Shown here piece after piece: positions 1 through 44,942 of a stretch of 44,942 nt of DNA. Below the pieces are notes generated by a model that worked only from the letters and a program-made list of their open reading frames with translations, did no database searches and was not told where the DNA came from. The DNA is from a virus: positions 1-44,942 of the IMG/VR virus record IMGVR_UViG_3300035180_001002. One strand, 5' to 3'. Numbering within the stretch: position 1 is the first letter of the stretch; each line of letters starts with the position of its first letter. A program made the position numbers and the translations under genes.

Positions 1-168
1 TGAGAACAAAGACGGTCAGATGTTGGAGGATCAGTAATGCCTCTCGTCCCATTCGACGGCCAGCCGATCGACACCAGTACGGCTGTTGCTCCGCCCCCGC
101 CTCCCCCGCCTCCCCCGCCTCCCCCGCCTCCCCCGACTCCCGGGGGTCCCCCCGCCCCGGTGTCAGCC
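1..168. repeat. Left copy of genome-end overlap (direct repeat)
   Basis: These 168 bases recur at the right end (44784-44942, 159 bases). The only difference is one 9-base unit (cctcccccg), present four times here and three times at the right end. Both copies hold the 3' end of one ejection-protein gene and the 5' end of the next, so joining the ends restores two intact genes. This is the signature of a circular or circularly permuted assembly. A true terminal repeat cannot be excluded. Confidence 0.95.
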
Positions 169-3100
169 AAATCAACCCTTGTCCCCTACGACCCCAACGC
201 AGCCGGTGATTCTGGTTCCGATGGGTTGACCAGGGGCAAGAAGATTCTCGGCGATTTCTGGGACTCATTGACCTCGGAAAGCCCCAAGGAGATCTTGGCT
301 CGTGGTCTAGGTCCGAATCTGGTCAAAGGCACTGCCCGCGTTTTCAATGAAGCCCGCAAAAAGCAGGGGCCTGAGGCACTCCAACTTCCTCCCCCTCCTG
401 AGGGCATGCGGTACACCACCGATCAAGAATATAAGGACACGGGCCGCGCTCTGATCAAGGTCGAGCAACCGAAGGAATTGTCACAAGTCTTGATGCAGGC
501 GAAGGATTTCGCGATCGCTCGGCCCGGGGCCACGGCGGCGGAGTTCATCAAGTCTATCGGGGCCGACCCAGAATTGCTGTTGCCGTTCGTCGGCGAGACC
601 GGACTGGCTACCAAGCTCAGCCAAGTGGTAGGCCGTCTAGGTAAGCTCGGGGGTACCGCTGGTAGGGTCCTCGGTAAGGGAATCGAAGGGGCTGCTCTCG
701 GGGCCGGTATATCGGGGGCTGACCAGTACTCGACGGGGCAGGGTGATGGTGCGGAGATAGCGTCCTCGGCGCTGATCACTGGCGCTCTATCGTCGTTCGT
801 CGGGCTCCGGGCGGGTCATATTCCAGCTGCTGAGCGCGCATCCGGTAAGATTTCGGATGCGACAGCCGGGGAAATCCTGAACAGGTACGCCGAAAAGACT
901 GGCGCAGAGCCCGACATCACCGTTGCTGATGTGAAGCGGATGATGCACGATGAACTGCACGGCGATGCAGACATCAAGGCTCGAGCGAGTGCCCAAAAGC
1001 TTCACGATATGGATGTGCCTGACGGAAAAGCCAAGAAGGCACTGGATAACCCACTGATCAAGCGCCATTACGATGAGATCACCGCCCGCCGCGAACAAGC
1101 GAAGCAGGCGTTCGAAGCTGATGCTAATGACCCGGCCAAGGCCCAAGCCGATCTTACCGCCCGCAAAGAGGAGTTGAAGCAGCAGCGGGCCAAGGAGCTT
1201 CAAGCGGTCAAGCAGCGCCAGATGGACGACGAGACCGCACTGAAGGCGAAGTGGGAGTACGAAGACGACCTGAACACCAAAAAGCAGGACGTCGAGAAAG
1301 CTTACCAGGTTGAATCCCTGTGGGGCGACCGGGCGACCCAAAAAGCCGAAGCCGCGAGCCGTGAGGCGCAACAGGCGAAGATCGATGAACTGGATAAGCT
1401 CGAACATAATCTACGCGGTGAACGGTCGCCACGTGGCCAATCGGGAAAGGCCGACCCTGAATTCCTGATGAAGCTGGCTATCCCCGGTGTCGGGGCTATC
1501 ATGGCCATGAAGTTGGTCGAGGAAGATAAAGTAGAGGCGGCGATTGCGGGTGGTCTGGGCGCTGCTGCATTGACCTACCTCCCCCGATACCTTGAATTCA
1601 TCCGCCGCGACTGGAAATCAGCGATGGCCGACACGGCTGGCGTCAGTATTGTGACGGGTCTGGGCGTTACTCTGGACAAGGATCACCCGGCTGAGGGTGC
1701 GATGCTCGGGATGTTGTACGGTGCGGGCAAGGTCCTCCCCAAGGCGATCGTCCCCCGCATCGGGAACATGAGCATTGACGACATCATCAATTTGCGGAAT
1801 GGCAGCATCGCCGCCCGTGAGCGTGAAGTCGCGAATGTGGCCTGGGCCATCAAGACGGCTGTACCGGACCCAGTTCGTCGTGAAGCTATTTCCCGTGCCC
1901 TGGAGAAGAATGACCTGTCCGCCCTGTCTGAGAATGAAGTGAAGGCGGCCCAGGCGTACCGCCACTTCACCGAGGGCATGGGGTCGATTGCGATGGAATC
2001 GGGAGTTCTGAAAGATCTGGTCGAGAATTACGTCACCCACGTAGTCGAGAAAGTCGGACTGCCGACCACCCGAATCGACGAGATCATGGACGAGTTGTTC
2101 GCGGGCGATGCCAGCAAGCGGACGGGGGCCAGCGGTTCCAGTCCCAAGACGCCATTCGCGAAAGAGCGTCGGTACGACACGTTCGAGGAACTGCAGAAAG
2201 CGCTTGAAGGCACTGATTCCCGCATCAAGACCATGGACATTGCCGATATCACCCAAATCTACGGCGAGAGCATGGGCCGGGCGGTCGAAAACAAGATCAT
2301 GATCGACAGCCTGAAGAGGGCAAAGGAACCGAAAGAGGGCGGCAGTCCATACATCGCCCCTTACGAATCGGCGCCCCCGGGATATATGACCATCAACAAC
2401 CCCCAAATGCGGGGGCTCATGATTCATCCGGATCTAGCCAAGCCGATGCAATTCGTCCTTGAAGGCAAGTCACACAACGACCTATTGTCGGGTGCAGTGG
2501 CGCTGGCCACCGCTCAAAAGCGTCTTGCGGTCGGGTTCTCTTTCTTCCACGCCGCGAACCTGGGTAACGCTTATATCGGCGCTTCTGGTACGAAGTCGGT
2601 CTTCGGCAGGCAGGCGATCGATGCCGCACTGAATGCTTACCGGAATGGCGGGGCGGGCGACACTATCGACATGTTGTTGAAGAATGGCTTGCGGGTCGAA
2701 CGTCCAATGGAAGTGGACCAAAACGCGTTGGCCCGGATCGGGGAATTGGCCGATTACGGCATCGAACGCGCCACCGGACTGAAAACCGCTGCGGGCGAAC
2801 GAACCCTCGGTAGCGTCGAACGGGTGCAACGCGAAGTATTTGATCGACTTACCTGGGACTACATGCACACCGGCATGAAGTTAGCAGTCGGTATGCGAGA
2901 ATTTGAACGGCTGACCCTGAAACACCCGGACGTACCGAAAGAGAAGATCGCCGCCCAAGTCGGTTCTTACGTGAACGACACCTTCGGCGGACTGGACTGG
3001 TATCGGGTCGCAACAGAGTCACAATCCCAACTGGGCCGCCGTGTTGGTCTTGCCGCATTGAACCCTCAGGCCCGCGTTTTCTTGCAACTCGGGATGTTCG

Positions 3101-3675
3101 CCCCTGACTGGACCCTTTCCACGTTCCGGGCGATGTACAAGGCATTGCCGGGGTCGACCGATCGGCCATTGACGAAGGAACTCCACCAGAAATACGTGAT
3201 GCGTACCGCCGCACTGTGGATGGTGGCGATGAACGGCCTGAACATGCAGACCTCCGGCCACCCGATCTGGGAGAACAAAGACCCAACTCGAATCGAGTTC
3301 AAAGACGGTACCGGCATGCAGATGGCGAAGCACGCCATGGAAGGCCCGGAATGGCTGTTGCACCCTAGGCAGACGGCGTTGAACAAATTGGGTGCGTTTA
3401 CCAAACTGCCATTTGAACTGGCTACCGGTAAAGAATATATCTCGGCGGATGGTGTTGCTCCGCCAATTGATTCACGGACTGGGCACATCATCAAGTCTAT
3501 GGCCCCGATTGCCATTTCTTCGACCGCCAACAGTGACTTGCCGGTCGAAGAGAAGATCAAGCGGTCGACGATGGGTGCGGTCGGTATGCCGATTTATGGT
3601 ATGACGGACGAGCAGAAGGCGGCGTCCCGCGAAGCCCGCAAAGAAGCGAAGAAGCGTAAGAAGGAACGGGAATGA
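37..3675 (+). CDS. Large internal virion / ejection protein (1212 aa)
   Basis: A 1212-residue protein, the last and largest of three consecutive ejection-type genes once the ends are joined. The N-terminus has 15 consecutive prolines (residues 19-33). Residues about 200-230 and 470-510 are Gly/Ala-rich, hydrophobic and possibly membrane-active, with a highly charged coiled-coil stretch between them (about 330-460). The C-terminal third has a block including NDTFGGLDW and LGMFAPDWTLST, which I recall from large podoviral internal and polyvalent proteins. The tail is Lys/Arg/Glu-rich. The start codon overlaps the upstream stop as TAATG, and GGAGG sits about 10 bases upstream. Late expression and injection with the DNA are inferred from position and size. 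No lytic transglycosylase motif was seen. Confidence 0.75.
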   Translation: MPLVPFDGQPIDTSTAVAPPPPPPPPPPPPPPPTPGGPPAPVSAKSTLVPYDPNAAGDSGSDGLTRGKKILGDFWDSLTSESPKEILARGLGPNLVKGTARVFNEARKKQGPEALQLPPPPEGMRYTTDQEYKDTGRALIKVEQPKELSQVLMQAKDFAIARPGATAAEFIKSIGADPELLLPFVGETGLATKLSQVVGRLGKLGGTAGRVLGKGIEGAALGAGISGADQYSTGQGDGAEIASSALITGALSSFVGLRAGHIPAAERASGKISDATAGEILNRYAEKTGAEPDITVADVKRMMHDELHGDADIKARASAQKLHDMDVPDGKAKKALDNPLIKRHYDEITARREQAKQAFEADANDPAKAQADLTARKEELKQQRAKELQAVKQRQMDDETALKAKWEYEDDLNTKKQDVEKAYQVESLWGDRATQKAEAASREAQQAKIDELDKLEHNLRGERSPRGQSGKADPEFLMKLAIPGVGAIMAMKLVEEDKVEAAIAGGLGAAALTYLPRYLEFIRRDWKSAMADTAGVSIVTGLGVTLDKDHPAEGAMLGMLYGAGKVLPKAIVPRIGNMSIDDIINLRNGSIAAREREVANVAWAIKTAVPDPVRREAISRALEKNDLSALSENEVKAAQAYRHFTEGMGSIAMESGVLKDLVENYVTHVVEKVGLPTTRIDEIMDELFAGDASKRTGASGSSPKTPFAKERRYDTFEELQKALEGTDSRIKTMDIADITQIYGESMGRAVENKIMIDSLKRAKEPKEGGSPYIAPYESAPPGYMTINNPQMRGLMIHPDLAKPMQFVLEGKSHNDLLSGAVALATAQKRLAVGFSFFHAANLGNAYIGASGTKSVFGRQAIDAALNAYRNGGAGDTIDMLLKNGLRVERPMEVDQNALARIGELADYGIERATGLKTAAGERTLGSVERVQREVFDRLTWDYMHTGMKLAVGMREFERLTLKHPDVPKEKIAAQVGSYVNDTFGGLDWYRVATESQSQLGRRVGLAALNPQARVFLQLGMFAPDWTLSTFRAMYKALPGSTDRPLTKELHQKYVMRTAALWMVAMNGLNMQTSGHPIWENKDPTRIEFKDGTGMQMAKHAMEGPEWLLHPRQTALNKLGAFTKLPFELATGKEYISADGVAPPIDSRTGHIIKSMAPIAISSTANSDLPVEEKIKRSTMGAVGMPIYGMTDEQKAASREARKEAKKRKKERE
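91..135 (+). repeat. Poly-proline tandem 9-base repeat
   Basis: Fifteen consecutive proline codons, built mainly of four cctcccccg units. The right-end copy (44874-44909) has one unit fewer, giving 12 prolines. The tract lies at residues 19-33 of the large ejection protein. Slippage during replication, population variation or an assembly error could each explain the length difference. Confidence 0.95.
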
Positions 3676-4979
3676 ACGTACTACTTGTTGATCGTGGTGG
3701 ATACATGCTCGACTTTGCCTTGCGCTGCAAGGCTGCGGGGCACGATGTCCGTTGGTTCCTTGGCAAATTCAAGGATGGAGTACGGAACCCCCAAGGGGAC
3801 GGCTTCGGATTGAACAAGGTCACGGCGTGGCACCCGTCGATGAAGTGGGCGGACCTGATCGTACTTCCCGACAACTCGGTATATATGGACGAACTGGAGC
3901 CATACCACCGGGCTGGGTACCCGATTTGGGGGCCGAATAAGGAAATCACCGAATGGGAAATGAACCGCGAGACCGGGGCTGAAGTCCTCCGGTCAGTCGG
4001 TATCAAGACCATCGAGTCGCACAAATTCAAGCGAATTCCTGAGGCCATGTCCTTCCTGATGGCGAACCCTCGGCGGTTTGTGTCGAAGGTGAACGACGAC
4101 AATGACTCCAAGGCTCTGAGCTACGTGGCCAAGTCGCCAAAAGACCTGATGTTCATGCTCCAGAAGTGGGGAAAGATGAAAGCCCTAAAGAGCGAGTTCA
4201 TCTTCCAAGAGTTCACCCCGGGTATCGAAGTCGCGGTCGGGGGCTGGTTCGGTCGTGATGGCTTCTCCAAGTACTTCCTGGAGAATTTCGAACATAAGAA
4301 GTTGATGAACGGGGAGATTGGCGTCAATACCGGCGAAATGGGTACCGTGCTGAAATACACGGAAAAGTCGGCTCTGGCTGAACACCTGCTCCGCCCCCTT
4401 GAAGGACATTTGTACCGTGCGAAATACAGTGGCTACATCGACGTTGCGGTCATCATCGCGAAAGACGGGACCCCGTATCCGTTGGAATTCACATCGCGTC
4501 CGGGGTGGCCCCTATTTGAGATCCAACAAGCGCTTCACCCCGATCCGTGCGCCTGGATGGCGAATTCGCTACACGGGATCGAATCCTTCCGTCCACTGAC
4601 GAAAGTGGCCACCGGGGTCGTCATTACGATGCCCGATTTCCCATTCTGTGCCGCCCCCCGGGCTGAGAAGATGGGGTTCCCCCTCTACGGGTGGGACAAG
4701 ATTCCCGGCAAGAACCTCCACCTATCACAGGTGATGATGGGCGAAGCCCCGGGTGATGACCTCAAGCCAGAGCCAATCCCGGTCACGATCGGTGAATGCG
4801 TCTGCACCATTTCAGGTACCGGCAACACGGTGTCCGAGTCCCAAGCTGCGGCTTACAAGAACGTGGACCGCATCGAGCTTCCGAATTCCCCGATGTACCG
4901 GACGGACATCGGGGATCGGATCAAGGACCAGCTTCCTGTACTTCAGAAGCACGGCTGGATGGAAGACTGGGAATACTAG
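3672..4979 (+). CDS. PurD-like ATP-grasp ligase (phosphoribosylamine-glycine ligase family)
   Basis: A 435-residue protein with the layout of GAR synthetase (PurD): an N-terminal nucleotide-type beta-alpha start (MNVLLVDRGG), a central ATP-grasp, and a C-terminal domain ending in a PurD-like YRTDIGDR (residues 409-416). Residues 217-224, GVNTGEMG, match the PurD GPNTGGMG loop, and LEFTSRPGWP (about 271-280) sits where PurD has its EFNCRFGDPE metal/ATP loop. In that loop Asn of the E-x-N metal pair is Thr and the following Asp-Pro-Glu is lost, so the substrate may differ from glycine plus phosphoribosylamine. It overlaps the ejection-protein stop as ATGA and is followed by the holin, so it is a late gene. 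A purine-pathway role fits a Z-genome phage, but that is inference. Confidence 0.75.
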   Translation: MNVLLVDRGGYMLDFALRCKAAGHDVRWFLGKFKDGVRNPQGDGFGLNKVTAWHPSMKWADLIVLPDNSVYMDELEPYHRAGYPIWGPNKEITEWEMNRETGAEVLRSVGIKTIESHKFKRIPEAMSFLMANPRRFVSKVNDDNDSKALSYVAKSPKDLMFMLQKWGKMKALKSEFIFQEFTPGIEVAVGGWFGRDGFSKYFLENFEHKKLMNGEIGVNTGEMGTVLKYTEKSALAEHLLRPLEGHLYRAKYSGYIDVAVIIAKDGTPYPLEFTSRPGWPLFEIQQALHPDPCAWMANSLHGIESFRPLTKVATGVVITMPDFPFCAAPRAEKMGFPLYGWDKIPGKNLHLSQVMMGEAPGDDLKPEPIPVTIGECVCTISGTGNTVSESQAAAYKNVDRIELPNSPMYRTDIGDRIKDQLPVLQKHGWMEDWEY

Positions 4980-4988
4980 GAGATAATC

Positions 4989-5474
4989 ATGTGGCTCACT
5001 TTACTCTCAATGCTCGGCGGCGGAGTCCTCCGCTTAGTCCCATTCGTGATAGATATCTTCAAGCAGAAGACGGACGCCGACCACGAATATCGAATGACCC
5101 AACTGCAATTGCAGATCGACCAAGCACGGGCTTCACAAGCCATCGATCTGGCCCACGCCCAAGCGTCGATCGCTTCAGCAGCCGGTGAAATGCAAGCATG
5201 GTCTGACGCTATAAAGGGCCAGTCCGAAAACACAGGCATTCATTGGGTTGATGCGGTCAGCAAGACAGTGCGGCCATTCTTGACCTATTATTGGTGCATC
5301 CTGCTGTACGGGTCAGCAAAAGCTATCCAGATCTGGGTTGCCATCCAAGAACATGTGACGCTATCGGCGCTGGTCCCTATTCTGGTGACCGCATTCGACC
5401 AGCAGGTCATTGCCGGCATGCTAGCTTTCTGGTTCGTCGACCGTGCTATCTCTAAGATGGCTGGAGACATCTGA
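4989..5474 (+). CDS. Holin-like membrane protein (three hydrophobic segments)
   Basis: A 161-residue protein with three hydrophobic stretches: residues about 3-24, about 95-118 (around RPFLTYYWCILLYG) and about 122-153. A charged, Gln/Ala-rich helix (about 30-65) separates the first two. This resembles the three-segment holin family of gene-transfer agents and many phages (the Pfam name I recall is GTA_holin_3TM), although I could not run a profile. A good Shine-Dalgarno site (TAGGAG) precedes the ATG. The stop overlaps the endolysin start as TGATG, the usual holin-endolysin coupling. Pore formation in the inner membrane at lysis is inferred from the neighbour. Confidence 0.7.
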   Translation: MWLTLLSMLGGGVLRLVPFVIDIFKQKTDADHEYRMTQLQLQIDQARASQAIDLAHAQASIASAAGEMQAWSDAIKGQSENTGIHWVDAVSKTVRPFLTYYWCILLYGSAKAIQIWVAIQEHVTLSALVPILVTAFDQQVIAGMLAFWFVDRAISKMAGDI

Positions 5475-5893
5475 TGGTGTCGCGGATACTGGTGGCGCTC
5501 ATAAAGCGCTTCGAAGGGTGTCGGCTCCACACATACCTGTGCCCCGCTGGAGTACCGACAGGGGGGTGGGGAAGTACCGGCCCGGATGTGAAATTGGGGC
5601 AGGTCTGGTCCCAAGAGTACGCCGATGCCCGGATGGAAAAGGATGCCATGACCTTCCAATCAGCGACCGTGATGATGTGCCCCACAGCGGACACTGAAGG
5701 CCGGGTTGCCGCGCTATCCGACTTCGCGTACAACCTCGGCTTAACCCGCTTAAAAGCATCGACCCTCCGTAAGAGGGTCTTGGCTCGGGACTGGAAGGGC
5801 GCCCGCGTCGAAATCAAGAAGTGGAATCGTGGCGGGGGTCGGGTGTTGAAGGGTTTGGTACTTCGCCGGGAGGCGGAGGCGAATCTTCTGTAG
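5474..5893 (+). CDS. Endolysin, GH24-type lysozyme (muramidase)
   Basis: A 139-residue lysozyme of the T4/P22 type, which cleaves the beta-1,4 bond between MurNAc and GlcNAc. The motif KRFEG (E14), CPAG (C23) and T29 in PTGGWGS reproduce the E-8-D/C-5-T catalytic spacing, with Cys in place of the usual Asp, as described for some phage lysozymes such as P1 Lyz. ALSDFAYNLG and LRRREAEANLL are typical of the C-terminal lobe. There is no signal peptide, so access depends on the holin encoded directly upstream (TGATG overlap). The last 80 bases overlap, tail to tail, a small gene on the other strand. Confidence 0.9.
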   Translation: MVSRILVALIKRFEGCRLHTYLCPAGVPTGGWGSTGPDVKLGQVWSQEYADARMEKDAMTFQSATVMMCPTADTEGRVAALSDFAYNLGLTRLKASTLRKRVLARDWKGARVEIKKWNRGGGRVLKGLVLRREAEANLL

Positions 5894-6014
5894 TCATTCC
5901 CCTGAGAGCGGGGCAGCTACAGCACGTTACCTCAAGCCGCACGGCTTCAAAGATAGGTAGGCACGGACACCCGTACATTTCTTTGCAAGTGTGCCCGCTT
6001 CCATCAATTGTCAT
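5814..6014 (-). CDS. Small Cys-rich protein, last gene of leftward arm
   Basis: A 66-residue reading frame. Its ATG lies 11 bases inside the 3' end of the primase-helicase gene and is preceded by a strong site, AAGGAGG, 6 bases upstream. The N-terminal half has six cysteines (around HTC, GCPC, CCSC), which suggests metal binding or disulfides. The C-terminal half is Pro/Ser/Thr-rich, and the last 80 bases are antisense to the endolysin gene. I do not recognise the family. The strong ribosome site is the main support; the antisense tail weakens it. Confidence 0.55.
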   Translation of the reverse strand: MTIDGSGHTCKEMYGCPCLPIFEAVRLEVTCCSCPALRGMTTEDSPPPPGEVPNPSTPDPRHDSTS

Positions 6015-8553
6015 GGTCGACCTCCTTCGGAAATCGAGTGGCCTTACTCGCCGCTTCCACGGCTGACCACATATGTTCAATAGCATGGCTCTTGAGGTCG
6101 TAGCAATAGGTATTCCCTTGCCAAGACTTGTTGGGGCGCTTCTTCTCGAACCCGATTTCCTTCAGGCACCGCAGAACCCGGGCGGTGTCGACTGAAGTCT
6201 GACGGGCGGTATCAATACCGAGGGTGATTCCCAGTATCGCACCGATCGAACCCAGTCGGACGAGGCTGTTGCCAGTGGGGACGCCATTTGCGTATTCAGG
6301 CACCATGTGCCATACCAACCCAAAGGCGTCCGGGTCGGTCATCGAGTACCGGATTTTTTCGAACCATGGTTCCGAGTTTTCGACTGAGATTTGCCTGGCG
6401 GCTTGCTCTTCGGCGACTTCTTCTCGGGGGACGGTGTACCAGTCTTCACCATTGTCGTAGGCTTCAACGGCTTCTGCCCAAAGCTGGTCGACATCTTGTT
6501 GGAGGAGATCAGTGCGGACTGGACCGCATTCTCCGACGATAGTTGGCCAGAAGCGGCGAGCGCCAGAGGCGTCTGCAATATACGGGGTACCTTGCTCGTT
6601 CGTTGTGCCGAGGAAGACACTCGTACGGGGATAAGCTCTCGTATCTCTTTCATATGCCAGCCTTTCGTCGTCTACCGTTGTTGTGAGTGTCGCCTTGAGC
6701 GACTCCGCGTCGGCTCGGCGCATCGTCGCCAATTCCGACATTTCCACGATCAGCTTGCCGATGATTGCCGATACCATGTCCTTCTTGCCGTTCGGCCCCC
6801 GCAGATGGCCCGAATACTCGGTGTAGAACTGTCCACCCAGAATGCGCGCAGCCCTGGACTTGCCGATACCCTGCTTGCCCTCAAAGATCAGCATATGGTC
6901 GGCCTGACAGCCGGGGTCGATGCCTCTGGCAGCCGCAGAAATCAGCCATTTGCGACCAATAGCGCGGGTATATGCGTTGTCGGCAGTTCCCATATAATGG
7001 GGCAACCAATCGTCGAGGCGTTTGACGCCATCCCACTTCTTCGCCTTGAGGTACGCCCTCAATGGGTTGCAGCGGTATTCCTCCGCCAGATGTTTGATCA
7101 CCTGACCGGCGTGGGTCTGCTTCACCCATGAATCACCCGCACTGTGAAATTTAATCATCAAAGAAATCTCGTCCGCCTCACAGGACCGGGGGCATTCCAC
7201 ATCACCAACTGGACCAATCCGGATGCGGTGATCAAAGTCGGCGATCCAATACATCGGAACTATTCCCTCCGCTTGAAGGGACCTGACCCGATTGATAATC
7301 CCAACGATGTTTCCTTTCTCATTGTTTTCGCCGATGGTTTCACGTAAAAACCGCCGCCGCTCAGTCTTGAGGAGGTCTTCAAGGAAAATGACGCGGGCTC
7401 GTGTGCATTCCTTCTTGAGGGTTTTGATAATGCCTGCAAGCTTTTTGCCGGTGGCGCTGGCTGACTGGATGAGTTCGGGGTCAATGTCATCTGAATCACC
7501 GTCACACCATTCTTTGAGACGGGCAAAGATGACGTCGGGATCTTTATACGTCGGGTCGATTTTTTCACGGAATTCCTTCCACCGATAGGCTGAACAGGAG
7601 TTGTGCAGGCACCGGAATATTGGGCGGTGATTGACCAGCCCAACCATCGGTTCCTTGTGGTTGTGGTCGAACGGGCAGGACGAAATCGTCCACTTCTGGC
7701 CTTCATTACCGAACATGGGGCGGGGGCCACTGACCACCGTCTGACCTCGGTCGGCCAGCCATTTCACCATGTCGGCGATGAATTCGCCGGTCATGTCCTT
7801 GAACTCGTCGGACTTCGCATCCCTCAGGGGGCGGGCGACGTTCTCGATTTGTTCGCGGGTGACGATCTCAATCGGATCAGGTATGCTTGTCAACTGGGCG
7901 ACCCGGTGCGGACGCTCCTCAGTTGATGACCCCTTCATGCTCAGAGTGCCGTAAATCTTCCAGACCCGGGATGCATTGAAGACCGATACGTCCACCGACA
8001 CCTTTTGGTCGGAGAAGATCGACGACAGCATCTTGGTCGCGTACTCAACATCAATTCTTGCCGCGTCATCATTCGGCATATCGATTCGGTACATCAAATG
8101 CCAGCCGTTCCCGCTGCATCCCTGCATGGGCTTCGGCCACCCGATGGTGGTCAGCCATTCAGCTAACTCCAGAGCGCGAACCCGAGCATTCTCTAGCTCA
8201 CCATCAGTTGAAGATATCCCCGTGGGGCGGACGGGATCGAAATCCAGGAGGAACCAACGTCGGCGCTCAATCTCGGCGTCGGTCGTGGTGACCTGTGAAA
8301 TCGCTATCTTGTTCTCCATCCGGGCCAACAAGGATGGCTGGACCGGGTTCACCGTCGCGTAGATCGACTGATGCTTGCCGTTCTCCTTCCCGATGAAGAT
8401 CGCCGCCTTGGCGGTGTCATTGAAATAGCCGCTAAGCGTACCCGCCTTGGTCTTGGGGATACGGACTTCGAATACTTCTCCAGGTTCGTGAATCTGGTCC
8501 AACACATTCTTGATCAGAATGGTCGGTTTCACATCTTTGTACGGACTGTCCAC
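6004..8553 (-). CDS. Primase-helicase: AEP PrimPol domain fused to VapE/D5-type helicase
   Basis: An 849-residue fusion. The N-terminal archaeo-eukaryotic primase-like domain shows the catalytic D-x-D (LLDFDP, D104/D106), SGNGWHLMYR (H152) and a third acidic site near residue 188. A Cys/His cluster near residues 295-330 (CPFDHNH, CLHNSC) looks like a zinc-binding stem. The C-terminal ATPase is of the virulence-associated E type: Walker A EGKQGIGKS at about 558-566, followed by acidic and arginine motifs (SELATMRRAD, GARRFWP). It should make primers and unwind DNA at the phage fork. The start is GTG with GGAG 8 bases upstream, and it overlaps the nuclease gene by 25 bases. PrimPol proteins occur in some Z-genome phages such as S-2L, in place of DpoZ; here both are present. 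Confidence 0.88.
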   Translation of the reverse strand: MDSPYKDVKPTILIKNVLDQIHEPGEVFEVRIPKTKAGTLSGYFNDTAKAAIFIGKENGKHQSIYATVNPVQPSLLARMENKIAISQVTTTDAEIERRRWFLLDFDPVRPTGISSTDGELENARVRALELAEWLTTIGWPKPMQGCSGNGWHLMYRIDMPNDDAARIDVEYATKMLSSIFSDQKVSVDVSVFNASRVWKIYGTLSMKGSSTEERPHRVAQLTSIPDPIEIVTREQIENVARPLRDAKSDEFKDMTGEFIADMVKWLADRGQTVVSGPRPMFGNEGQKWTISSCPFDHNHKEPMVGLVNHRPIFRCLHNSCSAYRWKEFREKIDPTYKDPDVIFARLKEWCDGDSDDIDPELIQSASATGKKLAGIIKTLKKECTRARVIFLEDLLKTERRRFLRETIGENNEKGNIVGIINRVRSLQAEGIVPMYWIADFDHRIRIGPVGDVECPRSCEADEISLMIKFHSAGDSWVKQTHAGQVIKHLAEEYRCNPLRAYLKAKKWDGVKRLDDWLPHYMGTADNAYTRAIGRKWLISAAARGIDPGCQADHMLIFEGKQGIGKSRAARILGGQFYTEYSGHLRGPNGKKDMVSAIIGKLIVEMSELATMRRADAESLKATLTTTVDDERLAYERDTRAYPRTSVFLGTTNEQGTPYIADASGARRFWPTIVGECGPVRTDLLQQDVDQLWAEAVEAYDNGEDWYTVPREEVAEEQAARQISVENSEPWFEKIRYSMTDPDAFGLVWHMVPEYANGVPTGNSLVRLGSIGAILGITLGIDTARQTSVDTARVLRCLKEIGFEKKRPNKSWQGNTYCYDLKSHAIEHMWSAVEAASKATRFPKEVDHDN

Positions 8554-8990
8554 AGAATGCTCCTATTTGTTATGGTCGACAACTGCCTAGGGAGGACAGA
8601 CCGCATGAGTGAAATGTGAAATGCTAGTGTGGCGCATTTGAGGAGTTCCCCTTTGGAGATTGATTCGAGGAATCGGTGACGATAGCGATTGTGCACAAGA
8701 TAGCAATCATCGCCACCACGAAGAAGTAGATGCGAAGGAACCCTTTCGCCATGACTTTCAAACCATCGGAATTGTGAGGGTTCGAGTGTGAATTTGAGTA
8801 AAGAGTTTTCTTTTTCATGGCTGACAGCTTTTAGTTCAAGCCACCCGGTCTCATGGTCATCACCTACCATAACGTACGACATGTCCGGGATACCTGGGTT
8901 GAGGTTATTCTCAACATGGATGGAGGGCAACCATGTGCCCGCCATCCGCTTAGTGATCTCCTTCCTGAATTCAAGCTCAAGTTTATTCAC
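8529..8990 (-). CDS. VRR-NUC type PD-(D/E)XK nuclease
   Basis: A 153-residue nuclease. GIPDM (P35-D36) and WLELK (E52-L53-K54) form the PD-(D/E)XK core, followed by the EPSQFRW element usual in VRR-NUC proteins. The likely role is branched-DNA resolution or recombination during phage replication. I chose the GTG at 8990, which overlaps the DatZ stop as GTGA and has GCGGAG upstream. An ATG at 9014 would add eight residues that do not look like part of the fold. It sits between the Z-nucleotide genes and the primase, so it belongs to the replication operon. Confidence 0.75.
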   Translation of the reverse strand: MNKLELEFRKEITKRMAGTWLPSIHVENNLNPGIPDMSYVMVGDDHETGWLELKAVSHEKENSLLKFTLEPSQFRWFESHGERVPSHLLLRGGDDCYLVHNRYRHRFLESISKGELLKCATLAFHISLMRSVLPRQLSTITNRSILWTVRTKM

Positions 8991-9541
8991 GGCACCATGT
9001 ACTCCGCAATGCACTGGTTGACATGGGCCACCACCACTGACGGGACGTTATTGATCATGTCCTGGATCTTCAAGTTGAGTTGAGCGCGCAACCCTTTTTC
9101 AGCGTGCTTCGCCGTGGTACCGATACCATACAAGGCGATGAACCGGATGCCGTCAGCCAAATCACACAGCTTGACCAGCATCTTGATGTCGGGTGTGTTC
9201 GTCACGAACCGTCTGAACACGGTGGGCGTCGCATTGGTTTCCAGGTCGTCCATACCCTTGACGAATTGCTTTGTGGGGGTGGGGAGGTCCCCCAACAGCA
9301 CTTCACCGATGTCATGTACCAGGGCGGTGGCCACCGCGATCGAATAGTTACCGAAGTACATCTGCGGACAGGTGACACTGATATAGCCCGCCAGCATCGC
9401 CACGTTCGCAGAATGCTCGGCCAATGTCTGCTGGCGATAGGTGTCGACCAGATGCCAACGCTTGGTGGACTGGAAGCGCTTGATGACTTCAACAGCCTGC
9501 TCACGTGGATTGGTCGTTGCGAAAAGTGAATCGAAGTTCAT
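8987..9541 (-). CDS. datZ: DatZ: HD-domain dATP triphosphohydrolase
   Basis: A 184-residue HD-domain protein. AEHSANVAML supplies the first His, ALVHDIGEVLLGD the HD pair, and KLCDLADGI the distal Asp of an H...HD...D metal site. In Z-genome phages DatZ removes the triphosphate from dATP, so that dATP is purged from the pool while dZTP is spared. The name rests on this fold plus its place directly beside mazZ, purZ and the polymerase. An ATG at 9541 overlaps the mazZ stop as ATGA, with AGGAAG upstream; an in-frame TTG further up is less likely. Confidence 0.88.
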   Translation of the reverse strand: MNFDSLFATTNPREQAVEVIKRFQSTKRWHLVDTYRQQTLAEHSANVAMLAGYISVTCPQMYFGNYSIAVATALVHDIGEVLLGDLPTPTKQFVKGMDDLETNATPTVFRRFVTNTPDIKMLVKLCDLADGIRFIALYGIGTTAKHAEKGLRAQLNLKIQDMINNVPSVVVAHVNQCIAEYMVP

Positions 9542-9831
9542 GGTGTCTTCCTGTGTTGCCAAGTGTTAGTGGATGGGTCGTAATCCCACTCACGGTCCAT
9601 CAGAATGGTGAGCTTCCTGTTGATAGCCTCGTGCAGGTCGATACGCTTCCGGGCGGCGTAGTCCAAGAACAGGATAAACACATCGGCTACCTCATCGGGG
9701 TCGCCATGGGATTCGATGACTTCAGCGAGTTCGCCGTACAACTTGAGGTACATGCTGGCATCGGTGCGATTCGGGAACAGCTTGTCCGCCATTGCCTTGC
9801 ACTGTTCAGCCATTTTATTGATATCAGCCAT
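9538..9831 (-). CDS. mazZ: MazZ: MazG-type (d)NTP pyrophosphohydrolase
   Basis: A 97-residue all-alpha MazG-like protein. GELAEVIE gives the first E-x-x-E pair and DEVADVF the E-x-x-D pair that bind Mg2+ in this superfamily. In Z-genome phages MazZ converts (d)GTP to (d)GMP, which supplies the PurZ substrate and lowers competing nucleotides. It overlaps the end of purZ by 8 bases and the start of datZ by 4, so the three are translated as a coupled unit. The usual Shine-Dalgarno signal is weak, which fits coupling. Assignment is by motif plus context. Confidence 0.88.
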   Translation of the reverse strand: MADINKMAEQCKAMADKLFPNRTDASMYLKLYGELAEVIESHGDPDEVADVFILFLDYAARKRIDLHEAINRKLTILMDREWDYDPSTNTWQHRKTP

Positions 9832-10894
9832 GGCGCACTACCGAGTTGAATTCGTCGATCGTCAAGATCTGGCTGTCGTCGGGGCCGGTGCCGATCCATT
9901 CAACCTTGGGTGGGTTCATCGCCTTGGGGTGGAACCCCTCAATGCGCTTGATCAAAACAACAAGATCCTCGGCCGAGTGCATGTAGTTGGCGAAATTGAG
10001 GAAGATCCGGGTGTTCCAGTACCCGCCGCAGTGCATGAGCGCCGAATCCAGCTGCTGTTCACTGAATGTGAAGATTCGGCGCGGCAGCTTGGTGACGGTG
10101 GTCAATTCAGGCTCGACGCCGATATCCGCCCAGTCGATCTCGATCTGGTCATTGTAACAAGGCCCGGAACTACCGTCACGATTGTTGACGCGAATCGGGA
10201 ACGTGCGGAGCGTGCCGATCACTTCAATGTAAGGAGCCCAACGGAACGGCAGGCCACAATCCGCCGCGATCTGCCAAGGCGTCACATCCCTGGAAGTCGT
10301 ATACGGGTACTGACCATGATACATCGAGAGGCTAAAGCCCTGCGCGCCCTCGATGATGACGTTCCGGGCACCACAGACCGCTTGGTCGTATTCCTCTGGC
10401 GTGACCACGTAACGGGAAAGGCCGGTCCCGCGCAGACGATTCTTGGCCACGTTGGCCGCGTCCGGGCGGCGCCTGATACGCTCAATGAACGCGTCACCGA
10501 CACCTTTTGCCGTGGAACCCATTGCAGTCCTGCCGTCCGACTGTTCTTGTTCAGCGTGGTAATCTTCGACAATCGCGGCATGGGAGTGAATCATCAGGCG
10601 CTTACCGTGCATATACGCACCGTAGCGTAGTAATTCGTCCTGTAAAGTCCGCACGTGGATCGCTGAGCCCGGGCCGAGCATGACATTCTTCACCGTGTCG
10701 CTGATGATCGAAGTCGGCAGCTGTTGGGTCATCATTTCGATGTGCTGCGAATTGTTGATATACGTATGTCCCGCGTTGGTCGCGAACGCACAGATCGCGG
10801 TATCGTAGTTGTTTCGGTTGGCGAGATATCCCGCAATCAGGCCCTTGCCGGTGGACCCATATTGAAAGTCCATGATCATGTCACACTTATGCAT
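9824..10894 (-). CDS. purZ: PurZ: adenylosuccinate synthetase-like N6-succino-2-amino-dAMP synthase
   Basis: A 356-residue PurA homologue, about 75 residues shorter than bacterial PurA. The P-loop reads QYGSTGKG (residues 11-18): the PurA catalytic Asp of GDEGKG is Ser14, the hallmark of PurZ. NAGHT, IIEGAQG, YPYTTS and STGP/GTGPDD-like elements are kept. PurZ joins dGMP and aspartate using a nucleoside triphosphate, giving a precursor that host PurB turns into dZMP, after which host kinases make dZTP. The ATG has GGAG 8 bases upstream. It is followed by mazZ (8-base overlap) and preceded by a small unknown gene and dpoZ. This is the strongest evidence that the phage DNA carries 2-aminoadenine. 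Confidence 0.95.
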   Translation of the reverse strand: MHKCDMIMDFQYGSTGKGLIAGYLANRNNYDTAICAFATNAGHTYINNSQHIEMMTQQLPTSIISDTVKNVMLGPGSAIHVRTLQDELLRYGAYMHGKRLMIHSHAAIVEDYHAEQEQSDGRTAMGSTAKGVGDAFIERIRRRPDAANVAKNRLRGTGLSRYVVTPEEYDQAVCGARNVIIEGAQGFSLSMYHGQYPYTTSRDVTPWQIAADCGLPFRWAPYIEVIGTLRTFPIRVNNRDGSSGPCYNDQIEIDWADIGVEPELTTVTKLPRRIFTFSEQQLDSALMHCGGYWNTRIFLNFANYMHSAEDLVVLIKRIEGFHPKAMNPPKVEWIGTGPDDSQILTIDEFNSVVRHG

Positions 10895-10903
10895 CGCAGT
10901 CTC

Positions 10904-11137
10904 CTAGAAAATGGGTTTCTGGCCCACGGGTTGAAAATCGGCTTTGGGAAAGAAGTGCCACCGGAAGCCCATCAAGAGGCTTCCATGTTTGAGCCTGATA
11001 TCATCAAATTGAGCCATCACGGTGGTCTCGGTGTTGATGATAAGCAAAGTTGATTCGACGTCCGCCTCTGTGACTGGGCGGAGTTCGGCTGTCTTGCCTT
11101 GAAGATTGGGGATCTTGCCCACGTACTCATATTTCAT
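10904..11137 (-). CDS. Small unknown protein between dpoZ and purZ
   Basis: A 77-residue protein I do not recognise. It begins MKYEYVGKIPNLQG, has no Cys pairs or membrane segment, and ends with an aromatic, basic stretch (GFRWHFFPKADFQP). An AAAGG-type site lies upstream of the ATG. Twelve bases separate it from dpoZ and nine from purZ, so it is co-transcribed with the Z-genome genes. Such placement suggests a job in Z metabolism or replication, but the sequence itself gives no function. Confidence 0.75.
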   Translation of the reverse strand: MKYEYVGKIPNLQGKTAELRPVTEADVESTLLIINTETTVMAQFDDIRLKHGSLLMGFRWHFFPKADFQPVGQKPIF

Positions 11138-11149
11138 ACCATACCTTTC

Positions 11150-13006
11150 TCATTTTGATGCCTCATACCAATTAGGGCCGTAATCAGCAGACGCGGTAAT
11201 TGGTACCCGCATCTTGATCGGGGAAGTGTCAGACATGAAATCGGTGTATCGCTCAAGGATAGCCTTCTTGGTCCGCGGATCGTCTTGGCGAGCCGACACA
11301 CCAATTTCATCGTGACAAGACATCATCAGTCGGGCGTCGAGCTTCTCCTCTCGGATGGCTTCATCGACCATGACCAGTCCATACTTGTGAATGTCGGCGG
11401 CATACGCTTGGTAGAGCAACCCAGCTGCCTTGTGAGCGCCAAAACCGCGAGGAAACCGCAAACGACGACCAATAGCAGTACGAACAAAGTGAGTATCTTT
11501 TGCCACATTTTGAGCCTTCTCCATGAATTGCTTAACGGCAGGTAGTTTACGATGGTAACTGCTGAAAATAACGGATGCCTCATTTCCCGGGAGGTAGACC
11601 ATCTTGCCCCGGGATTCCTTGACTTCATACGGCATGTTCATCATGAAGGCGAGCTTCCCTGGTCCCGCTCCGAATGATAGACCGAGGTTGATCTGCTTCG
11701 TGTTGGGGGCCCCGGCGTACGGGGCGTTGCGGGGAATGCCGGTCATATCTGACACGACTTGATGGTAGTCAAGGTCCGGATCTTCAGCATAAGCCCTGAT
11801 GATGGTCGGGTCGTTCTGAAGATGAGCACCGCATCTGAAATCGACCTGTGAATAGTCCGCGCAGAACCAATCGTACTCGTAATCTGGTAAGAACATCGCA
11901 CGCAAAATCTGCGCATTGTCCTTGTCGCGCTTCGTTATCTGCTGAAGGGCCGGGTCCGAGGACGACAGTCGCCCCGTGATTGTCCCGCGATCCGCGTCAT
12001 TTCGCGTCTGGTTGAACGTGGTGTGAACATAGCCATCGATGTCAGCACTTCCAATAACGTGCCCCTTGACGAAGGTATCTCGGAGCTTGATGACTTTTCG
12101 AAGATCCAGTATTTTCGCGGCGAGGGGATGTGAAATCTCCCGCATCGCATGTTGATCCATGGAAGGACCTTTACCGCCTTTCGTCGGACCCACAATGGTT
12201 CCGTCGATAAGCTGCCACTGGAATTTGTTAAGTTGGACGGGGTTGAAAAACTCCCGGATCTGTTTCGGAGAATTAACATTGATGTTCCTTCCTGAAATGT
12301 CGACGATCTCTCTCGTCAGGTCCAGTTCCCGTTGGTCGAGAACTGGGATAGCGGCGTGGGCGGCTTCGAGATCAACACGTATCCCGCCCCAAGACATGTC
12401 AGCCAGCACGGGGATCAGCCGCGACTCCAAGTCAAGTACCTTGCGCAGGTCTTGCTTATCGATCTGGGGGGCCTGGGCCAAATAGATATCGAAGGCATCC
12501 CGTGCGTCGGAGCTACCGTACGCCGTCACCATGCCGGGCGGCGCAGCGTCGAGGGCGGCGAGTACTGCGCTGTGACTATCCAGGCCCATGGCGGCCATCA
12601 TCCGGTCCAGGTGGTAGTGCTTCTGTGAATCAATACCGTTATATCGACAAACGCTGAACAGGTCGTAAGTCATCCGGTGTTCGTCAATAAGACACTCGGT
12701 CGTCATCGTACAATACCACTGGCATTGCCGGGGATCAATGCCGAGAGCCCGTGTGCATTGCAGGTCGAACTGGGCGAAATGGGCGACTACCGTGCGTCCA
12801 GGTAGGGTATCCTTCAGCCAGTCGATCACCTTCGGGTTCGTGCGCAAATCCCAATACCCTTGACCACCGGCCGTCGCCACCGCCACGCCCAGGACCCTGA
12901 AGTCGGGATTCCAGTAGTCCAGGCCGGAGGTCTCGTAATCTAAAGCAATTACCCCGTCATGTACGGGGATGTTCGGGAAATGACCAAGAGTATTGAAATC
13001 TATCAT
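11150..13006 (-). CDS. dpoZ: DpoZ: PolA-family DNA polymerase with 3'-5' exonuclease
   Basis: A 618-residue family A polymerase with an N-terminal DnaQ-like exonuclease: D23-x-E25 (ALDYETS), AHFAQFD ending at D81, and D167/D170. Palm motif A is DYSQVDFR (D384), motif B is centred on K437 (TKQINLGLSFG), and motif C is CHDE (H565-D566-E567). There is no 5'-nuclease domain. Beside purZ this is the DpoZ type that prefers dZTP over dATP opposite T. Against E. coli Pol I the usual SQIE reads SQVD, and the motif B Arg four residues before Lys is Ala433. The ATG has no clear ribosome site and follows two hairpins closely. Confidence 0.9.
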   Translation of the reverse strand: MIDFNTLGHFPNIPVHDGVIALDYETSGLDYWNPDFRVLGVAVATAGGQGYWDLRTNPKVIDWLKDTLPGRTVVAHFAQFDLQCTRALGIDPRQCQWYCTMTTECLIDEHRMTYDLFSVCRYNGIDSQKHYHLDRMMAAMGLDSHSAVLAALDAAPPGMVTAYGSSDARDAFDIYLAQAPQIDKQDLRKVLDLESRLIPVLADMSWGGIRVDLEAAHAAIPVLDQRELDLTREIVDISGRNINVNSPKQIREFFNPVQLNKFQWQLIDGTIVGPTKGGKGPSMDQHAMREISHPLAAKILDLRKVIKLRDTFVKGHVIGSADIDGYVHTTFNQTRNDADRGTITGRLSSSDPALQQITKRDKDNAQILRAMFLPDYEYDWFCADYSQVDFRCGAHLQNDPTIIRAYAEDPDLDYHQVVSDMTGIPRNAPYAGAPNTKQINLGLSFGAGPGKLAFMMNMPYEVKESRGKMVYLPGNEASVIFSSYHRKLPAVKQFMEKAQNVAKDTHFVRTAIGRRLRFPRGFGAHKAAGLLYQAYAADIHKYGLVMVDEAIREEKLDARLMMSCHDEIGVSARQDDPRTKKAILERYTDFMSDTSPIKMRVPITASADYGPNWYEASK

Positions 13007-13012
13007 AACTAT

Positions 13013-13056
13013 CTAAAAGGCCCCCGGCAGGCAACTGCGAAGTAATCCACCGGGGG
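13013..13056 (-). terminator. Hairpin / possible terminator just upstream of dpoZ
   Basis: On the minus strand a 7-base GC stem (CCCCCGG at 13050-13056 pairs with CCGGGGG at 13021-13027) is followed by CCTTTTA. It lies between the 62-residue gene and dpoZ. Its loop is long (22 bases), so it is a weaker candidate than the hairpin just before it. Confidence 0.5.
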
Positions 13057-13075
13057 TAAAAGCCGCAAAAGCGGC
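13057..13075 (-). terminator. Rho-independent terminator
   Basis: On the minus strand GCCGC, a TTTT loop, GCGGC and then TTTTA form a compact intrinsic terminator. It lies 13 bases after the stop of the 62-residue gene and would cut transcription from the ssDNA-binding-type genes before dpoZ. Confidence 0.75.
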
Positions 13076-13088
13076 CACAGGGAGGAGG

Positions 13089-13277
13089 TTAATCGTCTGT
13101 GTTGTGCCACTCAGCACGGGCTTGGGGGACCATCATGTGACCCCCCATCTTGAGTGGCGGGGTCGGGAGAAGCTCGATCTGCAGCACGACGTGTGCTTCC
13201 TTGGCCTCGTTGACCAATGCCTGCAGGCGCAGACTGAAGTTGTCCACGACGTCCTGGGTCGCTTGTGCGCCTTTCAC
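13089..13277 (-). CDS. Small conserved-type phage protein (62 aa)
   Basis: A 62-residue protein starting at GTG, with GGGAGG upstream overlapping the end of the preceding gene. The first half is predicted helical (VDNFSLRLQALVNEAKEA) and the end, ARAEWHNTDD, is acidic. It lies 2 bases past the stop of the 253-residue DNA-metabolism gene and before a terminator, so it is the last gene of that transcript. I recall similar short phage proteins but no function. Confidence 0.65.
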   Translation of the reverse strand: MKGAQATQDVVDNFSLRLQALVNEAKEAHVVLQIELLPTPPLKMGGHMMVPQARAEWHNTDD

Positions 13278-13279
13278 GA

Positions 13280-14041
13280 TCAGACCTCCCCTCGTTCGCT
13301 GGTCTCGCTGCCTTCGACGTCACCAACGGTCTCGTGGGCGACCCGGAAGTCCTGAGTCTTCAGAACCTCGTAGAGCGCTTCGGCCTGTTCATAAACGGCC
13401 TTGGGGGCGAACCCGGCGGGCTGGACAACGAAGTTGAAGAACTTCTGACCCTTCTTGTTCTCGTCCTTGAACGTGGTCAGCTTGTAGACCCGGCTGAACC
13501 GGTCGCCCCCGGCGATCTGGATCATGGCGTTCCACTTGCGGGATACCTTGGCCTTCGTCTTAGCCATGGAAATCACGATCTGCTCAACCGTGCCGGCAGG
13601 GTCGATGCGCAGGCCGTATTGTACCGGCGTATCGACGATCTCGATCAGGTCGGGGTCTTCACCACCGGCGATGACCTCGGCGCGACGCGCTTCGGCTTCC
13701 TGCATCGAGTTGAACGAGCCGAAGAAGCCGCCGCCCTCGTTCTGGTCCTTCCAGATCAGGTATTCCAGGCGGAAGTAGACAGGTACGAAATAGGCCATGT
13801 CACCGATCACTTCTTGGGTCACCGAGTTGAACAAGTAGCCCTCCTTGGCTTCCTCGTTCGATTCCTTGATCGGGCTCAAAGCCTGGACGATCTCCAGGCG
13901 AGGGAGAACCATGTCGGTCGACTTGACTTCCTCGGATCCCCGAGCGACGCCCTGCTTCATGTAGTCGGGGACTTCCTGCGAGAACGCGACTGCGTTGTCT
14001 TGCCTGGTCACGACTTCGGTTGCGGTTTTCTTGGTAGCCAT
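13280..14041 (-). CDS. Possible ssDNA-binding / DNA-metabolism protein (253 aa)
   Basis: A 253-residue soluble protein with a block, MVLPRLEIVQALSP, followed by an EGYLFN element and an aromatic-rich middle (VPVYFRLEYLIW). It has an acidic C-terminal tail (VGDVEGSETSERGEV), as single-strand binding proteins often do. I have seen this class as a conserved phage protein near replication genes, without firm function. Position beside a helicase and polymerase supports a DNA-binding role, but no OB-fold motif can be proven by eye. Terminator-like hairpins lie on both sides, one upstream at 14067-14105 and others downstream of its small partner gene. Confidence 0.6.
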   Translation of the reverse strand: MATKKTATEVVTRQDNAVAFSQEVPDYMKQGVARGSEEVKSTDMVLPRLEIVQALSPIKESNEEAKEGYLFNSVTQEVIGDMAYFVPVYFRLEYLIWKDQNEGGGFFGSFNSMQEAEARRAEVIAGGEDPDLIEIVDTPVQYGLRIDPAGTVEQIVISMAKTKAKVSRKWNAMIQIAGGDRFSRVYKLTTFKDENKKGQKFFNFVVQPAGFAPKAVYEQAEALYEVLKTQDFRVAHETVGDVEGSETSERGEV

Positions 14042-14066
14042 GTAACATTCTCCGATAAGGGCAGTT

Positions 14067-14105
14067 AAAATCCCCGCTGCTGAGCCCTAATTCAGGATAG
14101 CGGGG
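14067..14105 (-). terminator. Terminator-like hairpin between two leftward genes
   Basis: On the minus strand CCCCGCT pairs with AGCGGGG across a 20-base loop that holds its own small stem, followed by ATTTTAA. It lies after the stop of the 195-residue gene and before the ATG of the 253-residue gene, whose leader also holds the AGAATG-type ribosome site. Confidence 0.6.
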
Positions 14106-14114
14106 GAGGGGAAA

Positions 14115-14702
14115 TCAGGCCTTGACGATCGACGCCCGGGTGAATGGGGTCACGCTGAAGATGTCGTCAGGGATATCGACGCCTTCAACGATCTGGCGGC
14201 GGAAGAGCGCCTTCAACGACGATGCGTTGTACGTATCCTTGATCATATCGGAGTAGCCGCAATCGCGGAGCCATTGCATCGCGGCGTCCTTCTGACCTTT
14301 GCGGGTCGATGCGTAAATGTCCGGCGCGGTCTGGACCCGGCCGATGCCGTTGAAGGTGGCTGTCTTGACCTCCAAGCTCTCCATCAACTCGGGGATCTTC
14401 TTGAGCCGCAGATCGTCGAGGGGGATGCGGACATCGGCAGCCTGTGCCTTGATTTGCAGAGCCTTGGCCTGGAGTTCCTTCATGCGGATACACAATTGAC
14501 GCAGGGTCTCCATGTCGCCGGTCATGGGTTCGCTGTCCTGCCGGTCGTCGACCATCATTTCTTGCGGGATCGCGCCCAAGAACAGAATGGCGGTCTCCAG
14601 GACGTCGGCCAATTCGAACATTTCTGCGTCGCGCAGTTCTTCGATACCGGCAGCGAGTGCCATCAGCAAGGACTCGTATCGGGTCATCGTCAAATTAGAC
14701 AT
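14115..14702 (-). CDS. Gp33-like helical phage protein of unknown role
   Basis: A 195-residue protein. The ATG at 14702 (MSNLTMTRYE) has GGAGAG upstream and lies 17 bases after the previous stop; an upstream in-frame ATG would overlap that gene by 65 bases. The centre is a long helix (LRQLCIRMKELQAKALQIKAQAADVRIPLDDLRLKKIPELMESL). The C-terminus, with GIGRVQTAPDIYASTRKGQKD and WLRDCGY, recalls phage Gp33-type proteins. Position among replication genes suggests a role in DNA metabolism, which is not shown. Confidence 0.65.
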   Translation of the reverse strand: MSNLTMTRYESLLMALAAGIEELRDAEMFELADVLETAILFLGAIPQEMMVDDRQDSEPMTGDMETLRQLCIRMKELQAKALQIKAQAADVRIPLDDLRLKKIPELMESLEVKTATFNGIGRVQTAPDIYASTRKGQKDAAMQWLRDCGYSDMIKDTYNASSLKALFRRQIVEGVDIPDDIFSVTPFTRASIVKA

Positions 14703-14718
14703 GCTACTATCTCTCCTA

Positions 14719-15087
14719 TCAAACGTTGAGGGGAACCGGAATCTCATGATCAAACCCGGTGATGCGATACCGGTTCTCTTCACGGCGCCACACGAGGAAT
14801 CGGGGCACCTTGCCTGCGCGCCCCATGATCCAGCCGACCATCAAAATGGCCATGGGCTGGCCAGTGGTGATGATGTAATCCGCCATTTCATCGTACTCAT
14901 GCACGAATTTGACGACATCCGTCTTCCACTGATCTTGCACGCTCGACCGGCCATAGACCGGCAAATCGTGCGTGGTGATGAAATGCAGGTCTCCGAATCC
15001 CAGAGCCTTCGAGTAATCCATCGGAATCGGGCCGATGTCGCCACGCAACATCTGCTCTTTGATGACCCACACCTTTGGCTTGTTCAT
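14719..15087 (-). CDS. Unknown protein (122 aa), first gene after a strong promoter
   Basis: A 122-residue protein (MNKPKVWVIKEQM...) that I do not recognise. It has an aromatic, mixed alpha/beta character, including VVKFVHEYDEMADYIITTGQPMAIL and GRAGKVPRFLVWRREENRYR, and no membrane segment. TAGGAT lies upstream of the ATG, and a sigma70-type promoter ends 33 bases upstream. It is therefore likely the first gene of the transcript that continues to the 195-residue protein. Confidence 0.65.
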   Translation of the reverse strand: MNKPKVWVIKEQMLRGDIGPIPMDYSKALGFGDLHFITTHDLPVYGRSSVQDQWKTDVVKFVHEYDEMADYIITTGQPMAILMVGWIMGRAGKVPRFLVWRREENRYRITGFDHEIPVPLNV

Positions 15088-15120
15088 AATAAAATCCTAT
15101 CTGCGCTATCGATCCTGATC

Positions 15121-15149
15121 AGTATACCATGGCCCGGGGGCCGTGTCTA
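15121..15149 (-). promoter_or_regulatory. Sigma70-type promoter TAGACA-N17-TATACT
   Basis: On the minus strand TAGACA (15144-15149) is followed by a 17-base spacer and TATACT (15121-15126), 5 of 6 matches in each box. The spacer holds an inverted repeat, GGCCC-gg-GGGCC (15131-15142), which could be an operator. It lies in the only gap between the SNF2 helicase and the 122-residue gene, so it would drive the genes from 15087 leftwards. Confidence 0.75.
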
Positions 15150-15156
15150 TCCCTCT

Positions 15157-16935
15157 TCAGGACTTTTCACCTAAAAGCAGGTCATCCATCGACACCCCCG
15201 CCGCGATGCGGGTCATGATGTACTCTTCGACCGACATCTTGTACTTGATGGATTCCAAGATCACCGAATCGACCGACTTCTCGCCGACGATATCGACGAC
15301 GGTTACCGTATTCTTCTGGCCAATCCGATGCGCTCGGTCTTCAGACTGTGCCCGTTCAATGTAAGCATCAGTCCCCGAATAGTAGACCATCACATCATTC
15401 TCACCCGAAATCAGGGTGATGCCCAGACCCGCCGCCACCGGGTTGCCGATGAAGAACCGCATCTTCGGATCAGTGCAATATCGATCCTCGATGTCGGACC
15501 GGGCATTCATTTCGGTCTTGCCGTAATAACACTCGACTGACTTAGGGCCGTATTTCTCGGCCAGTCGATCGCGGATGTACTCGATCTCATGGACGAAGCT
15601 GGTCCAGATGATGAACTTACTTCCACGGAAGTTGTCCTCGATCATGTCGAATAGGGCGTCCATCTTGGGATTAACCTTCAGCGGCACTAGGGTGGTTTCG
15701 ACCCACTCGACCTCAACCCCGTCGATCTCCTTGTACTTCAATTCGCCTTGAGGCAACCAGCCCCCCACGATCTGGCGGCAGCGCAGGCGCTTCTCAAGTG
15801 AATTCGTGACCTTGATCAGCGGGGCGGTCGGGTCCTTTATCGCGCCTTTGACGACAACCCGGATGAGCCTGCGCTGTTCTGGTGTCAACTCGACGAAGAT
15901 CTCCTTCATCATCTTGTCGGGTAAATTCAAGACATCCTTGCCGACTTCCACGGTGTAAGGGATGATCATGTTCATCAGTTCATCGACGTGTTTGTAGCCG
16001 ATGATCTGTTTATCCTCGTACCCTCCCATTTCGAGGTACCGGGTCCTGAATGCCCAGTAGTCCCCCATGCCGATGATGTTCGGGTCGAGGAATTCATACT
16101 GGGACCACAGGTCCTCGATGCCTAAGGCGATCGGGGTGCCATTCAATATCAGACGCCGATGAGAACACGCCCCGATGGTGATGACACGCTCGGTGCGCTT
16201 GGCCTTCGGATTCTTGATGCGGCTGCTCTCGTCAACGATGGTGAGGATGCGCTTGCCTTTCGAGAAGAACCCACAGACCGAATCATAAAGCCCCTCGGAT
16301 ACGCCTAGACCCTCGACCGATACGGCCAGCACTTGAAGGTGGTCCCGGGGAGTGGCATTATAGAATTCCGTGATCCACGGAGCTTTGGTCCCATGGATTT
16401 TGAGGTCATATCCGCCCGTCGCGTACTTCTCGAATTCCTTAGCCCATGTACGGCGCAGGGTCGATGGAGCGATGATGCAAACAGCATCAATCTCCCCCGC
16501 CTTCCAGGCAGCGAACATCATGTGAATGGCGGTGTACGTCTTGCCCGTTCCCATCTTAGCGAACCAAGCAGATGCTGTCAACCCCCACGACAGGTCAAGC
16601 ATCTTCTCCTGGTGCTTCATCGGCGTGTACTTGATCTTCGACTCGGTGAAATCGTAGACATGGCCGGGAAAAGGGATGTAGACCGGCCCCGATGTCAGAC
16701 GCTCACTCTCCCGGATCGCATTCATTGCTGCCGGGTTGAAAGCGAATTCGTACCGATGCTTGATCTCGTCGATGTGAAGTATGTTCCCCTTGACGAGCGG
16801 GACCTTCCAGGTCTTGGATTTCGGGTCAAACCGACGCGATGGGAACCCCCGCATCGCGTCGGCCAGATGGAAGGGAGATTTCATCGAGAGACGTCGGGTC
16901 TTCTCGTCGTAGGTGACTTCAATGGTGTTGTTCAT
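15157..16935 (-). CDS. SNF2/DEAD-type superfamily 2 DNA helicase
   Basis: A 592-residue SF2 ATPase. An upstream YTPMKHQEKML element precedes Walker A MGTGKT (128-133), motif Ia-like IIAPSTLRRTW, motif II DESS (235-238, in place of DEAH), GTPIA, and near the end SEDRAHRIGQKNTV, the arginine-finger motif VI of SNF2-like proteins. Such phage enzymes are thought to act in replication fork remodelling or recombination. The ATG follows the previous stop by 14 bases with only a weak ribosome site. Confidence 0.9.
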   Translation of the reverse strand: MNNTIEVTYDEKTRRLSMKSPFHLADAMRGFPSRRFDPKSKTWKVPLVKGNILHIDEIKHRYEFAFNPAAMNAIRESERLTSGPVYIPFPGHVYDFTESKIKYTPMKHQEKMLDLSWGLTASAWFAKMGTGKTYTAIHMMFAAWKAGEIDAVCIIAPSTLRRTWAKEFEKYATGGYDLKIHGTKAPWITEFYNATPRDHLQVLAVSVEGLGVSEGLYDSVCGFFSKGKRILTIVDESSRIKNPKAKRTERVITIGACSHRRLILNGTPIALGIEDLWSQYEFLDPNIIGMGDYWAFRTRYLEMGGYEDKQIIGYKHVDELMNMIIPYTVEVGKDVLNLPDKMMKEIFVELTPEQRRLIRVVVKGAIKDPTAPLIKVTNSLEKRLRCRQIVGGWLPQGELKYKEIDGVEVEWVETTLVPLKVNPKMDALFDMIEDNFRGSKFIIWTSFVHEIEYIRDRLAEKYGPKSVECYYGKTEMNARSDIEDRYCTDPKMRFFIGNPVAAGLGITLISGENDVMVYYSGTDAYIERAQSEDRAHRIGQKNTVTVVDIVGEKSVDSVILESIKYKMSVEEYIMTRIAAGVSMDDLLLGEKS

Positions 16936-16951
16936 GGATGGGGCTTTTTAG

Positions 16952-17380
16952 TCATAGTCCAATTTGGCCACGGAAATCGAACACGCTCGGGACCCGCATC
17001 TTCTTACGTGCCCGACATGCCTTCATCTTCTCAGCGTTCGTCATCCGTTGATAGGCGATCTCGTTGCGGGGCTTGTGGGTGGTATAAACCCACTGGGCCT
17101 TCTCACGGGTGGCGCTCACCTTATCGCGCTGGAATATGTACCCATACTTGACTAGACGCGAAATAGTGGTCGACAGATGGTGGCGGGCCTCGACCTCGGG
17201 CAGTTCTACTCGAAGGCCATTGATCGTTATCCCGTCACGCCCTGCCCCGTGGACACATAGCAAGACCTTGTGAAATGCGGTACCGAATCGCAAGAATCCT
17301 TGCGGCAGGCCGGGGTTGTTGTTGAAGGTCTTATCGGAGACGGAGACCCGTTTTGGCTTGGTGCGACTGGGACTGGTCAT
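16952..17380 (-). CDS. Possible winged-helix DNA-binding protein (142 aa)
   Basis: A 142-residue basic protein. The middle (FHKVLLCVHGAGRDGITINGLRVEL, then HHLSTTISRLVKYGYIFQRDK) reads like a winged helix: an early helix, a recognition helix over STTISRLVKYG and a wing over YIFQRDK. The C-terminus is Lys/Arg-rich (KMKACRARKKMR). It could be a transcription regulator or a replication initiator accessory protein. The start overlaps the upstream stop as ATGA. No close family is recognised. Confidence 0.6.
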   Translation of the reverse strand: MTSPSRTKPKRVSVSDKTFNNNPGLPQGFLRFGTAFHKVLLCVHGAGRDGITINGLRVELPEVEARHHLSTTISRLVKYGYIFQRDKVSATREKAQWVYTTHKPRNEIAYQRMTNAEKMKACRARKKMRVPSVFDFRGQIGL

Positions 17381-17592
17381 GGTTTGACGTCCTGATACTT
17401 GATGATGTTGATACAGCCGGAAGGCTCACGCGCCCACATGCCGTCCGTGTCTAACTTCTCGATCTGAACCCACTGGCCTACTCGATCCACGTACCACATC
17501 GAAGGGTCAGGGCAGCGCCGGATCAGAACACGAAAGTCCCTGTCCAGCCACCGGTAAGCTTCACGGAGCTTCTGGACGTCGGCGTGTCTCAT
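17377..17592 (-). CDS. Small unknown protein (71 aa)
   Basis: A 71-residue protein (MRHADVQKLREAYRWLDRDF...), rich in Trp, Asp and Arg, with no membrane segment or metal motif. GGAGGT lies upstream of the ATG, inside the end of the 97-residue gene region, and the stop overlaps the next start as ATGA. It is co-translated with the winged-helix candidate. No function can be given. Confidence 0.6.
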   Translation of the reverse strand: MRHADVQKLREAYRWLDRDFRVLIRRCPDPSMWYVDRVGQWVQIEKLDTDGMWAREPSGCINIIKYQDVKP

Positions 17593-17598
17593 TGCAGG

Positions 17599-17892
17599 TT
17601 ACCTCCTATGTTCGGCGTCTTGTGGCGCGGCCGGCAATGGGCGCCAGTCCGCATCGCCAGGATCGCCATCACTCAATCCCGACATGCACGTCTCACCGAA
17701 CTCGCGCTTGCCAACCGGGCGCACCATCATCGGCGTCCCGTCATCGTGCAGCGCCACGCCGTCGCACACGGTGTCAGTGTCCGCCCCGTATTTGATGTTG
17801 TCGCCCTTGTAGAGAAAGAAGTACCGGCCGTTCACGTACACGCCCAGTTCTCCAAGGTCGTTCACTACCCACTTCACGCTCTCTTTGCTCAT
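17599..17892 (-). CDS. Conserved-type small phage protein (97 aa)
   Basis: A 97-residue protein starting MSKESVKWVVNDLGELGVYVNGRYFFLYKGDN, with a mid-block DDGTPMMVRPVGKREFGETC. I recall this pattern as a widespread short phage protein of unknown role in proteobacterial phages. The ATG has AGAGGAG upstream. A second strong site (AGGAGG, 17943-17948) lies about 55 bases further up and does not serve this start. Confidence 0.7.
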   Translation of the reverse strand: MSKESVKWVVNDLGELGVYVNGRYFFLYKGDNIKYGADTDTVCDGVALHDDGTPMMVRPVGKREFGETCMSGLSDGDPGDADWRPLPAAPQDAEHRR

Positions 17893-17963
17893 CGTCGCTC
17901 CTCTCAGTTTTCATCCACACGTCTAACTGGTCGCTCAATGCGACCTCCTACGGGCCTGCGGCC

Positions 17964-18224
17964 CTATGTCGGCGCCTTAGCTCCAACGATACGCAGCACA
18001 TATGGTACTATGTCCTGCTCGCCCGTCGCATTGGCCTCGGCTTGCGCTGCCTTGACAACTTCAGCCAGAGCAGTCGGGTTTTCGGTTTTTACTGTCAGCA
18101 ACAAGCCGCCGCCCCACGCCCCCGGCATCGGCCCCTTATCGGTGAATACGTAGCCCGATTGTTTCAGGTGACGCTCAAAGATCGAGAGCTTCCACGCCTC
18201 GACCACGATACCGACCTCGTACAT
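17964..18224 (-). CDS. Small unknown protein (86 aa)
   Basis: An 86-residue protein starting MYEVGIVVEAWKLSIFERHLKQSG. It has an alternating strand-helix pattern and a Gly-rich turn (PGAWGGGLLL), and looks like a small ferredoxin-like alpha/beta fold. The ATG at 18224 has AAGGAG upstream, which overlaps the stop of the preceding gene; in-frame upstream starts lack a site. No function recognised. Confidence 0.65.
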   Translation of the reverse strand: MYEVGIVVEAWKLSIFERHLKQSGYVFTDKGPMPGAWGGGLLLTVKTENPTALAEVVKAAQAEANATGEQDIVPYVLRIVGAKAPT

Positions 18225-18234
18225 GGCGGTCTCC

Positions 18235-18474
18235 TTAGTGTGTGATCTGGAAGCGGGCCTTGAACTCCCCGCAGGCGGGGCGATTCTGCGCAACAATGAC
18301 ATCGACCGATACCGGGGTTGGCGTCGGTTGGGACTGGCCCCCTTGCAGTATGTTCGGGGCTGGCATCACCATCAACAGGTGAGCGGCGGGCGGGAACCGG
18401 AAGCACAGCCCCGAATTCTCGGCTTGCTTGTGCAGGTAGTAGGTGCACGAATGGCACGTGTCTTTCTTGTTCAT
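18235..18474 (-). CDS. Small Cys-rich, likely metal-binding protein (79 aa)
   Basis: A 79-residue protein starting MNKKDTCHSCTYY. A CxxC pair near the start, a third Cys in SGLCFRFPP and a fourth near the end (RPACGEF) suggest a four-Cys metal site. The ATG overlaps the stop of the upstream 53-residue membrane protein as ATGA, so translation is coupled. No function recognised. Confidence 0.65.
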   Translation of the reverse strand: MNKKDTCHSCTYYLHKQAENSGLCFRFPPAAHLLMVMPAPNILQGGQSQPTPTPVSVDVIVAQNRPACGEFKARFQITH

Positions 18475-18632
18475 GATATGCGACCGATCAAAAATGCTAC
18501 GAGGGAGACGACGACATAAAACACCACCCACTTCAGGATGGGCAGCGGGCGGTGAAACAAGATTTCCGGATTCCCCACGATGAACTGGCACTCGGACAGC
18601 TGGCGCGGCGCTTGCAGATTCGACTGTTTCAT
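18471..18632 (-). CDS. Small single-span membrane protein (53 aa)
   Basis: A 53-residue frame starting MKQSNLQAPRQLSEC. One clear hydrophobic helix covers residues about 32-50 (ILKWVVFYVVVSLVAFLIG) and the last residues are RIS. TAGGA lies 8 bases before the ATG, and the stop overlaps the next start as ATGA. It could be a spanin-like, exclusion or holin-accessory protein. The membrane span is all that can be stated. Confidence 0.65.
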   Translation of the reverse strand: MKQSNLQAPRQLSECQFIVGNPEILFHRPLPILKWVVFYVVVSLVAFLIGRIS

Positions 18633-18659
18633 GGTTTATTCCTATCAAGGCTATGAAGG

Positions 18660-18735
18660 TGGCACCTTACGGGTGCCATTCGCTTCTGATCGCTCCACCT
18701 TCGAAGTCAGGGCGAGGAGACCAATCCTCCTGACT
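18660..18735 (-). terminator. Structured intergenic region: two perfect or near-perfect hairpins
   Basis: The 138 bases between the 53-residue gene and the 283-residue gene hold TGGCACC-N5-GGTGCCA (18660-18678) and a longer bipartite hairpin (18705-18735: AGTCAG/CTGACT outside, GAGGA/TCCTC inside). Neither has a T run, so factor-dependent termination, RNA processing or mRNA protection are all possible. Confidence 0.5.
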
Positions 18736-18770
18736 CCAGGCCCGAAGAAGGCCCGTCACCCCCCACAGGG

Positions 18771-19622
18771 TTACTTGGTCTTACCGGCGGCCTTGCCGGT
18801 GCCCTTGGTCGGCGGCACGGGAGGAGCCAGCTTGGTCGTCGAACTGATCGCCGCGACGGCAGCAGCTTCCTTGCCCTTCTCGGCGGCGGCTTCCTGGGCC
18901 TTGACCTTGGCTTCCTCCTTGGCCTTGACATCGGCAGCCTTCTTGGCTTCCTTCTCGGCCTTGATCTTGGCTTCCTCCTTGGCCTTGACATCGGCAGCCT
19001 TCTTGGCTTCCTTCTCGGCCTTGATCCGGGCCTTCTCGGCAGCGGCGGCTTCAGCGGTGGCGTAGCCGTTGGCGTCACGGATCTCGATCACCTTATCGAT
19101 GGTCAGATCGCCTTTCTTGATCGCGCCACGCATGCGATTGCGGAGGTTCATGGACTGCTGGCCGATGTTCAAATGTGCATATTTGTTCTCGGTCAGGCCC
19201 AGTGCGGCGAGACCGAGAGCCACGACATTCGCCACCGGCACGGCATCCAGGGCCATCGCCAGTTCATCATTGCAGCGCAGTTGGCCGGTCATAGACTTGA
19301 CATAGGCGCCAGCCTTGACGCGTTCGGCCAGCGACAACATCGAACCGACGTAGTTGCGGCCAGCGGCCTTCAGTTCTTCGGCACGGGCATCGCGTTCGGC
19401 CTTCTTGGCGGCGGCGGCTTCGGCACGGGCCTTGGCAGCAGTGGCGCGCTCTTCAGCAGACACCTTGGCGGCGGCTTCGTGTTCGGCCTTCTTCTTGGCC
19501 TTCTCGACAGCCGCTTGTTCGGCGGCGACGATCTTGTCGTTCAGGGCCTTGGCCTTGGCTTCGGCGTCGGCCTTCTTGGCGGCGCCATCGGTGGCGTCGG
19601 TGGTGGTGGCGGACTTGCTCAT
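18771..19622 (-). CDS. Ala/Lys-rich protein with paralogous GQQSMNLRN module (283 aa)
   Basis: A 283-residue protein from the ATG at 19622 (AAGGA upstream). Long Ala/Lys/Glu helices flank a compact module (about 92-182) that includes LRCNDELAMALDAVP and HLNIGQQSMNLRNRMRGAIKKGDL. The same module occurs in the protein encoded at 22803-23453. C-terminally a 20-residue Lys/Ala/Glu unit is repeated twice, matching a 60-base DNA repeat. It sits behind its own promoter with a palindromic operator. The charge pattern suggests a nucleic-acid-binding or histone-like protein made early, which is inference. Confidence 0.7.
   Translation of the reverse strand: MSKSATTTDATDGAAKKADAEAKAKALNDKIVAAEQAAVEKAKKKAEHEAAAKVSAEERATAAKARAEAAAAKKAERDARAEELKAAGRNYVGSMLSLAERVKAGAYVKSMTGQLRCNDELAMALDAVPVANVVALGLAALGLTENKYAHLNIGQQSMNLRNRMRGAIKKGDLTIDKVIEIRDANGYATAEAAAAEKARIKAEKEAKKAADVKAKEEAKIKAEKEAKKAADVKAKEEAKVKAQEAAAEKGKEAAAVAAISSTTKLAPPVPPTKGTGKAAGKTK
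18901..19020 (-). repeat. Two 60-base direct repeats inside the 283-aa gene
   Basis: 18901-18960 and 18961-19020 differ at one base. A partial third copy starts at 19021. Each encodes 20 residues of the Lys/Ala/Glu helix (KAEKEAKKAADVKAKEEAK). Confidence 0.9.
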
Positions 19623-19661
19623 GATGAATTCCTTGGAAGTGGTTGATGAAAACAAAGCGGG

Positions 19662-19703
19662 ATCGAGAATCTCGATTTTACTGCGGGGTCAGACGTGTGT
19701 CAA
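19662..19703 (-). promoter_or_regulatory. Promoter TTGACA-N17-TAAAAT with palindromic operator at the start site
   Basis: On the minus strand AAGGGGGG precedes TTGACA (19698-19703), then 17 bases, then TAAAAT (19675-19680). The perfect palindrome ATCGAGA-T-TCTCGAT (19662-19676) covers the expected start site. The stop codon of the upstream gene is the TGA inside the -35 box. It drives the 283-residue gene. Confidence 0.8.
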
Positions 19704-20137
19704 CCCCCCTTCAGTTCCTCGCCCGTGACCTTGGTCTTGCCCGCTTCAATCGCAGCCTTGACCAGTGCCCGGTACGCCCAATATTCCTCTTCGGTCGCCA
19801 GCGAATAGGTGACACGTAAGCCGCGTTCCTTGGCGGTCTTGTTCATCCTCTCGATGGACTTTTCGGGAGTGCTCAGTTGCTGGATAGCGGTAGCGATCCA
19901 GGAGGGCTGATCAGCGGAGATTATCTTCACTCGGATTTGCTTGAATGATGGCATCTTCTTGACTTTCGTAGGGGGGCTATAAGAGAACATGTCCTTGTCG
20001 GACACTTTACACTTCCAATCATGCCCGCATTTGATACATGACGCGATCCACCCGGTCGATGATTTCGATAACCAATGCCTCCAGTGCAGCTTGCACTTCG
20101 GGCACGTGCGATCGAGCTTGACCGGGCGCTGGGACAT
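19700..20137 (-). CDS. Zinc-ribbon protein of unknown role (145 aa)
   Basis: A 145-residue protein. The N-terminus has a four-Cys ribbon (CPKC near residue 12 and CIKCGHDWKC near 34-43). The rest is a basic alpha/beta domain with KIISADQPSWIATAIQQL and a helical end. Its last codons double as the -35 region of the next promoter. The ATG has only a weak GGTAAG site and lies 3 bases after the lipoprotein gene, so coupling is likely. A nucleic-acid-binding role is possible. Confidence 0.65.
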   Translation of the reverse strand: MSQRPVKLDRTCPKCKLHWRHWLSKSSTGWIASCIKCGHDWKCKVSDKDMFSYSPPTKVKKMPSFKQIRVKIISADQPSWIATAIQQLSTPEKSIERMNKTAKERGLRVTYSLATEEEYWAYRALVKAAIEAGKTKVTGEELKGG

Positions 20138-20140
20138 GGC

Positions 20141-20308
20141 TTACCGCCGACATTCAGCGGTGAAGCAGCCGTGATGTCCCTTAGGCGGGGGGTCTTCACC
20201 CCCTCCACATCCGGTGAGCCAGAACAGCAGACCCAAGAGCATGATCACCAGGATGATGTCGACCGGGTGAAGTGGGTCCTTCTTCGGCAGCAGGGGGTCG
20301 TGCTTCAT
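20141..20308 (-). CDS. Small lipoprotein with lipobox (55 aa)
   Basis: A 55-residue frame starting MKHDPLLPKKDPLHP. A hydrophobic helix (VDIILVIMLLGLLFWL) ends in the lipobox LTGC, and the short mature part is Gly/Pro/His-rich (GGGEDPPPKGHHG) with two more cysteines. The ATG overlaps the upstream stop as ATGA. Size and proline content recall o-spanins (Rz1) and phage exclusion lipoproteins such as Cor or Llp. Its place in the early arm, away from the lysis genes, favours exclusion slightly. This is inference. Confidence 0.65.
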   Translation of the reverse strand: MKHDPLLPKKDPLHPVDIILVIMLLGLLFWLTGCGGGEDPPPKGHHGCFTAECRR

Positions 20309-20664
20309 TTCGGCCCCAGTACCGCACGGGCGGCGTCCCAAGCCTTGGGCTTACGTTCATTGTAATCCGCCTCGAGGTCGAGCAAGTCCTTAGGGAAGAC
20401 GCGGGTCACCGAGCACGGCCTGCGCTGCCGGACACGTAGGCATTCGGCCTTCATGTCCTTCAGGATCACCAGTTCACGCAGGGCATCCTCAGCATGCTTC
20501 ACACGCTGAGCCAAGCCTTCCAACAGTTCAGCGGCACGCGCTATGAATGGGTCACCATCTTGCTGGTTCTCAGTCCAGAGATCTTCGGGGGCCGGGCCGG
20601 ACTCGACCATTTCCCGTAACACCTTCGCAAGCGCTACAGGCTCATCGGCACGTAAGTAATTCAT
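20305..20664 (-). CDS. Unknown helical protein (119 aa)
   Basis: A 119-residue, mostly helical protein (MNYLRADEPVALAKVLREMVESG...) with an Arg-rich middle (RVRQRRPCSVTR) and an acidic helix (FPKDLLDLEADYNERK). GGAG precedes the ATG and overlaps the preceding gene end. The stop overlaps the lipoprotein start as ATGA. No family recognised. Confidence 0.65.
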   Translation of the reverse strand: MNYLRADEPVALAKVLREMVESGPAPEDLWTENQQDGDPFIARAAELLEGLAQRVKHAEDALRELVILKDMKAECLRVRQRRPCSVTRVFPKDLLDLEADYNERKPKAWDAARAVLGPK

Positions 20665-20665
20665 C

Positions 20666-20953
20666 TCACTGCTCCATTTCGCGGATGATCAGGGACGCGG
20701 CGGCGGCTTCGATGTCGTTATCGACAAAGATCCGGCCATGGCCGTCGAGGGTATTCTGGTACGGCAGGCGGGCATAGTCCACAGACTTCTGGCCCCCGAA
20801 GCGCACCGTATGCAGTTTGCGCTGGCCGAAGAGTTCACCCCCCTTCTCGACGGTGACTTCACCGTCCTCCCACACAGAATAGACCATTTGGTTCTTATGG
20901 GCTTCGGGCTTGTGCAGCGCCAGCAGGGCGATCGTTGCTTCTTCGCGGTTCAT
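20666..20953 (-). CDS. Unknown small protein (95 aa)
   Basis: A 95-residue protein (MNREEATIALLALHKPEAHK...) with a beta-rich centre (YSVWEDGEVTVEKGGELFGQRK) and a helical acidic end (EAAAASLIIREMEQ). A leader with GGAG follows an intercistronic hairpin. No family recognised. Confidence 0.65.
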   Translation of the reverse strand: MNREEATIALLALHKPEAHKNQMVYSVWEDGEVTVEKGGELFGQRKLHTVRFGGQKSVDYARLPYQNTLDGHGRIFVDNDIEAAAASLIIREMEQ

Positions 20954-20972
20954 GTTGGATCTCCAAGTGAAT

Positions 20973-20988
20973 GGGGGCGAAATCCCCC
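20973..20988 (-). promoter_or_regulatory. Intercistronic hairpin cassette, copy 1
   Basis: GGGGG-N6-CCCCC follows the stop of the upstream gene and precedes a CATTCACTTGGAGATCC-type leader and ATG. It is one of five similar stop-hairpin-leader units between 20954 and 22800. Confidence 0.65.
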
Positions 20989-20998
20989 AGGGTTGGAA

Positions 20999-21268
20999 TC
21001 AAGTGGGCGGGTGATTCAAAAAGCGCAGGACAAATCCGGTCTCTGTGATGCACCGACCGTGTTTCAGGATCATCAACATATTGGTGTACACGTTGTGCGA
21101 CATGCCGGTCGGCATCAGCATGGCGTAGAAGTGGCCGGAGGGAATGCCATCGGGGCCGGCGGCTTCGATCATTTCGAGCATGATCTTGGCGGCTGTGCGT
21201 GTTGCCTCGATGAGCTTGACACGGCGCTCGATCGCCTCGGCGGTCTTCAAACTGGGATTCTGGTCCAT
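20999..21268 (-). CDS. Small phage protein (89 aa)
   Basis: An 89-residue protein whose centre, AGPDGIPSGHFYAMLMPTGMSHNVYTNML, looks like a small helix-turn-helix or dimerisation domain seen in short phage proteins of unknown role. The leader with GGAGACC precedes the ATG. It has hairpin cassettes on both sides. Confidence 0.65.
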   Translation of the reverse strand: MDQNPSLKTAEAIERRVKLIEATRTAAKIMLEMIEAAGPDGIPSGHFYAMLMPTGMSHNVYTNMLMILKHGRCITETGFVLRFLNHPPT

Positions 21269-21286
21269 GGGGGTCTCCAGGTGAAT

Positions 21287-21302
21287 GGGGGCTCGCGCCC
21301 CC
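21287..21302 (-). promoter_or_regulatory. Intercistronic hairpin cassette, copy 2 (GNRA-type loop)
   Basis: On the minus strand GGGGGC-GCGA-GCCCCC is a 6-base stem capped by a GNRA tetraloop. It is followed by ATTCACCTGGAGACCCCC and the ATG of the 89-residue gene. Confidence 0.7.
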
Positions 21303-21310
21303 GGGTTCGA

Positions 21311-21556
21311 TCAGTCGGCTTCCACTTCGGGGGCGGGCTCGGGTGGCACTTCATTGATGACACCAATGACGAGCTTGATGTCGAGGTCAGCGCCCCGGTC
21401 GCCCGGATCCGACGACAGGACAGCAGCGTCCTTGAACCCGCCGTAATGGCGCTCGCAAGGCTGCAACCTGGCAGCGACAGTCGTCAATACTTGAAGCTCG
21501 GCCGCGCTCAATTCGACGACTGAAGAATGGTAACCGGAAGTGATGACTACGTACAT
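21311..21556 (-). CDS. Unknown small protein (81 aa)
   Basis: An 81-residue protein (MYVVITSGYHSSVVELSAAELQVLTTVAARLQ...) with an acidic, proline-rich tail (VPPEPAPEVEAD). It is the first gene after an operator-bearing promoter (21601-21642) and has TAGGAGATC before the ATG. The N-terminal strand-helix-strand pattern is compact. No family recognised. Confidence 0.65.
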   Translation of the reverse strand: MYVVITSGYHSSVVELSAAELQVLTTVAARLQPCERHYGGFKDAAVLSSDPGDRGADLDIKLVIGVINEVPPEPAPEVEAD

Positions 21557-21600
21557 GGGGATCTCCTAAGGGGTTAACTATCGAACTATCGTGCTCTCTC

Positions 21601-21648
21601 ATCGAGAATCTCGATTGTACCACGCGGGGGCTGGTCTGTCCAGCCCCC
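21601..21648 (-). promoter_or_regulatory. Promoter TGGACA-N17-TACAAT with the same operator, plus 9-bp inverted repeat
   Basis: On the minus strand AAGGGGGC precedes TGGACA (21637-21642), then 17 bases, then TACAAT (21614-21619). The palindrome ATCGAGATTCTCGAT (21601-21615) is identical to that at 19662-19676. GGGGGCTGG-N5-CCAGCCCCC (21626-21648) spans the -35 box and spacer, and could be a terminator for the upstream gene or a second operator. Confidence 0.78.
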
Positions 21649-21656
21649 TTCCATGG

Positions 21657-21848
21657 TCAGTACTCGCCGTTTAGGGCGCGGCGCATATCAGGGGTCGGTC
21701 GGCCCTTGAAATTGAAGGCCGTCGGCAGCAAGCACAGGACATGGCCCTTGTGTTCAATGCACTTCATCCGGTCGCTCAGAGCGACGAGGAATTGGGCGCG
21801 TGCGATGACCTGGAGCTTGAAGCTCTTGTAACGAATGGCGTTGCTCAC
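21657..21848 (-). CDS. Unknown small basic protein (63 aa)
   Basis: A 63-residue protein from GTG at 21848 (VSNAIRYKSFKLQVIARAQF...). GGAG/TAGG lies in the tail of the upstream gene and the start is 5 bases after its stop. It is basic, with a central Cys pair in KCIEHKGHVLC. No family recognised. Confidence 0.6.
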   Translation of the reverse strand: MSNAIRYKSFKLQVIARAQFLVALSDRMKCIEHKGHVLCLLPTAFNFKGRPTPDMRRALNGEY

Positions 21849-21853
21849 GCTAC

Positions 21854-22105
21854 CTACTCCATGGTGTCTCCGAATCTCTTCAGGCAGGCGGCGGCCAGCC
21901 CTTCATCGGTGAATCCGCCTCGCGCCTCCTCCAGGGTCAGGCCCATGCCGTTGATGACCATGATTCGCAGCGCCTCGACCCGATCTGCGATCGAATTGGT
22001 CTCGTCCCTGACGAATTCGAAGATCGAATCGAAGGCATTGCCGTCTGACCACGCACGGATCGCTTCAAGGGTCACGGGCTTGATGTACTTCAGGTGGTTG
22101 CTCAT
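21854..22105 (-). CDS. Unknown helical protein (83 aa)
   Basis: An 83-residue, mostly helical protein (MSNHLKYIKPVTLEAIRAWSDG...) with FEFVRDETNSIADRVEALRIMVING. It has the GGAGACC leader and a hairpin upstream. No family recognised. Confidence 0.65.
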   Translation of the reverse strand: MSNHLKYIKPVTLEAIRAWSDGNAFDSIFEFVRDETNSIADRVEALRIMVINGMGLTLEEARGGFTDEGLAAACLKRFGDTME

Positions 22106-22123
22106 GGGGGTCTCCAGGTGAAT

Positions 22124-22136
22124 GCTGCTCAGCAGC
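22124..22136 (-). promoter_or_regulatory. Intercistronic hairpin cassette, copy 3 (stop codon in the loop)
   Basis: GCTGC-TGA-GCAGC on the minus strand. The TGA loop is the stop codon of the 95-residue gene. ATTCACCTGGAGACCCCC and the next ATG follow. Confidence 0.65.
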
Positions 22137-22416
22137 GATTGATGTGGCCATCGGTGGCGTCGACGCTAAATTCGGCCCCGCTGGCCAGCACGACGATCAC
22201 GCCATTCGCGTCGGCGTCCAGGCATTCCACCGTGTCGGTCGGCTGAATGACTCCCACCTTCAACAGCGTGCGCTCCAACTCTTCGTCGGCTTCATCGACT
22301 GCTGACGTGTCCGGGTTGCCCGATTTGTGCGCCAGCACGATGTCCAGCCACTTCGTGACTGCGGCGGCGATGAATGGCGCATCGATTGCGGCGCGATGCT
22401 CAGGGGATTGGTTCAC
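22129..22416 (-). CDS. Unknown acidic protein (95 aa), GTG start
   Basis: A 95-residue protein from GTG at 22416 (VNQSPEHRAAIDAPFIAAAV...), acidic (DEADEELE). The frame is open upstream for another 115 codons into 22761, so a 210-residue fusion is possible. I prefer a separate gene because the join contains a promoter, a GC hairpin and the GGAGACCACC leader that elsewhere precede true starts. No family recognised. Confidence 0.6.
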   Translation of the reverse strand: MNQSPEHRAAIDAPFIAAAVTKWLDIVLAHKSGNPDTSAVDEADEELERTLLKVGVIQPTDTVECLDADANGVIVVLASGAEFSVDATDGHINRC

Positions 22417-22761
22417 GGTGGTCTCCAGGTGAATGGGGGCTCGCGCCCCGGGGTGGGGGGAATTTCCATTGGAACACAACCTCGCTGGGTTGTCAATCCC
22501 CCTTAGCGGCTGTGTTCCAGCGGAGGGGGCTTGCGCCCGAAGGTAGAGGTGGGAGAAGATGGCAGCATCGTCGCTGCTGAGGGTGAGAGTTCGGTAGCTC
22601 CCGTCTGCGTAGTTGAGGGCCACGACGATGCCATCCGGGTAGACATAGAAGGTTTGGCGGACGGTAAGCCCTCGGACTTCGTCGTAATAGGAATTGGCAG
22701 CCTCGGTTACTTCGGTGATGCGGCCGGCGTCGATGTCGGCGAGGAGTCGGCTAGCGTTCAT
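22417..22761 (-). CDS. Unknown protein, open frame lacking its expected stop
   Basis: The frame starts MNASRLLADIDAGRITEVTEAAN from an ATG with GGAGACC upstream. Recognisable protein-like sequence runs to about residue 90 (DDAAIFSHLYLRAQ). Beyond that the frame translates a promoter and hairpin before joining the 95-residue gene in frame (210 residues in all). Stop-codon loss, a one-base error or a true fusion are all possible. A -1 or +1 change before 22497 would allow termination at the TGA of the -35 box, as happens at 19700. Confidence 0.55.
22436..22449 (-). promoter_or_regulatory. Intercistronic hairpin cassette, copy 4
   Basis: GGGGC-GCGA-GCCCC on the minus strand (GNRA-type loop) followed by CATTCACCTGGAGACCACC and the GTG at 22416. 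It lies within an otherwise open frame. Confidence 0.65.
22468..22496 (-). promoter_or_regulatory. Promoter TTGACA-N17-TCCAAT with inverted repeat in the spacer
   Basis: On the minus strand AAGGGGGA precedes TTGACA (22491-22496), then 17 bases, then TCCAAT (22468-22473). ACAACC-N6-GGTTGT (22476-22493) covers the spacer and the -35 end. The sequence after the -10 box (GGAAATTC) resembles that at 23509. Confidence 0.7.
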
Positions 22762-22777
22762 GGTGGTCTCCGGTGAA

Positions 22778-22794
22778 GGGGCGGCGTGCGCCCC
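22778..22794 (-). promoter_or_regulatory. Intercistronic hairpin cassette, copy 5
   Basis: GGGGCG-N5-CGCCCC on the minus strand, between the stop of the 216-residue gene (22803) and the GGAGACCACC leader of the next gene (22761). Confidence 0.65.
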
Positions 22795-22802
22795 GAGGTT
22801 GA

Positions 22803-23453
22803 TTAGGCTGCTTCGCGTTCGGTGGTGACTGCGGCACGGGCTGCGAGGATCTCGCTGTACTGCAGGAAGCCGTTCTTCACGGCGCCCCGGGCCTTGTTCC
22901 GCAGGTTCATCGACTGCTGGCCAGGGTTCAGATGGCGGTACGGGTTGCTCTCCAGCTTCATCGCCAGGATCAGGGTGGCCACGACCTGTTCACGGGGCAG
23001 GCCGTCCAGGGTCAGGGCCATCGCGTCGCCGCACATCGGGTTGCCGTTCTTGCCCTTGGCGTAGCGCTTGGCGGCGCTGCGAAGGACGAGCATCGGGCCG
23101 GTGTACCCGCCTGCCTTGGGGATGGCCACGGCGTCCAGGGATTCGGCGACGTAGGCCTTGGCCGCGTCGCCCGTCAGCCCCAGGGCTGCGGCGTCTTCGT
23201 GGAGTGCCTTCTCGTAGGCGGCGCGCTCTGCGGCACGCTTGGCGGCGATCTCTTCGGGGGTCTTTGTGGCGGGGGCCGGGGCTGGGGCTGCCGGGGCTTC
23301 GGCTGCCGGGGCTTCGGCTGCCGCCTTCTTGGCGGCGAGGTCTGCGTGCAGGGCCTTCTTGCTGGCGGCCTTGCGGGCCTTCTCGGCTGCGGCATTGGCT
23401 GCGACGGCTTCGGCTGTCTTGTTCAGGGCACGGGGGGCGGGGCGGTTGGCCAT
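22803..23453 (-). CDS. Paralogue with GQQSMNLRN module, first gene of leftward arm (216 aa)
   Basis: A 216-residue protein from the ATG at 23453 with GGAGACCACC upstream. The N-terminal half is Ala/Lys/Pro-rich and low complexity. Residues about 120-205 hold MLVLRSAAKR, CGDAMALTLDGLP, NPYRHLNPGQQSMNLRN and RGAVKNGFL, which align with the protein encoded at 18771-19622. It is the first leftward gene after the divergent control region, so it is probably the earliest expressed. The shared module is a good candidate for DNA binding; I know no named family for it. Confidence 0.7.
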   Translation of the reverse strand: MANRPAPRALNKTAEAVAANAAAEKARKAASKKALHADLAAKKAAAEAPAAEAPAAPAPAPATKTPEEIAAKRAAERAAYEKALHEDAAALGLTGDAAKAYVAESLDAVAIPKAGGYTGPMLVLRSAAKRYAKGKNGNPMCGDAMALTLDGLPREQVVATLILAMKLESNPYRHLNPGQQSMNLRNKARGAVKNGFLQYSEILAARAAVTTEREAA

Positions 23454-23474
23454 GGTGGTCTCCAGGGGGGTTGA

Positions 23475-23493
23475 CGCAGCCGACATGGCTGCG
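23475..23493 (-). promoter_or_regulatory. Leader hairpin of first leftward gene
   Basis: CGCAGCC-N5-GGCTGCG is a perfect 7-base stem in the leader between the promoter at 23509-23537 and the GGAG site before 23453. It could protect or regulate the transcript. Confidence 0.6.
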
Positions 23494-23508
23494 GGGGGGC
23501 GAATCTCC

Positions 23509-23553
23509 ATTGGACACCCGGACGAACACGACGACAACCCCTAAGGTTAGGGG
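23509..23553 (-). promoter_or_regulatory. Early leftward promoter TTGTCG-N17-TCCAAT with abutting palindrome
   Basis: On the minus strand TTGTCG (23532-23537), 17 bases and TCCAAT (23509-23514). CCCCTAA-GG-TTAGGGG (23538-23553) abuts the -35 box and supplies the G run seen at the other leftward promoters. It is weaker by consensus than the others but in the right place to start the arm. Confidence 0.6.
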
Positions 23554-24236
23554 GGTGGAGCCATGTGGCGCGGACGCAACAGCGGGGACCCCCCTCCAGG
23601 GCCCAGGGGGTGTGGGCCTTAGGCCAGGCCTGAGCGCTCCGGGGGCATTAGAGCGCATCCCCCTCCAGGAGGGGGTGGAGTGGCCCCTCCTGGGTCGAGG
23701 AGGGGGGTCTGTGCCCGGTGGTGATATACCCCTCCACCCCCCCTCCTATCTCTCTGATCACAGAGGGGAGGGAGGGGGGGTATGCCCCGGGAGGGATCAG
23801 AGACGTGGAGCACCGTAGACGGGGGGGCGCTCCAGGTAGGAGGGGGGGTGGAGGGGGGGTCTGGGCTGGAGGGGGTATCCACCCGTTTCCTGGGCGTCAG
23901 ATGGGGGTCCAAGGGCCGGGGGCGGGGTCCCCCGCTGTTCTTCGGGTCGAATCGGTGGCGGGTCGGCCCTGGGCCGAGGGGCGGGGGACGACGCGGGCAT
24001 TGGGGGTATTCGGCCTGCCGGCCAGGAGGCGGGGGGGCGGCTGGGCCAGCGGGGCGGGGGCATTCGCGTCCGATATGGGGGGAGGAGCAAGGCGCTAGCG
24101 CTCAGAAAAACCGCAACCCGGTCACTTGTCCTTTCACTATTTTCGAATTTTTGTTACACTTTGTTACAAAGTCCATGTTCCATCGTCCTCGCCCCTTTTC
24201 CCACGCTCCGGAGTCCTCTAACTCAGTGAAGCTATC
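23554..24236. other. Non-coding divergent control region, G-rich and palindromic
   Basis: About 680 bases between the two transcription arms with no convincing gene; the open frames here are low-complexity. The plus strand has many runs of 5-7 G (for example 23767-23781 and 23821-23875). CCCCTCC/GGAGGGG units form inverted repeats such as CCCCCTCC-A-GGAGGGGG (23659-23675) and CCCCTCC-N8-GGAGGGG (23684-23705). GGGGGTGGAG recurs near 23552, 23671 and 23843. G-quadruplex formation is likely on one strand. A replication origin or a packaging site could lie here; neither is proven. Confidence 0.7.
24150..24172. repeat. TTTGTTACA direct repeats with overlapping inverted repeat
   Basis: TTTGTTACA occurs at 24150-24158 and 24160-24168. 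ACTTTG-TTA-CAAAGT (24158-24172) is an inverted repeat overlapping the second copy. It forms an AT-rich island in the GC-rich divergent region, 65 bases before the late promoter. Confidence 0.75.
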
Positions 24237-24265
24237 TTGACACGAGCGCTCGTGTGTGGTCTACT
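24237..24265 (+). promoter_or_regulatory. Rightward (late) promoter with palindromic operator
   Basis: TTGACA (24237-24242), a 17-base spacer, TCTACT (24260-24265). The perfect 16-base palindrome ACACGAGCGCTCGTGT (24240-24255) overlaps the -35 box and fills the spacer, ideal for repression by a dimeric protein. The expected start site falls at about 24272, next to the ATG at 24273. Confidence 0.75.
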
Positions 24266-24272
24266 CGCGGGT

Positions 24273-24764
24273 ATGGATCAACAAACCACTCAGCCAGAAG
24301 CACGAAGTGCGGTGGAGTTGACTCGTCTCTCGATAGATGACGATAACTTCGCGATGGCTGTGGTCGAAACTGGCGGAAACCTAAAAGAGGCGTACATAGC
24401 GGTATTTGGTGAGGATCAATATGCCGCCGCCAAAGCGCGTTTGATGATTGCGCGGCCAGAGATCGTCGCACGAATGGCACAGCTGAGGGACTCTGTTCAC
24501 GAGGCCGACCTCATTTCGGTGGAGTCGCACCTGATACAACTGGCCGAAATCCGGGATATCTCGATCAAGATGGGTGCGGTAAAAGTCGCTTTGCACGCTG
24601 AAGAGAATCGTGGCAAAGTTGCTGGCTATTACAAGGGCAAGGGAGAGGGGTCGGACACGAACAAGACACCTCATCTTCATACCCTGGCTGAACGTTTGCT
24701 CGCGATGACGCCTCAAGGTCGGCAGCAGATCGAAGATGTCGAATCCCGTCAGGTGTTAGGATGA
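24273..24764 (+). CDS. Terminase small subunit
   Basis: A 163-residue protein starting MDQQTTQPEARSAVEL. A helix-turn-helix-like region (ETGGNLKEAYIAVFGEDQYAAAKARLMI) is followed by PEIVARMAQL and a helical, basic C-terminus; this is typical of TerS proteins that recognise the packaging site. The ATG at 24273 has no strong ribosome site and lies at the predicted transcript start; a TTG at 24237 in the same frame coincides with the -35 box and is unlikely. The stop overlaps the large-subunit start as ATGA. Confidence 0.8.
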   Translation: MDQQTTQPEARSAVELTRLSIDDDNFAMAVVETGGNLKEAYIAVFGEDQYAAAKARLMIARPEIVARMAQLRDSVHEADLISVESHLIQLAEIRDISIKMGAVKVALHAEENRGKVAGYYKGKGEGSDTNKTPHLHTLAERLLAMTPQGRQQIEDVESRQVLG

Positions 24765-26239
24765 TCAAGAAGGCGGCAACCACTGTTGTCTTATTCACGG
24801 CGGCGCTGGTCGAGGCGTTTGGCGGCGCTTATTTGTCGCCAATGTACGACGATGCGCAGCCAGTACCTGAATTCCACCGCGAATGTTGGCACCTATACTG
24901 CTCGCCCGTTTCGAACGTAGCGATTGCAGCACCCCGAGGTCACGCCAAATCAACGGCCCTGACACACACATTCGGGCTTGCAGCCGCCGTCTTCCGGGTC
25001 GAATCCCACATTCTCATCGTCTCGGCGACAGAAGATCTTTCGATGGCTCACTTGGGCGACATGTCGAAAGAATTGCACGACAACGACGAACTGCGGGCCG
25101 ACTTTGGAATCGATACCTTCTTGGTCGACGCGAAGTCTGAAATCATCGTGCGTTGCACGGACGGATACGAATTCCGGATCATCGCTCGCGGTTCGAACCA
25201 AAAATTGCGCGGGATGAAGTGGAACGGTCGACGACCGGGCCTGATCCTTTGCGATGATATGGAAGAGGATGAGCAAGTCGAGAACATCGACCGTCGCGCC
25301 AAATTCCGTAAGTGGGTCATGCGTGCGTTGATGCCCCTGGGCAGGCGCGGGTGCAAAATCAGGTGGCACGGTACCATCCTCCACCGGGATGCAATGCTGT
25401 CGCGTTTGATGAAGGACGCATCCTGGCAATCGCGGCTGTACAAAGCTCACGCCAGTTTTAGCGATTTCACGGACATCCTCTGGCCCGAAATGTGGTCGGA
25501 AGAGCGCCTGCGAGAGAAGCAAGCCGAGTACGTTAACCAGTTCGATCCGGGCGGCTACTCTCAAGAATATTTGAATGACCCCTTGGACAACTCTGAGGCG
25601 TATATCAAAGAAGAATGGTTCGTCAACGCGACCGAAAACCAACGCGATGCACAGCGCCAAGTATGTGCCGCAGCCGACTTTGCAATCTCGAAGGCCGATA
25701 AGGCGAACCGTACGTCATTGACGGTCGGGGGCAAATCGGTCGCCGGGGACATCATGCCGATGGACCAAATCGTCGGTCGCTTCGACTCGTTCGAAATCGT
25801 CGAAGAAATGTTCAACATTCAGAAGCAATGGCACCCCGACATCTTTTGGGTGGAGAAGGGCCAAATTTGGCTGGCAGTGGGTCCTATGGTCCGTAAGGCG
25901 ATGATGGACCGCGACGTTTACATCAATGTTGTCGAAGTGGCCTCCATCAAGGACAAAGCCACTCGCGGGCGCCCATTCCAGCGCCGTATGCGCGGGGGCG
26001 GTGTAGTGTGGCCCTTCGAGGCGCACTGGTACCCGGGCATGAAGGATGAGATTCTTCACTTTACCGGCAACGCTGACGCCACCCTTGATGACCAGTTCGA
26101 CTCAATGTCATTGCTGGTAGCCGGATTTGAGACGTTGGCCGAGGTCGAAGAGGAAGACTTTGAGTCTGATGAAGATCGCGACTTCCGGTCGGCTGACCCC
26201 CGTGTCACCGGTGGTCGTTCTGAAATTACGGGGTATTGA
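24761..26239 (+). CDS. terL: Terminase large subunit (packaging ATPase/nuclease)
   Basis: A 492-residue protein. The Walker A-type loop is APRGHAKST (near residue 49), the Walker B LILCDDMEEDE (near 165), and the RNase H-like nuclease starts at AAADFAISKADK (near 305), with a further acidic cluster (TLDDQFDSM) near residue 445. It cuts and pumps DNA into the prohead through the portal encoded downstream. It overlaps the small subunit by 4 bases. RGHAKST is the form common in podoviral terminases. Confidence 0.92.
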   Translation: MIKKAATTVVLFTAALVEAFGGAYLSPMYDDAQPVPEFHRECWHLYCSPVSNVAIAAPRGHAKSTALTHTFGLAAAVFRVESHILIVSATEDLSMAHLGDMSKELHDNDELRADFGIDTFLVDAKSEIIVRCTDGYEFRIIARGSNQKLRGMKWNGRRPGLILCDDMEEDEQVENIDRRAKFRKWVMRALMPLGRRGCKIRWHGTILHRDAMLSRLMKDASWQSRLYKAHASFSDFTDILWPEMWSEERLREKQAEYVNQFDPGGYSQEYLNDPLDNSEAYIKEEWFVNATENQRDAQRQVCAAADFAISKADKANRTSLTVGGKSVAGDIMPMDQIVGRFDSFEIVEEMFNIQKQWHPDIFWVEKGQIWLAVGPMVRKAMMDRDVYINVVEVASIKDKATRGRPFQRRMRGGGVVWPFEAHWYPGMKDEILHFTGNADATLDDQFDSMSLLVAGFETLAEVEEEDFESDEDRDFRSADPRVTGGRSEITGY

Positions 26240-26246
26240 GGAATTT

Positions 26247-26612
26247 ATGCGCGCCGATACGAAGATGAACTTGATGATGACCGTGACGTTGTTCGCAACC
26301 ACGATGATCAACCGCAACAGCGAAGATGAGGTCGAAGGGGCCTGTCAAGCCTTCGTCGATATGATTGAATGTGCGATCGATGAAGGTGCGCATGACAACG
26401 GCTATCAATCGGCCATACCACAAATGGTGGTCCAGATGGGTGCGGCGTTGACCCCGTTCCCGCAAATTGACCCTGTCCCGCAAATTGACCCTGTCCCGCA
26501 ACCGTCCCCGGAGGTTCCTGATGTCCAAGTGCCCATGCCCAGCCCCGTCCCCCAAGAAGCCCCCGCAGCAGCAGATGCCGCCAACGTCGGCACAACCGAT
26601 TCCGCAGCGTAA
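26247..26612 (+). CDS. Unknown late protein with Pro-rich repeat (121 aa)
   Basis: A 121-residue protein starting MRADTKMNLMMTVTLF, with TTGAGGA upstream. The N-terminal half is helical and acidic. The C-terminal half is Pro-rich and includes the direct repeat PQIDPVPQIDPV. It lies between terminase and a small virion protein. No function recognised. Confidence 0.6.
   Translation: MRADTKMNLMMTVTLFATTMINRNSEDEVEGACQAFVDMIECAIDEGAHDNGYQSAIPQMVVQMGAALTPFPQIDPVPQIDPVPQPSPEVPDVQVPMPSPVPQEAPAAADAANVGTTDSAA
26461..26496 (+). repeat. Two 18-base direct repeats
   Basis: The unit cgcaaattgaccctgtcc occurs twice in a row and encodes the PQIDPV repeat of the 121-residue protein. Confidence 0.95.
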
Positions 26613-26633
26613 GCGGATGGCCGGAGCCTGAAA

Positions 26634-26966
26634 ATGAAACGCTTCGTTGTCGCCCCCAAGACCCTTGCCGAGAACCGGCAAGAAGTCATCGACGTTACCT
26701 ATGCGTTGATTCCAGGGAGTGCCCTCACGGGGGTGACAGCGACTTGTATCGTTTATTCAGGTTCTGATCCAACCCCCGGTGCTGTCATAGGAAGTGGCCC
26801 GGTGATCGACCCGACTCACAACAGGGTGTACCTGCCTTTGCAAGGTGGGGTAGTGGGCACGATTTACCAGATCGTCGTAAAAGTCGAGACGACGATTCCG
26901 GCTGCTTCGGCCACTTCCTATGACACGTACTGCTGCTTCCTGGTAGTCATTCCGGACGCAATCTAA
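26634..26966 (+). CDS. Small beta-rich virion-type protein (110 aa)
   Basis: A 110-residue protein (MKRFVVAPKTLAENRQEVIDVTYALIPG...) with an Ig-like or fibre-like beta pattern: TGVTATCIVYSGSD, VIGSGPVIDP and a GTIYQIVVKVETT strand pair. I recall similar short proteins beside portal genes. GGAG lies upstream of the ATG. The stop overlaps the portal start as TAATG. Confidence 0.65.
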   Translation: MKRFVVAPKTLAENRQEVIDVTYALIPGSALTGVTATCIVYSGSDPTPGAVIGSGPVIDPTHNRVYLPLQGGVVGTIYQIVVKVETTIPAASATSYDTYCCFLVVIPDAI

Positions 26967-29059
26967 TGAAACTCGAGACCACACTCAAGCTGTCAAAGGC
27001 TCTGACCCAAAAGTCGAACCTTACCGACATGTTCACCGACAAAGACCTCGGTGAAATCGGCGCGGCTGTGTACCAAGGGTTTGAACAGGACGATGATTCC
27101 CGTTCGGAATGGATGCGCCGGTATGAACTAGCCATGGATCTTGCGCTGCAGATCCCGAAGCAGAAAACATTTCCCTGGGTCGGCGCGTCAAATGTCAAAT
27201 TCCCGCTGATCACGATCGCGGCCCTGCAGTGGCATTCACGTGCTTACCCGACCCTGGTATCGGGCACTGACATCGTGAAGTGTCGGGTCCAAGGTAAGGA
27301 CGCGGACGGCAAGAAGCATGAACGGGCCGAACGCGTCGGCAAGTTCATGTCATGGCAGGTCATGGAGGAAGACGAGGCGTGGGAAGAAGAGACCGATCGG
27401 GCTCTGATCCAACTTCCCATTATCGGCTGCGTGTTCAAGAAGTCCCGTCGTCACGCGACGAAGGGCATCAATATTTCCGAGACCGTTTCGGCCAAGGATT
27501 TCGTGCTGAACTACTACTCGACGAGTGTCGAGACCAGCAGTCGCAAGACCCACATCATCCCGATGCATCGCAACACGATGCTCGAGCGCATGCGCTTGGG
27601 GGCGTTTCACGACTACGAAGACCAGCAATGGCTGTCGGCAGCGCCCGGCCAAATCACTCCGTCCGACCACACACATTCTGACCGCCGGACCGGGATGGCG
27701 CCCCCCGCGTTGGACCCCCAAGTGCCGTTCCAGACGTTGGAACAACATGTGCTGATGGATTTGGACGGTGATGGATATGCCGAACCCTACATCATCACCA
27801 TTGAATACGGCAGCAAGTCGGTTCTGCGTATCGTTACCGGGTTCGAGTGGCAGGATGTGAAGATGGTCGGTGACAAGGTCATCAGCATCGCCCAACAGCA
27901 GTATTTCACGAAATACTCGTTCATCCCATCCCCTGACGGCGGTATATATGATATGGGCTTCGGAGCATTGCTCGGCCCGTTGAATGCTTCCGTCGACACG
28001 ATTATCAACCAACTGATCGACGCCGGTACCCTGCTTGCAGCATCCGGCGGTTTCGTCGGTAAAGGTGTCAAGATTCGCGGCGGTGATCAGCGAGTCGACC
28101 CGTTCAAGTGGAACCGAGTCGATTGCACGGGCGATGACCTGACCAAAGGTCTTGTACCGTTCCCCCTCCGCGAACCGCCTACTGTGCTGTTTCAGCTGTT
28201 GGGTCTTTTGATCGACTATACGAATCGCATCAGCGGTTCCACCGACATCATGACTGGGGAAAACCCCGGTCAGAATACCCCCGCTGCGACCTCGCAGATG
28301 ATGGTCGAGCAGGGGGCTAAGATCAACACCGCCATTTTCAAGCGTGTGTGGCGTGGCATGAAGAATGAGTTCGTCAAGCTGTACTCGATGAACCGGGTAT
28401 ATATGCCCGCTGAGGTTTACTTCGGTGATGGCGGTTGGGCGACCCGCGAAGACTTCACCGGGAACCCGGAAAATGTTCGTCCCGCTGCTGACCCGAATTT
28501 GGTCAGTGATGGGACCCGCATGCAACAGGCATCTTTCGTGGCGCAACGTTCCTCGCAGACGGCTGGTTACGATCGGGAAGTCGTCGAGAGGAACTTGCTC
28601 AAGGCCATGAAGATCGAAGAGATCGACACGATTTATCCTGGTGCGAAGAAGATGCCCGCCCCGCCCCCATTGAAGGTTATGTTGGAGCAGATGAAGGACC
28701 AACGCGAAATGGGCAAGCTCCAGGTTCGCATGCATGAGAAGATGCTGGAATTGGCCTCGACCCGCGACAAGAATGCCGCCGACATCGAGTTGATCAAGGC
28801 CCAGATCGTAGAAATCCTCGCCACCATTGGCGCGGCCAAGGGCGCGCAACAATTGAAGCTCTTCGAAACTCTCCTCAAGGCACGAGAGAATGAAGATCAA
28901 CATCTGATTGCGCAATTGAAACTTTACGAGCAAATGAGTCAAGGCAATGGACAATCCGGAGATCCTCAATCAGGAGGAGTTCACCCAATGGCGCCATCAT
29001 CCGGCAACGGAAGCGGTGCTGCTGGCCCTCAACCATCAGGTCCGGGAGGCCTCGGTTAA
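26966..29059 (+). CDS. Portal protein
   Basis: A 697-residue protein. The N-terminal region (SEWMRRYELAMDLALQIP, FPWVGASNVKFPLITIAALQWHSRAYP) and the central ISGSTDIMTGENPGQNTPAATSQMMVEQG are characteristic of podoviral portals. A long C-terminal helix (REMGKLQVRMHEKMLEL) fits the barrel. It forms the ring through which terminase packages and the tail attaches. It starts at the TAATG overlap with the preceding gene. Confidence 0.85.
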   Translation: MKLETTLKLSKALTQKSNLTDMFTDKDLGEIGAAVYQGFEQDDDSRSEWMRRYELAMDLALQIPKQKTFPWVGASNVKFPLITIAALQWHSRAYPTLVSGTDIVKCRVQGKDADGKKHERAERVGKFMSWQVMEEDEAWEEETDRALIQLPIIGCVFKKSRRHATKGINISETVSAKDFVLNYYSTSVETSSRKTHIIPMHRNTMLERMRLGAFHDYEDQQWLSAAPGQITPSDHTHSDRRTGMAPPALDPQVPFQTLEQHVLMDLDGDGYAEPYIITIEYGSKSVLRIVTGFEWQDVKMVGDKVISIAQQQYFTKYSFIPSPDGGIYDMGFGALLGPLNASVDTIINQLIDAGTLLAASGGFVGKGVKIRGGDQRVDPFKWNRVDCTGDDLTKGLVPFPLREPPTVLFQLLGLLIDYTNRISGSTDIMTGENPGQNTPAATSQMMVEQGAKINTAIFKRVWRGMKNEFVKLYSMNRVYMPAEVYFGDGGWATREDFTGNPENVRPAADPNLVSDGTRMQQASFVAQRSSQTAGYDREVVERNLLKAMKIEEIDTIYPGAKKMPAPPPLKVMLEQMKDQREMGKLQVRMHEKMLELASTRDKNAADIELIKAQIVEILATIGAAKGAQQLKLFETLLKARENEDQHLIAQLKLYEQMSQGNGQSGDPQSGGVHPMAPSSGNGSGAAGPQPSGPGGLG

Positions 29060-29201
29060 CTGGACCAATGGCACTTACCTTACGGATGATCCGAACCGTA
29101 CCCAACGCATCAACACTGAAGTGTTGGCCCGGGTCGATACTCTGAAAGGTGTCATCAACATGAGCTACGAAGATTATAAGGAATGCTTTAACCATGAATG
29201 A
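28947..29201 (+). CDS. Small protein overlapping the portal 3' end (84 aa)
   Basis: An 84-residue acidic protein (MDNPEILNQEEFTQWRHHPATEAVLLALNHQ...) in a different frame, whose first 113 bases overlap the portal gene. Coding continues for 142 bases past the portal stop and overlaps the GroES-like start by 8 bases, so the region is unlikely to be non-coding. AAGG lies just before the ATG. It may be a small head or packaging accessory protein. Confidence 0.65.
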   Translation: MDNPEILNQEEFTQWRHHPATEAVLLALNHQVREASVNWTNGTYLTDDPNRTQRINTEVLARVDTLKGVINMSYEDYKECFNHE

Positions 29202-29520
29202 AGTCATCAACAATTCAGGTTTGCGGCCCGTTGGCCGTGCGGTCCTGGTTCAGCCTTATAAGGTTGAAGAGTACACCGCAGGGGGTCTGATCCTGCCTGA
29301 CGAGGTTCGCAAGAAGGACCAACTCGCTGAGCAGCGTGCGGTGATCATTGAAATCGCCCCCGGGGCCTGGGCCGGTGAATCCACCCCCCGCGCCCAAGTG
29401 GGCGACCGGATTCTGTTCTCCAAGTGGGCCGGTTACCAAACCATCGGTCCTAAGGATGCAGGGCAGTACCGGATTGTCAATGACTCGGACATTTTCACAG
29501 TCATCACTGAAGGAGAGTAA
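29194..29520 (+). CDS. GroES-like co-chaperonin
   Basis: A 108-residue Cpn10 homologue. LRPVGRAVLVQPY, the mobile loop with TAGGLILPDEV and the acidic roof strands match GroES, whose mobile loop has GGIVL. It should cap host GroEL and help fold phage proteins, most likely the capsid protein, as gp31 does for T4. It is placed between portal and scaffold, so it is made with the head proteins. Confidence 0.88.
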   Translation: MNEVINNSGLRPVGRAVLVQPYKVEEYTAGGLILPDEVRKKDQLAEQRAVIIEIAPGAWAGESTPRAQVGDRILFSKWAGYQTIGPKDAGQYRIVNDSDIFTVITEGE

Positions 29521-29523
29521 GTC

Positions 29524-30348
29524 ATGGATGTCGAGCAGAAAGCAATTGAACTGGGGTGGGTGCCTCAGGATCAGTTTCGGGGTGAGGCTTCGAAGTGGAT
29601 CGACGCTGAAACGTTTGTGGCTCGCGGTGAGGAGATCATGCCGATCTTGCGCCAGAATAACAAGCGGCTGACGGCTGACCTGGATTTGACCCGGGCTGAA
29701 ATCGCCGGCATGAAAGCGGCGCTGGCTGAAGCCAATGAGTCGATGGCGGCGCTCCGTGAACATAGCGAGACTTCCGCGAAGCGGGCTTATGACCAAGCTT
29801 TGCGGGACCTTACTGAGCAGCGGCGCGTTGCGGTACGTGAGGGGGATGGCGAGCGCATTGTCGAGTTGGAAGACCAGCTGGACGCGCTGAAGACCTCCGG
29901 CCCGGCGATCCCCAAAGCCGAGAAGAAGGCAACCAAGGAAGATCCACCGACCGGCACCCCAACTCTGAGCGATTCGGACAAGGCCGAGTATGAGGCTTGG
30001 CAGACCGACAACAAGGAATGGTTGTCGGACAAAACCCAATCGGCCTACGGGGCCAGTGTCGCGGCCTTCCTCCGCAGCACGAATCCGGAAGTCAAAGGTC
30101 GCGCATTTCTCGACCTGATTTCGAAAGAGGTTGAGAAGCGGTTTCCCAAGGAATCTCCCGTTAATCGCGTTGAAGGCGGTCAGCGCAACGATGGCCAGGG
30201 TACCGGCCGGAAAACCTTCGCTTCCTTGCCCGCTGATGCGAAAGAGGCTTGCACCCGTCAAGCCGAAAAACTGGTGGGCAAGAACAAGGCATTCAAGACA
30301 ATGGCCGAGTGGCAAGCTCACTACGTCCAAACCTATGACTGGAGTTGA
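29524..30348 (+). CDS. Head scaffolding protein
   Basis: A 274-residue acidic, coiled-coil protein. The N-terminus has KAIELGWVPQDQFRGEASKWIDAETFV; a heptad-rich region spans about residues 60-125 (RAEIAGMKAALAEANES, ERIVELEDQLDAL), and a Pro/Ala/Lys linker follows. The C-terminus, which in scaffolds binds the capsid shell, is basic and aromatic (KTMAEWQAHYVQTYDWS). Position before the capsid genes supports it. Confidence 0.8.
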   Translation: MDVEQKAIELGWVPQDQFRGEASKWIDAETFVARGEEIMPILRQNNKRLTADLDLTRAEIAGMKAALAEANESMAALREHSETSAKRAYDQALRDLTEQRRVAVREGDGERIVELEDQLDALKTSGPAIPKAEKKATKEDPPTGTPTLSDSDKAEYEAWQTDNKEWLSDKTQSAYGASVAAFLRSTNPEVKGRAFLDLISKEVEKRFPKESPVNRVEGGQRNDGQGTGRKTFASLPADAKEACTRQAEKLVGKNKAFKTMAEWQAHYVQTYDWS

Positions 30349-30351
30349 GCC

Positions 30352-30879
30352 ATGGACAAGAATCCTCAGATGGTCGGGCAGTCGCCCGACGACGCGAATC
30401 CCTCGATCTCTCAGGAAGATCGGATCGAGACACAACGCGCCCGGCGTATTCCGATGAGCGTGCCTCAAGCGCGTATGGCGACCCCCGCCATTCCGGGATA
30501 CCACCTCCACTGGTTCAACGACACGCCGGGCCGCATCATTCAGGCACAGAATGCGGGCTACACGTTCGTGAACATGGAGGAAACTCATGTGAATTCACGT
30601 GACGTTGCCGGTTCGTCTGAGGACTTCGGGTCTTCCGACATGGGCACCCGCATTTCCACGGTCGTGGGGGAGTCGGCGGATGGTGGCGCTCAACGCGCTT
30701 ACCTGATGAAGATTCCCGAAGAGTTTTTTCAGGAAGATCAGAAGGCACTGGAATCGCGCAACGCTGCCATCGATCAAGCAATGCGCGCAGGTAAACAGAA
30801 TCCGACAAACCCCGGCGATGATGCCCAGAGGTATGTGAAGACCTCGAGTGTCCGTCAATCCTTCAACAGGAGTTCCTGA
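30352..30879 (+). CDS. Head-associated protein (175 aa)
   Basis: A 175-residue protein with a disordered N-terminus, then a compact part (IPGYHLHWFNDTPGRIIQAQNAGYTFVN) and a helical acidic segment (EEFFQEDQKALESRNAAIDQAM). I recall similar proteins just before the decoration and capsid genes of podoviruses; their role is not certain. GGAG before the ATG. Confidence 0.65.
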   Translation: MDKNPQMVGQSPDDANPSISQEDRIETQRARRIPMSVPQARMATPAIPGYHLHWFNDTPGRIIQAQNAGYTFVNMEETHVNSRDVAGSSEDFGSSDMGTRISTVVGESADGGAQRAYLMKIPEEFFQEDQKALESRNAAIDQAMRAGKQNPTNPGDDAQRYVKTSSVRQSFNRSS

Positions 30880-30881
30880 AA

Positions 30882-31502
30882 ATGCCCAACATCAATGCGC
30901 CTGCAGGGCTTGCCCCTGTCATGTATCGCAATGGTGCCAAGTGGAACGGGCAAGCGCGTTTGTACGCGATTGCCGCCGCTGACATCAATGCCATCTATGT
31001 CGGTGATCCGGTCAAGGTGACCGGCGCTGCTGACGCCAACGGCGTGCAAGTCGTTACCTTGGCCACGGCCGGGGCGATCATGCGCGGCGTCGTGGTTTCG
31101 GTCGGCGTGGCTCTGCCGTATGGCTACCAAGGCGGTCCGATGATCAACCCGAATGACCTGACCAAGACCAACCGCCCCTCCGGCGCGCAGTCGCAGGTTT
31201 ACTTCGCGATGGTTGTCGATGATCCGAATGTGATCTTTGAGATCCAGGAAGCGTACACTGCCACTCCGACGACCAACGCCCAAATGGCCAAGAATGCGAA
31301 CTTCGTGTACGCGGCCCCGGCGACTGGCGTTTACTGGTCCGGCGTGACCTTGGACCAATCGACGCTGGCGGTCACTGCCACGCTGAACTTGAAGATCCTC
31401 GGTGCCGTCCAGCGGCTGGACAACACTCCGTACACGACCTACCAGCGCTTGCTGGTGTCGATCAACAACCACGACTTCAACGCCGGCATCGTCGGCTTGT
31501 AA
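30882..31502 (+). CDS. Capsid decoration-like structural protein (206 aa)
   Basis: A 206-residue beta-rich protein (MPNINAPAGLAPVMYRNGAKWNGQARLYAI...). GDPVKVTGAADANG, AIMRGVVVSVGVALPYGYQGG and the C-terminal YQRLLVSINNHDFN are typical of phage head-surface proteins encoded beside the capsid. Decoration or stabilisation of the shell is inferred. GGAG lies 9 bases before the ATG. Confidence 0.7.
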   Translation: MPNINAPAGLAPVMYRNGAKWNGQARLYAIAAADINAIYVGDPVKVTGAADANGVQVVTLATAGAIMRGVVVSVGVALPYGYQGGPMINPNDLTKTNRPSGAQSQVYFAMVVDDPNVIFEIQEAYTATPTTNAQMAKNANFVYAAPATGVYWSGVTLDQSTLAVTATLNLKILGAVQRLDNTPYTTYQRLLVSINNHDFNAGIVGL

Positions 31503-31528
31503 GTCACTGAACTTCAAGGAGAATCATC

Positions 31529-32449
31529 ATGGCAGGTGGTGGCATCATCAACACTGGCTCGCATCCCAAGGCACTTTGGCCCGGGGTGCACGCGTTTTGG
31601 GGCCAGATCTTCAACGAGCATCCGCCCGAGTACACCGACTTGTTCGACATGGACACGTCGACCCAAGCATATGAGGAAGATGTTCAAGTCACGGGCTTTG
31701 GCTTGGCGCAGGTCAAGGGCGAAGGCGCTCCGATCAGCTACGACTCGGAAACGCAAGGCCCGGTCTCCCGTTACGTGCACGTGGCCTATTCCCTGGGCTA
31801 CATCGTGACGCACGAAGAGATCCAGGACAACCTGTACGAGAAGCTGGCCATGCGCCGGGCGAAGGCCAATGCCTTCTCCATGACGCAGACGGTCGAGAAC
31901 CTCTCGGCGGCGTTCTACAACCGCGCGTTCAACGCGAGCTACACGTTGGCTGATGGTCAGCCGTTGTTGAGCAGCGCCCACCCGTTCACCACGGGCGGCA
32001 GCTTCTCAAACCAGTTGACCCCGGCAGCGGACCTGAGTGAATCGGCCTTGGAAGACATCTGCATTCAGCTGATGGGCTTCCAGACCGATCGCGGTCTGCT
32101 GATCAATGTGATGCCGCGTTCGCTGCACGTGCCGCGCCAGGAATGGTACAACGCCAACCGCATCTTGAAGTCGGTGTTGCAAAACGACACCGCCAACAAT
32201 GCGATCAACGTCTTGGCCGCGACCAATGCCTTCCCCGAGGGCATCAAGCTGAACCACTACTTCACGGCACCACATGCGTGGTTTGTCCGCACCAACGTGC
32301 AGAACGGCCTCACATTCTTCTGGCGCGAGAAGCCATCGTTCGACCAGGACAACGACTTCGATACCAAGAACGCCAAGGCCGCAAGCTACATGCGTTTGTC
32401 GATGGGTTGCACTGATCCCCGTGCGCTGATCGGTTCCAACGGGCCGTAA
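31529..32449 (+). CDS. Major capsid protein
   Basis: A 306-residue protein, likely HK97-fold. AGGGIINTGSHPKALWPGVHAFWG at the start, GYIVTHEEIQDNLYEKL and AKANAFSMTQTVENLSAAFYNRAFN in the middle, and ITLISRP-like late strands fit the podoviral capsid family with no N-terminal delta domain. A strong AAGGAG precedes the ATG, expected for the most abundant protein. A structured region with hairpins follows. Confidence 0.85.
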   Translation: MAGGGIINTGSHPKALWPGVHAFWGQIFNEHPPEYTDLFDMDTSTQAYEEDVQVTGFGLAQVKGEGAPISYDSETQGPVSRYVHVAYSLGYIVTHEEIQDNLYEKLAMRRAKANAFSMTQTVENLSAAFYNRAFNASYTLADGQPLLSSAHPFTTGGSFSNQLTPAADLSESALEDICIQLMGFQTDRGLLINVMPRSLHVPRQEWYNANRILKSVLQNDTANNAINVLAATNAFPEGIKLNHYFTAPHAWFVRTNVQNGLTFFWREKPSFDQDNDFDTKNAKAASYMRLSMGCTDPRALIGSNGP

Positions 32450-32475
32450 CAAGCCTCTGGTGAGAAAACAGTTTA

Positions 32476-32543
32476 GGGGGGAGCTGTTCAAAACCCCCCG
32501 CCCTCTCCAAGATGCGTCGGCTTCCGGCGCGTTTCAATAAACG
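32476..32543 (+). terminator. Hairpins after the capsid gene (partial terminator?)
   Basis: GGGGGG-N12-CCCCCC (32476-32499), then GCGTCGG-CTT-CCGGCGC followed by GTTTC (32514-32534), then CGTTT-CAAT-AAACG (32530-32543) just before the next ribosome site. The second is terminator-like with a short T run. It may lower expression of genes after the capsid gene. Confidence 0.6.
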
Positions 32544-32558
32544 TCTTAGGAGAATCCC

Positions 32559-33731
32559 ATGGCTGGTCCCGTTCGTTTTCCCCGTGGTTTGTCGACCTTC
32601 CCGTCGCGCCATACCCTCAATTCGTTCCCCATCGGCACGAGTCCCTCGCAGATCGCCTTCTTTGAAGACTTCCTGCCGTACCGCGCCGGTGATTACTTGG
32701 TCACCCAGACCAACGGCAGTGCGACCCCCTTGTCCTTCAACAGTGGCGCGATCAAGTTGGCCACCACCGGCACGACCGCTGCTGATAAGATCCAGATGAT
32801 CCGCAACGGCAACGTCGCGGGTCCTGGTGCATTGCCCTACGCATTCATCCCCGGTCAGCAACTCTGGTATAACTGCCGTGTGGCCTATCCCCGTTCGGTA
32901 CTGAATACCAACGATACCGACATCCAGTTCGGTCTGTTGAGCAACACCGGTGTGGTTGGCAACAATGCCGCTTACTTCAGCAAGAGTGCTGGCGGTACGG
33001 CGGTGGACTTCATCCTCAAGCAAGGTGGCACCACCACCAAGTTCAACAACATCGGTGATCTGGCCCTGCCTTCCGGCATCTATGGCGATTCCCAGTCGAC
33101 CAGTGGCGTCTTGCGGGCCACCATCGCAGGCAATGCGTTCAGCCAGATTTCGGTCGCGCAGCCGGGTTCCGGTTACATGGTCGCGCCGCTGATCTTGACG
33201 ACTGCTGCTGCCGGTGGTACCGTAGGCAGCATTCCGGCGATCTGCAGCCTGGGTTCCGCTTCTTTTGCGGCCAATACCGGTGCTCCGATCCAGACCACCC
33301 AGTTGCCGTACGCTTCGCTCTATGCCCCGTTCATCAATAATGCGGGCAGCGGCTTCACCAACCAAGGTCCGCTGAACACGCTGCTGGAAGTGGAACCGCT
33401 GCTGGACTTTTCGTTTTATTACGATGGTGGCGATACGATCTTCGTGGGCGTCAACGGTCGTACGTTGTTCTCGATCGGTGCGTCGGGCAACCCGGCTAAC
33501 TCCATCGTCCTGGGCAACAACACCAACATGGCGAGCTATGCGGGCGGTCCGAGCTTGTATTGTGGTTCGAACCTGTCGGCGAACATCATGCCGGTTCAGC
33601 AAGCCCCCGGGTCGGTGTTCGGCATTGCGCCTTTCGGCGGCATGGCTCCGGGCTTCGCGATGTCGAACACCACAGCCGCTGCCCGGTCGTTCTATATCAT
33701 TGAGAACTCGGTCGCGGTGGAGTACCTCTGA
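32559..33731 (+). CDS. Virion surface protein with GSGY module (390 aa)
   Basis: A 390-residue protein: an N-terminal FPRGLSTFPSRHTLNSFPIGTSPSQIAFFEDFLPY, then a jelly-roll-like region, and near residues 195-225 a small Gly-rich beta module (ISVAQPGSGYMVAPLILTT) like those in the two enzyme-bearing tail proteins downstream. The C-terminal half returns to the main fold. TAGGAG precedes the ATG. A head fibre or tail structural role is inferred from position and composition. Confidence 0.65.
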   Translation: MAGPVRFPRGLSTFPSRHTLNSFPIGTSPSQIAFFEDFLPYRAGDYLVTQTNGSATPLSFNSGAIKLATTGTTAADKIQMIRNGNVAGPGALPYAFIPGQQLWYNCRVAYPRSVLNTNDTDIQFGLLSNTGVVGNNAAYFSKSAGGTAVDFILKQGGTTTKFNNIGDLALPSGIYGDSQSTSGVLRATIAGNAFSQISVAQPGSGYMVAPLILTTAAAGGTVGSIPAICSLGSASFAANTGAPIQTTQLPYASLYAPFINNAGSGFTNQGPLNTLLEVEPLLDFSFYYDGGDTIFVGVNGRTLFSIGASGNPANSIVLGNNTNMASYAGGPSLYCGSNLSANIMPVQQAPGSVFGIAPFGGMAPGFAMSNTTAAARSFYIIENSVAVEYL

Positions 33732-34141
33732 TGCTTCAATTCCGCGCCCACATGATTCATGATGCGATCAAGAATGCGTCGGTCCAGCTTCAAGCGTGGC
33801 CGTCTTATGACGACTGCAAGTCCGAAGAGTGGTACACCGTCATCGCATTGAAGAACTTGCATCACCCCGCTGTTACCGTCCGGGTCGACGCCGTGTTTCA
33901 TGTGATCGCGGAAGGTATGGAAGTCCAATTCGGTTGGGGCACGCAAGGTGGTGACGTTGAAACCTTCATGCAGTTCAGTGGCCGTGGTCGGATTGACTTC
34001 TCCGAAGTGTCGGGTATCCATGCGGTCGGTCTTCCGTCGCCTTTGTCTGAGGTCAAATTCAGGATCATCGGGGAAATGAAAAATCCCTCCCCGGTGATCC
34101 TGATCACCTTGGATCTATCGAAGCATCAAGGAGTGCAATGA
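33731..34141 (+). CDS. Virion structural-type protein (136 aa)
   Basis: A 136-residue alpha/beta protein (MLQFRAHMIHDAIKNASVQLQAWPS...) with an extended VTVRVDAVFHVIAEGMEVQFGWG strand block. Start overlaps the previous stop as TGATG and its own stop overlaps the next start as ATGATG, so the three are coupled. No family recognised. Confidence 0.6.
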   Translation: MLQFRAHMIHDAIKNASVQLQAWPSYDDCKSEEWYTVIALKNLHHPAVTVRVDAVFHVIAEGMEVQFGWGTQGGDVETFMQFSGRGRIDFSEVSGIHAVGLPSPLSEVKFRIIGEMKNPSPVILITLDLSKHQGVQ

Positions 34142-34761
34142 TGGGTTCCTCTCAAGCAGTCTACCTGAAGGCGGGGGAACAGCCCCAGTACTTTCAGTTC
34201 GGCCCCCCGGCGTTCGGTGCGTCAAATCTGACCACCACCAACCAATCCAGTCAGCCGATCTATAAGGAGGGGCTCTACTCGACCTTCCAGGCGATCCTGA
34301 CCGGTATCGGGGTTCTCGCGGCTACCGTGACCCTCCAGGTGTCGAACGAGGACGCTACTGGCCGGGGTTACATCCTCGGCGGCGGCAATTCCCCAGGCGG
34401 TCCTGTCGATACGGCGAATGCGTCACCCACGCTTACGTCGCGGGGGTTCCAGTTCACCCCGAATCTCATTGGCGCTCTGGTCATCGCCCCGAATGTGCCT
34501 GCGGGCACAACGGTTTCGGCAGTCGCCGCGAATGGCGGTTCGCTTACCATGAGCGCGAACGCAACCGCTTCGGCCTCCGCAGTTCAGGGTTCGATTTTCG
34601 CCCAGAACTGGATCGCGACCCCGCTGGCCACGATCACGTTGAACGGTTCGACTTCCGTCAGCGATGGTTTCACAACCACCGCCCCCTGGCGGTATGTACG
34701 TGCCGTCGTTTCCGGACTGACCGGTACGAATGCTGCCGTCGCGATCTTGATGGGGTGCTGA
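34138..34761 (+). CDS. Virion structural protein (207 aa)
   Basis: A 207-residue Thr/Ala/Gly-rich beta protein. AGEQPQYFQFGPPAFG and TFQAILTGIGVLAATVTLQVSNEDATGR occur in phage tail or head decoration proteins that form Ig-like sandwiches. A central insert (TSRGFQFTPNLIGALVIAPNVPAGTTVSAVAANGGSLT) is a repeat-like beta hairpin. Two ATGs in tandem (34138, 34141) are possible starts. Confidence 0.6.
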   Translation: MMGSSQAVYLKAGEQPQYFQFGPPAFGASNLTTTNQSSQPIYKEGLYSTFQAILTGIGVLAATVTLQVSNEDATGRGYILGGGNSPGGPVDTANASPTLTSRGFQFTPNLIGALVIAPNVPAGTTVSAVAANGGSLTMSANATASASAVQGSIFAQNWIATPLATITLNGSTSVSDGFTTTAPWRYVRAVVSGLTGTNAAVAILMGC

Positions 34762-34762
34762 A

Positions 34763-35737
34763 ATGTCAGTATCTGTCAACAATCAAGTCGCGGGCAATGT
34801 CTCGTTCAACCTCGCCACCCAAGCGGGGTTGAACGCTCTTTCGCACGGCTACACAGTCAGTCCGGTCGGCATCAAGACCGGTATCGGTGCGCCGGTCTTT
34901 CCTTCAGATATGGGGAACATCAGTACCTGTGTCCCGGGGATGGGCAACTGGTGGCCGATGACCGATGGCGGGGGCACGATCGTCACTGATGACTTCGCCA
35001 TGTTGCCGATGAACCTGTTGGGGACTTCCGGTTCCCAATGGGACGCCCGGTACCCTGGTGTCACGCTGAACGGTACGAACAATGCGTTGCAGATGCCCTT
35101 CGCCGGGTTAGTGGCCCCCGCTGCTTGGCCTTATGCCGGACTTCGACATTGTACGAACCTCGCCTCGTTGGCAGTTGGTGATGCTATCTACGTCTGGGGC
35201 ATTTTGACTCACGACACGTCGTTCGGGTCGTCGTGCTACATCTTCCAATCTGGCCTGGGTGGTGTCAATGGTTGGGGCATTCGGGCCAGCAACCAGACGA
35301 CCCTTGCATTCGATCATCGAGCGGCTGGGTCGTCCAACAACGATATTGAACAGTTCGGGATATCGCTGAAGGGCAGCAGTGCCAACAACACCCGCACGGC
35401 GTTCGCGCTGATGGTCACCCCGAATACGAACGGTCAGACCATCGAATGCCACCTCCACATGAAGTACATGGGTCAGCCGGTTCGTGACAACTCATGCTCG
35501 ATCCTGAACATTGCTCGGAACGGCATTGGCGGCTCCAGTCCCGCGACTTACGCGGCGGCGCAGATCGCCTGGGGTTGTAGCACCAACAGTTCTGAGGCCA
35601 GCACTAGCAACTACATGAAGGCATCGATGCTGAACATGGGCATCTGGCGGCGCGAAAGGGTGGCCGGGCTGCCCAAGAGCATCGTCGAGAACCTCGCCAG
35701 GGACCCCAAGTCCTTCCCTGCGGCCCTGTACGTCTAA
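34763..35737 (+). CDS. Lectin/LamG-like virion protein (324 aa)
   Basis: A 324-residue protein whose core (DARYPGVTLNGTNNALQMPFAG, AIYVWGILTHD, SSCYIFQSG and WGIRASNQTTLAFDHRAAG) resembles a concanavalin-like beta sandwich. The C-terminus, ASMLNMGIWRRERVAGLPKSIVENLARDPKSFP, is seen in virion proteins that bind a partner. It could bind glycans or the next protein. No enzyme motif seen. Confidence 0.6.
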   Translation: MSVSVNNQVAGNVSFNLATQAGLNALSHGYTVSPVGIKTGIGAPVFPSDMGNISTCVPGMGNWWPMTDGGGTIVTDDFAMLPMNLLGTSGSQWDARYPGVTLNGTNNALQMPFAGLVAPAAWPYAGLRHCTNLASLAVGDAIYVWGILTHDTSFGSSCYIFQSGLGGVNGWGIRASNQTTLAFDHRAAGSSNNDIEQFGISLKGSSANNTRTAFALMVTPNTNGQTIECHLHMKYMGQPVRDNSCSILNIARNGIGGSSPATYAAAQIAWGCSTNSSEASTSNYMKASMLNMGIWRRERVAGLPKSIVENLARDPKSFPAALYV

Positions 35738-35747
35738 GGAGATCGTT

Positions 35748-37571
35748 GTGAGTTCAATGCACGTATTTCTCGGTTGCATCCGGCCTTCGTACCCGGTCAA
35801 CCCGAAGCATATCCTCGCGGGCGGTATCTCCAGTTTGGCTAGCCTCGGCGACTTCATCTACAACTACCAAAACTTCTACCGGGGGGCGTCCGATTCGACT
35901 CCCCAAATCGGATATCTGAAGAACGGTTCCGGTGCTTCGGTCCAGTTCGGGGCGGCGGTGAACGGACAGCTACCTGCCGGTGCTGCCGGTACCGGTGTTG
36001 TGGGCGGGTCTGGTTACCCGACTGGAACGATGGTCGTTACTTTGACCGGCAGCGGTGGTAATACGGCCTATGGCACTGCTACTTTCGTGGCGGGTGCATT
36101 GACCGGGGTCACATTGGCCAGCGCCAACAACTTCGGCGGCGGTATCGGTGGCTACAACAACGCTGGTGTAGCCACCTTCACGATCGATGACATCGGGACT
36201 TCGGCCTATGTCCTGCGCCAGATCCTGAATGCCTGGAGTACGGTTGACAAGTACAACCTATTGATCGCGCCGACGTCGTATAAGAAGTATGCCATCTGTG
36301 ACGACCATGAATGGTCCGACAACTGTGACTGGACGGTCACCAAGTTGAATAGCCAGTTCGGCGGCGGCATCTTCTCGAGTGCCGCTGATGTTGGCCAGTA
36401 CTATCTGAAGCAGCAGACCGGCCTGGCCTCCTTCATCACGGCGTACACCGACGTTCCGGCGTGGCGGACGTATGGGGGCGATGTTCCCGCTGCATTGGTT
36501 GGTACGTTGACGAGTGGCCAGATCCTGATCAAGGATTTCTACATCGACTTCGATGACAACGGCGCGGTGGTCGGCACTTCAGTTGCTCCAGCCCCCGGGG
36601 GCACGCATCGGCATTACTACACCGATTCGGTCGGCAGCAAGAGCCCGCTTGGTGACCCGGACGATGGGACTCCCGGCACGAATGGTGTCGTGAAGACGAT
36701 GTACGGGGCTGGTCAGAAAGCCCGATTCCTTGCTGCGGCCCAAGATGCGACCAACAAGGGCATATTCTTTGTCTGGTGTTCGAGCAAGGACAAGTACAAC
36801 GTCGACAACGGTGACGGTGATTACGTCTTCAGCTTCGAACGCGATGCAATCCTGACTGCTTTGGATGCGATGGGCTGCAGTTACTTGGTGGTCACCAGCG
36901 ACCGTCACAACATGCATGCGTCACACGCCTACAAGGCCGATGGTGCGGCCTATGATGTCGAAGTTCTTTGTGGCTGCCCGACCGCCACGGAAACGATGGG
37001 GATGACCCCATATGCCCAGAATGACTGGATGGACGGTAGACCTGATTCGACTGGCTTCACCCGGGTGTACTGGGATAGTTCGGCACGAACTATGTACGCG
37101 GCGATCGTTGACCACAACTCGGGCGACATCCTGAAGGCCATCGCGGTCCCGATGGGTTCGCGCAAGGCATCGATGAAGTGGGTCAGCCATCGTCGGCCTT
37201 ATCCGCCGTTGAACGACCTGAACGCCCTTCCGACTGAGCAGATGTTCACCCTGTTGTCGACCGGCTCAGCGCCTGCACAGCAATTCCCGATCCCGCTGGC
37301 CCCTTGCCTCTATGCGAACCTTCCCGCCGTGGCAGCGGTGCCTACCAACACTAGAATTCGGGTCCTGGATGTTGGTACGAAGGGCAGCTGGTGGTATAAC
37401 CGGGGTGACCTCTGGTTCCCGGATGGGCCGATCACGGTCACCGGCACGCCGCTTGGGGTTGTGGTGGCCCCGGTCGGGTCAATCGCGGTCCGGACGGATG
37501 GGGGCGCGGCTACTTCTTTTTACGTGAAGGAAAGTGGTACCGGTGCCTCGACTGGCTGGGTGGCCAAGTAA
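35748..37571 (+). CDS. PhoD-like metallophosphatase virion protein (607 aa)
   Basis: A 607-residue protein from a GTG with AAGGAG upstream. LGDFIY (33-38), CDDHEWSDN (184-192) and TSDRHN (383-388) match the PhoD family metal-binding blocks (GD-Y, DDHE, GDRH). A Gly-rich beta module (about 85-148, with GGSGYPTGTMVVTLTG) is inserted between the first two. The C-terminal 90 residues (TRIRVLDVG..., then SFYVKESGTGASTGWVAK) are a phage tail-type assembly domain. It could hydrolyse phosphodiesters or phosphomonoesters of a surface polymer such as a capsule or a phosphate-bearing O-chain. That is inference; activity is untested. Confidence 0.8.
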   Translation: MSSMHVFLGCIRPSYPVNPKHILAGGISSLASLGDFIYNYQNFYRGASDSTPQIGYLKNGSGASVQFGAAVNGQLPAGAAGTGVVGGSGYPTGTMVVTLTGSGGNTAYGTATFVAGALTGVTLASANNFGGGIGGYNNAGVATFTIDDIGTSAYVLRQILNAWSTVDKYNLLIAPTSYKKYAICDDHEWSDNCDWTVTKLNSQFGGGIFSSAADVGQYYLKQQTGLASFITAYTDVPAWRTYGGDVPAALVGTLTSGQILIKDFYIDFDDNGAVVGTSVAPAPGGTHRHYYTDSVGSKSPLGDPDDGTPGTNGVVKTMYGAGQKARFLAAAQDATNKGIFFVWCSSKDKYNVDNGDGDYVFSFERDAILTALDAMGCSYLVVTSDRHNMHASHAYKADGAAYDVEVLCGCPTATETMGMTPYAQNDWMDGRPDSTGFTRVYWDSSARTMYAAIVDHNSGDILKAIAVPMGSRKASMKWVSHRRPYPPLNDLNALPTEQMFTLLSTGSAPAQQFPIPLAPCLYANLPAVAAVPTNTRIRVLDVGTKGSWWYNRGDLWFPDGPITVTGTPLGVVVAPVGSIAVRTDGGAATSFYVKESGTGASTGWVAK

Positions 37572-37864
37572 TGTCGGACACCCAAAGACCCCTGGTGGAC
37601 ACATCCGACCTCAAGGATGCGCTTGCGGACGTCCTCCGCGAATACTTCATGGATTCGGCGGTCGGTGAAACCGAGTCCGCGAATTCACATGCGATCCACC
37701 ACGAATGGATCGCTCTCCAAATGGCTAAGGAAGAACGCCGCAAGATATTCTGGCGGGCGATTGCTACCAAGGCTTTTCCGACTGCTCTCGTTTTCGTCGT
37801 GATTTCGGCCTGGACGGCGGGATGGGGCATAATTGTGAAACTCTTCTCGGAGCATTGGAAATGA
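37571..37864 (+). CDS. Small membrane protein in tail region (97 aa)
   Basis: A 97-residue protein. The first 60 residues are acidic and helical with several His, and one clear membrane helix (ATKAFPTALVFVVISAWTAGWGIIV, about 65-90) ends in a short charged tail. TAATG overlap upstream and ATGA overlap downstream. It could be a second holin or a membrane partner of the tail. The main holin is the protein at 4989-5474. Confidence 0.65.
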   Translation: MSDTQRPLVDTSDLKDALADVLREYFMDSAVGETESANSHAIHHEWIALQMAKEERRKIFWRAIATKAFPTALVFVVISAWTAGWGIIVKLFSEHWK

Positions 37865-38154
37865 AGGATTCGTCTTACAATCCTGGCGACTGGAACTCCA
37901 CATGTTACCGATGTGGGATTAAGTTCAAGGCCAGTCAGTTGCGTAAGACGTGGCAGGGGTTCTATGTCTGCGATAAGGACTGGGAGCCCCGTCATCCCCA
38001 AGACTTCGTGAAGAGTGTCCCAGACAACCCTGGTGTCCCCTGGGTCCAGCATGTAAACTGGGCCTATGTGGGTCCTGACTTCGCAACTCTGCTGATCGCA
38101 GAGAATTACGGTTTTTTGATGACCGAAGACGGTCTATTCATTCAAGTGGAGTGA
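37861..38154 (+). CDS. Zinc-ribbon tail-region protein (97 aa)
   Basis: A 97-residue protein. CYRCG (15-19) and a single C in FYVCDKDWEPRHPQDF form a short zinc-type site; the pattern CxxCG...LRKTW-G-VC...WEPRHPQDF is one I recall in many phages between tail genes. I chose the ATG at 37861 (ATGA overlap with the previous gene) over an upstream start. The role is not known. Confidence 0.75.
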   Translation: MKDSSYNPGDWNSTCYRCGIKFKASQLRKTWQGFYVCDKDWEPRHPQDFVKSVPDNPGVPWVQHVNWAYVGPDFATLLIAENYGFLMTEDGLFIQVE

Positions 38155-38158
38155 CATC

Positions 38159-40573
38159 ATGGCGGGTGACGTTAAAATTTCGGGGCTTCCAGCGACCGGT
38201 GCCGTCGACGGGTCCGAAGTGGTCGCAGTTGTCCAGGCAGCTGCGACCAAACAGGTACTCCTTACGACCATCCGGACTTGGTTGGGCTCTACGTTTGCGA
38301 CGATAGCGAATTTGACGGCACTTGCATTGACGGTGGCCGCGAACACGTTGCGGATCAGTACTCTTGAACAGTACTCCGTGAGCGTGGTCACCTTCGGCGC
38401 CGATCCTACGGGGGCCGCATCCAGCGTTGCGGCATTTCAAGCGGCCATCGATTCGACGCCTGACGGCGGAGTTGCCGTGATTCGGGTCCCACAGGGCACG
38501 TATGCGGGCGACTTCACCGGGTTGAATTATGGTACCCGTCAAGTGATGTGGGCGGATGAATCCGGGACCGCTTATCCGGGCGGATTTCCGTCGATGACTC
38601 GCAGTGCCACGTTCTCCGGGCCGTCGATGATTTTCCCGTCGACTTTGGTTCCTTCCAAGCATTTGCGGCAGTTCAGCACCCAACAATCTTCTGCGGGGGC
38701 CGGGGTTCGACTGGGTGTCCCGACAGTGGCTGCGGGGGCCGTGACAGGCATTTCAGTTGTGGCTGGCGGCGGGGACTATGGTCCGTACTGCCGTGTTCTG
38801 ATTTCAGGTGATGGATTCAACGCCACTGCGCACCCGACAATTGTTGGTGGGGTCATTACCGCCATTGTGGTGGATACGGGCGGCGCTGGCTATTCCTCTG
38901 GTAACGTCAACGTCTATGTTGTTGATGGCCCAGTTGTGGTGGTCGTGGGAGATTCGATCTCCACCGAAGACCCCCCGCCCGACAACACTACTGAATCTCA
39001 ATGGACGTTGATCAAGCGCGCCATTCAGCGGGACAACCCTTCGGTGGCGGTGAACATCTTCAATCGGGCTGTCGGTGCCCAGACGTTCACGAATTATAGT
39101 ACTACGGCGAACTCCAATTTTCCCATATGGTACAACAACACCGGCAAGGCTTGGTTGGAGTACATTCGCGAACTGCAGCCGGATTTGGTTATCGTCGCAT
39201 TTGGTATGAATGACCGCGAAAACTTCGTGTTTTCACAATTCAAATCCGGCATGCTGACGATGCTGGCGTGGACCCGCAAGCCTGATATCGTGTTCATCAC
39301 GAATGCCATACCATCGAAGTTGGCCGCAGATCCCAATATTTCCGGGGATCTCGCTCAAACGGGCCGCGATGCGACTGCCGGATACGTGCGCAGTTGGGCT
39401 GAGTATTTCGGCCTCGGTCTCGTTGACCTGCACCGCCAATCTCGGCTGGTTCGTGACGGGCTGGATTATCGCCAATCCTGCCTGAAAGCGGTTTACAGCA
39501 CCCGCGTTTTTGCTTCGCCGTGGACATCGATAGTGCGGTGTCAAGATTTCTACGTGTCGGCCACATTCTCCGCGATCGCTGCTGGCTGGTGGACAGGCCG
39601 GATTATCAAATTCGATATCGGTATGACTGGGGTCAACAGCCAAACCCAGATCTTTGTTGATGACGACGCTGGTAGTCTTCGGTTCAGGCTGCGGGACATC
39701 GTGCCGTTTCCCTCGGTTTTATACTCGGATCAGATCGTTCTCACCACTCCATACCCGACGCCGACTTCAGGGGATGTGGTCGTCGAAGTCACGATCTATG
39801 ACACGTGGGGTGAAGTCAAGGTCAATGGCAATGTGTTGTACTCGGGCACGATGCCACGTTATTCGGGTACGTTCTACCCGAAGATTGATGCGGGGGTCGA
39901 GAACCCGACGATCACCTTCAACGCAGGTGAATTCGTACAGCAGACTCCACGATTGACCGATTACCAGATTTGGGGGTATGGCACTGGCAATGCCTATAAG
40001 GGCAACGCCCAGAACCACCCGTCCAGTGTCGGGGTGAAGCACCTGTGGGCTCCGGTGATCTTCGGGACGAATTGGGCACATAGCCCGGTGACGATCAGCG
40101 GCCAGACGAAGGCTACTGCTAATTTCATCGGCATAGGTGAGAGGAACCCTCTCGGACTGCTGCACATCACCAAGGTCGGGCGGTCTACTCCTATCGACCC
40201 GATTGGTAATGCTAATAACCTCATACTGCAGGATGAGGTATCGCCTGGGCTGTCGTTCTTGTCCAGCCGCACCGGTGTTGGTAGAATAAATATGGGGGAC
40301 GAAGATGCCCCCGATCAGTTTATCCAGGCTTATAACCACAATGACAATACCTGGACAATGACCCACTCCGGTACATTGATTCGGCGTACGTACGTGAATA
40401 AAGAGCAGGTCTTTATACCGGCCGGTATACCTTCGTACGCGAAAGCGTCATTGCCGTCTGCGAATGGCACGCCATCTTGGATATTCGTCAGTGACGCCAC
40501 GGGGGGCGCGATCCCGGCGTTCAATGACGGATCTAACTGGCGTCGGAGTGATGACCGGACCATTATCGTTTAA
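38159..40573 (+). CDS. Tail spike with SGNH-hydrolase domain (804 aa)
   Basis: An 804-residue tail protein. Residues 1-75 are a head-binding leader (MAGDVKISGLPATGAVDGSEVVAVVQ). VVTFGADPTG and VIRVPQGTYAGDF (77-119) are the start of a pectate-lyase-like beta helix. Two Gly-rich modules (about 182-256) follow. Then the SGNH core: VVGDSIS (G264-D265-S266), FGMND (349-352) and LVDLH (D423, H425). SGNH enzymes in spikes often remove acetyl groups from capsule or O-antigen. The D-x-H spacing (one residue between) differs from the usual D-x-x-H, so the true His may lie elsewhere. The C-terminus has a chaperone-free ending (SWIFVSDATGGAIPAFNDGSNWRR). Confidence 0.8.
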   Translation: MAGDVKISGLPATGAVDGSEVVAVVQAAATKQVLLTTIRTWLGSTFATIANLTALALTVAANTLRISTLEQYSVSVVTFGADPTGAASSVAAFQAAIDSTPDGGVAVIRVPQGTYAGDFTGLNYGTRQVMWADESGTAYPGGFPSMTRSATFSGPSMIFPSTLVPSKHLRQFSTQQSSAGAGVRLGVPTVAAGAVTGISVVAGGGDYGPYCRVLISGDGFNATAHPTIVGGVITAIVVDTGGAGYSSGNVNVYVVDGPVVVVVGDSISTEDPPPDNTTESQWTLIKRAIQRDNPSVAVNIFNRAVGAQTFTNYSTTANSNFPIWYNNTGKAWLEYIRELQPDLVIVAFGMNDRENFVFSQFKSGMLTMLAWTRKPDIVFITNAIPSKLAADPNISGDLAQTGRDATAGYVRSWAEYFGLGLVDLHRQSRLVRDGLDYRQSCLKAVYSTRVFASPWTSIVRCQDFYVSATFSAIAAGWWTGRIIKFDIGMTGVNSQTQIFVDDDAGSLRFRLRDIVPFPSVLYSDQIVLTTPYPTPTSGDVVVEVTIYDTWGEVKVNGNVLYSGTMPRYSGTFYPKIDAGVENPTITFNAGEFVQQTPRLTDYQIWGYGTGNAYKGNAQNHPSSVGVKHLWAPVIFGTNWAHSPVTISGQTKATANFIGIGERNPLGLLHITKVGRSTPIDPIGNANNLILQDEVSPGLSFLSSRTGVGRINMGDEDAPDQFIQAYNHNDNTWTMTHSGTLIRRTYVNKEQVFIPAGIPSYAKASLPSANGTPSWIFVSDATGGAIPAFNDGSNWRRSDDRTIIV

Positions 40574-40581
40574 GGAACACC

Positions 40582-41283
40582 ATGTCCGCGAATACTGTAG
40601 TTCGTCTGATCCAGCAAGCCTACGAGAATGCAAAGGTCGTAGGCTCTGGTATGGAGCCCAATAGTGAGCAATATGCTAAGGGGTTCAAGCGACTCACCGA
40701 TCTGGTTGCGTGGGAACAGACCCAGGGGGTGAAAATATTCACCATTCAAGAGTACTCCTTGGCTCTGACTCAGGGACTGGGGACGTACACATTCGGACCC
40801 CTTGGGACCCAGGTCATGGCGAAGCCTTACCGCATCGACACTTGTTGGTACGAAGATGCTCAATCGATTCGTCGCCCTATGGACCGGATGACTTGGGATG
40901 ACTACACCCGACTCCCGGAAGATGTGAATCAGGGGTCAGTGCTGAAGTATCTCGAAGACCGCCAGGAAGCTTTGGTCACGCTTAAATTTTGGCAGTTGCC
41001 GGACGAGACAGCTGCCGCTGGCACCGTGAAATGCTTGCTGCGTCGCCAACTGGTCCCATACGTGACCCTGAATGACGACTTACAGTTTGCGCCTGAATGG
41101 TTTATCGGATTGGCTTGGTTGTTGGCCGATGAGTTGGCTTCGAACCAGAACCAAGCTATTCAGGCCAATTGCCGTAACAAGGCGGGCATGTACATGGGGA
41201 CTTTGCGTGACCAAGACGTCGAGCAGGGTTCCATTTCATTCTCCATGGATACGGGGCACGGGAATGACCGACACTACTGGTGA
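40582..41283 (+). CDS. Head-to-tail adaptor (P22 gp4 / T7 gp11-like)
   Basis: A 233-residue protein. VVRLIQQAYENAKVVGSGMEPNSEQYAKGFKRLTDLV and RPMDRMTWDDYTRL are signature stretches of podoviral tail-adaptor proteins, with a helical core and a beta insertion. It is the first ring below the portal. AAGGA precedes the ATG. Confidence 0.78.
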   Translation: MSANTVVRLIQQAYENAKVVGSGMEPNSEQYAKGFKRLTDLVAWEQTQGVKIFTIQEYSLALTQGLGTYTFGPLGTQVMAKPYRIDTCWYEDAQSIRRPMDRMTWDDYTRLPEDVNQGSVLKYLEDRQEALVTLKFWQLPDETAAAGTVKCLLRRQLVPYVTLNDDLQFAPEWFIGLAWLLADELASNQNQAIQANCRNKAGMYMGTLRDQDVEQGSISFSMDTGHGNDRHYW

Positions 41284-42715
41284 TAAACAAGGCCCGATTG
41301 GGATCCCTCTTGCCATCCAGCTTGAGGTTCGACCAGCTTTGTCTGGTCAGGGCACGATCAATTATCCTGAATCGGTGCGGGACAGTGCCCATTCGATCAA
41401 CACCATCACTGATGAAACAGGGGTGATTCCTCGGCCCGCCATTCATTTCAAGAACAATACTAACGTCGGTGCCGGTCGGGGCATGTACGAATACCATGGC
41501 GCTTTGTTGTTGGCCGAAGGTAACATGCTCTACGGGGGCGGGGTTCCCCTCGGTACGACCGATATCGATAATGGTCCTATCGGAATGTGTGGGTCGGCGG
41601 GGGTGTACGGAGTTCTTCTGACGTCGCCGGTCGGGGGGTATTTCTGGGATAATTCGATCCTGACCACGATCACCGATGCGACCTTCCTGGCGATCGTTCA
41701 ACGGCAAACGAGTTGCGCTTACCTCGACGGTACGTTCTATGTTTGCGGTAAGTACGGCGACATCTGGGGTTCGAAGTATCTGAACAGTGCCATCGACTGG
41801 GATCCACTAAACCGCATCAATGCGTGGGCAGAACCGTCAGATCTGCTCGGAATCGTGACCCATCGTGAATACCTACTGGGTCTCAAGGAACAGTCAACAG
41901 CTGTCTTTTACGACGCGGGTACGCAGACCGGTTCGCCTCTCGGCGCACTGATGAACCTGAATCTGCCTTGGGGATGTGCCAATTTCGCAACGGTCCAAGA
42001 GGTTAATCGCGATCATATCTGGGTCGCGAATCACGAGAAGTATGGCCTCCAGGTCGTCAGGGTGTCAAACCTTCAAGCGAAGCCGATCTCCACCCCTGCG
42101 GTCGACCGATACCTTCAACGGAACCAATTCCAGATCACCCAAGCCCAGTCTTGGTCGGGCCGTGCATTCGGTCACTGGCTGTACGGTATCAATTTTCTGT
42201 CGTCTGTGACCGGGCGATGGGTTTCACTGGTATGCGACCTGAATACCGGCATCTGGAATTTTTGGTCGAATTCCATCGGTGAGGGGTACGGCTTCCGGGC
42301 GGGTGCTTCCATCAAATTCCCGACTGACCGACAGGTTTATCTACAAACCGCGAACTCAGGGTATTATTACCTTGATGAGATCGGTTACAAGGATTCTGAT
42401 GCGGTGGCGGCTCAGTACGACATCCGGGTTGAATTGACCACAGTCATGGTGGATGGCGGTACTTCGGTTGAGAAGACGGGCAATCGGCTTGAAGTATTGG
42501 CCGATTACCAGAGCAACGGCAAGATCTATGTCTGCTGGAGCGATGACGACTATCTCACTTGGTCCCCCTGGCGTGAAATGGCCATGGGGGGCGCGAATTG
42601 CTACCTGGATGACCTGGGAAATTTCAGGCGGCGTGCTTTCAAATTCCGTCATGAGAGCAATTCCCCATTCCGGATCAAGTCGGCGGTCCTGTTTGTGATG
42701 GCGGGTCTATCATGA
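41264..42715 (+). CDS. Tail tube / packaged-DNA stabilisation protein (P22 gp10 / T7 gp12-like)
   Basis: A 483-residue beta-rich protein from the ATG at 41264, which overlaps the adaptor gene by 20 bases. HREYLLGLKEQSTAVFYDAGTQTGSPL, GCANFATVQEVNRDHIWVANH and KPISTPAVDRYL match the propeller-like repeats of P22 gp10-type proteins. It closes the tail and holds the DNA in. The upstream in-frame start would lie within the adaptor gene and is unlikely. Confidence 0.75.
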   Translation: MTDTTGDKQGPIGIPLAIQLEVRPALSGQGTINYPESVRDSAHSINTITDETGVIPRPAIHFKNNTNVGAGRGMYEYHGALLLAEGNMLYGGGVPLGTTDIDNGPIGMCGSAGVYGVLLTSPVGGYFWDNSILTTITDATFLAIVQRQTSCAYLDGTFYVCGKYGDIWGSKYLNSAIDWDPLNRINAWAEPSDLLGIVTHREYLLGLKEQSTAVFYDAGTQTGSPLGALMNLNLPWGCANFATVQEVNRDHIWVANHEKYGLQVVRVSNLQAKPISTPAVDRYLQRNQFQITQAQSWSGRAFGHWLYGINFLSSVTGRWVSLVCDLNTGIWNFWSNSIGEGYGFRAGASIKFPTDRQVYLQTANSGYYYLDEIGYKDSDAVAAQYDIRVELTTVMVDGGTSVEKTGNRLEVLADYQSNGKIYVCWSDDDYLTWSPWREMAMGGANCYLDDLGNFRRRAFKFRHESNSPFRIKSAVLFVMAGLS

Positions 42716-43089
42716 CTAGCGGTCTGAAGAATGCCCGGGTCGTCATTGACCCCCCGATTACTGATCGGTTATGGGATGAGAACCTGCAGCGGGTCACTCC
42801 GAAGTGGATGCAGTGGGTCATGGGCATCACCGGACAGGTGAACCGCACATCGCCTCGTGCTCCCGTGACCCTGGCCCCCACGACAGGTGCCTTCATATGG
42901 ACTTCGAATATAGCGGGCGACAGCCGTGTCCTGGTAAGTGGGGGGACGGTTTCAGCTATTGCGCTCAGTAGGGATGGCGTGATATACTACGCCACGGGGG
43001 TCGTGGCCGGGGTGATACCTATGTCGCAAGGCGATTTCATCAAGATCACGAATACGGTCGTTCCGACTGTCGTCGTAATTCCAGCGTAG
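42712..43089 (+). CDS. Small tail protein (125 aa)
   Basis: A 125-residue protein. VIDPPITDRLWDENLQRVTPKWMQWVMGITGQV is a short helical leader followed by an Ig-like beta domain (TGAFIWTSNIAGDSRVLVSGGTVSAIALSRDG). ATGA overlap with the upstream gene. A tail-tip role is inferred from context. Confidence 0.65.
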   Translation: MTSGLKNARVVIDPPITDRLWDENLQRVTPKWMQWVMGITGQVNRTSPRAPVTLAPTTGAFIWTSNIAGDSRVLVSGGTVSAIALSRDGVIYYATGVVAGVIPMSQGDFIKITNTVVPTVVVIPA

Positions 43090-43098
43090 GAGAACAGC

Positions 43099-43698
43099 AT
43101 GTCAGATTTGGCCGGATTCGATCTCAGTGGGTTCAGCGACCTGATGGGTGGCGGGGGAAGTGGTGGGGGTGGTGGCTTCGACTGGGGCGGTCTCCTAGGC
43201 GGCGTTGGAGGCTTGTTCAATTCGGCGGGTAACATTGCTGGCGGGATATGGGGCAACAACCAAGCCAAATCCGATCAGCAGATCCTTCAGCAGGCGTACG
43301 GTTTCAACGGTTCGCGCCCGATGTACGCGGACAAGCTCAATACCTTGATGGCCGATCCCTCTTCGATCACCAAAGACCCGGGCTACCAATTCCGTATGGA
43401 TCAGGCCATGCAGGGCTCTTCTCGGCAGATGGCGGCGCAGGGTTTGACCGGCAGTGGTACCGCTGCACAGGCATTGACCGACACCGGCTCGAAAGTCGCG
43501 GGCGATGAATTCAAGTCGATGTTTGATATGCTCAGCGGGTTGTCGGGCGCGAATTTCAACCCCGCTGATTACTTCAAGGGCATGATGTCAACACAACAAT
43601 CCCAACAGAATGCGGCGGGCCAAGCGGCAGGCGGTGGTGGGGATATGTTGGGCAGTCTGTTCGATATCGGGTCTAAGATCCTGCCGTTCTTCCTGTAA
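43099..43698 (+). CDS. Internal / DNA-ejection protein 1 (199 aa)
   Basis: A 199-residue protein with a Gly-rich N-terminus and the block ITKDPGYQFRMDQAMQGSSRQMAAQGLTGSGTAAQAL, which I recall from podoviral DNA-injection proteins. The end, GGDMLGSLFDIGSKILPFFL, is amphipathic. It would be injected with the genome to build the trans-envelope channel. It is followed by two larger ejection genes. Confidence 0.72.
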   Translation: MSDLAGFDLSGFSDLMGGGGSGGGGGFDWGGLLGGVGGLFNSAGNIAGGIWGNNQAKSDQQILQQAYGFNGSRPMYADKLNTLMADPSSITKDPGYQFRMDQAMQGSSRQMAAQGLTGSGTAAQALTDTGSKVAGDEFKSMFDMLSGLSGANFNPADYFKGMMSTQQSQQNAAGQAAGGGGDMLGSLFDIGSKILPFFL

Positions 43699-43707
43699 GG
43701 ATCCGCC

Positions 43708-44820
43708 ATGCCAGATTCAGTTCAACCGTTCGACCTGAACCAAATCCGGGGGAGTACCCAAAACCTCCGGATGGACCTGGAGAAGAAGCAACTTGATCTG
43801 AACCAGATCAAGCAGCAGTACTCCGAGCAGAATGCTATGGTCAAGGATCTCCAGCAGATCGACCCGGCCCTGGATTTCTTGGACAAGCTTACCAAAGCCC
43901 AGGAAGTGGCGATGGCTCACGGTAGGCTCGAAGATGCCACCAAGATCACGAATTCGATTGGTATGCTGGCCTATCGCAAAGAGTTGACCGATTCACGTAA
44001 AGCACTGTCCGAGAAGCAACGCATCGAGGGCGAGGCCAAAGAGCAAGATTCCGTGTTCAAGGCTGTCGGCGTTCCTCAAGATGAAGAAGGGTGGAACAGC
44101 GCCCGGATGATGGCGTTGTCGATGCACCCGAATCTTCCTGAGGAGACGCGCAAGATGCTCCAGCAGCCATGGTCCCCCGGGCTGAAGCAATTTCTCGAAA
44201 ACAGGTCCATGGACCCGGCCAAGAGGGCTGAACTCGACCAGAAGAGTGTTGAATCTGATGCACGGGTTCGCGCTGATCAGGCATTGGAGCAGCAGCGCCT
44301 TGCTACTGCTGAACGCACAGCTAAGCTGTTGCCTTATGAAGTTGGTGAGAAGCGTGCGGCGACCTACGCCCACTCGGCTGCCGCCGATCTTTCGGCCACC
44401 CGTGCCCGCATTGAAACGGAACGGCTGGCGGCTGAAGCCAAGAATGGCGGCAAGAACGTCCCGAAGCTGATCGAACCAACCAAAGAAGATCGGGTTGATA
44501 CTGAAGATGTCCTGAAGCAAAAATTCCCGGAAGGCTTGGGTGGCTCGGACATGAAGGCGGCGCGGGTATATCTCGCTGCTGAAGCCAAGAAGATCCAGAC
44601 CCAGGACAGGTCCGATTTCGGATCGGCCCTGCGCAAAGCACTCGTTAAGAATGATGGCCTGGTCTATGTGAAGAGCAAGTCGATGTTCGGTAAGCCGACG
44701 TACGCCTTCAAAGAAATGCCGACTGATTTGCCTGCGGGGTTCGTCTTCAAGGGCCGGGTCTCGCCCAAGGGTAATCGGGTCTTTGAGAACAAAGACGGTC
44801 AGATGTTGGAGGATCAGTAA
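43708..44820 (+). CDS. Internal / DNA-ejection protein 2 (370 aa)
   Basis: A 370-residue, highly charged, mostly coiled-coil protein with several heptad regions (KKQLDLNQIKQQY, ATRARIETERLAAEAKNGG). The C-terminus is basic. Position between ejection protein 1 and the 1212-residue protein makes a channel component likely. Its stop overlaps the next start as TAATG at both the left and right copies of the genome end. Confidence 0.7.
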   Translation: MPDSVQPFDLNQIRGSTQNLRMDLEKKQLDLNQIKQQYSEQNAMVKDLQQIDPALDFLDKLTKAQEVAMAHGRLEDATKITNSIGMLAYRKELTDSRKALSEKQRIEGEAKEQDSVFKAVGVPQDEEGWNSARMMALSMHPNLPEETRKMLQQPWSPGLKQFLENRSMDPAKRAELDQKSVESDARVRADQALEQQRLATAERTAKLLPYEVGEKRAATYAHSAAADLSATRARIETERLAAEAKNGGKNVPKLIEPTKEDRVDTEDVLKQKFPEGLGGSDMKAARVYLAAEAKKIQTQDRSDFGSALRKALVKNDGLVYVKSKSMFGKPTYAFKEMPTDLPAGFVFKGRVSPKGNRVFENKDGQMLEDQ

Positions 44821-44942
44821 TGCCTCTCGTCCCATTCGACGGCCAGCCGATCGACACCAGTACGGCTGTTGCTCCGCCCCCGCCTCCCCCGCCTCCCCCG
44901 CCTCCCCCGACTCCCGGGGGTCCCCCCGCCCCGGTGTCAGCC
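44784..44942. repeat. Right copy of genome-end overlap
   Basis: The same sequence as 1-168 with one 9-base proline-codon unit fewer. It shows that the window wraps around. Confidence 0.95.
44820..44942 (+). CDS. 5' part of large ejection protein, second copy (partial)
   Basis: The first 41 codons of the gene at 37-3675, repeated because the ends overlap. Here the poly-proline run is 12 residues instead of 15. It is not a separate gene. Confidence 0.95.
   Translation, partial: MPLVPFDGQPIDTSTAVAPPPPPPPPPPPPTPGGPPAPVSA

Follow-up and report, generated by a model that had tools for sequence, protein, structure and literature searches.

The window, meaning the whole stretch of 44,942 nucleotides analysed here (positions 1 to 44,942 of the viral record IMGVR_UViG_3300035180_001002), encodes a predicted PurD-related ATP-grasp ligase which, in the reading that we favour with some reservation, carries out a reaction different from that of PurD and most likely serves the virion, by modifying or equipping it, instead of purine synthesis. 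The protein has the GAR-synthetase fold without being PurD: it is a member of a distinct, large family of ATP-driven ligases that is uncharacterised. In many otherwise different phages this family is found amid genes for virion construction and lysis, and for this reason the protein is probably neither a purine enzyme nor tied to the Z base. The gene is located as follows:

3672..4979, + strand: PurD-fold (GAR synthetase fold) ATP-grasp ligase of the E-x-T clade, 435 aa, ATG start, identified from profiles, an AF2 model and a tree

Profile comparison, the AF2 model (pLDDT 94.2, pTM 0.92) and the fold search all give a GAR synthetase fold with N, ATP-grasp and C domains. The best 15 PDB folds matching the model are all GAR synthetases (E-values from 9e-29 to 4e-25), the next match lying at 1e-16. 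GAR synthetases also rank top when the ligase itself is searched against solved structures, and they are the only matches of the family profile (best 7e-34). The full PurD layout reported in the preliminary description was therefore upheld by the family profiles and the fold search. The scores against the PurD families are low: Pfam returns GARS_A (4.9e-6) and GARS_C (4e-5), both under the curated cut-offs, and the purD profile TIGR00877 matches with an E-value of 8e-17 and 61.1 bits, not reaching the equivalog cut-off of 288 bits; complete true PurDs score 434-588 bits on the same profile. An ordinary PurD identity is rejected on this cut-off together with the signature, the active-site residues and the tree.

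The residues of the active site were compared between 150 clade members and 21 true PurDs, their roles being carried over by alignment at about 20% identity. In PurD, ATP is contacted by Lys103, Lys143, Glu185, Glu192 and Lys214, glycine by Asp212, Arg287 and Glu292, and Mg2+ by Glu100 (PMC8880213), in a numbering which we take, from chain length and residue match, to be that of Aquifex PurD (2yw2). In the family-profile alignment the ATP residues correspond to R99, K139, Q179, E186 and K209 of the window protein, the glycine residues to E207, R276 and L281, and Glu100 to E96. The principal codons are:

3957..3968, + strand: E96 to R99; E96 aligns with PurD Glu100 (Mg2+) and R99 stands in place of PurD Lys103 (ATP), both in 150/150 members
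4086..4088, + strand: K139, aligned with PurD Lys143 (ATP), in 150/150 members
4290..4298, + strand: E207 to K209; E207 in place of the glycine-binding Asp212, K209 aligned with Lys214
4440..4442, + strand: D257, acidic where PurD has Tyr, a candidate third metal ligand
4485..4514, + strand: E272-x-T274-x-R276-x-G-W279-P-L281, with an E-x-T metal pair and loss of the G-D-P-E loop

Six residues (E96, K139, E186, K209, E272 and R276) are common to all 150 members and the 21 PurDs, and the hallmarks of the ATP-grasp superfamily, namely K139, K209, the hinge E186, the metal ligand E272 and R276, are present in 150/150. Around this core the two groups differ. R99 and E207 are found in every member (150/150 each), where the PurDs have Lys and Asp, respectively (21/21 each), and T274 replaces the PurD Asn in 150/150. 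Position 257, Tyr in PurD, is Asp in 147/150 members and Asn in 3 cellular members, and its role in metal binding is inferred from the alignment. The Asp found at position 279 in 21/21 PurDs is retained in 1/150 members and is Trp, Tyr or Phe in 144/150; the Glu found at position 281 in 21/21 PurDs is absent from the six commonest residues of the clade, which account for 147/150 members. The GARS signature PS00184, quoted in PMC3261824 as R-[LF]-G-D-P-E, has no match in the window, where the corresponding segment reads R-P-G-W-P-L. The GGR of the N-terminal GGREH loop, aligned in 21/21 PurDs, is missing from the window protein and from the clade as a whole. The preliminary description was right that the E-x-N metal pair had become E-x-T, the change being T274, and that the Asp-Pro-Glu loop was lost, G-D-P-E reading G-W-P-L; the structure prediction and active-site comparison with PurD which it proposed as a check yielded a GAR-synthetase fold with an altered active site. 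Because of these residue counts, the clade is predicted to keep the residues for ATP and acyl-phosphate, that is, the phosphoryl-transfer part, with the glycine-recognising part and probably also the phosphoribosylamine (PRA)-recognising part rebuilt. As far as sequence can tell, the clade protein is very probably an active ATP-grasp carboxylate-amine ligase other than PurD.

The clade is large. With three members as queries, IMG/VR yielded 100 confirmed stretches, from which 80 loci were kept, and a scan with a broad alignment, both patterns of which contain clade-specific residues, gave at least 569; these are counts of matching stretches with redundant contigs included, and many of the viral records are fragments. 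In a tree of 66 representatives PurD lies on one side of a branch (100/100) and the ligase clade on the other. The median dN/dS over 264 pairs is 0.069, with a maximum of 0.15, indicating strong purifying selection. In the GenBank phage set, searched with four divergent members, the sole clear clade member was MW202796, itself metagenomic, where the full-length ligase ORF (L001:42140-43447) has no annotated gene in the record. The other tblastn matches in this set, at 20-25% identity and some annotated as bacterial purD, accordingly look like canonical PurD from bacterial DNA; several of the phage records H2-H19 carry a seemingly ordinary bacterial purD, probably through bacterial DNA in the records.

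In the window the ligase gene is embedded in a late module, the order across the record ends being Hc3-like gene, DNA-ejection-like gene, two large genes, ligase, 161-aa protein and lysozyme:

41072..42715, + strand: head closure (Hc3-like) protein, phrog_578, 1.2e-27; conserved upstream neighbour across the record ends, its cluster present in 44 loci
43099..43698, + strand: DNA-ejection/adaptor-like protein, weak match to phrog_598, 1.6e-4; conserved upstream neighbour, its cluster present in 46 loci
37..3675, + strand: large late protein of 1212 aa, from its position probably an ejection protein or an internal protein of the virion; 4-bp overlap with the ligase start
4989..5474, + strand: 161-aa protein, phrog_6637 (unknown function), possible holin from its position and apparent hydrophobic segments
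5474..5893, + strand: phage lysozyme, PF00959, 5e-33

The 1212-aa gene gave no family match in the profile searches, and we regard it as a probable ejection gene because of its position after the weak DNA-ejection match at 43099-43698. The ATG of the ligase overlaps the stop codon of this ORF by 4 bp, a probable sign of translational coupling, and the arrangement recurs: in the window's subfamily the ligase comes after a large ejection-type gene, with the exact 4-bp overlap in 57/83 loci (56/77 in a stricter recount). Tail/connector and ejection genes lie 4-7 kb upstream of the ligase in 38-46 subfamily loci and the lysozyme family lies downstream in 29, at a median of 457 bp, the neighbours having been called by ORF length so that small genes may be missed. 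In a different lineage (L153 and L155) the ligase is placed between the terminase large subunit (TerL) and the portal. The position beside lysis and ejection genes noted in the preliminary description is therefore real and conserved, with a PF00959 lysozyme downstream and a putative ejection role for the 1212-aa gene, and its argument that this position speaks against a plain supply of purines and in favour of another reaction is supported, as is the departure of the active site from PurD. Elsewhere in the window, between the polymerase and helicase genes, 13280-14041 and 14115-14783 on the - strand encode proteins like gp34 and gp33 of phage Pam3 (PF23977, PF23984).

Two further genes bear on the genome type:

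9824..10894, - strand: PurZ, the Z-genome marker, not part of the ligase system; phrog_1211, 3e-69
8987..9562, - strand: DatZ-like HD phosphohydrolase; phrog_7076, 2e-24

Since PurZ and a DatZ-like phosphohydrolase are both present, the window is fairly read as a Z-genome phage, as had been claimed. The further suggestion that the ligase supplies a purine precursor for dZTP draws on the sharing of one genome by these genes, and it was not borne out: the PurZ profile, which matches the window as positive control, found PurZ in 0/31 and 0/22 records with ligase relatives, that is, in 0/53, of which about 37 are of at least 40 kb. Relatives thus occur in many phages in which purZ was not found. 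MW202796, the only clear clade member in the GenBank phage set, has the terminase, portal and a connector gene of the window, with PurZ and DatZ absent, and the late operon that contains the window ligase is separate from the purZ block. A supply of Z base is largely refuted, and we reject it on co-occurrence as extremely improbable. It is also very unlikely that the gene encodes a diverged PurD which acts as an ordinary auxiliary metabolic enzyme for purines and boosts late GAR synthesis. Such an origin would account for the PurD fold, and several viral surveys do list purD or GART among the purine genes of viruses (PMC11360552, PMC11097641, PMC12043954); however, E207 and T274 replace Asp and Asn in 150/150 members, GGREH and GDPE are lost, no other de novo purine gene was found in the relatives' records searched, and an own PurD above the cut-off is present in 5/6 of the host genomes or bins checked. 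PurM was found in none of 19 relatives' records, and the single PurF-profile match (record G004) is a glutamine-amidotransferase domain in an amidoligase-like cluster, so a phage purine operon was discarded. A non-catalytic relic serving as a virion scaffold would suit the location among structural genes, but the six residues invariant in the 150 members and a dN/dS of 0.07 fit an enzyme, and we give this explanation hardly any weight. A defence gene was likewise set aside, four members having been tested with no match to the PADLOC-DB protein models.

A stronger alternative, although in our judgement an unlikely one, is that the ligase makes a small molecule, an amide- or peptide-like metabolite which aids late infection or lysis or affects the host or competitors, and leaves the virion covalently unchanged. 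This alternative is suggested by the relatives outside phages, which occur in Acidovorax, another Burkholderiales genome, Sphingomonas and Roseomonas plasmids and a haloarchaeal plasmid; those of Acidovorax, Roseomonas, Halarchaeum and Sphingomonas have no adjoining virion genes, so the core reaction is not necessarily specific to virions. On the chromosome of Acidovorax sp. A1169 (L089:8829-12801) an NPPY-motif methyltransferase, the E-x-T ligase and a haem-oxygenase-like iron enzyme (PF14518) follow each other on one strand, an arrangement suggestive of a small biosynthetic operon. In G133, too, the ligase is preceded by a methyltransferase-like ORF, and an aminotransferase and a type III polyketide synthase lie near the Roseomonas copy. 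These cellular contexts, which resemble those of metabolite biosynthesis, make a small-molecule product possible; by itself such a product leaves the 4-bp overlap with ejection-type genes and the TerL-portal position unexplained. In L100 a methyltransferase-like ORF related to that of Acidovorax lies 5' of the ligase, and on a Sphingomonas daechungensis plasmid (L096:6971-8271) the ligase gene seems to be broken up into two annotated ORFs and has a small SET-domain gene beside it. Such relatives are rare: 5/300 Burkholderiales genomes matched at 1e-20, two of the five matches being ordinary PurD. All 6/6 Burkholderiaceae copies examined (two Paraburkholderia contigs and four found by family search) lie in prophage late modules.

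We propose that the ligase would use ATP and Mg2+ through E96, D257, E272, T274, K139, K209 and E186. R276 would hold a carboxylate in a pocket that has E207 and the aromatic residue 279 as its lining, and this carboxylate would be converted into an acyl-phosphate, prior to the attack of an amine bound in the remodelled N-terminal domain, from which the GGREH loop has been lost. This sequence of carboxylate plus ATP, acyl-phosphate and amine attack is the most economical reading. The gene product would then modify a virion protein, or equip the virion through a small molecule that is carried along or put to use when the particle is assembled or ejects its DNA. Modification or equipping of the virion is held to be the most likely outcome because of the 4-bp overlap with an ejection-type gene and the terminase/portal adjacency in another lineage; metabolic genes also occur in late operons, so a virion role does not follow from the late position by itself, and we consider an action at the virion stage (assembly, packaging or ejection) reasonably probable. 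A more specific proposal is that the clade, which spans hundreds of contigs of uncultivated phages and some Burkholderiaceae prophages, covalently links an amino-acid-like group during assembly, either to a protein of the virion or of ejection or to a compound that is packaged alongside the genome. This would be a new kind of ATP-driven modification of the virion; it is put forward tentatively and is doubtful in that precise form.

Many uncultivated phages thus carry a conserved enzyme in the virion operon to which no reaction is assigned and which can easily be logged as a purine gene. Viral 'purD' calls may partly belong to the ligase clade, and the counts of viral purD/GART surveys should be read as purine synthesis only after the residues have been checked (E-x-T or E-x-N, E207 or Asp, and GDPE). 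Should the ligase modify virions, it would represent a new step of phage assembly, and should it make a metabolite, a new phage product. The question is testable, as cultured Paraburkholderia strains have prophages with the ligase gene.

The closest known system is PurD itself (GAR synthetase, EC 6.3.4.13; TIGR00877, PF01071/PF02843), with which the clade shares the full-length fold, the domain order, the Lys/Glu/Lys of the ATP site, the metal Glu and the carboxylate Arg. It differs in having R99 (Lys in PurD), E207 (Asp), T274 (Asn), D257 (Tyr) and an aromatic residue at 279 (Asp), with no acid at 281 and no GGREH loop, and in lying far under the purD cut-off and in a separate clade. Brown et al. 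2011 (PMC3261824) describe two additional PurD-like proteins of haloarchaea, rrnAC0307 and Hlac_1553, in which R[LF]GDPE is without its conserved Asp and the N-terminal P-loop is divergent, and conclude that neither is a GAR synthetase. On this published description they are probably members of the ligase clade, inside which the haloarchaeal plasmid protein L098 groups; the account of the extra haloarchaeal PurDs, in the portion consulted, is given without phages, clade size or late-gene context. Our literature search found no article naming a phage PurD-like ATP-grasp clade, and the ligase model had no full-length match in a viral fold library. ATP-driven ligation of carboxyl and amino groups is known in phages from the amidoligase clusters, which combine an ATP-grasp protein, an amidoligase and a class II glutaminase. 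Amidoligase-type genes are unrelated to the ligase and were not found near the window gene; in G004, the phage record of a ligase relative, they lie elsewhere in the genome (L198:1089-5664), where an ATP-grasp gene, a class II glutaminase and two amidoligase-like genes resemble the known clusters. The phage peptide ligases of the R2K/CDC123 clade (PMC4431377, PMC7824862) are likewise ATP-grasp enzymes and are predicted to modify proteins, although they form a different ATP-grasp clade from the ligase described here.

Follow-up and report, generated by a model that had tools for sequence, protein, structure and literature searches.

Two paralogous proteins of a virus, P0001 and P0002, share a basic helical module that among phages is nearly confined to those with 2-aminoadenine (Z) in their DNA. 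Our preferred reading, to which we give a probability of roughly one half, is that the pair represents a family, so far undescribed, whose members bind nucleic acid and act as accessory proteins of the Z-genome (PurZ/DatZ/DpoZ) replication cassette. Because of this near confinement, the module probably helps the phages that carry it to handle their unusual DNA. DNA binding, a preference for Z-containing DNA and the step that is served are the parts of this reading that we infer, and the evidence is strongest for the link between the family and the 2-aminoadenine gene set.

The window, that is the whole stretch of DNA analysed in this study, is the complete entry of the IMG/VR virus record IMGVR_UViG_3300035180_001002 (44,942 bases). 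Its ends repeat each other, differing by one 9-bp repeat unit, so the map is probably complete and either terminally redundant or circular. The PurZ of the window has the motif QYGSTGKG, with the diagnostic Ser at the position of PurA Asp13, and both a dATP-removing enzyme and a DpoZ-like polymerase are encoded next to purZ, the combination by which Z-genome membership was judged (Table 1). Together with a primase/helicase gene and the SF2 helicase, these genes identify the virus, as judged by gene content, as a Z-genome (2-aminoadenine) phage.

Table 1. Features of the window relevant to the two module proteins (positions counted from the first base of the window)
Feature	Position	Strand	Remarks
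DatZ-like dATP triphosphohydrolase	8987-9562	-	phrog_7076, E 2e-24
PurZ, 2-amino-adenylosuccinate synthetase	9824-10894	-	phrog_1211, E 3e-69
DpoZ-like family A DNA polymerase	11150-13006	-	36% identity to phiVC8 polymerase
phiVC8 p33 homologue	14115-14783	-	Relative in Ochrobactrum phage OH annotated as Gam-like
SF2/SNF2-like helicase	15157-16935	-	Often immediately 3' of a module gene in other Z phages
A-type module protein P0001 (283 aa)	18771-19622	-	Lys/Ala-rich N-terminal part, module, Lys/Ala/Glu-rich tandem-repeat tail
A-type module (residues 91-184 of P0001)	19071-19352	-	
Operator-like palindrome ATCGAGAATCTCGAT	19662-19676		Abuts -10 hexamer of A-type promoter
Sigma-70-like promoter of A-type gene, TTGACA-17-TAAAAT	19675-19703	-	11 of 12 match
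Second promoter TGGACA-17-TACAAT with palindrome ATCGAGAATCTCGAT	21601-21642	-	Precedes small gene 21556-21311
B-type module protein P0002 (216 aa)	22803-23453	-	Ala/Lys/Pro-rich N-terminal part, then module
B-type module (in P0002)	22830-23105	-	Modelled with AlphaFold2

An earlier note on this DNA had pointed to a module shared by the two proteins and to Ala/Lys-rich sequence around it, and both observations were borne out. P0001 and P0002 are identical at 45 of 98 aligned positions (46%, E 6e-23), contain 27–28% Ala, have pI values of 9.6 and 9.7 and score against the family profile at E 3e-16 and 5e-15. Both carry the family core, D..VA..L followed by YxHLNxG(Q/M)Q(R/S)MN(L)(G/R)N..R. The motif given in the note holds across the family in part: its Cys and its SMNLRN segment are mainly found in the lineage of the window, the usual form being RMNLGN. 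The C-terminal tail of P0001 corresponds to a 60-bp tandem repeat, and orthologues of P0001 were found in the window's relatives.

Searches of Pfam, NCBIfam and PADLOC with the window proteins returned no credible match, neither protein matched the PDB by sequence, and no nuclease domain of the PvuII/NhoI-like PD-(D/E)XK type was detected in them. A TolA-like identity was rejected (the NCBIfam TolA score was 29.6 bits, where the cut-off is 213, and came from the Lys/Ala repeats alone), as were major-capsid-like matches located on low-complexity segments. In PHROGs v4, the core of P0001 matches phrog_8878 (E 4e-6) and phrog_8941 (E 2e-4), and P0002 matches phrog_8941 weakly (0.0075). These two families contain the same core, but they carry no function and the matches span part of the module only; the open-access Z-phage literature examined (PMC12884076, PMC8342488, PMC8599892, PMC8515928) neither ties them to 2-aminoadenine nor describes the module family. 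As no profile of a functionally established domain was matched, the claim that the domain is uncharacterised stands. No relatives were recovered from viral contigs when P0002 was the sole query, and the family alignment was required.

Structure prediction, which the earlier note had proposed, gave a confident fold for the B-type module (AlphaFold2 model of residues 108–216; mean pLDDT 87, core 95–98), with predicted helices at model residues 37–41, 47–57, 70–86 and 92–108. Nothing significant was found for this model in the PDB (Foldseek best E 2.6). With SAP, winged-helix and HTH domains considered as possible DNA-binding folds, the best VIA row, a FAN1-DNA complex, reached Z 4.8 at an rmsd of 10.4 over 90 residues, and a FAN1/SAP likeness was set aside as too weak. 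In a viral structure library the good matches are exclusively uncharacterised phage proteins, including proteins of ZP6 and JSF9.

Across the family, D143, Y172, L175, N176, G178, M182, N183, N186 and R189 (P0002 numbering) are near-invariant; of these, G178, M182 and R189, together with N183 and N186, are clustered in one helix. In the same helix an Arg changes position by exactly one turn, with R181/G185 in 120 sequences versus S181/R185 in 23. The latter form occurs mostly in one clade but also in at least one separate case, and the pairing of Arg181 to Ser with Gly185 to Arg is as expected if the helix face must present an Arg. The module has a median pI of 9.5 and is net positive in 92% of sequences, although ZP6 encodes a member whose full-length sequence is acidic (pI 4.6). 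The N-terminal parts are variable and include Lys/Ala tails, a KOW/SH3-like segment, which we read in the phiVC8 p46-like copies, and C2H2- and zinc-ribbon-like segments with weak Pfam scores in the PMBT28 group. Taken together, the basic module, the clustered invariant residues, the Arg swap and the fusion to nucleases described below favour a nucleic-acid-binding domain.

At least two module copies are present in many contigs with enough flanking sequence, and most relatives of the window retain both the A-type and the B-type copy. In the module tree, whose deeper branching is poorly resolved, these copies form a single clade with strong support (22 rows, 100/98), in which A-type and B-type groups can be told apart. 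The duplication is thus old in the lineage of the window, and a recent origin was rejected since both types recur across its relatives. The earlier description of a domain duplicated within one genome was therefore right about the duplication and too narrow in scope, as many of the Z-phage genomes examined hold two or more copies.

The distribution of the family follows PurZ closely. A tblastn search of 50,697 phage records with the family consensus (E up to 1) gave 58 matches, of which 57 are true relatives; the remaining one, Proteus RP7 (E 0.2), is a chance match and was removed. All 57 module-bearing records fall among the best 60 PurZ records, the other three being S-2L and two Ochrobactrum OH entries, which lack the module. 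The 57 records include many near-identical isolates and represent about eight groups: Vibrio phiVC8/VP2/VP5 and K300, Alteromonas ZP6, Acinetobacter SH-Ab 15497, Salmonella PMBT28/Klebsiella/Pseudomonas PSA28, Providencia Kokobel2, Stenotrophomonas BUCT555 and Burkholderia Bm1. No module was found in a further 143 PurZ-like records, mostly of the PurZ0 type (Arthrobacter, Microbacterium and Gordonia phages), or in six named non-Z phages with related polymerases.

A similar picture was obtained from IMG/VR, where PurZ is encoded in 42 of 48 module-bearing records. The six others are fragments: G010 and G035 stop within the polymerase gene and G011 within the primase gene, G005 ends just past the helicase (within 600 bp), and G008 and G039 have the module at or near the contig end. 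When contigs were picked by PurZ alone, 35 of 37 had the module; one of the two without it (G040) stops at the helicase, before the expected position of the module gene, while the other (G052) is a real exception. In a control set picked by the SF2 helicase, the module occurs in 7/7 contigs with PurZ versus 2/27 without (Fisher p 7e-6), and the two latter contigs break off in the DpoZ-like polymerase gene, shortly before the expected purZ. An integrated element of Chromatocurvus encodes a KOW segment with the module and has no PurZ within 10 kb. The module is nearly one to one with the known Z gene set of PurZ, DatZ, MazZ or DUF550, and DpoZ (PMC12884076, PMC8342488) in non-PurZ0 phages with a DpoZ-like polymerase; unlike the enzymes of that set, it has no sign of being an enzyme of nucleotide metabolism. 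The occurrence of PurZ without the module in PurZ0 phages, S-2L, Ochrobactrum OH and G052 implies that Z-DNA in itself can do without it.

The surroundings of the module vary. In about 17 contigs one copy immediately precedes the SF2 helicase gene and has the same orientation, in contig L084 a stand-alone module of 82 aa lies 47 bp upstream of purZ, and in the Acinetobacter/Salmonella-type group the module follows datZ by about 0.8–3 kb.

The two genes of the window differ in how they appear to be transcribed. Sigma-70-like promoters with 10–11 of 12 matches precede the A-type orthologues in about 9 of 11 phages of the lineage; this recurrence of a strong promoter points to early transcription by the host polymerase, and the A-type gene is probably expressed early. 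A promoter scan gave no sigma-70-like promoter upstream of the B-type gene in the window, and only 2 of 10 B-type orthologues have one, although by position the gene leads a leftward block. The suggestion that both genes stand behind their own promoters thus held for the A-type gene and failed for the B-type. The palindrome ATCGAGAATCTCGAT has exact copies in the window at 19662–19676 and 21601–21615 only, abutting the A-type promoter and that of the small gene, and is a candidate operator there. A family-wide operator was rejected, as no exact copy was present in any other phage sequence fetched.

Outside phages, a shortened form of the module core is fused N-terminally to a predicted BisI-like, modification-dependent nuclease in a few Alphaproteobacteria. 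The nuclease domain of these proteins matches NhoI and Eco15I (VIA Z 17.6 to 13.3; Foldseek 3e-14), and the fusion proteins match PADLOC mREase_II at 3e-54. Their core (proteins L099-L103 and L112, L099 being from Brevundimonas), YxHLNPGQQRMNxGNxLR, was recovered with profile E values of about 1e-9 to 1e-13. What they share with the phage module is confined to its C-terminal half, and they are rare and nuclease-fused whereas the window proteins have no nuclease domain. In other bacteria the core is preceded by an N-terminal domain of unknown nature, and the cellular form was found in 0 of 288 further alphaproteobacterial genomes. Some BisI-like proteins are known to carry an unknown N-terminal domain (PMC8281217), which we suggest is the shortened module core. 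A fused domain is no proof of binding, however: for Eco15I, one assay of the additional domain at its C-terminus showed no DNA binding (PMC11347163).

Joint inheritance is a serious rival to a function in Z-DNA handling. The module protein could be an ordinary phage DNA-binding protein, such as a transcription or replication factor, passed on with one cassette, its tie to Z reflecting shared ancestry. Homologues of phiVC8 p33 (Gam-like) are Z-exclusive to the same degree as the module, which brings the uncharacterised genes that follow PurZ to at least two; the module is missing from S-2L and the PurZ0 phages, whose polymerases are of other kinds, and its copies are conserved inside lineages. 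On the other hand, further cassette genes have spread outside Z phages (relatives of the helicase in 1473 phage records, the polymerase in 954 and phiVC8 p32 in 506) and the module has not, and it persists beside the helicase or purZ/datZ in contigs of greatly varying size, up to 89 kb. We regard shared ancestry as a rather unlikely explanation of the whole pattern, though the least unlikely of the alternatives. Less probable still is a specific extension of the preferred reading, in which the module would recognise 2-aminoadenine in DNA: it might be the dedicated DNA-binding domain of the Z phages and bind Z-T pairs, perhaps through the extra amino group in the minor groove, and the fusion of its core to a BisI-like nuclease in a few bacteria might serve to cut modified phage DNA.

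Two further explanations appear improbable. The protein could act early in infection, in counter-defence or host takeover, by masking or binding phage DNA or by inhibiting a nuclease or polymerase of the host, as the strong early-type promoter of the A-type gene, the annotation of a neighbouring gene's relative as a host-nuclease inhibitor and the core shared with N-terminal domains of modification-dependent nucleases would allow. Its conservation is with Z replication genes, not with a defence-related context, and host-takeover genes are usually more variable between hosts. The earlier note had named host takeover, for which no specific support was found, and genome organisation, which is possible; of the features expected of a phage nucleoid or histone-like protein, basic charge is the one observed. 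A duplicated, uncharacterised, basic and probably early domain is supported. Marginally the least probable is a role away from DNA, as partner or processivity factor of DpoZ or the SNF2-like helicase or as a cofactor of dZTP metabolism. The adjoining helicase or purZ/datZ genes and the absence of the module from S-2L, whose replication uses PrimPol, would fit such a role, but Ochrobactrum OH and G052 combine a family A polymerase and PurZ with no module, and the basic domain with its zinc-finger- and KOW-like fusions suggests nucleic acid.

Under the preferred reading of an accessory protein of Z-genome replication, the strong promoter of the A-type gene would be used early by host RNA polymerase. 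DNA would be bound by the conserved domain, which consists of a helix, the loop Y-x-H-L-N-x-G and a helix with an Arg/Asn/Gly face, and the appendages that vary between members (Lys/Ala tails, KOW/SH3-like domain, C2H2 or zinc ribbon) could tether the protein to DNA or to partners, possibly the often adjacent SNF2-like helicase. As a result, Z-substituted phage DNA would be replicated, transcribed or shielded.

It is important to understand how cell and phage machinery transcribes, organises and packages an adenine-free genome, as the Z-genome pathway has so far been described through its nucleotide enzymes and polymerase. The family described here follows PurZ almost one to one and is present in the cultured phages phiVC8, ZP6, SH-Ab 15497, PMBT28 and Bm1, with phiVC8 p36 and ZP6 AZS06540 among its proteins. 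Linkage to PurZ, the availability of these phages and the core shared with nucleases make it a testable question whether Z-DNA needs a binding protein of its own, and the module provides a second sequence marker for the detection of Z phages.

The module, the basic domain common to the A-type and B-type proteins, is joined to a KOW-like sequence in a gene of Chromatocurvus halotolerans (L096) that lies inside an integrated element also carrying an integrase, a large restriction-modification-like gene and a primase resembling that of the Vibrio Z phage phiVC8; no PurZ was found within 10 kb of this gene. In rare proteins of Brevundimonas, Phenylobacterium, Sphingomonas and Caulobacter (L099-L103, L112), the module core is joined to a BisI-like (NhoI/Eco15I) nuclease domain, the place of which is taken in L106 by a C-terminus resembling GIY-YIG. 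Proteins of ~210 aa, for the most part from Rhizobiales (L104, L105, L108, L110, L111), carry a conserved domain at the N-terminus and end in the module core.

A second family, Gam-like and including phiVC8 p33, was found in 60 of the 50,697 phage records searched and is confined to Z phages to the same degree as the module. Its relative in Ochrobactrum phage OH is annotated as a host-nuclease inhibitor.

Coordinates of features in the window
Feature	Position	Strand
Contig-end repeat	1-168; 44785-44942	
Gam-like gene	14115-14783	
Palindrome, two exact copies	19662-19676; 21601-21615	
Region of recurring leader	20947-23466	-
Intergenic stretch, B-type gene to small terminase gene	23540-24236	

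Each copy of the palindrome ATCGAGAATCTCGAT abuts the -10 hexamer of a minus-strand sigma-70-like promoter, and the palindrome is likely an operator for a putative repressor. A recurring leader, approximately CACCTGGAGACCNCCATG, lies 5′ of several short early genes, the B-type gene among them. The intergenic stretch has a high density of inverted repeats and of runs of G and C, and may be a region for packaging or an origin.

The two ends of the contig are repeats of one another except for one unit of the 9-bp sequence CCCCCGCCT (5.3 versus 4.3 copies); the record, despite its linear classification, is therefore probably a complete genome.

Follow-up and report, generated by a model that had tools for sequence, protein, structure and literature searches.

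Two identical copies of a perfect 15-base palindrome, ATCGAGATTCTCGAT on the minus strand, lie in the same register over the expected start sites of two leftward, putatively early promoters of a virus (IMG/VR record IMGVR_UViG_3300035180_001002, whose whole analysed stretch of 44,942 nucleotides is here called the window). The best single reading of this arrangement, with a probability of roughly 0.45, is a lineage-specific operator through which a dimeric repressor would cover the start sites of both promoters, the operator being laid on a conserved discriminator; a reading that does without a repressor and assigns the element to the core promoter alone is a close contender. The sites concerned are:

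19662 to 19676, minus strand: palindrome copy 1, ATCGAGATTCTCGAT, whose first AT closes the -10 hexamer TAAAAT and which contains the expected +1
21601 to 21615, minus strand: palindrome copy 2, the identical 15 bases in the same register to the -10 hexamer TACAAT
19675 to 19703, minus strand: promoter P19, TTGACA-17-TAAAAT, with 11/12 consensus positions, driving the Ala/Lys-rich gene at 18771 to 19622
21614 to 21642, minus strand: promoter P21, TGGACA-17-TACAAT, with an extended -10 TG
15121 to 15149, minus strand: P15, the third early promoter, TAGACA-17-TATACT, then GATCAGGATCGATAG
21624 to 21646, minus strand: 9-pair inverted repeat GGGGGCTGG-ACAGA-CCAGCCCCC surrounding the P21 -35, a hairpin in read-through RNA

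A sequence search of the full window places both copies, each in a leftward promoter, exactly where an earlier note on this DNA had located them; the genome, which looks complete, holds no third copy, and the next-best match (13631 to 13645, 2 mismatches) lies inside a coding gene. The palindrome is a 7+1+7 perfect dyad with the arms ATCGAGA and TCTCGAT around one central base. The earlier note had it follow the -10 box immediately: its fixed register at both promoters stands, and its beginning has to be moved slightly, as the dyad shares the last AT of each hexamer and thus overlaps the box by two bases. The accompanying claim, that the dyad covers the expected start site, agrees with the start predicted from the sequence: purine-rich discriminators of the GGG kind set the start 7 bp past the -10 (PMC5730371), so the expected +1 of both P19 and P21 falls inside the dyad, and at both sites the symmetry overlaps the -10 as well as the expected +1.

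P19 and P21 have the two highest scores among the 11 promoter-like sites returned by a promoter scan between 9 and 26 kb. Their hexamers are spaced within 16–18 bp and purines occupy positions 2–4 past the -10, as in sigma70 promoters with a purine-rich discriminator; they are best explained as strong sigma70-type early promoters that the host sigma70-type RNA polymerase would read. What the two have in common is the -35/-10 consensus and the dyad; since spacer, upstream and downstream sequences differ, they do not stem from a recent promoter duplication, and a gene-conversion tract of some 16 bases could account for the identity without any repressor. At P15 the in-register likeness of the downstream sequence to the dyad is limited to TCGAT, and there is no palindrome. 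The arrangement around the P21 -35, i.e. a hexamer in the loop of a G-tract/C-tract hairpin, recurs in several of the related IMG/VR contigs (designated by L numbers), namely L155 (e.g. GGGGGGTTGACAACCCCCTTTT), L149, L151, L016 and L153; it resembles an upstream terminator fused with a promoter and is not general (mean z -0.6).

One perfect palindrome alone means little, since palindromes with arms of at least 7 are not rare in the window (11, compared with 7.65 ± 2.9 in order-2 Markov simulations), and an identical pair arises in 1 of 60 such simulations. The position of the copies is more demanding. Measured against column frequencies taken from 54 related promoters, the probability of the 13-mer that follows the -10 is 7e-6, and two independent draws would agree with a probability of 3e-6; a perfect dyad at that centre has a probability of 2e-4 under the family base frequencies, all these values being rough in that the calculation assumes independent columns and the rows, which come from one family, are related to one another. 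The occurrence of the same dyad twice in the same promoter register is not due to chance.

For comparison, relatives were taken from IMG/VR; INPHARED holds no close DNA relatives of the phage. The orthologous P19 promoter is present in about 17 related contigs, which carry CGGGGTTCTC(N) at the position of copy 1 within an imperfect dyad, the sequences past the -10 being CGGGGTTCTCAG, CGGGGTTCTCGAT, CGGGGTTCTCCG, CGGGATTCTCCG, CGGGCTTCTCCG and similar. In the nearest relatives, L166 (terminase 75% identical) and L009/L162, the corresponding sequence is ATCGGGGTTCTCGAT, with 2 differences that both break pairs; read in the other direction, the window differs from ATCGGGGTTCTCGAT by two G-to-A changes, each of which converts a broken pair to a matched one. 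The search of relatives for the motif, which the earlier note had proposed, thus recovers the left-half pattern and finds no perfect palindrome at their promoters; among the relatives compared, perfect symmetry at the promoter is so far confined to this phage.

In 59 curated promoters of the family the information past the -10 is limited to positions 1–8, [AC]G[AG]GGTNC, and then drops to about 0.1 bit. Position 2 is G in 79%, positions 3 and 4 are A/G in 94% and 91%, respectively, and pyrimidines occupy positions 6 (91%) and 8 (86%), in agreement with a predicted +1 at position 7. Judged from this pattern, positions 1–8 are the discriminator plus the start region, and because the pattern covers these positions, the left half of the palindrome is ordinary for the family; its special part is the right half, positions 9–13 (TCGAT). 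At the L166 promoter syntenic with P21, TACAAT-CGAACTTGGTCGAT, which reads ATCGAACTTGGTCGAT, the outer arms ATCGA..TCGAT are found again, an observation that supports an operator weakly, since TCGATAG is a common leader string in the family.

Covariation between the arms is absent from 66 family promoters, in which the number of paired positions stays as it was when right arms are exchanged between promoters (z 0.34 at centre 6). At 3.05, the longest run of perfectly matched arm positions slightly exceeds that of composition shuffles (2.65 ± 0.09), an excess that a shared consensus can produce, and promoters from the same genome resemble one another no more closely than those taken from different genomes, i.e. 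there is no within-genome operator sharing. A family-wide operator is rejected by the arm-swap test and by the comparison within and between genomes: symmetry is neither kept at the orthologous P19 sites nor replaced by covarying arms.

These results count in favour of the possibility, tentative yet serious, that no repressor is involved and that the element belongs to the core promoter, where a purine-rich discriminator read by sigma region 1.2 would lead into pyrimidines at the start region, either copied from one site to the other or reached at both by convergence, the symmetry being a by-product of purines before +1 and pyrimidines after it. The family-wide conservation of positions 1–8 with near-zero information beyond, the retention of CGGGGTTCTC without perfect symmetry, the lack of both covariation and within-genome sharing, and the 7-bp distance to the start are all what a core-promoter element would display; moreover, in the distant relative ZP6 the -10 of the promoter before the homologous gene is followed by AAGGGTTCCTT. 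What such an element leaves unexplained is TCGAT at positions 9–13, unconserved in the family, identical in P19 and P21, and completing the dyad. The operator reading is weakened in turn because the left half is accounted for by the discriminator, because P15 has no dyad and because relatives share no operator. The shared repressor proposed in the earlier note is supported in part: in its favour are the identical dyad over the expected +1 of two otherwise unlike promoters, the position of that +1, which speaks against a hairpin in the primary transcript, and the predicted winged-helix protein of the P21 operon; its force is reduced by the conserved discriminator in the left half, the imperfect sites of relatives and the missing covariation.

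A function in RNA is improbable. The dyad would act as a 6-bp hairpin in read-through transcripts, downstream of the strong P21 hairpin, as a processing or termination signal, or else as an antisense terminator, and indeed the P21 read-through RNA folds as two hairpins (-34.4 kcal/mol, z -5.8), while copy 1, read on the plus strand, runs into ATTTTA and was flagged terminator-like. Taken alone, however, the dyad, folding at -5.6 kcal/mol, is not clearly stabler than shuffles (z -1.4), the minus strand has no T-run and neither has copy 2 on the plus strand. Furthermore, with the expected +1 within the dyad, transcripts from P19 and P21 would carry only its right half and the hairpin could not form in them, which favours a role at the DNA level.

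Least probable of all is recognition of both sites by a host-encoded repressor, whether because the host silences the phage or because the phage has captured a host regulon. Many host repressors bind at a perfect dyad over +1; however, a pattern joining the motif to a promoter and requiring TTGACA had 2 matches in 84,980 prokaryote genomes, about 3 being expected from base counts. These promoter-linked matches are at chance level, which speaks against host promoter mimicry, and the host-encoded variant of the repressor put forward by the earlier note finds no support in this survey. Other viral contigs also speak against it, since among the matches listed their palindromes are not at convincing promoters. 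The palindrome occurs in at least 119 viral loci, and 18 loci with TANN before it were found; the best -35/-10 combination among the matches listed is AAGACA-16-TATTAT, none being convincing, for which reason a general viral operator is rejected. Among the matches listed and tested no palindrome locus encodes a relative of this phage, and the relaxed form ATCGA-N4..7-TCGAT was found at promoters in 27 loci, none from this phage's family. The literature searched contains no paper on this 15-bp element.

The operator reading can be cast as a sequence of events. Host sigma70-type RNA polymerase would read P19 and P21 early; the first eight bases past the -10 (CGAGATTC) would serve as the family discriminator and start-site sequence and would have been completed, so far only in this phage, to the identical perfect dyad over +1; an early-made dimeric repressor would then bind both dyads and block the polymerase, thereby limiting or shutting off the two early transcripts together. 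The binding protein, the repression and its timing are what we infer from the arrangement of the sites. The genes relevant to the search for such a protein are:

18771 to 19622, minus strand: opening gene downstream of P19, for an Ala/Lys-rich protein whose conserved GQQSMNLRN domain is found also in phiVC8-like and ZP6 phages
21311 to 21556, minus strand: opening gene of the P21 operon, for 81 aa, to which the searches found no relatives
20999 to 21268, minus strand: second gene of the P21 operon, for 89 aa with a predicted winged-helix fold, a candidate repressor

The 89-aa protein is a candidate for the dimeric repressor on the strength of its modelled fold, in which a long helix at the N terminus leads into a winged helix (AlphaFold2, pLDDT 86). 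Its look-alikes in the PDB (Foldseek, VIA-align) include repressors of the Fur/PerR, MarR and ArsR types, a Campylobacter peroxide regulator aligning over 78 residues with Z 9.6 and rmsd 2.5; structural matches extend to MarR (Z 9.1), SelB and the winged helices of cullin and RPA, and because the latter two are among them DNA binding does not follow from the fold. The Foldseek E-values are weak, the best being 0.064. Scans of IMG/VR and INPHARED confirmed no relatives of this protein; tblastn in the fetched loci gave six distant matches, and four relatives carry a distant homologue just ahead of the P19 gene, the promoter of the winged-helix gene and P19 sharing no common operator there. No Pfam regulator was found among the phage proteins tested, and no CI/Cro-like gene was recognised.

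The Ala/Lys-rich product of the P19 gene was considered as an autorepressor and rejected, its predicted domain (pLDDT 85) having no significant PDB match and resembling only other phage proteins. This gene has orthologues in many relatives, with the promoter orthologous too. It has a paralogue at 22803 to 23453, also Ala/Lys-rich and with the GQQSMNLRN domain; most fetched relatives also have two copies, and homologues occur in phiVC8-like phages and in Alteromonas phage ZP6.

The phage encodes homologues of PurZ, DatZ (YfbR-like), DUF550/MazZ and a DpoZ-like DNA polymerase, a set reported for PurZ-type phages with 2-aminoadenine DNA (PMC12884076). Going by these genes, 2-aminoadenine probably takes the place of adenine in this phage, so that in progeny DNA the palindrome probably has 2-aminoadenine at its A positions. 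A much fuller version of the operator reading, doubtful as a whole, would have a lytic-type 2-aminoadenine phage control two early operons by a small winged-helix repressor of its own, acting at a 15-bp operator that arose by two lineage-specific base changes inside the conserved discriminator; one and the same sequence would be sigma contact and repressor site, recognised in modified (Z:T) DNA once replication has taken place. Should the repressor exist, the two sites would offer a candidate transcription switch in a phage of this probable DNA chemistry and a clear example of point changes that create an operator within a discriminator.

Among known systems, operators overlapping the -10 or +1 of phage early promoters include lambda OR/OL with CI and Cro and those of the early-shutoff repressors of lytic phages. 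The present sites are like OR/OL in that a dyad lies over or near the core promoter, is repeated at more than one early promoter and would, when bound by a dimer, exclude polymerase; they are unlike OR/OL in having a single 15-bp site, not an array, at each promoter, in lacking a recognised CI/Cro-like partner and in not being conserved in relatives. The likeness to the bacterial GGG-type discriminator contacted by sigma region 1.2 (Haugen et al. 2006, as cited in PMC4593229) resides in the purine-rich sequence right after the -10 of the family promoters, the prevailing G at the second position and the pyrimidines flanking the expected +1; the known element, however, does not reach positions 9–13 and need not be palindromic. 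With the 2-aminoadenine phages phiVC8 and ZP6 the phage shares genes having the same conserved domain, one of which is preceded in ZP6 by the promoter mentioned above, whereas their sequence differs, no 15-bp palindrome is held in common and the scanned phiVC8 promoters have no such motif.

A further palindrome, which the earlier note had connected with the early sites, belongs to the late promoter:

24237 to 24275, plus strand: late promoter, TTGACA-17-TCTACT, with the palindrome ACACGAGCGCTCGTGT at 24240 to 24255

It exists as described and lies between the -35 and the -10; the window has three palindromes with arms of 8, of which it is one. At one end it consists of the ACA that belongs to TTGACA, at the other of the TGTG that belongs to the extended -10, and the nearest relative does not keep it, L166 having TTGACACGAGTTCCCGCCTGTGC with only ACACGAG retained; the corresponding position in L006 reads ACACGC-N6-GCGTGT. 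Given its other place in the promoter, its absence from L166 and ends made of promoter elements, we rejected it as a third copy of the early element, and the proposed link does not hold. The start codon of the small terminase lies 7 nt past the late -10 in the window, so that the mRNA should be leaderless; likewise, an ATG follows the late -10 by 5–7 nt in L006, L007, L009, L014, L016, L021, L023 and L166.

On the early strand, twin boxes ATAG-N3..6-ATAGGA occur family-wide just before start codons, in the window at 15109, 18654 and 21540 to 21600 (all minus) and in relatives across L005–L023 and L143–L166, also at cistrons without a promoter. ATAG is present 63 times in 52 promoter leaders, compared with 7.7 ± 2.7 in shuffles, and the twin boxes are possibly a translation or RNA-binding signal. 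If there is no repressor, the useful outcome is the promoter pattern seen across the family, with its discriminator, paired ATAG boxes in the leaders and leaderless late start, by which the transcription units of uncultured relatives can be annotated. Several early genes are preceded by a repeated intergenic hairpin plus ribosome-binding segment (GGGGGCGCGAGCCCCCATTCACCTGGAGACC, minus strand; 21254 to 21306 and 22404 to 22454).

In the window the replication genes form a leftward arm and the structural genes a rightward one, the latter with terminase, portal, major head protein and matches to head closure and tail proteins. Bases 1–159, including a 9-base tandem repeat (CCCCCGCCT), recur exactly at 44784 to 44942, and because its ends carry this direct repeat the record looks complete, being terminally redundant or circular. 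About 750 bases between the arms (23465 to 24230) contain no convincing gene, and their plus strand is exceedingly rich in G, with numerous G-tracts; they possibly represent an origin or packaging region. The stretch from 3672 to 4979 has a weak match, below the cut-off, to phosphoribosylglycinamide synthetase domains (GARS) and may be a purine gene in a 2-aminoadenine phage, and the structural arm includes a Cpn10/GroES-like chaperonin gene at 29194 to 29520.
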